From NCBI GenBank assembly GCA_946407675.1, contig CAMJPK010000005.1:1-38434 (forward strand): 38,434 nucleotides of DNA. Direction: 5' to 3'. This DNA comes from an uncultured Clostridia bacterium. GTDB taxonomy: Bacteria > Bacillota > Clostridia > Oscillospirales > Oscillospiraceae. How positions within the stretch are numbered: the first letter of the stretch is position 1; the number at the start of each line of letters is the position of its first letter. The notes below the pieces were generated by a model. The model was not told where the DNA came from, searched no databases, and was given only the letters and a program-made list of their open reading frames with translations. The position numbers were made by a program, and so were the translations under genes. Shown here one piece after another: positions 1 through 38,434 of this stretch.

Positions 1-261
1 GGCATCTGCAAGCGCATCGACTTCGGCGGCGTGGACATGACCTACAACAACTTCAAAAACCGCAGCTACGCCGCGCCGCAGTGGGACCACATCCCCAACG
101 TCCTGCAGGCGAAGGTGGACGCCAATGAGCTGGGCATCAAGACCGGCAAGGGCTTCTACGATTACGAGGGCGTCGACATGGAGGCGCTCAAGGCCAAGCG
201 CGACAAGCAGCTGTTTGAGATCTTCCGCGTCACCAAAAAGTTTATGGACGACCCTGTGTAA
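1..261 (+). CDS. 3-hydroxyacyl-CoA / 3-hydroxybutyryl-CoA dehydrogenase, C-terminal part (5' truncated by window)
   Basis: Open frame from base 1; C-terminal motif GIKTGKGFYDYEG typical of 3HCDH C-terminal domain. Confidence 0.85.
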   Translation, partial: GICKRIDFGGVDMTYNNFKNRSYAAPQWDHIPNVLQAKVDANELGIKTGKGFYDYEGVDMEALKAKRDKQLFEIFRVTKKFMDDPV

Positions 262-346
262 GGGCATATATTTCGCATAAGCGAAATGTTCCGGGGCGGA
301 ATGTCTGTCCCGGAACATTTGCGCGAGGGAAAAGGAGTGGATCGCA

Positions 347-1762
347 ATGAATACAGGAACGATCATCGGACTTGTCATCGCCATCGTCGCCATCGTGGGC
401 CTGTCGGTTTGGACCGGCATGCGCGGCGGCAAGAAGGGCGGCAAGATCGGCTGGGGCGTGGCTGCCGGCCTCATCATGGGCACGCTGGTGGGCGGCACGT
501 CGACCGTCGGCACGGCGCAGCTCGCGTTCAATTACGGCATGACCGCGTGGTGGTTCACCCTCGGCGGCGGCCTCGGCTGCCTGATTCTCGGCCTCGTCTA
601 CGTGAAGCCCCTGCGCGCGCAGCAAAGCCCGACGCTCGTGGGCATGGTGCGCGACGAGTACGGCCCGAAGGTCGGCATGGCGGCGACGATCCTGAACAGC
701 GTCGGCACCTTCATCAACATCCTCTCCCAGCTCATCGCGGCGTCCGCCGTGGTGGTCGTCGTGTTCCAGACGATGGGCACGGCCGTGGCCATCGTCCTCT
801 CCGCTGTGTTCATGATCCTCTACGTCGTCTTCGGCGGCACGAAGGGCGCGGGCATCGTCGGCATCCTCAAGACCGTGCTGCTCTATGTCACTATGGTCAT
901 CTGCGGCGTCATCGTGCTGCGAAAGTGCGGCGGGACCGGCGGCTTTGCCGACATGGTCAATAACCTGCACCTCGCCAATGCCGACGGCAGCGAGCGCAAC
1001 CTGTGGAGCCTGTTCGGACGCGGCTTCTGGACGGACTTCGGCTCGTGCATGAGCCTGATCCTCGGCGTCCTCACGACGCAGACCTACGCGCAGGCGGTCC
1101 TGAACGCCCGCTCTGACCGCGACGGCCGCATCGCTGCGTTCATCTCCACGATCCTGATCCCGATCATCGGCATTTTCGGCATCATGGTCGGCCTCTACAT
1201 GCGCAAGGTGGACCCGGACATCCCCGCGAAGGTCGCTTTGACGAAGTACATTCTGGAGTATTCCGGCATCCCCGACCTGCTCGGCGGCATCATGCTCGGC
1301 GCGCTGTTCATCGCCTCCGTCGGCACCGGCGCGGGCCTCGCGCTCGGCATCGCCACGGTCGTGAACCGCGACCTTCTGAGCCGCGGCAAGACGGTCGATG
1401 CGAAGAAGTCCGACATGACCAACAAGCTGCTCATCGTCGTGATCCTCGCCGTCGCCACGGTGCTGACCTGCATCCTCCCGGCGGACACCATTCAGGATTA
1501 CGCCTTCCTCAGCATGGCGCTGCGCGGCTGCACGGTGTTCGCGCCGCTGTGCTTCCTCATCTGGGCCTCGAAGAAGGTCCGCAGCGGCTGGGCGATGGCC
1601 AGCGTCGTGTGCGGCAGCGTCGTCGCGCTGATTTACGGCGTGCTGAAGCTGCAGGGCGTCATCACCTTCCCGCTCGCCGCGGTGTTCCCCGGCATCGCCG
1701 TGGGGCTGGTGCTGATGTTTATCGGCCTTGCCGTCGGGAACCGTACGACCGACAAGCTGTAG
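347..1762 (+). CDS. Sodium:solute symporter (SSS) family protein
   Basis: 471 aa, ~12 hydrophobic helices, SSS-like N-terminal half (GGTSTVGTAQLAFNYGMTAWWF...); RBS aaaaggag upstream. Confidence 0.8.
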   Translation: MNTGTIIGLVIAIVAIVGLSVWTGMRGGKKGGKIGWGVAAGLIMGTLVGGTSTVGTAQLAFNYGMTAWWFTLGGGLGCLILGLVYVKPLRAQQSPTLVGMVRDEYGPKVGMAATILNSVGTFINILSQLIAASAVVVVVFQTMGTAVAIVLSAVFMILYVVFGGTKGAGIVGILKTVLLYVTMVICGVIVLRKCGGTGGFADMVNNLHLANADGSERNLWSLFGRGFWTDFGSCMSLILGVLTTQTYAQAVLNARSDRDGRIAAFISTILIPIIGIFGIMVGLYMRKVDPDIPAKVALTKYILEYSGIPDLLGGIMLGALFIASVGTGAGLALGIATVVNRDLLSRGKTVDAKKSDMTNKLLIVVILAVATVLTCILPADTIQDYAFLSMALRGCTVFAPLCFLIWASKKVRSGWAMASVVCGSVVALIYGVLKLQGVITFPLAAVFPGIAVGLVLMFIGLAVGNRTTDKL

Positions 1763-1769
1763 GGCGAGG

Positions 1770-1813
1770 AAAAACGAACCCGGTACCGCCGCCTGGTACC
1801 GGGTTCGTTTTTT
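1770..1813. terminator. Bidirectional rho-independent terminator between convergent genes
   Basis: aacgaacccggtacc-gccgcct-ggtaccgggttcgtt with A-tract/T-tract on both sides. Confidence 0.9.
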
Positions 1814-1814
1814 G

Positions 1815-3020
1815 TTACTCAACGACGATGACATCCTGCAGGATGTAATGGAACGAGGGAGCGGACGCGCTTTCGTTTTCCGGGTATTCTTCGCGCAGGT
1901 CCCATGTGTCGCTTGGGTCGTACGGGTCGATCCCAAAGTAGTCTCCTTTAAAAACGTGGCATTTTCCATCCTTGATTTGCGCGATCGTACCTTGAATCAG
2001 CTCGTTGCTGCCCGCGGGCGCGATGGCTGGATTCAACTCCAGCATTTTCACCCAGCTCTCGCCGAAGCCGGCCCCGATGTCGTTCCCGTGCACATTTCCG
2101 GGGATCGCATCCTCGATCCGTTTCTCGTCGAGGACGGCCCCCACCGCGCCGCAGATATATGGCGCCCAGTCGATCCGCGTCCCGATCAGAGAGGTCGTCG
2201 GCGCGACGTCGATCATGTCCTGATTGTAGCCCACGTGATATACCGGGTGTCCGGCAGCGGAACTCTCGCACTCGACGGCGGGGCCGATCGTGTCGCCGTC
2301 CTGCGAAATGATCACGCAGCCCTCCTCGATCAGCGCCCTTGCGTACTCCTTTTCCAGCATATAGCTTGACCAACTGTTCGTGTATTTGAGCCGCATACGA
2401 GCCGTCGGGCAGGTTTGTCTTGCCCCGAGGAAGAAGGCGGTATATGCGGAGATGCACTCGGCGTACGGGAACGCGCCGACATAACCGAGCCATGCCTCGT
2501 CCGCGCCGATGTATCCCGCGTCGACAAGCTCCTGCAGCTTCAGCCCTGCGACGAGGCCGGTAATATACCGACCCTGATAGATCTCGCCCATGAAGGTGTG
2601 ATAATTGGGCAGGACGGGATCCTCGTTTGCGTTTTCGCAGGTTGCCTGACAGAACTCCACATCCGGATATTCGGCGGCGATGGCTTTTGCGGTCTCCCCG
2701 TAATCGTAGCTGTTGGTAAAGATGATGTCGCAGCCCTGCGCGCACAGCGCACGCAGCACGGTCTCTGCGTCCTCATAGGCCACGTTGCTTCTAACGTTTA
2801 CGCCGACCCGATCCCCGTACTGGAGCTCAAGCGCCTCAATCGCCCGAACAAAGTTTGCGCTGTAAGGCGTGCTCTCGTCGCCGATCAGGAGAAAGCCGGC
2901 CTCCGCGTGTTCTCTCCCGTGCGCGAAGTTGTTGCTCAGACGATAATAACCGAAGAAAAGCGCGATGCTGACAGCGCAGGCGAGCGCGACCCACAGCAAT
3001 TTGTCCTTCTCCTTACGCAT
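1815..3020 (-). CDS. BMP-family (basic membrane protein / Med-like) substrate-binding protein, N-terminally membrane anchored
   Basis: ~401 aa from MRKEKDK; BMP-like GFLLIGDESTPYSANFVRAIEAL..., CDIIFTNSYDYGETAKAIAAEYPDV..., YQGRYITGLVAGLK; start ATG overlaps upstream stop (ATGCGTAA). Confidence 0.8.
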   Translation of the reverse strand: MRKEKDKLLWVALACAVSIALFFGYYRLSNNFAHGREHAEAGFLLIGDESTPYSANFVRAIEALELQYGDRVGVNVRSNVAYEDAETVLRALCAQGCDIIFTNSYDYGETAKAIAAEYPDVEFCQATCENANEDPVLPNYHTFMGEIYQGRYITGLVAGLKLQELVDAGYIGADEAWLGYVGAFPYAECISAYTAFFLGARQTCPTARMRLKYTNSWSSYMLEKEYARALIEEGCVIISQDGDTIGPAVECESSAAGHPVYHVGYNQDMIDVAPTTSLIGTRIDWAPYICGAVGAVLDEKRIEDAIPGNVHGNDIGAGFGESWVKMLELNPAIAPAGSNELIQGTIAQIKDGKCHVFKGDYFGIDPYDPSDTWDLREEYPENESASAPSFHYILQDVIVVE

Positions 3021-6000
3021 CGTGCGCAGCCGCCTCCTTTTCCTCTGGCGCTTCGTCCGCATACAGCGCCTCCGTGTCGATTCCGCCGCTGTCGATCACC
3101 GCGAGAAAGAGATCCAGCAGTTCCGGATCAAACTGCGTTCCCCGGCCTTTCCGCAGCTCCTCCAGCACCAAGGAGAACGCCAACCGCTTCCGGTAAACGC
3201 GGTTTGCCGTCATCGCGTCGAAGGCGTCGGCAATCGCGATGATCCTTCCGTACAGCGGGATGTCCCCGCCCTTGAGGCCATCCGGGTAACCGCAGCCGTC
3301 ATAACGCTCATGGTGGTATTTCGCGCCCTCGACGACGTGCTCGATCAGGGTAAAGTCCTTCAGGATCTCCGCGCCCCGCGTAACGTGGGTCTTCATTACG
3401 GCGTATTCCTTATCCGCCAGCCGATCCGGTTTATTCAGGATCGAATCCGGGATGCCGATCTTTCCGATGTCGTGCAGCAGCGCCGCTTTTCGCAGGTTCT
3501 CCCGCTCCGCCGCGGAGAAGCCGAGCTTTTCCGAGATCAGCACGGAATACTCCGATACGCGCTGGGAGTGCTGACTCGTCATGGAATCCTTCGCGTCCAC
3601 GGTTTTAGCGATGGCAAGGATCGTCTCGTTGCCCATCTGGACCTGCTTCAGCGCAAGCGCCAGCTTTTCCTGCTGGGCCGCCAGCGTCCGGAGCGCCCGG
3701 CGCTTGGTCAGGAACCACGCGAGCCATCCGATGAACAGCCCGCCGACGACCAGCATGTAGATCAGAAACCACGCATTGTCATAGATGGACTTCTCCTTGA
3801 TGAAGCCATACGTGCTTTCCTCCCGCACATTTCCGCTTTCCTCGTCGATCAAGGCGAGATGAAACGTGTATTCGCCGGAGGCAAGATTCGTGTAAACGAT
3901 GCCCGAAAGATCGTTCTGCGCAACGGTTTTATAGCCGCTGTCGATCCCCTCAAGATAATAGGAAACCTTCGGATTGTCCGGAAAATAATTCACGATCTCC
4001 GGGATGAATTCGATGCTGTTGATGTCTCTGCCGATGGTCAGGCCGGACCCCCGTTCGATCGGTACCCTTTTTCCGTCCAGCTTGATCGCCGACACCATCA
4101 GACGATAGGATCGCTTCTCCGGTCGGTAGGCGTCCAGATTCATCAGGACCACGCCGCGATCCGTCGAAAGATACAGGTTTTTGTTTTTCGCCAGCGCGTT
4201 ATAGGCATTCTTCGTCAGCGCGCCCTGAAAGCCCGCTTTGGAATCCAGCAGGGTGCGGTCGGATCCCGTTCCGGACAGCAAGGCCTCTTTCCGGACGACA
4301 AAAATGCCGGAGCTCCCCAAAACGAACACTTCACCGTCGTCGTCCGGAATCACGTCGTAATTGTCGGAATACGGGAAATCGAGAATCTGCCAGATCGCGT
4401 TGTTTTCCATGTAGCACAGGCTGTTGCCCGTCACGATATACAGGATATCTGCGGCGCTGTCCCGCACGATGCGCCGCACGACGCCGGAGGGCAGGCCGTA
4501 TGCCTTTGTCAAATGGCCGACCACCCTCCCGCTTCTGACCGCGACGATGCCGTTCCCGTCGGTTCCCAACAGGATCCTGCCGTCCGGATGCTCGCAGATC
4601 GAAAGGATCTGTGCCGTGCCCAGCAAATCCCCGAACGGGATCGTCTGCACCGTTTCTGCGCCGATCAGAGCAAGTCCGCATTCTCCGCTCACGGCAATGG
4701 TGCCATCCGACAGCACTGTGCACAGATACGCCGTGCTGCCGACGCCGCTCTCTTCTCCGTAGGTTTTGATCGTTCCGTCGGGCGCAAAGCGGATCAGTCC
4801 TTTCCCGCTGCTGCATATCCACAGATTGCCGACAGAATCCGTCTGTATGCAGTTGATCGGAGTGTCGGCCAGATATACAGTCGGCAAATTACCGACGGGT
4901 TTCCCGCTTGCCAGCGCGACGGCTGTGAGACCATGCGCTGTTCCGATATACAATGTGCCGTCCTTGACGCAGGTCGACTGCACCGCCTCCGCCGGAAGGC
5001 CGGCCTCTGTGTTCACATTGGGGAAGCGGGTCTCCGAGAGCTGCAGCAGGCCGCGCGTTGCCGAGGCGAACCAAAGATTTCCCTGATAGTCGACGGTCAT
5101 CCGTTCGACGGACGAATCGAAGCCGCCGGTGTCCACGCGCTGGTATACGTTTCGGTTCAGGAGCCCGATCCCGCTGTCCGAGAGGACCCAAATGCATCCC
5201 GCAAGGAAGCTGATCTGATTGATCCGTTCCGCGCCCTCGCAGCGGATGTTGGCTGTCTCCATGGCTCTGCTGCCGACGAGCCGGTAGGTGCGGATCCGTC
5301 CGTCTGACGTGCCGGCATAGAGAATGCCGTTTTCATCAAATGCACAGGCGGAAAACCGCTCCGCGCCCTCCGGCGCCGCGACGGCGTACCGGACCGCCTG
5401 ATCCTTCAGGATATAGAGACCGCCATTCTCCGTTACCGCGGCCACATTTCCTTCCTTGTCTGCCGCAACGTACAGTCCGCCGTACGCTTCCTCCAGCGTT
5501 CTGGTAACCTTGATTCCGCTTGTGATTCGGACGACCGCCATCTGACTCGAGGTGCAGACATAGTAATTCCCGTCCGCGCTCTGCACGATGCTTCGCACGG
5601 AATCGGACGGCAAACCACTGGCGCTGTCCAACGTGTTTGCAATCTTTTCGTTGATTGCAAGCACAAGACCGTTGTCCTTTGTACCGATCCAGAGGCGTCC
5701 CTCCTGATCCACATAAAGGCAGTTGACGTTTTTCACCGCGTCGTAGCTGTCCATAAAGTGAAAACTGCTGCCGTTGTAACGAAACAGGCCGGCGTTGGTA
5801 CCGACCCACAGGATCCCGTTGTTCGTCTGCGCCACGTCGTTCGCATGACCGCAGGGCAGCGCGTTGTCCGCGTCGTACACATGCCGAAGATAGGCGGCCG
5901 CTTCGCTCGCGTTTCCGATATTGGCCGCATCGGCGGAAAGCGACAATGTCCCTGCGCACAGGAGCAGCGCGAGCGCGGCGGCGATCCCGCGCTTTATCCT

Positions 6001-6570
6001 CCGGCGTCCGCGGAGCGTTCTGCCAACCTTGATCAGACAATACAGCAGCAGCACCGTGACGACCTTATCCAGAAAGTCCAGATACAATTCTCCGACGGCG
6101 GAGGCCAAGACGCCCGACAAACCCTTTTCCAGCAGATAGTCCCGGACGCCGTCGCCCCAAAGGTTGCCTGTATTTCCGCCGTAGAGCAAAAGGTTTAAAA
6201 CGGTTGAGATCAGCACGGAGCCGATCGTCACGCCGCCCGCGAGAGAGGCAGACTTGAAAAAAGTCTCAAAGTATTTCTTTCTGGCTGCAATGCCGGTGCT
6301 GATACCGACGAAAATGCTTGTAATCCCGTAAATGAGAGAATTTGCATTCCAAAAGGAATAAATGATATTGCAGGTACAGCCGACGACGGCGCCGCTGACC
6401 GGACCCAGCACATACGCGGCAAAAACCGTTCCGACGCAATCCAGCCACAGGGGAAGCGCCAGCGCGGCGGCAAAACGCTTTCCGAGAAAATTGACAAGCA
6501 CGCACCCGAAAACGACCAGCATCGTTTTGACGGGCTCAAATTTTGATTTGTTGATAATCAGCTTTTCCAT
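3013..6570 (-). CDS. Multidomain sensor: ECF-S-like membrane domain + beta-propeller (Reg_prop) + Y_Y_Y + TM + HD-GYP phosphodiesterase
   Basis: N-terminal LPLWLDCVGTVFAAYVLGPVSGAVVG pattern; repeated LWIGT/LWVGTNAGL/LWFASATRGLL propeller blades; TM FLIYMLVVGGLFIGWLAWFL; HDIGKIGIP and HHERYDGCGYP. Start chosen at MEKLIINK (SD ggag); alternative MNRR start at 6591 overlaps TetR stop. Confidence 0.85.
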   Translation of the reverse strand: MEKLIINKSKFEPVKTMLVVFGCVLVNFLGKRFAAALALPLWLDCVGTVFAAYVLGPVSGAVVGCTCNIIYSFWNANSLIYGITSIFVGISTGIAARKKYFETFFKSASLAGGVTIGSVLISTVLNLLLYGGNTGNLWGDGVRDYLLEKGLSGVLASAVGELYLDFLDKVVTVLLLYCLIKVGRTLRGRRRIKRGIAAALALLLCAGTLSLSADAANIGNASEAAAYLRHVYDADNALPCGHANDVAQTNNGILWVGTNAGLFRYNGSSFHFMDSYDAVKNVNCLYVDQEGRLWIGTKDNGLVLAINEKIANTLDSASGLPSDSVRSIVQSADGNYYVCTSSQMAVVRITSGIKVTRTLEEAYGGLYVAADKEGNVAAVTENGGLYILKDQAVRYAVAAPEGAERFSACAFDENGILYAGTSDGRIRTYRLVGSRAMETANIRCEGAERINQISFLAGCIWVLSDSGIGLLNRNVYQRVDTGGFDSSVERMTVDYQGNLWFASATRGLLQLSETRFPNVNTEAGLPAEAVQSTCVKDGTLYIGTAHGLTAVALASGKPVGNLPTVYLADTPINCIQTDSVGNLWICSSGKGLIRFAPDGTIKTYGEESGVGSTAYLCTVLSDGTIAVSGECGLALIGAETVQTIPFGDLLGTAQILSICEHPDGRILLGTDGNGIVAVRSGRVVGHLTKAYGLPSGVVRRIVRDSAADILYIVTGNSLCYMENNAIWQILDFPYSDNYDVIPDDDGEVFVLGSSGIFVVRKEALLSGTGSDRTLLDSKAGFQGALTKNAYNALAKNKNLYLSTDRGVVLMNLDAYRPEKRSYRLMVSAIKLDGKRVPIERGSGLTIGRDINSIEFIPEIVNYFPDNPKVSYYLEGIDSGYKTVAQNDLSGIVYTNLASGEYTFHLALIDEESGNVREESTYGFIKEKSIYDNAWFLIYMLVVGGLFIGWLAWFLTKRRALRTLAAQQEKLALALKQVQMGNETILAIAKTVDAKDSMTSQHSQRVSEYSVLISEKLGFSAAERENLRKAALLHDIGKIGIPDSILNKPDRLADKEYAVMKTHVTRGAEILKDFTLIEHVVEGAKYHHERYDGCGYPDGLKGGDIPLYGRIIAIADAFDAMTANRVYRKRLAFSLVLEELRKGRGTQFDPELLDLFLAVIDSGGIDTEALYADEAPEEKEAAAHDA

Positions 6571-6587
6571 AATCGGATTTCTCCGGT

Positions 6588-7232
6588 TCATTTTACATAT
6601 CTGCTGAGGATCATCCGCTTCAGGATCATCAACTCCTGCGTCAGATCCTCCGGGTCGCCGCTTGGGTATACGACGCCCTGTGCAAAGCGCCCGCACACGG
6701 CAAGCATGATGTGCATGGTCGTGGTAAACATCGTTTGCTCCGGCTCGTCCGTCCGGATTGTCCCGTCGCGCAGCCCTTTTTCGTACAGGAAATGAAATTT
6801 CTTCGCGAACGGGAGGATCGCGCGCATATAGTCGGCAAGCTGCTCCGGCGTTGCTCCCTCGTGCGCGATGAAACCGTTGAAATCCTGATTGAAGCGCAGG
6901 ATTTCCTTGTGCTCCCGATAGAGCAGGATGTAGGCGCCGAGGTAAAACTCAAGCTCCTCCGCGGCAGTCATCATGTCGCCGCCGCGCCGGACGAATTCCG
7001 CTTCGACCTCCTCGAAATACTCGGTCCACTTCTTTGCGCCAATGGCGATCACGAATTGAAGCTTCGTATTGAAGTAACGGTACACCGTGGCGGTTCCGAG
7101 CCCGCAGGCGTCAGCAACCGCCTGCATCGGGACCGCCTCTATGCCTTTCTCGCCAAACATTCGCAAGCCCGTCTCCAGCATCCGTTCCCGGCGCTCCGCC
7201 ATTTCCCGCTCGTCTTTTTCCGCGTTTCGCAT
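6588..7232 (-). CDS. TetR/AcrR family transcriptional regulator
   Basis: N-terminal HTH: ETGLRMFGEKGIEAVPMQAVADACGLGTATVYRYFNTKLQFVIAIG; SD gggag 7 nt upstream of chosen ATG (alternatives 7238, 7268). Confidence 0.88.
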   Translation of the reverse strand: MRNAEKDEREMAERRERMLETGLRMFGEKGIEAVPMQAVADACGLGTATVYRYFNTKLQFVIAIGAKKWTEYFEEVEAEFVRRGGDMMTAAEELEFYLGAYILLYREHKEILRFNQDFNGFIAHEGATPEQLADYMRAILPFAKKFHFLYEKGLRDGTIRTDEPEQTMFTTTMHIMLAVCGRFAQGVVYPSGDPEDLTQELMILKRMILSRYVK

Positions 7233-7283
7233 GGGCATGCTCCCTTCGCTTTCGCAACTGCGCCGCACAGCGCAATGTGAGAG

Positions 7284-7325
7284 TATATCGATTATAATAC
7301 ACTATATATCGATTATGATACACTA
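7284..7325. repeat. Two tandem 21-bp direct repeats (TATATCGATTATRATACACTA), candidate TetR operator/promoter
   Basis: 7284-7304 and 7305-7325 differ at one position; located just upstream of tetR. Confidence 0.75.
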
Positions 7326-7587
7326 TATTTTCTAAGAATCAAGAGAAAATCCATACGATATTCATGAATATCGAGAAGTATCGTCCGTGTTTTTGATGAT
7401 AATAAAGCAGACTCTATCACAATTGCTGCCATGTGACAAAGGCGCACAGCCGGAATGTTTGCCCGAAACCGAATTGTGCCATCCTCTATAAGGGGGAAAT
7501 GCTGCAAACGGTAAAATTTACCGGCTGTTTTCGTTCCGGATTCGGTCAAACTAAGGCAGAATCCAATTCAAAGGAGCGAACAATGCT

Positions 7588-7797
7588 ATGATCATGGACC
7601 GGATCGCCCTGATCCTCGCCATCATCGGCGGGCTGAACTGGGGCTGCATCGGACTGTTCCGCTTTGACCTGGTGGCCTATCTCTTCGGCGGGCAGACCGC
7701 CACGGTGAGCCGCGTGGTCTACACTCTCGTCGGTCTTGCGGCCCTCTGGTGCATCTCTCTTTTGTTCCGCGAGAGTCTCGTCGACGACAAAGAGTGA
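7588..7797 (+). CDS. DUF378 domain-containing small membrane protein
   Basis: MDRIALILAIIGGLNWGCIGLFRFDLVAYLFGG... typical DUF378 sequence. Confidence 0.85.
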   Translation: MIMDRIALILAIIGGLNWGCIGLFRFDLVAYLFGGQTATVSRVVYTLVGLAALWCISLLFRESLVDDKE

Positions 7798-7806
7798 GAA
7801 GTAATA

Positions 7807-7849
7807 TGAAACCGCGCTGAATCAACGGATGATTCAGCGCGGTTTTCAT
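7807..7849. terminator. Rho-independent terminator, probably bidirectional
   Basis: gaaaaccgcgctgaatca-type stem with loop acgga and T-rich flanks, between convergent genes. Confidence 0.85.
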
Positions 7850-7857
7850 GTGGCCGT

Positions 7858-8127
7858 TCAGAGCTTGAGGAGGTAGCCCGCCAGCAAAAGCTGGCAGATC
7901 AGTATGAGCGGCAGCCCGATGCGAAAGGCGATCTTGCGCGTCTTGTGGCGGAACAGCACCATGCCGAGCAGGCCGCCGACGCTCCCGCCGATGACCGCAA
8001 GCGCCAAAAGCGTCGTCTCGGGCGTGCGGCGCGTGCCGCGCTGCGCCGCGGCCTTGTCGCGCCCCATGAGGACGAAAAGCAGCAGGTTCAGGACGATCAG
8101 ATACCCGCAGAGGATGTAGGTCAGCAT
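7858..8127 (-). CDS. DUF1294 domain-containing membrane protein
   Basis: 89 aa; MGRDKAAAQRGTRRTPETTLLALAVIGGSVGGLLGMVLFRHKTRK matches DUF1294 pattern. Confidence 0.85.
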   Translation of the reverse strand: MLTYILCGYLIVLNLLLFVLMGRDKAAAQRGTRRTPETTLLALAVIGGSVGGLLGMVLFRHKTRKIAFRIGLPLILICQLLLAGYLLKL

Positions 8128-8130
8128 GCT

Positions 8131-10065
8131 TCACTTCTTCTTTCCGCGCTGCGTCGTGCGCGCGTTTTTCTTCGGCTTCGGCTTGGCCCAGCCGGCCTTG
8201 TACGCCGGCTTTTTCGCCGGCTGCGCCGCGGCGGGCTTCGGGGATTTCACCGGCTTTGCGTCCGGCCTCGCCGCCGTCCGCTCCGGGCGCACGAGGCAGT
8301 CCGGCCCGTAGCCGATGAGGTCCTCGCGCCCGGCTTTGCGCAGCGCGGCGAGCACGACGGCGCGGTTTTCCGGGCGGCGCCACTGCAAAAGCGCGCGTTG
8401 CGCCCGCTTCTCCTCCGGGTCGCGCGCGACGTAGATGCTCGCCATCGTGCGCGGGTCGAGCCCGGTGTAGTACATACAGGTCGAGAGCGTGCCCGGCGTC
8501 GGATAGAAGTCCTGCACCTGCTCGGGCTGCGCGTGCTTTTTATTCAGCCAGCAGGCCAGCGCGATTGCGTCCTGCAGCGTGCAGCCGGGGTGGGAGCTCA
8601 TCAGATAGGGCACGGCGAACTGCGCCTTGCCGCAGCGCTCGTTGAGCCGGGTGTACTTGTCGAGAAACTGCTCGTAAACGCCGATGCGCGGCTTGCCCAT
8701 GCAGTCCAGAACGCCGTCCACGCAGTGCTCCGGGGCGACGCGCAGCTGCCCGGAGATGTGGTACTGCACCAGCTCCGCGAGGAAGGGGCTGCCCCGGTCC
8801 TCCAGCAGATAGTCGTAGCGGATGCCGCTGCGCACGAAGACCTTCTTCACGCCGTCCACGGCGCGCAGGCGGCGCAGCAGATGCAGATAATCGCTGTGGT
8901 CGGCGTCGAGGTTCGGGCAGGGCTCGGGCGTCAGGCAAGCGCGGTGGGCGCACAGGCCGTTTTTCCGCTGCTGCGCGCAGGAGGGGTGGCGGAAGTTGGC
9001 CGTCGGGCCGCCGACGTCGCTGATGTAGCCCTTGAAATCCGGCAATTTCGTGAGGGCCTCGGCCTCGCGCACGACGCTCTCGATCGTGCGGGCCGTGACC
9101 ATGCGGCCCTGATGGAAGGCCAGCGAGCAGAAATTGCAGCCGCCGAAGCAGCCGCGGTTGTGCGTGATGGAAAAGCGGACCTCGTCGATGGCGGGCACGC
9201 CGCCCATCGACTCGTAAACGGGGTGATAGGTCCGGGTATAGGGCAGCTCGGCCACGGCGTCCAGCGCGGCGCCGTCCAGCGGCGCGGCGGGCGGGTTCAC
9301 CACCAGCGTCCGGTCGCCGTGGGATTGCAGCAGCGTCCTGCCGCGCACGGCGTCGTGCTCGGCGGCCTCGGTCATCGCCGCGCGGGCGTAGGCGCGCTTG
9401 TCGTCGCGTACGGTCTCGAAGGAGGGCAGCGCAAGCCCCTCCGGCGGCGTTTTCGTCAGATAGGCCGTGCCGCGGACCTCGGTGATCTCGCGGACGGGGC
9501 GTTTTTTGCGCAGCGCCGCGGCGATCTCCTTCGTCGCGGTCTCGCCCATGCCGTAGACCAGCAGGTCCGCGCCACTGTCGACGAGGACGCTGCGGCGCAC
9601 CGCGTCGTCCCAGTAGTCATAGTGCGCGAAGCGGCGTAAGCTGGCCTCCAGCCCGCCGATGACGATGGGGCAGTCGGGGAAGGCCTCGCGCGCGCGGTTG
9701 GCGTAGACGATCACGGCGCGGTCGGGGCGCAGCCCGGCGCGCTTGCCGGGGGAATAAAAATCCTCGCTGCGGCGGCGCTTCGCCGCGGTGTAGTGCGCGA
9801 CCATGGAGTCGAGGTTGCCCGCGCCGATCAGCACGCCGAGCTTCGGCCGCCCCATGGCGGCGAAGGCGTCCGCGCTGTGCCAGTCCGGCTGGGCCAGCAC
9901 CGCGACGCGGTAGCCCTCCGCCTCCAGCACGCGCCCGATCACCGCCGCGCCGAAGGTGGGGTGGTCCACGTAGGCGTCGCCGGTGACGAGCAGGAAGTCA
10001 TACCACCACCAGCCGCGGCTTTGCATATCCTCTTTTGAGATCGGAAGAAACGCGGATGTGTCCAT
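8131..10065 (-). CDS. YgiQ family radical SAM protein
   Basis: 644 aa; SITHNRGCFGGCNFCSLAFHQGR radical-SAM cluster motif; N-terminal FLPISKEDMQSRGWWWYDFLLVTGDAYVDHPTFG. Confidence 0.93.
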   Translation of the reverse strand: MDTSAFLPISKEDMQSRGWWWYDFLLVTGDAYVDHPTFGAAVIGRVLEAEGYRVAVLAQPDWHSADAFAAMGRPKLGVLIGAGNLDSMVAHYTAAKRRRSEDFYSPGKRAGLRPDRAVIVYANRAREAFPDCPIVIGGLEASLRRFAHYDYWDDAVRRSVLVDSGADLLVYGMGETATKEIAAALRKKRPVREITEVRGTAYLTKTPPEGLALPSFETVRDDKRAYARAAMTEAAEHDAVRGRTLLQSHGDRTLVVNPPAAPLDGAALDAVAELPYTRTYHPVYESMGGVPAIDEVRFSITHNRGCFGGCNFCSLAFHQGRMVTARTIESVVREAEALTKLPDFKGYISDVGGPTANFRHPSCAQQRKNGLCAHRACLTPEPCPNLDADHSDYLHLLRRLRAVDGVKKVFVRSGIRYDYLLEDRGSPFLAELVQYHISGQLRVAPEHCVDGVLDCMGKPRIGVYEQFLDKYTRLNERCGKAQFAVPYLMSSHPGCTLQDAIALACWLNKKHAQPEQVQDFYPTPGTLSTCMYYTGLDPRTMASIYVARDPEEKRAQRALLQWRRPENRAVVLAALRKAGREDLIGYGPDCLVRPERTAARPDAKPVKSPKPAAAQPAKKPAYKAGWAKPKPKKNARTTQRGKKK

Positions 10066-10067
10066 GC

Positions 10068-11195
10068 TTATCTCCTCAATCTGCCAAAATACCAGCCGGA
10101 AACGCCCTTGTGCTTGACAAGATACCCGCGGCGCGTCTCCTCAACGACGGAGACAACGTCGCCGGGCTGAAGCGGCAGCACATAATCCGTGCTGTCGTTG
10201 ATCGTGCATTCGTCGCCGTCGCCATAGAGGTACTTCGTGAGCACGTCCATCTCATAGCCGGTGCGCAGATGGCGCACACGGGAAAACTCTACCCCCCGCG
10301 CGAGCACCCGCACGCGCGCGTCGCCCCAGCGGATGTAATAGCTGCGCGCGCCCGCTTCCTGCGCGTCGCGCACCGTCGCGGTGGGGAAGGGATCGTAGGA
10401 GATCACGGAAAAGTCCTCGCTGCCGTCGCGGGGGATGACGAGGGCGTTGAGCTGCCCGTCGTCCTTCAGGACGCAGCCGCCGTCGATGCTGATGATCTTC
10501 TTTTCCGCGTCAAAGACCGGGTTGGCGTCCACGATGCTCTCGTGGTAGAGCATCACCGGCCAGTGGCCGACGATCACCCACTTGTCGAAGCGCCGCGGCG
10601 TCGTCATAAAGTGGTCGTATTTCATGCAGGCCCACGCGTCCCATGTGTCGGGCGGGCCCTCGGGCAGACCGCCGTGGACGAAGGTATAGTGCGACGTGTC
10701 GATGACCTCGGGCATCGCGCGCAGGAAGGCAAATTCGTCCGGATAGCAGCGCGCGAGCGTATCGCGCATCGCGATATAATCCATCTCCGGCGTTACAGGG
10801 ATGCCCTGCTCGGCGCACATCTGCCGCGCGAGGCAGTATGGCTTATTGTTGATATACCAGAGGTTGTCCTCGATCGTCCCGACCTCATACATCAGCGGCA
10901 CCCACCAGTCGCAGTTGCCGGAGACGGCATAGACCGTGTGGGTTTTCGCCAGCGCCGTGACACAGCGCAGCGTGTCGAGCGACTGCGGGCCCTTCTCCAG
11001 CAGGTCGCCCGCGAGGATCAGCACGTCGTCCGGCGCAAAGCGCGCCTTCTCCAAAAGGCCGCGCAGATAGGGCAGGTTGCCGTGTACGTCGGAGACGACG
11101 AGGATACGCCGGTCCTGCGGCAGCGTCACATGCTGGATCCGCGCCGGGAAGAACCGCCGCGGACGGATGGGGCTTCGACGCGCTTCCATGCTCAC
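10068..11195 (-). CDS. Metallophosphoesterase with C-terminal SH3-like extension
   Basis: VVSDVHGNLPYL, GDLLEKGPQS, GNCDWW, VHGG calcineurin-like motifs; C-terminal LQPGDVVSVVEETRRGYLVKHKGVSGWYFGRL; GTG start overlaps upstream stop. Confidence 0.85.
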   Translation of the reverse strand: MSMEARRSPIRPRRFFPARIQHVTLPQDRRILVVSDVHGNLPYLRGLLEKARFAPDDVLILAGDLLEKGPQSLDTLRCVTALAKTHTVYAVSGNCDWWVPLMYEVGTIEDNLWYINNKPYCLARQMCAEQGIPVTPEMDYIAMRDTLARCYPDEFAFLRAMPEVIDTSHYTFVHGGLPEGPPDTWDAWACMKYDHFMTTPRRFDKWVIVGHWPVMLYHESIVDANPVFDAEKKIISIDGGCVLKDDGQLNALVIPRDGSEDFSVISYDPFPTATVRDAQEAGARSYYIRWGDARVRVLARGVEFSRVRHLRTGYEMDVLTKYLYGDGDECTINDSTDYVLPLQPGDVVSVVEETRRGYLVKHKGVSGWYFGRLRR

Positions 11196-12334
11196 AGCTC
11201 CTTTTCCATGACGAGCAGCCGCGAGGAGACGCCCTCCGTCTCGCCCACGGCGCGAAAGCCGAATTCCTCGTAAAAGCGGATGGCGCCCTCGTTGCCCTCA
11301 AAAACGCTCAGCCGCACGGCGCGCCGCCCCATGCGGCGGAACACGCTGACCGCGTGGCCGATGAGCTGCGCGCCGATCTGCATCCGGCGGCATTCCGGCT
11401 CCACGTAGCAAAGGCAGATCCAGCCGCAATTCTCCGCCGCGCCGCGCGCGGTGTCCAGCTCGGTCACGCCGACCATCTCCCCGTCCGGGCGCAAGATCGT
11501 AACGAGCGCGTCCGGGCAGGCGCGGACGTGGCGCACCGCGGCGTCAAGGTACACCGACGGCTGAAAGCCGTCCAGCGAGCCGTGGACGTCGCGCCAGGTC
11601 TTTTCGTAGAACGACGTGTAGACGCGGGGGTGCTTTTTCGGGTCGAGCCGCTGAAAGCGGACGTTGTTGAGGTCGACGGTGCCGGGCTTTTTCCACCAGC
11701 TCTGCCGGGCAAAGGTGGACAGCTCCTCGGGCAGGTGCGAAGCGTCGTTGGCGTAGACCACGCGCAGCGCGCCGTCCTCGGCCTCCAGAAGCGTGACGGC
11801 GGTGTTGTCCCCGTGGGGGACGCGGTGGATCTCGCGGGAGGGGACGCCGAGGATGTCCGCCGTGAGGGAGCGGATCGCCATGCCGTGGCTGACGCAGACG
11901 ATGGTCTGCCCGTCGTGCCGGGCGGCCAGCTCGGTCACGATGCCGCGGATGCGCTGCGTGAGGTGGGGGAAAGTCTCCGCGCCGGGCACGTACCACGCGG
12001 CGGGATCGTCATTGAACGCGTGCATCTGCACGGGATCGGCATACAGCAGGTCGCCGAAGGGCTTGTCCTCCCACGGGCCGAGGTCGATCTCGCGCAGCCG
12101 CGGCTCCGGGCGCATCTCCAGCGCGTGGTATTTCGTGATCGCCCCCGCGGTGGCGACGGTGCGGCGCAGGTCGCTGGTGTAGAGCGCGTCGATATGCTCG
12201 TCGCGGAAGCGCTCCGCCAGCGCCGCGATCTGGCGCAGCCCCTTGGCGGAGATGGCGCCGTCGTACTGCCCCTGCGCGCGGCGGTAGATATTCCCTTCGG
12301 CCTCGCCGTGGCGGATGAGATAGACTTTGGTCAT
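11192..12334 (-). CDS. Fused histidine phosphatase (phosphoglycerate mutase-like) / GNAT N-acetyltransferase
   Basis: N-terminus VYLIRHGEAEGN, later VSHGMAIRSL; C-terminus ICLCYVEPECRRMQIGAQLIGHAV...FYEEFGFRAVGE (GNAT). Start trimmed to MTKVYLIRHGE. Confidence 0.88.
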   Translation of the reverse strand: MTKVYLIRHGEAEGNIYRRAQGQYDGAISAKGLRQIAALAERFRDEHIDALYTSDLRRTVATAGAITKYHALEMRPEPRLREIDLGPWEDKPFGDLLYADPVQMHAFNDDPAAWYVPGAETFPHLTQRIRGIVTELAARHDGQTIVCVSHGMAIRSLTADILGVPSREIHRVPHGDNTAVTLLEAEDGALRVVYANDASHLPEELSTFARQSWWKKPGTVDLNNVRFQRLDPKKHPRVYTSFYEKTWRDVHGSLDGFQPSVYLDAAVRHVRACPDALVTILRPDGEMVGVTELDTARGAAENCGWICLCYVEPECRRMQIGAQLIGHAVSVFRRMGRRAVRLSVFEGNEGAIRFYEEFGFRAVGETEGVSSRLLVMEKEL

Positions 12335-12348
12335 GGCGTTCTCCACTG

Positions 12349-12377
12349 TTGACTGAAAATCAAGCAAAGCGTATAAT
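12349..12377 (+). promoter_or_regulatory. Sigma-A-like promoter for GT4-CsaB gene
   Basis: TTGACT-N17-TATAAT. Confidence 0.75.
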
Positions 12378-12438
12378 ATATACCAAACATTGTACCGCAA
12401 ATCAAGCGGGCACACAAGCCATTTTGCGGAGAGACGGC

Positions 12439-14670
12439 ATGAAAGTGATCCATCTGATCAGCGGCGGCGACACCGGCGGCGCGAGAACGCACGTCCACCT
12501 GCTGCTGAAGCATCTGAATACGGCGCACGAGGCCACCCTCGTCTGCTTCATGGACGGCCCCTTTGCGCAGGAGGCCGCCGCGCTCGGCATCCCCGTCGTG
12601 GTGATGGAGGGCGGCATGGCGTCCGTGCTGCGGCGGCTGAGGAAGATGATCCGCGAGGGCGGCTACGAGCTTGTCCACTGCCACGGCTCGCGCGGCAACC
12701 TCGTCGGCGCGCTGCTCAAGCCGTCGCTGGACCTGCCCTTTGTCAGCACGGTGCACTCCGACCCGAAGCTGGACTATCTCGGCCGCCCGGTCGCCCGGCT
12801 GACCTACGGGCTGCTCAACCAGCTGGCGCAGCGGCGCATGGACTACCGCATCGGCGTGTCCGACGCCATGCGCGAGCTGCTGATCTCCCGCGGCTTTGCG
12901 CCCAACCGCGTCTTTACGATCTACAACGGCGTGGAGTTCCCGGCGGAGGACGCGCTGCCGCCCTTTGACCGGCAGGCGTATTTCCGCAAGGTCGGGCTCG
13001 ACGCGCCGGAGGGCAGCGTCGTCGTCGGCATCGCGGCGCGGCTCAACCCGGTCAAGGACTACCCGACGCTGCTGCGCGCCTTTGCGAAGGCGCACGCGCA
13101 GCAGCCGCAGCTGCGCCTGCTGATCGCGGGCGACGGGCAGGACCGCGCCTCGCTCGAGGCGCTCGCCGACGAGCTTGGCATCCGCGGCGCGGTGTGCTTC
13201 GCCGGCTGGATCGACGAGATCGAGGACTTTTACCGCGCCATCGACATCAACGCGCTGACCAGCCGCTCCGAGACCTTCCCCTACGCCATCACCGAGGGCG
13301 CGCGGGCGCGCCGCTGCGCCGTCAGCTCCCGCGTCGGCGGCGTGCCGAAGCTGATCACGGACGGCGAGACCGGGCTGCTGTTCTCCCCCGGCGACGTTGA
13401 CGCGCTGGCGGCGCACCTCGCCGCCCTCGCCGCGTCCCCGGCGCTGCGGGAAAAGCTGGGAGAGGCGCTGTATCAAAAGGCAAAGGCGGAATACTCCGCG
13501 CAGGCCACCTGCCGCCGGCAGATCGAGATCTACCGGCAGATCCTTTATGTGGAAGCGCGCATGCGCGAGAAGGGCCGCTGCGGCGTGCTGATCTGCGGGG
13601 CGTACGGCATGCGCAACGCCGGCGACGAGGCGATTTTGAACGCCGTGCTCTCCGAGATGCGCAGCATCGATCCGTGGATGCCGGTGTCCGTCCTGTCCCG
13701 CCGCGCTGCGGAGACGGCGATGCGCTGCGGCGTGGACGCCATCCACTCCTTTGACATCCCGCGTATGCTGCGTACCATGCGGCGAAGCGAGCTGTTCGTC
13801 AACGGCGGCGGCAGCCTGCTGCAGGACGTCACCAGCACGCGGAGCATCTGGTATTATCTGTTCACCCTCGCGGCCGCCAAACGGCGCGGCTGCAAGGTCA
13901 TGATGTACGGCTGCGGCGTCGGGCCGATCCGCCGCGGCTTAAACCGCCGGCTGGCCGGGCGCACCGTGGAGCGCTGCGTGGACGCGATCACGCTGCGCGA
14001 GGAAAACTCGCTGCAGGAGCTGCGCGGCCTCGGCGTCACAAAGCCGGAGATCACCGTGGCGTCCGACCCGGCGCTGTCCCTGCGCCCGGCGTCCGAAGCG
14101 GAGACCGACCGGCTGATGCGCGCGCTTGGCATGGACCCCGCGGGCAGCTACCTCTGCCTGTCCCTGCGCCGCTGGCCGGGCATGCAGGACAAGCTGGAGC
14201 TCTTTGCCGCGGCGGCGGACTACGCGTGGGAGACCTACGGCCTGCAGCCGGTGCTGCTGTCCGTCAACCCGCTGCAGGACGACCGCCTGACGGAAAAGCT
14301 CGCGGAGCGCATCAAGGCGCCGAGCGTTACCGTGCGCGCGCAGATGGACATTGCGGAGACGGTGGGCTTCATCGGGCGCATGCGCGCCGTGCTGGCCATG
14401 CGCCTGCACGTGCTGATCTTCGCCGCCTCGCGCGCGACGGCGCTGGCCGCCGTGTCCTATGACCCGAAGGTGGCGTCGTTTCTGGACTATCTCTCGCAGA
14501 CAAATTACATCGACTATGAAGCGCTGACGGACGTGCATCAGCTGTATGCGCTCGTGGACGCGGCCGCGACGGCGGACCGCGCGCATCTTCGGCGCGCGAC
14601 CGAGCGCATCATGGAGATCGAGCGCCGCAACACCGACACGGCCCGGCGGCTGCTGGGCAGGGAGGGCTGA
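12439..14670 (+). CDS. Fusion of GT4 family glycosyltransferase and CsaB-type polysaccharide pyruvyl transferase
   Basis: Start MKVIHLISGGDTGGARTHV (GT4), GIAARLNPVKDYPTLLRAFA; second half begins ~13570 GVLICGAYGMRNAGDEAILNAV (CsaB), NGGGSLLQDVTSTRSIWYYL. Confidence 0.9.
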   Translation: MKVIHLISGGDTGGARTHVHLLLKHLNTAHEATLVCFMDGPFAQEAAALGIPVVVMEGGMASVLRRLRKMIREGGYELVHCHGSRGNLVGALLKPSLDLPFVSTVHSDPKLDYLGRPVARLTYGLLNQLAQRRMDYRIGVSDAMRELLISRGFAPNRVFTIYNGVEFPAEDALPPFDRQAYFRKVGLDAPEGSVVVGIAARLNPVKDYPTLLRAFAKAHAQQPQLRLLIAGDGQDRASLEALADELGIRGAVCFAGWIDEIEDFYRAIDINALTSRSETFPYAITEGARARRCAVSSRVGGVPKLITDGETGLLFSPGDVDALAAHLAALAASPALREKLGEALYQKAKAEYSAQATCRRQIEIYRQILYVEARMREKGRCGVLICGAYGMRNAGDEAILNAVLSEMRSIDPWMPVSVLSRRAAETAMRCGVDAIHSFDIPRMLRTMRRSELFVNGGGSLLQDVTSTRSIWYYLFTLAAAKRRGCKVMMYGCGVGPIRRGLNRRLAGRTVERCVDAITLREENSLQELRGLGVTKPEITVASDPALSLRPASEAETDRLMRALGMDPAGSYLCLSLRRWPGMQDKLELFAAAADYAWETYGLQPVLLSVNPLQDDRLTEKLAERIKAPSVTVRAQMDIAETVGFIGRMRAVLAMRLHVLIFAASRATALAAVSYDPKVASFLDYLSQTNYIDYEALTDVHQLYALVDAAATADRAHLRRATERIMEIERRNTDTARRLLGREG

Positions 14671-14673
14671 GCC

Positions 14674-15306
14674 ATGACAAGGACGGCGGTACTGGTATCC
14701 GGCGGCGGCGCGACGCTGCAGGCACTGCTGGATCTGTGCTATTTCGAGGAGCTTCCGGGGCTGGAGATCGCCGCGGTGATCTCGTCCGCGCCCGGCGTCT
14801 ACGCGCTGGAGCGCGCGGCGAACGCCCGCGTCCCGGCCTATGTGGTGGAGCGCGCGCTCTTCCCGAACAGCGCCTCGTTCAGCAACGCGCTGCTGGGCAA
14901 GCTGCGCGATCTGGACATCGAGCTGGCGGTCTGCGCCGGCTTTGCGGAGAAGCTGAGCTACGGATTGCTGCACGCCTACCTCGGGCGCATCATCAACGTC
15001 CAGCCCGCGCTGTTCCCGGCCTTCTGCGCGGCGGACTTCGACGCGGCGCGCGCCGTCAATGAGACGCTGCGGCGCGGCGTGCGCGTCACCGGCGCGACGG
15101 CCTACTTCATGGGCGAGGAGGACAACGGCTTCGGCCCGATCATCACGCAAAAGGCGGTGGAGGTGCTGCCGGACGACACGGCGGCGACGCTCACCGAGCG
15201 CATCATGCGGCAGGGGGAGTGGCCCGCGCTCACGCAGGCCGTCGGGCTCTACTGCGCCGGGCGGCTGCGCCTCGCGGGCGACCGGGTAATCATCGCAAAG
15301 GAATAA
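14674..15306 (+). CDS. PurN-like (phosphoribosylglycinamide formyltransferase fold) protein with divergent catalytic motif
   Basis: VLVSGGGATLQALLD, INVQPALFPAF, RGVRVTGATAYFM, GPIITQKAVEVLPDDT; usual NxHP is NVQP (CAG at 15001). Confidence 0.75.
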   Translation: MTRTAVLVSGGGATLQALLDLCYFEELPGLEIAAVISSAPGVYALERAANARVPAYVVERALFPNSASFSNALLGKLRDLDIELAVCAGFAEKLSYGLLHAYLGRIINVQPALFPAFCAADFDAARAVNETLRRGVRVTGATAYFMGEEDNGFGPIITQKAVEVLPDDTAATLTERIMRQGEWPALTQAVGLYCAGRLRLAGDRVIIAKE

Positions 15307-15319
15307 TGGGAACAAACGA

Positions 15320-15356
15320 AGCGGCGGCGGTCATTTGACCGCCGCCGCGTTTTCTT
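15320..15356. terminator. Rho-independent terminator
   Basis: gcggcggcggtca-tt-tgaccgccgccgc followed by gttttctttgtttt. Confidence 0.85.
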
Positions 15357-15372
15357 TGTTTTGCGCCGGAGT

Positions 15373-16761
15373 TCAGGGCAGCTCGAACACCGCGCCGACG
15401 TAGCTTTCGTTCAGGAAGGAATCCTTGCTGGTGACCACGACGGGGCTGCCGGTGCGCAGCAGGAAGGCCAGCGCGACCTCGACGCTCTCGCCGGGCGCAA
15501 TGTCGGTCCACACGTTTTCCTGCTCCTCTTCCGCGCCGTCCATATAGACGGCGGACTCCAGGCCGTAGCCGTCCTGCAGGGCGTAATTGTCGCGCGCCAT
15601 GCCGAAGCTCGCCTCGCTGCTGCCGATGTTCGTGAAGCGGAAGCGGACCAGCACCGCGTCTTCGTCGTCCCAATCCTTCACGCGCTCGATGCCGAGGAGC
15701 TCCACGGCGTCGTCCGCCGCGGGCACGCCGTCCATATAGCCGACGCCCTCGACCGCCTCGCCGTAGGTGAAGGTGTCCGCGGGCGCGCCGGGCAGATTGG
15801 CCGGATCGAGATGATAGACGACGCCCTCGCCGTCCCAGTTGTAGGCCTTGATCGCGATCTCGCCGCCGGCGGGGTCATACGAGCGAAGCATCGCGCAGCG
15901 GACCGTAAAGCCGGGCGCGACCGCCAGATAATCCGTCTCGTCCTCGGGCACGCTGACATCACTGTCGATATAGGTCCACGCCATGTATTCCGCGTCCTCG
16001 CCCTGCTCGGCGTCGATGTTGAGCGTGCCGGCGGTGACGACCTCGGCGGACTGGTTGGTGAAGTCGTACCAGACGCGCAGCGCATCCTTGCCCTCCGCGT
16101 CCTTGAGCGCCTCCGCGCCGACGAAGCGCACGGCGTAGTCGCCGATCATCCCCTCGGTCTCGACGTAAACGGTCGTGTCCTCGCCGCTGCCGAACAGATC
16201 GATCAGGCCGCCGAGGATGTCCTCGATGCTGCCGGAGCCGTTTTCCTGATAGTCGGCAAGCTGCTCGTCGGTCAGGCGGACAAAGATCATCTTGCTGCTC
16301 TCTCCCTCGAGCATGATCTGGTCGTCGGCATAGTGGAAGCCGGAGATGTTGCCCTCGTCGTCACGGATCGTGCCGCCGTCCCACTGCAGCGGCGTCTTCT
16401 CGCCGAACATCTCCATATAGCCGGTGCCGTCGGCCTCCAGCACGAGATAGTAGGCCATGCCGAGCGCCTCCAGCTCCGACATATCCTCGCGCTTGCCGTC
16501 GGCGCCAATGGACTCGACCGCCTTGTAATACCCCTCCGGACCGTCCGCCTTCACGGGCGCCTCGGACGGCGCTGCGGCGGCGGATTTTTCGCCCGCTGCA
16601 TCGGCGGGCTTTTCGGGCAGCGCGGCGGAGCCGGTCTCGCCGCCACTTTTTTCGGCGGCGGGGGCCTGCGTGGCCGCGGGCGCTTCGGATTTGCTTTCCC
16701 CGCAGGCGCACAGCGCCAGCAGCAGCGCCAGCGCCAGCAGGATCGCCAGCATCTTTTTCAT
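15373..16761 (-). CDS. Lipoprotein with tandem DUF5067-like domains
   Basis: Lipobox LLALCACGES; two Ig-like segments (LRVWYDFTNQSAEV..., VLVRFRFTNIGSSEAS...). Confidence 0.7.
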   Translation of the reverse strand: MKKMLAILLALALLLALCACGESKSEAPAATQAPAAEKSGGETGSAALPEKPADAAGEKSAAAAPSEAPVKADGPEGYYKAVESIGADGKREDMSELEALGMAYYLVLEADGTGYMEMFGEKTPLQWDGGTIRDDEGNISGFHYADDQIMLEGESSKMIFVRLTDEQLADYQENGSGSIEDILGGLIDLFGSGEDTTVYVETEGMIGDYAVRFVGAEALKDAEGKDALRVWYDFTNQSAEVVTAGTLNIDAEQGEDAEYMAWTYIDSDVSVPEDETDYLAVAPGFTVRCAMLRSYDPAGGEIAIKAYNWDGEGVVYHLDPANLPGAPADTFTYGEAVEGVGYMDGVPAADDAVELLGIERVKDWDDEDAVLVRFRFTNIGSSEASFGMARDNYALQDGYGLESAVYMDGAEEEQENVWTDIAPGESVEVALAFLLRTGSPVVVTSKDSFLNESYVGAVFELP

Positions 16762-16805
16762 CGTTGTTTCCTCGCTTTCGCTCGGTAATGAATTGAATCA
16801 CTCGG

Positions 16806-16834
16806 ATTATACCGCATGCCGCGCGGGTTTTCAA
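16806..16834 (-). promoter_or_regulatory. Sigma-A-like promoter for lipoprotein gene
   Basis: Minus strand TTGAAA-N17-TATAAT. Confidence 0.75.
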
Positions 16835-16867
16835 CCGTGTTTTTCGCCGTATTCTTCGGCGGCGGGC

Positions 16868-18217
16868 TCAAAGCCGGACGCGGTTGGTCTTCCAGCGGCC
16901 GGACAGGATGAAGGCCGTACAGATGATGAGGGAGGCCGCCGGGGCGAAGGGGTAGGCCCAGCCGACGCCGACGAAGCCCATGCCCAGCGTGATGCTGAAC
17001 AGCCGCGCGAGGGAGTAGCGCACGACAAAGGCGCTGACCAGCGCGCAGGAGAGCGTTACCAAGGTGTGCCCCGCGCCGGTGAGCAGGCCCATCATGCAGA
17101 ACATGACGCTTTCCAGCACGAAGCTGAGCGCCAGCGCCTTCAGATACGGCGCGCCGGCGGCGAGAACGGGCGCTTCGCGCGTGAAGAGGGAGAGCATCAG
17201 CTCCGGGCGGATGAGCGACAGCACATAGAAAATGAGACTGATCGGCAGGGCGTAGAGGATGCCGATGCCCATGCCGCGCAGGGCGCGCTTGGGCTGGCCC
17301 GCGCCGATGTTCTGCCCCGTGACGGTGATGATCGCACCCATCATGGCCTTGCTCGCGAGCACGGCGAAGCTGCCCAGCCGCGCCACCGCGCCCGCGGCGG
17401 CGGAGGCGTAGACGCCGAAAAGGTTTACGACGCCCGCGATCAGGAGAAAGGAGAGCTCGGTCAGCGTGAACTGCACCGATTGGGGCAGGCCGATCTTCAA
17501 AAGCACGGCGAGCTTCTCCCGGTCAAAGCGGAAGGGGCCCTTTTCGCCCGCGAGAAAGGCGTGGCGCCGCCGGGACAGCGGGAAGATGAGCGCGCAGCAG
17601 AGCATTTGCGAGAAGGCCGTCGCCGCGGCGGCGCCGGCGGCGCCCCAATGCAGCGCACCGACCAGCAGCAGGTCCAGCACAAGGTTGACGACCGAGCTGA
17701 TCGCGACGAGCAGCAGCGGCGTTTTCGCGTCGCCGACGCCGCGCAGCACGCCGGTCATCAGATTGTAGAGATAGACGAAGGCGGTGCCGGCCATGCAGAT
17801 GCGCAGATACCAGACCGCCTGTGCGTAGGCCTCCGGCGGGGTGTGCAGCGCCGTGAGCAGCGGGCGGGTAAAGACCCACGCCAGCACGGTCAGCGCCAGC
17901 GCGGCGGCGGCAAAGACGCGCTCCATCGTGCGCAGCAGCATCGGCAGCTCGCTTTCCCGCTGCGCGCCGACGAGCTGCGACGACAGCACGGACGCGGCGT
18001 TTGCGATGCCCATGACGATGCACAGCGCCACCATCGTCACCTGCCCGCCGATGCTGACGGCGGAGAGGCCCGCCGAGCCGGCGAAGCGACCGACGATGAT
18101 CATATCCACAATGTTGTAGACCGCCTGCAGCAGATTGGAGGCGATCAGCGGGACCGAAAAGCGCAGCATGCTGCGCCATAAGCTGCCGCGGATCAGGTCG
18201 GGGCCGTGTTCGTTCAT
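16868..18217 (-). CDS. MATE family efflux transporter
   Basis: 449 aa, ~12 TM; LRFSVPLIASNLLQAVYNIVDMIIVGRFAGSAGLSAVSIGGQ. Confidence 0.93.
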   Translation of the reverse strand: MNEHGPDLIRGSLWRSMLRFSVPLIASNLLQAVYNIVDMIIVGRFAGSAGLSAVSIGGQVTMVALCIVMGIANAASVLSSQLVGAQRESELPMLLRTMERVFAAAALALTVLAWVFTRPLLTALHTPPEAYAQAVWYLRICMAGTAFVYLYNLMTGVLRGVGDAKTPLLLVAISSVVNLVLDLLLVGALHWGAAGAAAATAFSQMLCCALIFPLSRRRHAFLAGEKGPFRFDREKLAVLLKIGLPQSVQFTLTELSFLLIAGVVNLFGVYASAAAGAVARLGSFAVLASKAMMGAIITVTGQNIGAGQPKRALRGMGIGILYALPISLIFYVLSLIRPELMLSLFTREAPVLAAGAPYLKALALSFVLESVMFCMMGLLTGAGHTLVTLSCALVSAFVVRYSLARLFSITLGMGFVGVGWAYPFAPAASLIICTAFILSGRWKTNRVRL

Positions 18218-18239
18218 GCTTCGGTCGCTCCTGTCGGAA

Positions 18240-19652
18240 TTACACCGTTTCGATGCGGATGGCGTTGGTGTTGCCCGGCTCGCCGCTGGTCTTGCCGCCG
18301 GTCATGACCACCGTGTCGCCCTTTTGCAGGCAAAGCGCGTCGCGCGCGGCCTGCAGCGCGAAGTAATAGAGCACCTCCATGTTCGGGAACTGCTCGGTCA
18401 GCATCGGCTCCACGCCCCAGGACAGCGCCAGCTTGTACCAGACGCGCTTGCCGGTGGCCAGGCCGAGGATCGGGACGGGCGGGCGGAAGCGCGACACCAT
18501 GCGCACGGTCAGGCCGGTGACCGAGGTGACGACGATGGCCTTCGCGTCGAGGTCGACGGCCATGGTGCACGCGGCGTGGGAGATCGCGTCCACGCGGTCG
18601 CTTATTGTAAACTGCCGCGTGCGGAACTGGCCGGCGTAGTCGATGTGCTTCTCCGTCTCCTCGCAGATCTCCGCCATGACGCGCAGGGCCTCCACCGGGT
18701 GCTTGCCCGCGGCGGACTCGCCGGAGAGCATCACGGCGCTGGTGCCGTCGTAGACGGCGTTGGCCACGTCGCTGATCTCCGCGCGGGTGGGGCGCGGGTT
18801 CGTGATCATGCTTTCCAGCATCTCGGTGGCGGTGATGACGCGCTTGCCCAGCATGCGGCACTTGGTGATCAGGTGCTTCTGGATCGCGGGCAGCTCGGGG
18901 AACGGCACCTCCACGCCGAGGTCGCCGCGGGCGACCATGATGCCCTCACAGGCGGTGCAGATGTCGTCAATGTTGTCGATGCCGGACCGGTTCTCGATCT
19001 TGGCGATCACGTCGATGTCGCCGCCGCCGTGCTCATTCAGGAAGCCCTTGAGGTCAAGCAGGTCCTGCTTGCAGCCCACGAAGGAGGCCGCGATGTAGTC
19101 CACCTTGTTGCGGATGCCAAAGAGCAGGTCGTCCTTGTCCTGCTCGCTGAGGTAGACCTGATGGATGACCTTGCCGGGGAAGCTCATGCTCTTGCGGTCG
19201 GACAGCACGCCGCCCGCCAGCACGGTGCAGCGGATCTCGCTGCCCTCAACGGCGCGCACCTCGAAGATCACAAGGCCGTTGTTGACGAGGATGCGGTCAC
19301 CGGGGGCGAGGTCCTCCGCCAAACCCTTGTAGCTGACGGACACAATGTGTTCGTCGCCGGGCACGTCGCGCGTGGTGAAGGTGAAATCGTCCCCGTCGCG
19401 CAGCGTAACCTTGCCGCCCGCGAAGGTGCCGATGCGGTATTCCGGGCCCTTGGTGTCCAGCATGATGGCGACCGGGAGATTCAGCTCCTCGCGCACCGCC
19501 TTGATCATGTCGATCTTCTGCTGGTGCGCTTCATGGGTGCCGTGCGAGAAGTTGAGGCGGGCGACGTTCAGCCCGCTGCGGCACATCTCGCGGAAAACGG
19601 CGGGGTCCTCGCTGGCCGGGCCGATGGTGCAAACGATCTTTGTCTTTCTCAT
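18240..19652 (-). CDS. pyk: Pyruvate kinase
   Basis: MRKTKIVCTIGPASEDPAVFREMCRSGLNVARLNFSHGTHE; MVARGDLGVEVPFPELPAIQKHLI; ATEMLESMITNPRPTRAEISDVANAVYDGTSAVMLSGESAAGKHPVE. Confidence 0.97.
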   Translation of the reverse strand: MRKTKIVCTIGPASEDPAVFREMCRSGLNVARLNFSHGTHEAHQQKIDMIKAVREELNLPVAIMLDTKGPEYRIGTFAGGKVTLRDGDDFTFTTRDVPGDEHIVSVSYKGLAEDLAPGDRILVNNGLVIFEVRAVEGSEIRCTVLAGGVLSDRKSMSFPGKVIHQVYLSEQDKDDLLFGIRNKVDYIAASFVGCKQDLLDLKGFLNEHGGGDIDVIAKIENRSGIDNIDDICTACEGIMVARGDLGVEVPFPELPAIQKHLITKCRMLGKRVITATEMLESMITNPRPTRAEISDVANAVYDGTSAVMLSGESAAGKHPVEALRVMAEICEETEKHIDYAGQFRTRQFTISDRVDAISHAACTMAVDLDAKAIVVTSVTGLTVRMVSRFRPPVPILGLATGKRVWYKLALSWGVEPMLTEQFPNMEVLYYFALQAARDALCLQKGDTVVMTGGKTSGEPGNTNAIRIETV

Positions 19653-19671
19653 GGTGTCGTCCCTCGTGCGT

Positions 19672-19947
19672 TCAGCTCATGTTGGCGAAGCGGTCGATGG
19701 TCTTGGTGAACTTGGCGATCGTCTCGTCCACGTCGCCGTTTTGCAGGCCCTCCAGCACGCAGTGGCGGATGTGCCCCTCGAGGATGAGCTGTCCCGCCTT
19801 GTGCAGGGCGGATTTTGCGGCGTTGATCTGCGCGAGCACGTCCTCGCAGGGGACGTCCTCGTCGATCATGCGGTCGATGGCGTTGACCTGACCGATGATC
19901 TTCTTCAGTCTGCGGTGCAGGCTTTCGGAATCCATACATTGAACCAT
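19672..19947 (-). CDS. CsoR/FrmR-family metal-sensitive transcriptional regulator (Cu-type C-H-C ligand spacing)
   Basis: LHRRLKKIIGQVNAIDRMI, C34, H59, C63 (25 and 4 residue spacing as in Cu(I) CsoR). Confidence 0.88.
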   Translation of the reverse strand: MVQCMDSESLHRRLKKIIGQVNAIDRMIDEDVPCEDVLAQINAAKSALHKAGQLILEGHIRHCVLEGLQNGDVDETIAKFTKTIDRFANMS

Positions 19948-19963
19948 TTTTCAATCCCTCCAG

Positions 19964-19979
19964 ATACCCGATTGGGTAT
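19964..19979. promoter_or_regulatory. Candidate CsoR operator
   Basis: ATACCC-GATT-GGGTAT inverted repeat just downstream of the -10 of the csoR promoter. Confidence 0.7.
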
Positions 19980-19984
19980 TCTTC

Positions 19985-20013
19985 ATCATAGCGCAGCGAC
20001 CGTGCGCTGTCAA
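19985..20013 (-). promoter_or_regulatory. Sigma-A-like promoter for csoR-pyk
   Basis: Minus strand TTGACA-N17-TATGAT. Confidence 0.8.
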
Positions 20014-20071
20014 GATTCGCCGCGGCAAAGCCCCTCCGTCGCGTTATTACCTGATTCAAAAAAGCGATACC

Positions 20072-20100
20072 TTGAAATTTTTGGATGGCCGCGCTAAAAT
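20072..20100 (+). promoter_or_regulatory. Sigma-A-like promoter for EAL protein gene
   Basis: TTGAAA-N17-TAAAAT. Confidence 0.65.
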
Positions 20101-20171
20101 ATTCGATTGTAGAAAAACTGTCATGGCCTGATCCGGGGAAAACAAACGGGAGAAATCGAGGAGAAAGAGAA

Positions 20172-23084
20172 ATGAAACGACTGAAGCGGCGAACATGGCT
20201 GACGGTGTGCCTTCTTCTGGCGCTGATCCTCTCTGCCGCGGTCCCGGCGCACGCGTCGTCGGCGGAGAAAAAGGTGGTGCGCGTCGGCTGGTATGAATCG
20301 GCGTTCCACCGCACGGACCAGTTCGGGCGCCGCTCCGGCTACGGCTACGAATACCAGCAGCGCGTCGCGATCTACACCGGCTGGACCTATGAGTATGTCG
20401 AGGGCAGCTGGTCGGAGCTGTTCGAGAAGCTGGTTGCGGGCGAGATCGACCTGCTCAGCGACGTTTCGTACACTGAGGCGCGTGCGGAGAAGATCCTGTA
20501 CAGCGCCGAGCCAATGGGCGGGGAGGACTACCATGTCTTCATTGCGCCCGACAACACGGAGATCCGCCCCGACGATTTCTCCACCATGAACGGCAAGCGG
20601 CTGGGCGTCAACAAGAACAGCATTCAGGAGCAGCTCTTCCTCGAATGGGCGGATAAGCACAACGTCCACCCCAAGATCGTGGAGCTGACGGAAAAAACGC
20701 CGGTGCTGCTGGAGATGCTCGCGCACGGCGAGATCGACATGCTGGTCACGCTGGACACCTACGGCAACCGCGCCGACATCGTGCCCGTCTGCAAGGTCGG
20801 CGCGGCGGAGAGCTTCTTCGGCGTGAACAAGAACCGCCCGGACATCAAGCAGGATCTCGACGTGGCGATGAACCGCCTGCTGGAGGACAACCGCGACTTC
20901 AACCAGCAGATGACCGAGCGCTTCAACAAGGCCGGCGCCGTCAACAGCTTTCTGACGGGCGAGGAGAAGGACTGGCTGAACGCCCACGGCACCATCCGCG
21001 TGGGTTACCGCGACAACTTCCTTCCGTTCAGCGACTGTGACGACAGCGGCGCGCTGGCCGGCGCGCTGGCGGACTATCTGGACTTCGCGGCGACCGCGGA
21101 GAAGAATGCGAAGCTCAACTTTGAGACCCGCGCCTATACGACCACGGAGGCCGCCCTGCAGGCGCTTGCCGCCGGCGAGGTGGACTGTGTGTTCCCGGTC
21201 AACTTCAGCGCCTACGACGGCGAGCAGCGCGGCATCATCATCACGGACGCGCTCATCTCCTCGGAGATGTACGCCGTGATGCGCTCGACCGACCACCGCG
21301 GCCTGTCCGCGGAGCAGCCGATGGCCGTCGCCTCGGTCGAGGGGCACCACAACCATGAGACCTTCCTCAAGGACAACTTCCCGAACTGGCAGATGCGCTA
21401 TTACGACAGCGCGGAGGAGGGCTTCAAGGCCGTCTCCGCGGGCGCGGCGGACTGCGCGCTGGTGAGCTCCTACCGCCTGAACAGCGTCGGCGACGCGCTG
21501 GTGAAGTATAAGCTCTCGCCGCTCGCCACCGGCGAGGCGATGGACCTGTCCTTCGCCGTCGGGCGGAACGACGACTGCCTGTTCTCCATCCTCAACAAGA
21601 TCAACCGCCTGATCCCGCAGGCCGCGCTGAACGCCTCGCTGACGAAGAATTCCTTCGTCGACACGCGCGTGACCTTCCTTGACTTTTTGCAGGACAACCT
21701 CGCCACGGTGATCGCCGTGATCGCGGTCATCGCCGCGGCGATCCTCTTCCTGCTGTGGCGCAATGTGCGCGCCGAGACGAAGGCCAGCGAGGGGCGGCAG
21801 CTCATCTCCGAGACGGAGCGCGACCCGCTGACGGGCCTTTATAACCGCGGCTTCTTCATCGCCTATGTGGAGCGGCTGTATCGGGAAAACCCCGGCAAGC
21901 CGATGGACGCCATCGTCATGAACATCGAGCGCTTCCACACGCTCAACTCGCTCAACGGCCGCGCCTTCGGCGACGAGCTGCTCCGCGCGCTCGGCAGCGA
22001 GATCGGCGCCTTTATCGACGGGGCAGACGGCATCGCCGCCCGCACCGAGGGCGACTCCTTCGACATCTTCTGTGCCCACGGGCAGGACTACAACGCGCTG
22101 CTTGAGCGTTTCCAGGCGCGCCTCAACAAGATCTCCCGCAACACGGACATCCGGCTGCGCATGGGCGTCATGCCCTGGCAGCCGGGCGTCGGCACGGAGG
22201 AGATGTTCAACCGCGCGTGGAGCGCGTGCAGCATGGTGCGCGGCGATTACAAGCGCCATCTCATGGTCTACGACGAGGACACCCGCCGCCGCGACGAGCT
22301 CAGCCGGCTGCTGCAAAACGATCTCGCCCGCGCGCTCAGCCAGCATGAATTTGAGGTCTACTTCCAGCCGAAGTACCGCATCCAGAACGACCCGCCGAAG
22401 CTCAGCAGCGCCGAGGCGCTGGTCCGCTGGAACCACCCCCAGCTCGGCCTCATCACCCCGGACGGCTTCATCCCCTTCTTTGAGCGCAGCGGCCAGATCA
22501 CCGTGCTGGACGCCTACGTCTGGGAGGCGGCCGCGGCGCAGATCGCCGCGTGGCGCGACGCCTACGGCGTGACGCTGCCGGTGTCCGTCAACCTCTCGCG
22601 CGTGGACGTGTTCGACCCGAACCTCATTTCCACGCTGGACGGCATCATCGCGCGCCACGGCCTGCGCCCCGCCGATTTGCTGCTGGAGGTCACGGAGTCG
22701 GCCTACACCGAGGACGCCGACCAGCTCATCCGCGTCATCGGGCTTTTGCGCGAAAAGGGCTACGAGATCGAGATGGACGACTTCGGCTCCGGCTATTCGT
22801 CGCTGAACATGCTCTCCTCGCTGCCGGTCGACGTGCTGAAGATGGACATCGCGTTTATACAGAACATCGAGCGCAACGAGCGCGACCTGCGCCTTGTGGA
22901 GCTGATCCTCGACATCGCGCGCTATCTCAAGGTGCCCGTCGTGGCCGAGGGCGTCGAAACCGAGATGCAGCTCAAGCTGCTGCGCGACGCCGGCTGCGAC
23001 ATCGTCCAGGGCTATTACTTCTCGCGCCCGCTGCCCCCGGCGGAGTTCGCGCAGAAGCTCCTCGCCAAGCTGCCCAAGGCGTAA
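20172..23084 (+). CDS. Membrane c-di-GMP protein: two tandem extracytoplasmic SBP_bac_3 domains + TM + degenerate GGDEF + EAL
   Basis: Signal/TM MKRLKRRTWLTVCLLLALILSAAVPAHA; two SBP-like repeats; RDPLTGLYNR...RTEGDSFDIF (non-canonical GGDEF); AEALVRW, LLLEVTESAY, DDFGSGYSSL, KMD, AEGVET, QGYYFSRP. Confidence 0.92.
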   Translation: MKRLKRRTWLTVCLLLALILSAAVPAHASSAEKKVVRVGWYESAFHRTDQFGRRSGYGYEYQQRVAIYTGWTYEYVEGSWSELFEKLVAGEIDLLSDVSYTEARAEKILYSAEPMGGEDYHVFIAPDNTEIRPDDFSTMNGKRLGVNKNSIQEQLFLEWADKHNVHPKIVELTEKTPVLLEMLAHGEIDMLVTLDTYGNRADIVPVCKVGAAESFFGVNKNRPDIKQDLDVAMNRLLEDNRDFNQQMTERFNKAGAVNSFLTGEEKDWLNAHGTIRVGYRDNFLPFSDCDDSGALAGALADYLDFAATAEKNAKLNFETRAYTTTEAALQALAAGEVDCVFPVNFSAYDGEQRGIIITDALISSEMYAVMRSTDHRGLSAEQPMAVASVEGHHNHETFLKDNFPNWQMRYYDSAEEGFKAVSAGAADCALVSSYRLNSVGDALVKYKLSPLATGEAMDLSFAVGRNDDCLFSILNKINRLIPQAALNASLTKNSFVDTRVTFLDFLQDNLATVIAVIAVIAAAILFLLWRNVRAETKASEGRQLISETERDPLTGLYNRGFFIAYVERLYRENPGKPMDAIVMNIERFHTLNSLNGRAFGDELLRALGSEIGAFIDGADGIAARTEGDSFDIFCAHGQDYNALLERFQARLNKISRNTDIRLRMGVMPWQPGVGTEEMFNRAWSACSMVRGDYKRHLMVYDEDTRRRDELSRLLQNDLARALSQHEFEVYFQPKYRIQNDPPKLSSAEALVRWNHPQLGLITPDGFIPFFERSGQITVLDAYVWEAAAAQIAAWRDAYGVTLPVSVNLSRVDVFDPNLISTLDGIIARHGLRPADLLLEVTESAYTEDADQLIRVIGLLREKGYEIEMDDFGSGYSSLNMLSSLPVDVLKMDIAFIQNIERNERDLRLVELILDIARYLKVPVVAEGVETEMQLKLLRDAGCDIVQGYYFSRPLPPAEFAQKLLAKLPKA

Positions 23085-23089
23085 CGCAA

Positions 23090-23129
23090 AAAGGAAAAAG
23101 CTCCACCGTTCGGTGGAGCTTTTTCCTTT
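23090..23129. terminator. Bidirectional terminator between EAL gene and tRNA-Arg
   Basis: aaggaaaaagctccacc-gttc-ggtggagctttttcctt. Confidence 0.88.
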
Positions 23130-23205
23130 GGCACGCCTTAAGGGATTCGAACCCCTGACCTTCTGGTCCGTAGCCAGACACTCTATCCAGCTGAGCTAAA
23201 GGCGC
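23129..23205 (-). tRNA. tRNA-Arg(ACG), CCA encoded
   Basis: Cloverleaf GCGCCTT...TAGCTCAGCTGGATAGAGTG...TCTGG-CTACGGA-CCAGA...AGGGGTTCGAATCCCT...AAGGCGT-G-CCA. Confidence 0.95.
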
Positions 23206-23226
23206 TTACGACTAACGCGCTCTAGT

Positions 23227-23255
23227 ATATTAGCACAGCCAAATATAAAATGCAA
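23227..23255 (-). promoter_or_regulatory. Promoter for tRNA-Arg
   Basis: Minus strand TTGCAT-N17-TAATAT. Confidence 0.65.
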
Positions 23256-23296
23256 GCTCTATTTTCGGTTTTTTCAGGGATTTTTTGCGCTCCGGC

Positions 23297-23464
23297 TCAG
23301 AGCCCGATGGCGCCGCTGAGGTCCTCGATCACGTCGCCGGCGGCGCGGATCATTTTGCTCAGGCGCTTCTTGCCGCCGCGCTTGTCGGGGGCGACGATCA
23401 TGCCCAGCGCCGCGCCGACCACCATCCCGGCGCCCATACCCTTCAGAAAGTCCATTGTTTTCAT
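23297..23464 (-). CDS. Small YtxH-like protein (55 aa, below the ORF-track size cut-off)
   Basis: MKTMDFLKGMGAGMVVGAALGMIVAPDKRGGKKRLSKMIRAAGDVIEDLSGAIGL; SD ggagg upstream. Confidence 0.75.
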   Translation of the reverse strand: MKTMDFLKGMGAGMVVGAALGMIVAPDKRGGKKRLSKMIRAAGDVIEDLSGAIGL

Positions 23465-23539
23465 ATCCATCCTCCGTTTCCGAAAGTTTCTGCGCAGTTA
23501 GTATGCGCAGTTTTTCTTCGGAAAACTTGGAAATGATTG

Positions 23540-23571
23540 TTTGCGCGCCGCCCTGTCGGGCGGCGCGCAAA
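23540..23571 (-). terminator. Terminator-like hairpin downstream of TIGR04255 gene
   Basis: TTTGCGCGCCGCCC-TGTC-GGGCGGCGCGCAAA. Confidence 0.7.
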
Positions 23572-23594
23572 GCGAAAGATTCGGGGTACAGCAA

Positions 23595-24380
23595 TCAGAG
23601 CAGCACGGGCTCCATCGCGTCGTGCAGCGCGTCGGTGATCGCGTCGGAAAACGCGCGGTCGGCGTGCGCGTGGAGCTGCTCCAGCGTCTGCGCCGCCTCG
23701 CCGAGCGGGGTGTTCCCGTTGGCGTATACGTCCAGATCGAGGATGAAGCGCGTCTCCGGCTCCTGTACGGTCTGCAGTCCCGTATCGGTGCGCACGGTGC
23801 GGCGGATGCTGCCCGGACCGGCGTGCAGCTTGAGACCGAGGCGCTCACTGAGCCGGCGCTCCACGTCAATGGCGCATTTGACGAATTCCGATTCGTCGAT
23901 TGCGTCGTCGTCAAGCGGGCCGAGGAACTGCGGCTGGATCAGGTCGTTCCACCGCCGTCCGGCCAGGCCGAGCTTTTCGCGCGAAAACGCGTTGAGATAG
24001 CGCAGGCCGATCCGCGAAAAATAGGCGGGCTTGTAGGTGCTGATGAAGCGGCCGAGCGGCTCGTCCAGCGTATGGGCAAAGCCCTCCCAGCCGGGATAGC
24101 GCATGGTGGACAGGGCGATGAAGTCCTTCGTCAGACTGATCTTGTACGCGCCGTCCTCGGTGATGAACGTGTGGTTGCGCACCTGCTGCGGCTTGCCGTC
24201 CGGCCCGGTGACCGGATCGAGCTGGCAGGCGTAGCGGGGAAAGCTCCCGCGGATCAGGTCCTGAAAGTCCGCCGGCTCCTTTGTGTCGATGGAGAGGATC
24301 GTCGGAAAGCGCAGCTGGCAGATGACCTCGATGAGCTGCTGCTTTTCATATACGAACGGCTTGTTGTCGGAAGAAACCAT
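23595..24380 (-). CDS. TIGR04255 family protein, unknown function
   Basis: FVYEKQQLIEVICQLRFPTILSIDTKEPADFQDLIRGSFPRY characteristic N-terminus; start trimmed to MVSSDNKPF. Confidence 0.75.
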   Translation of the reverse strand: MVSSDNKPFVYEKQQLIEVICQLRFPTILSIDTKEPADFQDLIRGSFPRYACQLDPVTGPDGKPQQVRNHTFITEDGAYKISLTKDFIALSTMRYPGWEGFAHTLDEPLGRFISTYKPAYFSRIGLRYLNAFSREKLGLAGRRWNDLIQPQFLGPLDDDAIDESEFVKCAIDVERRLSERLGLKLHAGPGSIRRTVRTDTGLQTVQEPETRFILDLDVYANGNTPLGEAAQTLEQLHAHADRAFSDAITDALHDAMEPVLL

Positions 24381-24555
24381 GCGCGCACACCTCCGGGTGA
24401 TTGTTTGCGGTATCATCATACACCAAATCCCGGCGCATTTCCACCGAAATCTGAAAAACGGCGTCCCGGCGCAAACTGCAAAAAATTAGCCCGACCGCGC
24501 GCACGATCGCGCAGGCGGCTTTCGCGGCAGTCCCCGGCGTCCGCGGGAAAAATGA

Positions 24556-24584
24556 TTGCTATTTTCATAACGGCGTGGTATGAT
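24556..24584 (+). promoter_or_regulatory. Sigma-A-like promoter for URO-D family gene
   Basis: TTGCTA-N17-TATGAT. Confidence 0.65.
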
Positions 24585-24622
24585 CATACTTGTATTAATG
24601 ATATTTTCACGGGAGGTTCGTC

Positions 24623-25681
24623 ATGTATCGTAAAATTCCATACACAGATGCAGAAAAACAAATCGTCGGCACGCGCCCAAACATGATGGGCATTGGCAAC
24701 GACACCCCGATCTACAACACGCCCGTGACCTGCCGCGCCAACTTTGACGCGATGTTCGACGAGCGGCACCCCTACTGGATGCCCAGCATCCGCGAGACGC
24801 TGTCCGCCCAGCTCCCGCTGTACAACAACACGCTCGGGCGCGGCATCCGCGCGGACGTCACGGATATCTTCGGCATCAAATGGCGCTTCGTCCCGGACGC
24901 GGGCGGCTCCATCGTGGAGCCCGGCGCCCCGATCCTGCAGGATGTCAACGACTGGAAGAAGATCATCAAGCTCCCGGACATCGACAGCTGGGACTGGGAG
25001 GCGGCGGCCAAGGACAAACCCATCGACACGCGCTTCCCCGCGCAGTTCACGTTCATCAACGGCTTCTGGTTTGAGCGCCTGATCTCCTTCATGGACTTCA
25101 TGCCCGCCGCCATGGCCCTCATCGACGACGAGCAGACCGACGCGGTGAAGGAGCTGTTCGCCGCGATGACCGACCTCGGCTGCCGCGTCGTCGACAAGCT
25201 GTGCCAGTACATGCCGGCGCTGGACCTCATCGAGATCCACGACGACTGGGGCGCGCAGAAGGCGCCGTTCTTCTCCATGGATGTGGCCTACGAGCTGTTC
25301 GTTCCGTTCATGAAGCAGATCACCGACCACATCCATTCCAAGGGCCGCCGCACGCTGCTCCATTCCTGCGGCCACACCGCCGACCGCATCCAGTGCTACA
25401 TCGACGGCGGCTTCGACCTGTGGCAGCCGCAGGCCATGAACGACATCGGCTACCTCTACGACACCTACGGCGACAAGATCATTCTGGCCGTGTTCCCGGA
25501 GGAGCTGGACATCCCCGAGCGCAGCGAGGCCGAGCAGCGCGCGCTCGCCCGCAAGTTCGTGGATCGCTTCTGCCAGCCCGGCAAGCCCTCCATCACGGGC
25601 ATGGTGTCCTTCCGCCGCACCACCCCGGCCTTCAACGACGAGGTCTACGAATACAGCCGCAAGAAGTATCTCGCGGAATAA
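24623..25681 (+). CDS. Uroporphyrinogen decarboxylase (URO-D) superfamily protein / possible corrinoid-type methyltransferase
   Basis: 352 aa; IEIHDDWGAQKAPFFSMDVAYELFVPFMKQITDHIHSKGRRTLLHSCGHTADRI; H-x-CG-type motif. Confidence 0.82.
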   Translation: MYRKIPYTDAEKQIVGTRPNMMGIGNDTPIYNTPVTCRANFDAMFDERHPYWMPSIRETLSAQLPLYNNTLGRGIRADVTDIFGIKWRFVPDAGGSIVEPGAPILQDVNDWKKIIKLPDIDSWDWEAAAKDKPIDTRFPAQFTFINGFWFERLISFMDFMPAAMALIDDEQTDAVKELFAAMTDLGCRVVDKLCQYMPALDLIEIHDDWGAQKAPFFSMDVAYELFVPFMKQITDHIHSKGRRTLLHSCGHTADRIQCYIDGGFDLWQPQAMNDIGYLYDTYGDKIILAVFPEELDIPERSEAEQRALARKFVDRFCQPGKPSITGMVSFRRTTPAFNDEVYEYSRKKYLAE

Positions 25682-25697
25682 GTGCACATACGACGGT

Positions 25698-25721
25698 GCC
25701 GCGCCCCTGCCGGGGCGCGGC
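25698..25721 (+). terminator. Terminator-like hairpin after URO-D gene
   Basis: gccgcgcccc-tgcc-ggggcgcggc. Confidence 0.55.
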
Positions 25722-25723
25722 GC

Positions 25724-25752
25724 TTGACTTTCCCGCCGTTCTTCGCTATGCT
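25724..25752 (+). promoter_or_regulatory. Sigma-A-like promoter abutting the hairpin
   Basis: TTGACT-N17-TATGCT. Confidence 0.7.
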
Positions 25753-25782
25753 TTTTGTATCTGAGGATGGGAGGGCTCCCAC

Positions 25783-27246
25783 ATGAACGAAACCAGAAAA
25801 CGCCGCGGGCACGGCGGGCTGATCGCCCTGCTCGTGATCGTGCTGCTGCTGGCGCTCCTCTGCGCCGCGCCGTTTGTCTATAACACGCAGATCCGTTACG
25901 AATACGACGATTATGACGCCTTGGCCGCGGCCGATGCGGAGATCGTCGATCTCTCCGCCGATCCGGACGGGGCGCATCTGCTTTTCCGCTTGGATAAGGC
26001 GGACGTTTATTCTCTGATGCTGCAAAACGGCGCGCTGGATTCCCTGCAAAGCGAGCTCGGCGGAAAAGTCTCGATCGAACAGCTTGGCTATTCGCTCGAC
26101 GTGCGCGGAGACGGCTATGACGCCGACGCCGAGGTGCGCGCGGCGGTCAAGCTCCTGGGCTTTCTGCCCGCGCAGCTGCGCGCGCCGGCGGAGGTTTCCG
26201 TCGTCGATGCGCAGACGCTCCGCGTCGTGCTCCGCGAGGTCTGGTATGGCCCCCTGATCCGCATCGGCGCGGAAAAGCTGGCCAAATGGACGGGCATGGA
26301 CGAGCTGACCGACGGCTTTACGATCTCGCTGGAGGACTGGTCGGAGCCCCTTCGCGTCGACAAGGTCCGGCTGGAGGGAGAGGGGCTGCGCTTCTCCTCG
26401 GCCCTGCTGACCCGGGTCCTGGACGAGGTCGCGGCGATGGATGCGCCGCGCGATCTCCGGCTGCTGCGGCTGTATTACGGAGACGAGGAGCTGCCGTCCG
26501 CCTTCTTTGATCGGGGGCGCGAGGCGTTCATCCGCAACGCCGGTTCCTCGCTGGACGCGCTGCGCAAGGCCCTGCGGGACGTCGTCGCCTTCTCCACGGA
26601 CGAATACCGCTGCGATCTGATGAACGGCCTTTCCACGCTGCCCTTTGACCTCACCTCGGAGCTCGCCGCGCTTTCCGTCTCGAATCTTTGGGAGACAGAG
26701 CACGCGCGCATACTGGAGGCGCAGGCCCTTTACCATGAGATGCAGACGGAGCTGCGCCATGACTATTGGTACAAGAACGTCACGCTGAGCAAGCAATACC
26801 TGCTCGGCGCGGACGGCGAACCGCTGGAGAACCGGCTCCCCGCGGAATGGGAGGCGCGCATCGTGCTGCTGTACAACGAAAACTATGACGCAATCGTCAA
26901 GACCAACGAGGGCAACCCGCGCCTGCAGGAGCCGATCCCCGGCCTGCCGCGGATGTCCGAGCTGCCGCGCACGGGATGGGACGCCCTGCCGCCGGAGGGC
27001 GACGGGCCCTTCGACCTCGCGGTTGCGCTGCGGCTGCCGTCCGGTACCCCCGCGGTCATCTTTCTCAGCCCGGAGGACGACTATGGCCTCGCCGTGATCT
27101 CCGAGCAGCTTTTCAGCGAGCTCCGGGAAACAGAGCGGCTGCCGATTTACAGCAGCGCCTTGATCGCCTCGGCGCCGCGGGAAACGTGGCTGCGGATCTA
27201 TCAGGGCGAGGATCAGCTCAACGCATACTACATCAACGTCTTATGA
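25783..27246 (+). CDS. Hypothetical membrane-anchored extracytoplasmic protein (487 aa)
   Basis: Single N-terminal TM GLIALLVIVLLLALLCAAPFVY then long soluble region; SD gggagg; own promoter and terminator. Confidence 0.8.
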   Translation: MNETRKRRGHGGLIALLVIVLLLALLCAAPFVYNTQIRYEYDDYDALAAADAEIVDLSADPDGAHLLFRLDKADVYSLMLQNGALDSLQSELGGKVSIEQLGYSLDVRGDGYDADAEVRAAVKLLGFLPAQLRAPAEVSVVDAQTLRVVLREVWYGPLIRIGAEKLAKWTGMDELTDGFTISLEDWSEPLRVDKVRLEGEGLRFSSALLTRVLDEVAAMDAPRDLRLLRLYYGDEELPSAFFDRGREAFIRNAGSSLDALRKALRDVVAFSTDEYRCDLMNGLSTLPFDLTSELAALSVSNLWETEHARILEAQALYHEMQTELRHDYWYKNVTLSKQYLLGADGEPLENRLPAEWEARIVLLYNENYDAIVKTNEGNPRLQEPIPGLPRMSELPRTGWDALPPEGDGPFDLAVALRLPSGTPAVIFLSPEDDYGLAVISEQLFSELRETERLPIYSSALIASAPRETWLRIYQGEDQLNAYYINVL

Positions 27247-27257
27247 TGTCTTTCACA

Positions 27258-27295
27258 GCAAGGCCGCCGGAGCGAAAAAGCTCCGGCGGCCTTGC
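27258..27295. terminator. Terminator between convergent genes
   Basis: gcaaggccgccggag-cgaaaaag-ctccggcggccttgc. Confidence 0.8.
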
Positions 27296-27333
27296 TATCA
27301 CAGGGCGCGATGCCCACGTCGCGCCGCAAACAA

Positions 27334-27888
27334 TCACAGCGACGCCAAATATTCCTTCGGCCCCAGCTCATAGAGGTCGTTGCCCTGCGCGTCGATGACG
27401 ACGGTCAGCGGCAGGTCCTCCACGGTCAGCGCCCGCACGGCCTCGCAGCCGAGGTCGGGCCAGCAGATGACCTTCGCGCTGCGCACCGCCGCGGCCATGA
27501 CCGCGCCGGCGCCGCCGACGGCGCCGAGGTACACCGCGCCGTAGCGGACGATGGCCTCCTTCACGGCGTCGGAGCGGGCGCCCTTGCCGATCATGAGAAG
27601 CTGGCCGCGCTCGATGAGCATGGGCGAAAAGCGGTCCATGCGCCCGGCGGTCGTCGGGCCGGCGGCGCCGATCGGCTCGCCGGGGCGTTCCGGCGTCGGG
27701 CCGACATAGTAGACCGCGCTGCCGCACAGCGGAAACGGTGCCTCCTCGCCGCGCCGCAGCAGCTCGCACAGGCGGGCATGTGCGGCGTCGCGCGCGGTGT
27801 AGACCGTGCCGGAGAGCAGCACAGCGTCGCCCGCGCGCAGCGGCGCGAGCATTTCCCGGGTGACGGGGGTGGTGATACGGTACTCCAT
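27334..27888 (-). CDS. Class I fumarate hydratase, beta subunit (Fe-S hydro-lyase)
   Basis: YYVGPTPERPGEPIGAAGPTTAGRMDRFSPMLIERG...MIGKGARSD. Confidence 0.9.
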   Translation of the reverse strand: MEYRITTPVTREMLAPLRAGDAVLLSGTVYTARDAAHARLCELLRRGEEAPFPLCGSAVYYVGPTPERPGEPIGAAGPTTAGRMDRFSPMLIERGQLLMIGKGARSDAVKEAIVRYGAVYLGAVGGAGAVMAAAVRSAKVICWPDLGCEAVRALTVEDLPLTVVIDAQGNDLYELGPKEYLASL

Positions 27889-27898
27889 ACGCCCCACC

Positions 27899-28738
27899 TC
27901 ACAGTGCGGCGCTGGCGCGCCGCGTGGCGTGGCAGCTGATGTTCACGGCGACGGGCAGCCCCGCGACGTGCGTGGGCGCCGTCTCGATCGCGAGCCCCAG
28001 CGCCGTGGTCCTTCCGCCGAAGCCCTGCGGCCCGATGCCGAGGGCGTTGATCTCCTCCAGCAGCGTCCGCTCCATCTCCGCGTAGTACGGATCGGGGTTC
28101 GCCGCGTCCAGCGGGCGCAGCAGCGCGCGCTTTGCCAGCGCCGCGACGCCGTCAAAGGTGCCGCCGACGCCGATGCCCACGACGATGGGCGGGCAGGGGT
28201 TCGGCCCCGCGGCGCGCACCGTGTCCAGCACGAAGCGGCGCACGCCCTCCGCGCCGTCCGCGGGGGTGAGCATCTGCAGGCGGCTCATGTTCTCGCTTCC
28301 GAAGCCCTTCGGCAGCACGGTCAGGCGGCACACGTCCCCCGGCACGAGGCGCACGGAGAGCACGCCCGGCGTGTTGTCCCCGGTGTTGACGCGGCGCAGC
28401 GGATCGGCCACGACGCTGCAGCGCAGGTAGCCGCGCGCGTAGCCGGCGCGGATGCCGGCTTGCACGGCGGCGTTCAGATCGCCGTCGATGTGCACGTCCT
28501 GTCCCAGCTCGAGAAAGACACAGGCCATGCCGGTGTCCTGGCAGATCGGCAGCTGCTTCTCCGCGGCCAGCGCGAGGTTGTCCAGCAAAATATCCAGTCC
28601 GCGCTGCGCCGTCGGCCACGGCTCGGCGGCACGCGCGCGCTCCAGCGCGGCGCGCACGTCGGGCGGCAGCTCGCGGTTGGCGCGGATGCACAGCTCGGCC
28701 ACCGCGTCGGTGACGGCGCTTGCCTTTACGGTGCGCAT
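27899..28738 (-). CDS. Class I fumarate hydratase, alpha subunit
   Basis: ICQDTGMACVFLELGQDVHIDG; PIVVGIGVGGTFDGVAALAKRALLRP; GIGPQGFGGRTTALGLAIETAPTHVAGLPVAVNISCHATRRA. Confidence 0.93.
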   Translation of the reverse strand: MRTVKASAVTDAVAELCIRANRELPPDVRAALERARAAEPWPTAQRGLDILLDNLALAAEKQLPICQDTGMACVFLELGQDVHIDGDLNAAVQAGIRAGYARGYLRCSVVADPLRRVNTGDNTPGVLSVRLVPGDVCRLTVLPKGFGSENMSRLQMLTPADGAEGVRRFVLDTVRAAGPNPCPPIVVGIGVGGTFDGVAALAKRALLRPLDAANPDPYYAEMERTLLEEINALGIGPQGFGGRTTALGLAIETAPTHVAGLPVAVNISCHATRRASAAL

Positions 28739-28745
28739 GGACGCG

Positions 28746-29921
28746 TTACAGGCGAGCCACGCCGCTTGCGCGCGCGGCCTCGGCCACGGCGGCGGCCACG
28801 GTCTTCGCCACGCGGGGATCGAAGGCCTTGGGGATGATGTAGTCCGCGCCCAGCTCATCCGGCGCGACCAGCGAGGCCAGCGCGTGCGCGGCGGCGATCT
28901 TCATCTCCTCGTTGATGTCGCGCGCGCGCACGTCGAAGGCGCCGCGGAACACGCCCGGGAAGGCGAGGACGTTGTTGATCTGGTTGGGGAAGTCGCTGCG
29001 CCCGGTGGCGACGACGCGCGCGCCCGCGGCCTTCGCCTCGTCGGGCATGATCTCGGGCGTCGGGTTGGCGCAGGCGAACACGATGGCGTCCCGCGCCATG
29101 CTCTTGACCATCTCGCCGGTCAGCACGCCGGGGGCGGACACGCCGATGAAGGCGTCCGCGCCGCGGATGACCTCGCCCAGCGCGCCCTTGCGCTTGGTCG
29201 GGTTCGTGAGCTTCGCCATCTCGTCCTTGACCGGGTTCATGCCCTCTTCGCGGCCGTCCCAGATCGCGCCGCGGCGGTCGCAGAGCGTCACGTCGACGAA
29301 GCCGGCGGACAGCAGCAGGCGGCAGATGGAGATCGCCGCCGCGCCCGCGCCGGAGATGACGACGCGCACATCCTCTTTTTTCTTGCCGACGACCTTCAGC
29401 GCGTTGGTCATGCCGGCCAGTGTGATGATCGCGGTGCCGTGCTGGTCGTCGTGGAAGATGGGGATGTCGCAGCATTCCTTGAGCTTGCGCTCGATCTCGA
29501 AGCAGCGCGGCGCGGAGATATCCTCAAGGTTCACGCCGCCGAAGGAGCCGGAGATGAGCCAGATCGTGCGGACGATCTCATCGACGTCCTTGCTCTTGAT
29601 GCAAAGCGGAAAGGCGTCCACGCCGCCGAAGCTCTTGAACAGCACGCACTTGCCCTCCATGACCGGCATGCCGGCCTCCGGGCCGATGTCGCCGAGGCCG
29701 AGCACCGCCGTGCCGTCGGTGACGACAAGGCAGAGGTTCCAGCGGCGCGTCAGCTCATAGGAGAGCTCGACGTTCTTCTGGATCTCCAGACAGGGCTGCG
29801 CCACGCCGGGGGTATAGGCCAGCGACAGGTCCTTCGCGCTTGCGACGGGGACCGTACTGATGACCTCGATCTTGCCCTTTTTCTCATAGTGCAGGGCCAA
29901 ACTCTCTTCTGCGATGGACAT
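28746..29921 (-). CDS. NAD(P)-dependent malic enzyme
   Basis: LAYTPGVAQPCLEI; TDGTAVLGLGDIGPEAGMPVMEGKCVLFKSFGGVDAFPLCI; IFHDDQHGTAIITLAGM. Confidence 0.95.
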   Translation of the reverse strand: MSIAEESLALHYEKKGKIEVISTVPVASAKDLSLAYTPGVAQPCLEIQKNVELSYELTRRWNLCLVVTDGTAVLGLGDIGPEAGMPVMEGKCVLFKSFGGVDAFPLCIKSKDVDEIVRTIWLISGSFGGVNLEDISAPRCFEIERKLKECCDIPIFHDDQHGTAIITLAGMTNALKVVGKKKEDVRVVISGAGAAAISICRLLLSAGFVDVTLCDRRGAIWDGREEGMNPVKDEMAKLTNPTKRKGALGEVIRGADAFIGVSAPGVLTGEMVKSMARDAIVFACANPTPEIMPDEAKAAGARVVATGRSDFPNQINNVLAFPGVFRGAFDVRARDINEEMKIAAAHALASLVAPDELGADYIIPKAFDPRVAKTVAAAVAEAARASGVARL

Positions 29922-29960
29922 ATCCTTATTACCTCCTGAAAAACATGTTTTCTGCCGAAA

Positions 29961-29989
29961 ATGATAACAGCAAACGCCCGCCTTGTCAA
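29961..29989 (-). promoter_or_regulatory. Sigma-A-like promoter for malic enzyme, -35 inside the lysC terminator hairpin
   Basis: Minus strand TTGACA-N17-TATCAT. Confidence 0.6.
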
Positions 29990-30009
29990 TGAACAAGGCG
30001 GGCGTTTGC
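29970..30009 (-). terminator. lysC terminator hairpin
   Basis: gcaaacgcccgccttgt-caatga-acaaggcgggcgtttgc, 17-bp perfect stem; weak T-tract on minus strand. Confidence 0.75.
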
Positions 30010-30023
30010 ACAGCGGATGCGCG

Positions 30024-31340
30024 TCAGCGGAACTCGCGGTAGAGGGAGCGGATGGCCTCCTCAAAGTCCGCGCCGTTCACGCCGAGGATGACGTTGAGCT
30101 CGCTGGAGCCCTGGTCGATCATGCGGATGTTGATGCCGGCGTCCGCCACCGCGCGGAAGATGCGCGCCGCGACGCCGCGCGCGGCGACCATGCCGTGGCC
30201 GACGACGGCGATCATCGCGAGGTCGTCCTCGACGATGAGGCTTTCCGGCTGCATCCGCTCGCGGATGAGCTGCAGCACCTCGTCGCGGTGGGCGTTGAAG
30301 CCGACCGCATCGGCGATGACGGTGACCGTGTCGATGCCGGTGGGGCAGTGCTCGATGGAGACGCCGCACTCGGCAAAGATGTCGAGGATGCGGGCGATGA
30401 AGCCGACCTCGCCGTTGAGCATGGCCTTTTCCACCTGGATGCCGCAGAAGCCGCGCTTGCCCGCGACGCCCGTGACCGTGCGGGTGCGGGTGCCCTGGGG
30501 GAGCTGCTTTACGATCCACGTGCCCTCGTCGCCGGGGCGGTTGGTGTTGCGGATGTTGATGGGGATGCCGACCTTGCGCACCGGGAACACCGCGTCCTCA
30601 TGGAGAACGGAGGCGCCCATATAGGAAAGCTCGCGCAGCTCGCGGTAGGTGATATACTCGATCGGCCGCGGGTCCGCGACGATGTGCGGATCGGTGAAGA
30701 GCATGCCGGAGACGTCCGTCCAGTTCTCGTAGACCGCCGCGCCCACGCCGCGCGCCACCAGCGAGCCGGTGACGTCCGAGCCGCCGCGCGAGAAGGTGAA
30801 CACCGTGCCGTCCTCCGTCGCGCCGTAGAAGCCGGGGATGACGCCGCAGGCTGCGCCGCCGAGCGTCTTCGACAGCAGCGCATTCGTCGCGCCCTCGGCA
30901 AAGGTGCCGCGCGGGGTGAAGCGGATGAGCTGCTCCGCATCGAAGAAGGGGAAGCCGAGATAGGCCGCAAGGATGCGGGAGTTGAGATACTCGCCGCGGC
31001 TGGCCATATAGTCCCGGCGGGGCTTGCCGGAGGCAAGGTGCTCGGCAATGACGGCGATCTCATGCTCCAGCGGGAAGTCGAGGCCGAGGTCGCGGATGAT
31101 GTCGGAGAAGCGGCCCTCGATCTGCGCCAGCACGCCGCGCCAGTCGCCGCCGGCCGCCGCCGCGTCGCAGCAGCGGTACAGCAGGTCGGTCACCTTGGTG
31201 TCGCCGTCGCCGCGCTTGCCGGGGGCGGAGGCCACGACAAAGCGGCGGCGCGGGTCTGCCTTAACGATATCCGCAACCTTACGGAAGTGGTCGGCGTCTG
31301 CAAGCGAGCTGCCGCCGAACTTGACAACGATTGTTTCCAT
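30024..31340 (-). CDS. lysC: Aspartate kinase
   Basis: METIVVKFGGSSLADADHFRKV; GSDVTGSLVARGVGAAVYENWTDVSGM; C-terminal ACT domains. Confidence 0.95.
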   Translation of the reverse strand: METIVVKFGGSSLADADHFRKVADIVKADPRRRFVVASAPGKRGDGDTKVTDLLYRCCDAAAAGGDWRGVLAQIEGRFSDIIRDLGLDFPLEHEIAVIAEHLASGKPRRDYMASRGEYLNSRILAAYLGFPFFDAEQLIRFTPRGTFAEGATNALLSKTLGGAACGVIPGFYGATEDGTVFTFSRGGSDVTGSLVARGVGAAVYENWTDVSGMLFTDPHIVADPRPIEYITYRELRELSYMGASVLHEDAVFPVRKVGIPINIRNTNRPGDEGTWIVKQLPQGTRTRTVTGVAGKRGFCGIQVEKAMLNGEVGFIARILDIFAECGVSIEHCPTGIDTVTVIADAVGFNAHRDEVLQLIRERMQPESLIVEDDLAMIAVVGHGMVAARGVAARIFRAVADAGINIRMIDQGSSELNVILGVNGADFEEAIRSLYREFR

Positions 31341-31377
31341 TTGTTCTTCTGTTTCCTTTGTCCGTATTTCATAATTG

Positions 31378-31468
31378 CCTTCCCCTTGAGGGGAAGGTGC
31401 CCCGAAGGGGCAGATGAGGTGGATACGCGATGCGCATGCGCCGCTCCGTTGCGAAACTTGTTTCGCAA
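31378..31468. repeat. Cluster of palindromes between lysC and lysA, candidate dispersed intergenic repeat
   Basis: CCTTCCCC-TTGA-GGGGAAGG; TGCCCC-GAA-GGGGCA; GCGCATGCGC; TTGCGAAAC-TT-GTTTCGCAA. Confidence 0.6.
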
Positions 31469-31476
31469 TTGAAGGA

Positions 31477-32784
31477 TCAGTTATCCAGCGCCGTGAGGTC
31501 CTCCAGCGTCTCGCGCCGCACCGCGACGTAGCTGCCGCCGTCGCGCAGCATGACGATGGGCGGGCGGGGGATGCGGTTGTAGTTGGAGGCCATCGAATAG
31601 TTGTAGGCGCCGGTCGTGCACACCGCGGCGAGGTCGCCCCGGCGCACGCGCTCGGGCATGCAGATGTCCGGCTGGATCACGTCGCCGCTTTCGCAGCAGC
31701 GCCCGACAAGGTCACAGCGCAGCGTCGCCGGCTCGTGCATCCGCGTCGCGGCATAGCAGGTGTACTTCGAGCCGTACAGCGCAAAGCGCGGGTTGTCCGA
31801 CATGCCGCCGTCCACGGAGACGTAATTCTTGTAGCCGGGGATGCGCTTGACGGACCCCACGGTGTAAAGCGTCATGCCGGCGTCGGCGACGATGCTGCGC
31901 CCCGGCTCCATCAGGATCGCGGGCTCGGCGATGCCGAGACGTGCGCAGGTCTTGTGGATGACCGCGGCCACCTCGCCGATGCGCGCGCCGATGTCAACGG
32001 TGCCGTCGCTCGCGACGTAGGGGACGCCGTAGCCGCCGCCGAGGTCGAGCTCGCGCGCGGCGCAGCCGTACTTTTGCGCGACCATGGCGATGTACTCCAG
32101 CATCACGACGCTCGCGCGCTCGAACACGTCCTCGTCAAAGACCTGCGAGCCGACGTGACAGTGGAAGCCCGCGAGATCGACGCCGGGCAGCGTCAGCGCC
32201 AGCGCGGTGATCGCCTCGGCCTGTCCGGTCTCGATCGCACTGCCGAACTTGGAGTCCACCTGCCCGGTGTCCACCGCGGCGTAGGTGTGCGGGTCGATGC
32301 CGGGCGTCAGGCGCAGCAGCAGCTTCTGCCGGATGCCGCGCTTCGTGGCCTCGGCGTCGATGGCGCGCAGCTCCTCCTCGCCGTCCACGACGAAATAGCC
32401 GACGCCGCAGTCCATCGCGTAGCGGATGTCCGCGTCCGTCTTGTTGTTGGAATGGAAATAGGCAAGCGCCATGTCGTATCCGGCGGACTTTGCCGTGTGC
32501 ACCTCGCCGGCGGAGACGACGTCCACGCCCAGGCCCTCCTCGCGCGCGATGCGGTAGATCTGGCGGAAGGCGTTGGCCTTGCTGGCAAAGAGCACCCGGG
32601 AGCCGGGGGCAAAATGCCGCCGGAAGGCATCCGTGTAGACGCGCATGTTGCGCCGCAGCCGGTCCTCGTCCATGAGGTAGAGCGGCGTGCCGTACTGCGC
32701 GGCGAGCACGGCGGTGTCCTGCCCGCCGAAGCACAGATGCCCTTCGGCGTTCACCGAGATGTTTTCGCAGATGAAATCGCCCAT
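31477..32784 (-). CDS. lysA: Diaminopimelate decarboxylase
   Basis: VLFASKANAFRQIYRIAREEGLGVDVVSAGEV; HCHVGSQ; ELDLGGGYGVPY; EPGRSIVADAGMTLYTVGSVK; CCESGDV. Confidence 0.96.
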   Translation of the reverse strand: MGDFICENISVNAEGHLCFGGQDTAVLAAQYGTPLYLMDEDRLRRNMRVYTDAFRRHFAPGSRVLFASKANAFRQIYRIAREEGLGVDVVSAGEVHTAKSAGYDMALAYFHSNNKTDADIRYAMDCGVGYFVVDGEEELRAIDAEATKRGIRQKLLLRLTPGIDPHTYAAVDTGQVDSKFGSAIETGQAEAITALALTLPGVDLAGFHCHVGSQVFDEDVFERASVVMLEYIAMVAQKYGCAARELDLGGGYGVPYVASDGTVDIGARIGEVAAVIHKTCARLGIAEPAILMEPGRSIVADAGMTLYTVGSVKRIPGYKNYVSVDGGMSDNPRFALYGSKYTCYAATRMHEPATLRCDLVGRCCESGDVIQPDICMPERVRRGDLAAVCTTGAYNYSMASNYNRIPRPPIVMLRDGGSYVAVRRETLEDLTALDN

Positions 32785-32794
32785 GCAGACCTCC

Positions 32795-33772
32795 TCACAG
32801 CATCTGTGCCCGGAGCTCCGCGGCGCTCAGGGGCGAGAGCAGGGCGGGCGGTAAGTCGAAGATCGTCTTGCAGCCGGTGTCGCCCTTCGCGTTCAGACGG
32901 ACGACGGCGCGGGCCAGCGCGGTCAGCACGCCGGCGGTGAACTCCGGGTTGGAGTCGAGCTGCAGGCGGTATTCAATCGTGTGCTTGTGCTCGCCCTTAG
33001 CGCCGGTCTTGCCCGTGCGGATCACCATGCCGCCGTGCGGCAGCGCGCTGTGGTCGCGGCGCATCTCCTCCGCCGTGATGAAATTCACGGTGGTGTCGTA
33101 GTCCGCAAAGTAGTTGGGCATGGTTTTGATCGCCGTCTCGATGGCGGACAAGTCCGCGCCCTCCGCGGCCACGACATAGCATTCGCGCAGGTGCTTCTGC
33201 CGCGCCGTCAGCTCCGGCTGGTCGCCCGCGCGCACCGCGTCGAGCGCGGCGGGGATGGGGACGGTGTACTGCCGCGCGTCCACGACGCCGGGGATGCGGC
33301 GGATGGCGTCGGAATGGCCCTGGCTGACGCCGCGGCCCCAGAAGGTGTAGTCCTTGCCGTCGGGCAGGATCGCCGCGCCGTAGAGGCGCGCCAGCGAGAA
33401 CATGCCGGGGTCCCAGCCGCCGGAGATCAGCGCGGTGTGCCCGCTCGCCTTCGCGGCGGCGTCCACGGCGTCAAAGTGCTCGGGGATGCGGGCGTGGGTG
33501 TCGAAGCTGTCCACCACGTTGCACTTTCGCGCGATCGCCGGGGTCTGCACCGGCAGATCGGTGGCGCTGCCGCCGCAGAGGATCACAACGTCGATCTCCG
33601 CGGCGCGGGCGGCGAGCGTGTCGGCGGCATAGACCGGCGCGCCGGTCAGCGTTTTGACCGTTTCGGGCGCGCGGCGGGTGAACACCCCCACAAGCTCCTG
33701 ATCGGCGTTTGCGCGGATCGCCAGCTCAACGCCGCGGCCGATGTTGCCGTAACCGTAAATCGCAATGCGCAT
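32795..33772 (-). CDS. ddh: meso-Diaminopimelate dehydrogenase
   Basis: MRIAIYGYGNIGRGVELAI; VVDSFDTHARIPEHF; SGGWDPGMFSLARLYGAAILPDGKDYTFWGRGVSQGHSDAIRRIPGV. Confidence 0.95.
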   Translation of the reverse strand: MRIAIYGYGNIGRGVELAIRANADQELVGVFTRRAPETVKTLTGAPVYAADTLAARAAEIDVVILCGGSATDLPVQTPAIARKCNVVDSFDTHARIPEHFDAVDAAAKASGHTALISGGWDPGMFSLARLYGAAILPDGKDYTFWGRGVSQGHSDAIRRIPGVVDARQYTVPIPAALDAVRAGDQPELTARQKHLRECYVVAAEGADLSAIETAIKTMPNYFADYDTTVNFITAEEMRRDHSALPHGGMVIRTGKTGAKGEHKHTIEYRLQLDSNPEFTAGVLTALARAVVRLNAKGDTGCKTIFDLPPALLSPLSAAELRAQML

Positions 33773-33789
33773 AGGGAATCCTTCCTTTC

Positions 33790-34539
33790 TCAGTCGTCGG
33801 CCAGCATATCCTGCATGGAGTAAAGCCCCGCCGGCTTCCTGATCAGGAACTCCGCGGCGGCCAGCGCCCCCTCCGCGAACAGCGTGCGGGAGTGCGTCTC
33901 ATGCTTCAGCGTGATGGTCTGGCTGTTCGTGCCGATCAGCACCTCGTGCTCTCCGGCGAGATTGCCCATCCGGATGGCGTGGATGCCGATCTCCTCCTTC
34001 GTGCGCTTTCCGAACCCGCTGCGCCCGGTGACGATCGTGGCGGCGGGGCGGACGGACTGGATCGCGCGGGCGATCGCAAGGGCGGTGCCGCTGGGGGCGT
34101 CCACCTTGCGGTCGTGGTGCTTCTCGATGATCTCGATCTCCGCCTCCGGCATCGCCGCGGCGGCCTTTTTCGCCAGCTCGATCAGCAGCGCGACGCCGAG
34201 GGAGAAGTTTGCCGCGAAGAAGACCGGGATCTCCTTCGCCGCGTCCGCAATCGCGGTGCGCTCCTCGTCGGTCTGCCCGGTGGTGGCGATCACCAGCGGG
34301 AGACGGTTTTGCTTCGCAAAGGCGAGCATATCGGCCGTGCAGCTGTGGTGGGAAAAGTCCACGATGCAGTCCACGTCCGTCTGCGCGTGCGCAAAGTCCG
34401 GCGCGCAGGGAACGGCGGCATTTTGGGAATTCATATAGTCCACGCCGGCGGCGAGCTGCGCGCCGCGGTAGCCCTCCGCGCACAGACGCGCGACCTCGGC
34501 GCCCATGTGGCCGCCCAGTCCGCTCAGTAAGATTCTCAT
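33790..34539 (-). CDS. dapB: 4-hydroxy-tetrahydrodipicolinate reductase
   Basis: MRILLSGLGGHMGAEVARL; DFSHHSCTADMLAFA; EIEIIEKHHDRKVDAPSGTAL. Confidence 0.95.
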   Translation of the reverse strand: MRILLSGLGGHMGAEVARLCAEGYRGAQLAAGVDYMNSQNAAVPCAPDFAHAQTDVDCIVDFSHHSCTADMLAFAKQNRLPLVIATTGQTDEERTAIADAAKEIPVFFAANFSLGVALLIELAKKAAAAMPEAEIEIIEKHHDRKVDAPSGTALAIARAIQSVRPAATIVTGRSGFGKRTKEEIGIHAIRMGNLAGEHEVLIGTNSQTITLKHETHSRTLFAEGALAAAEFLIRKPAGLYSMQDMLADD

Positions 34540-34557
34540 ATCTCTATCCCTCGTTTC

Positions 34558-35445
34558 TCAAATCAGGCCGTGCGCACGCATCAGCGCGTAGAGCTTCTCG
34601 GCGTGCTCCGGCTCCATCGGCGTCAGCGGCAGGCGCAGATAATTCTCGCACCAGCCCATGGCGGCCATCGCGGCCTTGACCGGGATCGGGTTGACCTCGC
34701 AGAACAGCGCGTTGATGAGCGGGAGGTAGTCCAGCTGCATCTTCAGAGAGCCAGCGATGTCGCCGTCGAACCAGCGGTGGCACATCTCGCTTGTCTGCCG
34801 CGGCATGAGGTTCGACAGGACGGAGATGACGCCCGCGCCGCCCGCGGAGAGGATCGGCGTCACCTGATCGTCGTTGCCGGAGTAGATGTCCAGCTTATCG
34901 CCGACCAGCGCCGCGGTCTCCATGATCTTCGAAATGTTGCCGTTGGCCTCCTTGATGGCCGCGATCATCGGGTGATCGGCCAGCGCCGCGTAGGTGGCCG
35001 GCTCGATGCCGACGCCGGTGCGGCTGGGCACGTTGTAGAGGATCAGCGGCTTCGTCGAGGCGTCCGCGATGGCGGTGTACATCTGGATGAGGCCCTTCTG
35101 CGTGGCCTTGTTGTAGTAGGGGGTGACGACCAGCATCGCGTCCGCGCCGATGTCGCAGGCGAATTTCGTCAGCGAGATGGCGTAGTCGGTGTCGTTGGAG
35201 CCGGTGCCCGCGATGATGGGCGTGCGGCCCGCCGCGCGCTCCACGGCGTACTTGAGCACCGCGCGGTGCTCCTCGTCGGTCAGCGTCGAGCCCTCGCCGG
35301 TGGTGCCGGCGATCACGAGCGCGTCGATGCCCTGCGCGATCTGCCAGTCGATGAGCTTGCCGAAGCGGTCATAGTCCACGCCGGAAGCGGTCAGCGGGGT
35401 GATCAGGGCGGTTGCGGCGCCGCGGAAAATGGGGTTTGCAGTCAT
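34558..35445 (-). CDS. dapA: 4-hydroxy-tetrahydrodipicolinate synthase
   Basis: GAATALITPLTASGVDYDRFGKLIDWQIAQGIDALVIAGTTGEGSTLTDEEH; LILYNVPSRTGVGIEP; AIKEANGN. Confidence 0.97.
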   Translation of the reverse strand: MTANPIFRGAATALITPLTASGVDYDRFGKLIDWQIAQGIDALVIAGTTGEGSTLTDEEHRAVLKYAVERAAGRTPIIAGTGSNDTDYAISLTKFACDIGADAMLVVTPYYNKATQKGLIQMYTAIADASTKPLILYNVPSRTGVGIEPATYAALADHPMIAAIKEANGNISKIMETAALVGDKLDIYSGNDDQVTPILSAGGAGVISVLSNLMPRQTSEMCHRWFDGDIAGSLKMQLDYLPLINALFCEVNPIPVKAAMAAMGWCENYLRLPLTPMEPEHAEKLYALMRAHGLI

Positions 35446-35494
35446 TTTGGATTCGTCTCCTTCTCAAAGTTTTCCGAATACTGCAAGTCGTTGA

Positions 35495-35533
35495 TACGAA
35501 AACAGCCGATGCAATGCCATTTGCATCGGCTGC
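35495..35533 (-). terminator. Intrinsic terminator of riboswitch expression platform
   Basis: Minus strand CAGCCGATGCAA-ATGGCA-TTGCATCGGCTG-TTTTCG. Confidence 0.85.
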
Positions 35534-35590
35534 CGATCCTTCCAAAATCCCCGGAATACGCCCCAAAAGGGGCGCGGGAAAATTGCAATC

Positions 35591-35755
35591 AATCCATAGC
35601 TCTCCGCAAATGCGACAGTCAAACGGATCTTATCCGAGCGACCAGGCGAGGATCGCAGCTTCCTCACCTTCGGCAGCGGCCCCTTTCACCCCGGCAACGG
35701 CTTTGCATGCCTTTGACACCGGTGCTACTCCTGACAACTGCGCCTCTATCCTTTC
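35591..35755 (-). ncRNA. Lysine riboswitch (L-box) aptamer upstream of dapA
   Basis: Minus strand GGATAGAGGCGCAG...GGAGTAG...GGGGTGAAAGGGGCCGCTGCCGAAGG...CTGG...GACTGTC...GGAGAGCTATGG, ordered lysine aptamer core motifs. Confidence 0.92.
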
Positions 35756-35777
35756 ATTGCAATATTCAGTTAGGTGT

Positions 35778-35805
35778 ATTATAGCAAAACTTTTTCAAAC
35801 TTCAA
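35778..35805 (-). promoter_or_regulatory. Promoter of the riboswitch-dapA operon
   Basis: Minus strand TTGAAG-N16-TATAAT. Confidence 0.65.
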
Positions 35806-35851
35806 TAGCCAATTTTTCCAATCTTCCGCGCGGCGGCGCGAAAAAAGGGCG

Positions 35852-36646
35852 TCATTGTATACAGAAATCCGGTGATTCAACGATCTCGGCGCCGCGCGCG
35901 CGGGCCCACGCGCCCCATGCGTCAAAGCCGAAGCGCAGCCCGTCGGGTCGGTGCGCGTCGCCGCTCAGGAGAAAGCGCGCGCCGCGGGCGATCAGGTAAT
36001 CGAGGATGGGCGGCGCGGGATAGGGCACGCTGCGCCAGCCGCGGGCGATGCCGCCGGTGTTGATCTCGAAGAGCGCGCCCGTCTCCAAAAGCGCGTCCGC
36101 CGCATCATGCCATGCGTTCACGTAGCGCGCGTCGCCTTCGTCAAAGAGCGCTCCGCCCTCGTTGAACTTCGCGACGATGTCGAAGTGGCCGATCACGCCG
36201 CAGCCCGTCGCCGCCTGCGCGGACGCAAGCTGTCGGTAGTACGCCGCGGCGAAGGCATAGATGTCGCCGCCGAAAACGCGCGCCGCGGCGTCGCGCTGGA
36301 GCGCGGCGCTCTCGTCCACGGGGAGGTATTCCCCGCCGGCGCGCAGATAGTGAACGGAGCCGATGACGTAGTCGTAGCCCGCCGTCGGCGCGTCGGAGCA
36401 CATGTCCTGCTCGACCCCGCAGAAAACGGCAATCCGCCCCGCGTATGCCTTTTTCAGCCGCGCGATCTCCGCGCGGTAGGCGGCGGTCCCCGCCTCGGAC
36501 ATGCACCAGCTCTCGTCGAAGGCGGTGCGGCCGTGGCCGGAAAAGCCGACGGCGTCCATGCCCCGTGCCAGCGCGGCGCGCACCATCTCCTCGGGGCTTG
36601 CCTGCCCGTCGCAGAAGGTCGTGTGGACGTGGAAATCGCCGGTCAT
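35852..36646 (-). CDS. PHP-type histidinol-phosphatase
   Basis: [68 protein letters not shown]; in his cluster. Confidence 0.9.
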
Positions 36647-37290
36647 GTCATCTTCTCCTGCTTGACCTTGTGGTCGATGACGTGGCGGGAGGCCAGCTCC
36701 GCGCGCACGTCGTCCAGCGTGATGCCCGCCTCGGTCATCAGCACCATGACGTGGTAGGCGAGGTCCGCGATCTCGTACACCGTCTCGCGCTTGTCCTCGG
36801 CCTTGCCCGCGATGATGACCTCCGTGGCCTCCTCGCCGACCTTCTTGAGGATCTTGTCGAGACCTTTCTCAAAGAGATAGGTGGTATAGCTCCCCTCCGG
36901 CTTGTCGCGCTTGCGCCCGGCGAGCAGGTCCATGAGCCCGTCGGCGGAAAAGCTCTGCCGCGTTTCACTCTGCCAGACCGGGAACTCGAAGCAGCTCACG
37001 CCGCCGAGATGGCAGGCCGGGCCGTCCGGCTCCACCTCCACCACGAGCGCGTCGCGGTCGCAGTCGGCGGTGACGGATACGAGGTGCTGCACGTTGCCGC
37101 TGGTCTCGCCCTTGCGCCACAGCTCCTGCCGCGAGCGGCTCCAGAAAACCGTCCGCTCCTCTTTCAGCGTGAGGGCTAAGCTCTCGCGGTTCATGTAGGC
37201 CAGCGTCAGCACCCGCTTGCTGCGGCTGTCGACGACGATCGCGGGGATCAGGCCCTTTTCGTCATATTTCAGTTCGTCGATGTTCACCAT
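36643..37290 (-). CDS. hisIE: Bifunctional phosphoribosyl-AMP cyclohydrolase / phosphoribosyl-ATP diphosphatase
   Basis: [91 protein letters not shown]. Confidence 0.95.
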
Positions 37291-37293
37291 GAT

Positions 37294-38055
37294 TCATACC
37301 TCCCGCACAGGGATATCGTTTTCTTTCAACGCCGCCTTGAGGTCGCGGATTCGCACCTCGCCGAAGTGGAAGATCGAGGCGGCGAGCCCCGCGTCCACCT
37401 TCGGGAGCGTCTTGAAGAGCGTCACGAAGTCCTCGATTTTCCCCGCGCCGCCCGAGGCGATCACGGGCACGCTGACCGCGTCGCAGACGGCGGCGAGCAT
37501 TTCGAGGTCAAAGCCGCCCTTGACGCCGTCGGTGTCGATGCTGTTGAGGACGATCTCGCCCGCGCCGAGGGAGACGCCGTGCTTGATCCAGCTGATGGCC
37601 TCCATGCCGGTGTCCTCCCGGCCGCCCTTGGCGAAGACGCGGAACTGCCCGTCCACGCGCTTGACGTCCGCGGAGAGGACGACGCACTGGTCGCCGTAGC
37701 GCTTCGCGGCCTCGAAGATGAGCTGCGGAGAGCGGATCGCGCCGGAGTTGACGCTGACCTTGTCCGCGCCGCACTTGAGCACGCGGTCAAAGTCGTCCAC
37801 GGTGTTGATGCCGCCGCCGACGGTCAGCGGGATGAAGACCTGCCGCGCCGTCTCGCAGAGGATGTCGGTGAAGAGCCGCCGCCCCTCAGCCGAGGCGGTG
37901 ATGTCGTAGAACACCAGCTCGTCCGCGCCGCATTCGCTGTAATACTTCGCCAGCTCCACGGGGGAGTTCACGTCCGCCAAGCCCGTGAAGTTGACGCCCT
38001 TGACCACCCGCCCGTCGCGGACGTCCAGGCAGGGGATGATTCGTTTCGTGATCAT
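37294..38055 (-). CDS. hisF: Imidazole glycerol phosphate synthase subunit HisF
   Basis: MITKRIIPCLDVRDGRVVKGVNF; LVFYDITAS; PLTVGGGINTVDDFDRVLKCGADKVSVNS. Confidence 0.97.
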   Translation of the reverse strand: MITKRIIPCLDVRDGRVVKGVNFTGLADVNSPVELAKYYSECGADELVFYDITASAEGRRLFTDILCETARQVFIPLTVGGGINTVDDFDRVLKCGADKVSVNSGAIRSPQLIFEAAKRYGDQCVVLSADVKRVDGQFRVFAKGGREDTGMEAISWIKHGVSLGAGEIVLNSIDTDGVKGGFDLEMLAAVCDAVSVPVIASGGAGKIEDFVTLFKTLPKVDAGLAASIFHFGEVRIRDLKAALKENDIPVREV

Positions 38056-38434
38056 AGTGCCGCCTCGATCGCTTTCTTCAGATCCAGCGCGCCGGTGTAG
38101 TATGCCTTGCCGATGATCGCGCCGTAAAGCCCCATCTCCCGCAAACGCAGTACATCCTCCATCGAGGACACGCCGCCGCTGGCGGTGATGTTGAGCGCAA
38201 ATTTTTCCGAGAGGTCCCGGTAGAGCGCCAGATTCGCGCCGCGCATCGCGCCGTCGCGGGAGATGTCCGTGCAGATGAGCGTGCGCACGCCGAGCGCCTG
38301 CAGCTCCGCGCAGAACGCGTCCGCGGTCAGGGCCGTCGTCTCCGTCCAGCCCTTGACGGCGACGAAACCGTCCTTGAGATCGACGCCGACCGCGATCTGT
38401 TCGCCGTATTCCGACACCGCCTCGCGCAAAAACG
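38052..38434 (-). CDS. hisA: HisA (ProFAR isomerase), 5' part outside window
   Basis: IAVGVDLKDGFVAVKGWTE; CTDISRDGAMRGANLALYRDL; NITASGGVSSMEDV; ATGA overlap with hisF. Confidence 0.93.
   Translation of the reverse strand, partial: FLREAVSEYGEQIAVGVDLKDGFVAVKGWTETTALTADAFCAELQALGVRTLICTDISRDGAMRGANLALYRDLSEKFALNITASGGVSSMEDVLRLREMGLYGAIIGKAYYTGALDLKKAIEAAL

Follow-up and report, generated by a model that had tools for sequence, protein, structure and literature searches.

A co-encoded BMP-family binding protein and ECF-S-like/propeller/HD-GYP sensor as a candidate purine receptor

In the window, the whole stretch of 38,434 nucleotides analysed here, the gene for a BMP-family solute-binding protein overlaps the gene for a large membrane sensor ending in an HD-GYP domain, and the two recur side by side in many other genomes. 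We suggest that their products form a two-protein receptor in which a purine-binding BMP co-receptor gates an HD-GYP phosphodiesterase, a reading to which we give a probability of roughly 60%. Taken by itself, a co-receptor function of the BMP protein appears likely. Our literature search returned analogues only and no description of the sensor/BMP gene pair, and such a receptor pair appears to be undescribed so far.

A sensor gene and a BMP gene kept side by side

Three tightly packed minus-strand genes, with the BMP gene starting at the stop codon of the sensor gene, had been described in an earlier note on this DNA. A check of the open reading frames in the window confirmed this layout (TetR 7232–6588, sensor 6570–3013, BMP 3020–1815). 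The features of the locus are:

1815–3020, minus strand: BMP-family (PF02608) solute-binding protein, membrane-anchored, 401 aa; proposed purine-base receptor subunit
3013–6570, minus strand: sensor gene, 1185 aa; order ECF-S-like domain, TM7, two propellers, Y_Y_Y, TM8, long helix, HD-GYP
3013–3020, minus strand: junction at which the BMP start overlaps the sensor stop, ATGCGTAA
3033–3037, minus strand: GGAGG, ribosome-binding-site-like, for BMP and within the sensor gene, read from the sequence
6588–7232, minus strand: TetR-family regulator (PF00440, E 5e-12), a local companion outside the conserved pair
7287–7328, minus strand: a pair of almost identical direct repeats of 21 bp ahead of TetR, read from the sequence; possible promoter or operator

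The TAA of the sensor occupies 3015–3013 and the BMP ATG begins at 3020, 8 nt ahead of the end of that TAA, with the GGAGG (3037–3033) 12 nt upstream of the ATG. A longer BMP reading frame could begin from an ATG at 3062; the starts of the relatives match the 3020 position. Between the TetR stop and the sensor start lie 17 nt. An SSF transporter gene (347–1762) also neighbours the pair in the window, with no evidence of a link.

A search of GTDB genomes, with the BMP protein as query, yielded 145 relatives, from which 80 loci were kept (48–74% identity). Two of these (L053 and L062) are cut off just before the BMP gene, leaving 78 testable loci, and in 77 of them the same ECF-S-like/propeller/Y_Y_Y/HD-GYP gene lies immediately upstream of BMP, the sole exception being a Treponema locus (L081). 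Where the junction could be measured (72 loci, including the window), the two genes overlap in 56 and lie no more than 20 nt apart in 67, the largest gap being 108 nt. The adjacency of the BMP and sensor genes is not chance, and the conserved unit is this pair. The pair occurs in Lachnospiraceae, Ruminococcus-type bacteria, Treponema, Atopobiaceae and other hosts; metagenome bins (MAGs) supply the majority of the loci, with two records (L022 and L060) carrying no MAG label.

An even draw of 348 genomes from one Lachnospiraceae-type family (f7) contained the BMP gene in 26 and the sensor gene in 29. Twenty-five of the 26 BMP genes adjoin the sensor and one (in G629) is split from it across contig ends, while three of the 29 sensor genomes (G526, G764 and G846) had no BMP at the threshold used, suggesting that the sensor may work alone. 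In a phylum-wide draw the sensor-linked BMP was present in 3 of 399 genomes. Within the window's own family the sensor-linked BMP type was found in this genome only, among 121 searched.

The TetR gene, which had been proposed to regulate a three-gene unit, is not a constant part of it. Among the 80 related loci compared, TetR stands beside the pair in the window and in one near relative (L006) only; in the nearest relatives (L005, L007 and L008) the contigs end inside the sensor. The proposal of a co-located unit is therefore upheld for sensor and BMP and dropped for TetR. A conserved third gene of any other kind was also rejected: the genes up- and downstream that recur within one Lachnospiraceae group are housekeeping genes in local synteny.

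Build of the sensor protein

Profile and structure searches recovered all of the domains that had been read into the sensor, including an HD-GYP domain predicted to be active. The window's protein matches ECF_S_CD3073 (NCBIfam; E 2e-19), Reg_prop (E 3.5e-28), Y_Y_Y (E 3e-7) and HD_5 (E 4.5e-39), and its parts are:

6007–6537, minus strand: ECF-S-like membrane domain (aa 12–188), by NF045596 profile match
5932–5997, minus strand: seventh hydrophobic segment, TM7 (aa 192–213), preceded by positive charges
4021–5895, minus strand: two-propeller extracytoplasmic domain (aa 226–850), BT3049/BT4663-like
3805–3987, minus strand: Y_Y_Y domain (aa 862–922), by profile match
3709–3765, minus strand: TM8 (aa 936–954), at the start of a long helix (aa 933–993) running into HD-GYP
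3118–3606, minus strand: HD-GYP domain (aa 989–1151), with HD..GK, HHER..G.GYP and AD motifs

The N-terminal domain is best described as ECF-S-like, its identity as an S component being putative. The CD3073 family (NF045596), whose name gave no literature hits, matches the whole domain in all 32 aligned members, at best with E 1e-25, and ECF_trnsprt matches 20 of the 32. The window's domain scores 75.5 bits against a curated cut-off of 180, the family scores also fall below their cut-offs, and the PDB profile match to FolT is weak (E ~0.8). The full-length matches would suit a transceptor, in which the ECF-S-like domain truly transports a base delivered by the BMP protein and HD-GYP reports the flux. 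We consider this unlikely: besides the scores below the curated cut-offs, the AxxxA motif, which serves EcfT docking in ECF transporters, shows no conservation in TM1 (8 of 58 sensors, with the AxxxA of the window at the segment end), and ECF-S proteins are not known to require a binding protein. Under the co-receptor reading, the pair would suggest that an ECF-S-like membrane domain can take part in signalling.

TM7 with its preceding positive charges, seen in 58 of 58 sensors (AlphaFold confidence is low at this segment), and TM8 would together place the propellers outside and HD-GYP inside. The sensor lacks a histidine kinase output and has HD-GYP in its place. The HD-GYP motif and metal-ligand residues are invariant in 44 sensors, and the output is predicted to be active as a c-di-GMP phosphodiesterase. 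It would act within a c-di-GMP network, as the 17 GGDEF and 9 HD-GYP matches in its own genome indicate.

The ectodomain fold best matches BT3049 and BT4663, raising the possibility that the propellers sense polysaccharide as BT4663 does, with the BMP protein in a structural or modulating role and the main signal being something other than its ligand. The occurrence of three sensors without BMP is consistent with such an arrangement. We nevertheless regard it as doubtful since the ligand pocket of the BMP protein is strongly conserved (see below), which is unexpected in a scaffold.

Origin and probable ligand of the BMP protein

The BMP protein matches PF02608 (E 5e-23; 82 bits against a cut-off of 24.1), and its predicted model (pLDDT 94) shows a two-lobe fold with a Foldseek match to AtzT at E ~4e-25. 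It begins with the following feature:

2943–2999, minus strand: N-terminal transmembrane anchor of BMP (aa 8–26), no lipobox

The hydrophobic helix is present in 74 of 74 sensor-linked homologues and none of the 74 has a plausible lipobox, two pattern matches sitting within the helix and looking spurious. Thus a membrane helix has replaced the lipid anchor, and the membrane anchoring claimed earlier for the window's protein extends to its relatives. In a maximum-likelihood tree all sampled sensor-linked BMPs form one clade (support 100/98) nested among importer lipoproteins. Its sister, and the nearest non-sensor relative, is a BMP from the window's family (G033), a lipoprotein with an ATPase and two permeases encoded downstream, and part of a complete ABC importer. 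On this tree the sensor-linked BMPs have a single origin from importer proteins.

Given that its relatives are importer subunits and that this genome has other BMP importers, the BMP protein might bind a purine base mainly on behalf of an ABC importer encoded elsewhere and lie beside the sensor through a shared nutrient response. This appears distinctly unlikely. In 1.15 Mb of DNA surrounding 81 loci we found no BMP-type importer or ATPase and no xpt, and the sensor-linked clade, with its single origin, has lost the lipobox and nearly always adjoins the sensor. The marks of a BMP ABC importer, an adjacent ABC ATPase with permeases and a lipoprotein anchor, are absent from the BMPs of the window and the other pairs. 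The earlier statement that no ABC gene is adjacent is correct for the window, and the separation from nucleoside ABC permeases held for the sensor-linked clade.

As to the ligand that a BMP co-receptor would bind, sequence comparison with solved structures places 3S99 and AtzT closest. These are also the closest by fold (E ~1e-25 to 4e-25), against E ~1e-16 to 1e-13 for the nucleoside-binding Lbp, PnrA and BmpD. AtzT (6PI5) binds guanine with a Kd of 0.11 µM and adenine with 2.5 µM, guanine being held between Tyr45 and Trp194, plus Ser97, Glu165, Asn218 and Asn220, and 3S99 is a purine-base-binding BMP protein with adenine modelled (PMC6834077). At the AtzT pocket positions nearly all of ~99 sensor-linked BMPs have Tyr, Ser, Glu, Trp, His and Asp, a set that is also found in 29 of 29 importer-type relatives. 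All six pocket columns are among the 63 of 296 columns in which at least 85% share the AtzT or 3S99 residue (hypergeometric P 8e-5). The window's BMP deviates at one of the six positions, with Asp241 (common only to L005) in place of the His found in 92 of 99, and has Ala192 where most sensor-linked BMPs have Gly, so that its own specificity may differ.

Within the window's family the importer-type BMPs are lipoproteins, and most of their genes stand next to those for a xanthine phosphoribosyltransferase (xpt) and an ABC ATPase. This genome's own BMP paralogue is in an xpt-BMP-ATPase operon, the presumed xpt being named from its sequence. A purine riboswitch is present at 6 of 20 xpt-BMP-ABC loci of importer relatives, all six with the core GACTA, which we take from established riboswitch knowledge to be of the guanine type; no riboswitch was found near the pair in 16 pair loci or in the window's pair region. 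The AtzT and 3S99 matches, the conserved pocket and the xpt- and riboswitch-linked relatives make it probable that the ligand is a purine base, with guanine, xanthine or hypoxanthine most likely for the sensor-linked BMPs. The nucleoside suggested in the earlier note is disfavoured because PnrA, BmpD and Lbp match far less well than AtzT and 3S99, and we correct that suggestion to a purine base.

A proposed two-protein receptor and its known counterparts

Pairwise distances among BMP proteins correlate with those of the propeller (0.78), ECF-S (0.70) and HD-GYP (0.54) domains, and drop to 0.47, 0.29 and 0.00, respectively, as partial correlations that control for the other domains. The BMP and ECF-S trees have 20 supported splits in common and no conflict. 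This agreement fits an interaction of BMP and sensor at the outer face without proving it, since linked genes share their history and mirror-tree values can reflect shared inheritance.

In the mechanism that we propose, the BMP protein would be tethered to the membrane's outer face by its N-terminal helix and would close around a purine base. The liganded protein may then contact the extracytoplasmic face of the sensor, at the propellers and the ECF-S-like domain, from where the signal would travel by way of Y_Y_Y, TM8 and the long helix and reach a dimeric HD-GYP, raising or lowering its c-di-GMP phosphodiesterase activity.

Related builds occur with other outputs and partners. Divergent ECF-S/propeller/HD-GYP proteins adjoin hybrid kinases in three loci (L149, L150 and L152). 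In two others (L185 and L187) the gene for an SBP_bac_1 lipoprotein precedes that of an ECF-S/propeller protein of ~1600 aa, confirmed as a hybrid kinase in L185. SBP_bac_1 is unrelated to BMP, and finding binding proteins of two families next to this type of receptor lends support to a co-receptor role. The odds seem to us about even that ECF-S-like/two-propeller proteins are a modular receptor class controlled by interchangeable solute-binding proteins (BMP where the output is HD-GYP, SBP_bac_1 where it is a hybrid kinase), and that the BMP branch goes back to a single event, in which a subunit of a purine importer exchanged its lipid anchor for a membrane helix and turned into a dedicated c-di-GMP purine sensor. 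The pair would illustrate a route from importer protein to signalling subunit. The signals of most c-di-GMP enzymes are unknown; here a concrete ligand class, the 6-oxopurines, is offered for a receptor present in many gut and rumen Clostridia and in Treponema.

A review of c-di-GMP signalling makes no mention of propellers and has SBP_bac_3 as the only PBP-clan domain studied in c-di-GMP networks (PMC8846402). The nearest counterpart is NspS-MbaA of Vibrio cholerae, a periplasmic polyamine-binding protein with a membrane c-di-GMP enzyme, MbaA being bifunctional (PMC8967002, PMC8079147). In both, a binding protein outside the membrane is co-encoded with a membrane-bound c-di-GMP enzyme, and the sensor/BMP pair may work in the same way with different parts: the binder here is membrane-anchored and of the BMP family, and the sensor combines ECF-S, two propellers and HD-GYP. 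The two propellers and Y_Y_Y of the ectodomain are shared with the hybrid two-component sensors (HTCS) BT4663 and BT3049; unlike these, the sensor has no kinase, has HD-GYP as its output and an ECF-S-like N-terminal membrane domain, and is accompanied by a partner binding protein. XylFII-LytS, LuxP-LuxQ and TorT-TorS each consist of a binding protein and a sensor kinase. Like the proposed receptor, they combine a binding protein with a signalling protein in the membrane, and they differ in their kinase output and in their binding-protein families. AtzT and 3S99, closest in sequence and fold and alike at the six pocket positions, are importer-type binders, whereas the sensor-linked BMPs are helix-anchored and the window's protein has Asp241 in place of Asn or His. 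In dCache_1PU receptors the purine binds the Cache domain of the receptor itself (PMC11245519). Extracellular purines control transmembrane receptors, c-di-GMP enzymes included, as we propose here, but the proposed purine binder of the pair is a separate BMP protein.

Other features of the window

Besides the sensor gene and its BMP gene, the window carries:
347-1762, sodium:solute symporter gene, convergent with the BMP gene
7287-7328, upstream of the TetR gene, two 21-bp direct repeats that differ at one base
21819-22193, plus strand, match to a GGDEF domain (E 7e-16)
35589-35756, minus strand, lysine riboswitch (77 bits)

We found no evidence tying the symporter gene to the sensor/BMP pair.

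BMP and sensor genes apart from each other

A paralogue of the sensor-linked BMP is encoded elsewhere in the window's own genome, in an xpt-BMP-ABC ATPase operon (locus L086, 1-3542). At another locus (L147, 2706-8507) the sensor has no BMP partner, and downstream of it a second ECF-S-like HD-GYP protein (734 aa) is encoded.

Related proteins and their partners

Divergent ECF-S/propeller/HD-GYP proteins adjoin hybrid histidine kinases at L149 (3666-9564), L150 (843-6916) and L152 (6291-12325), and the one from L149 bears a C-terminal receiver domain.

At L185 (3652-9706) and L187 (5016-11112) an SBP_bac_1 lipoprotein gene lies immediately 5' of an ECF-S/propeller gene (~1600 aa), whose product at L185 is itself a hybrid histidine kinase. 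These two loci are a second pairing, besides that with BMP, of a binding protein with an ECF-S/propeller protein.
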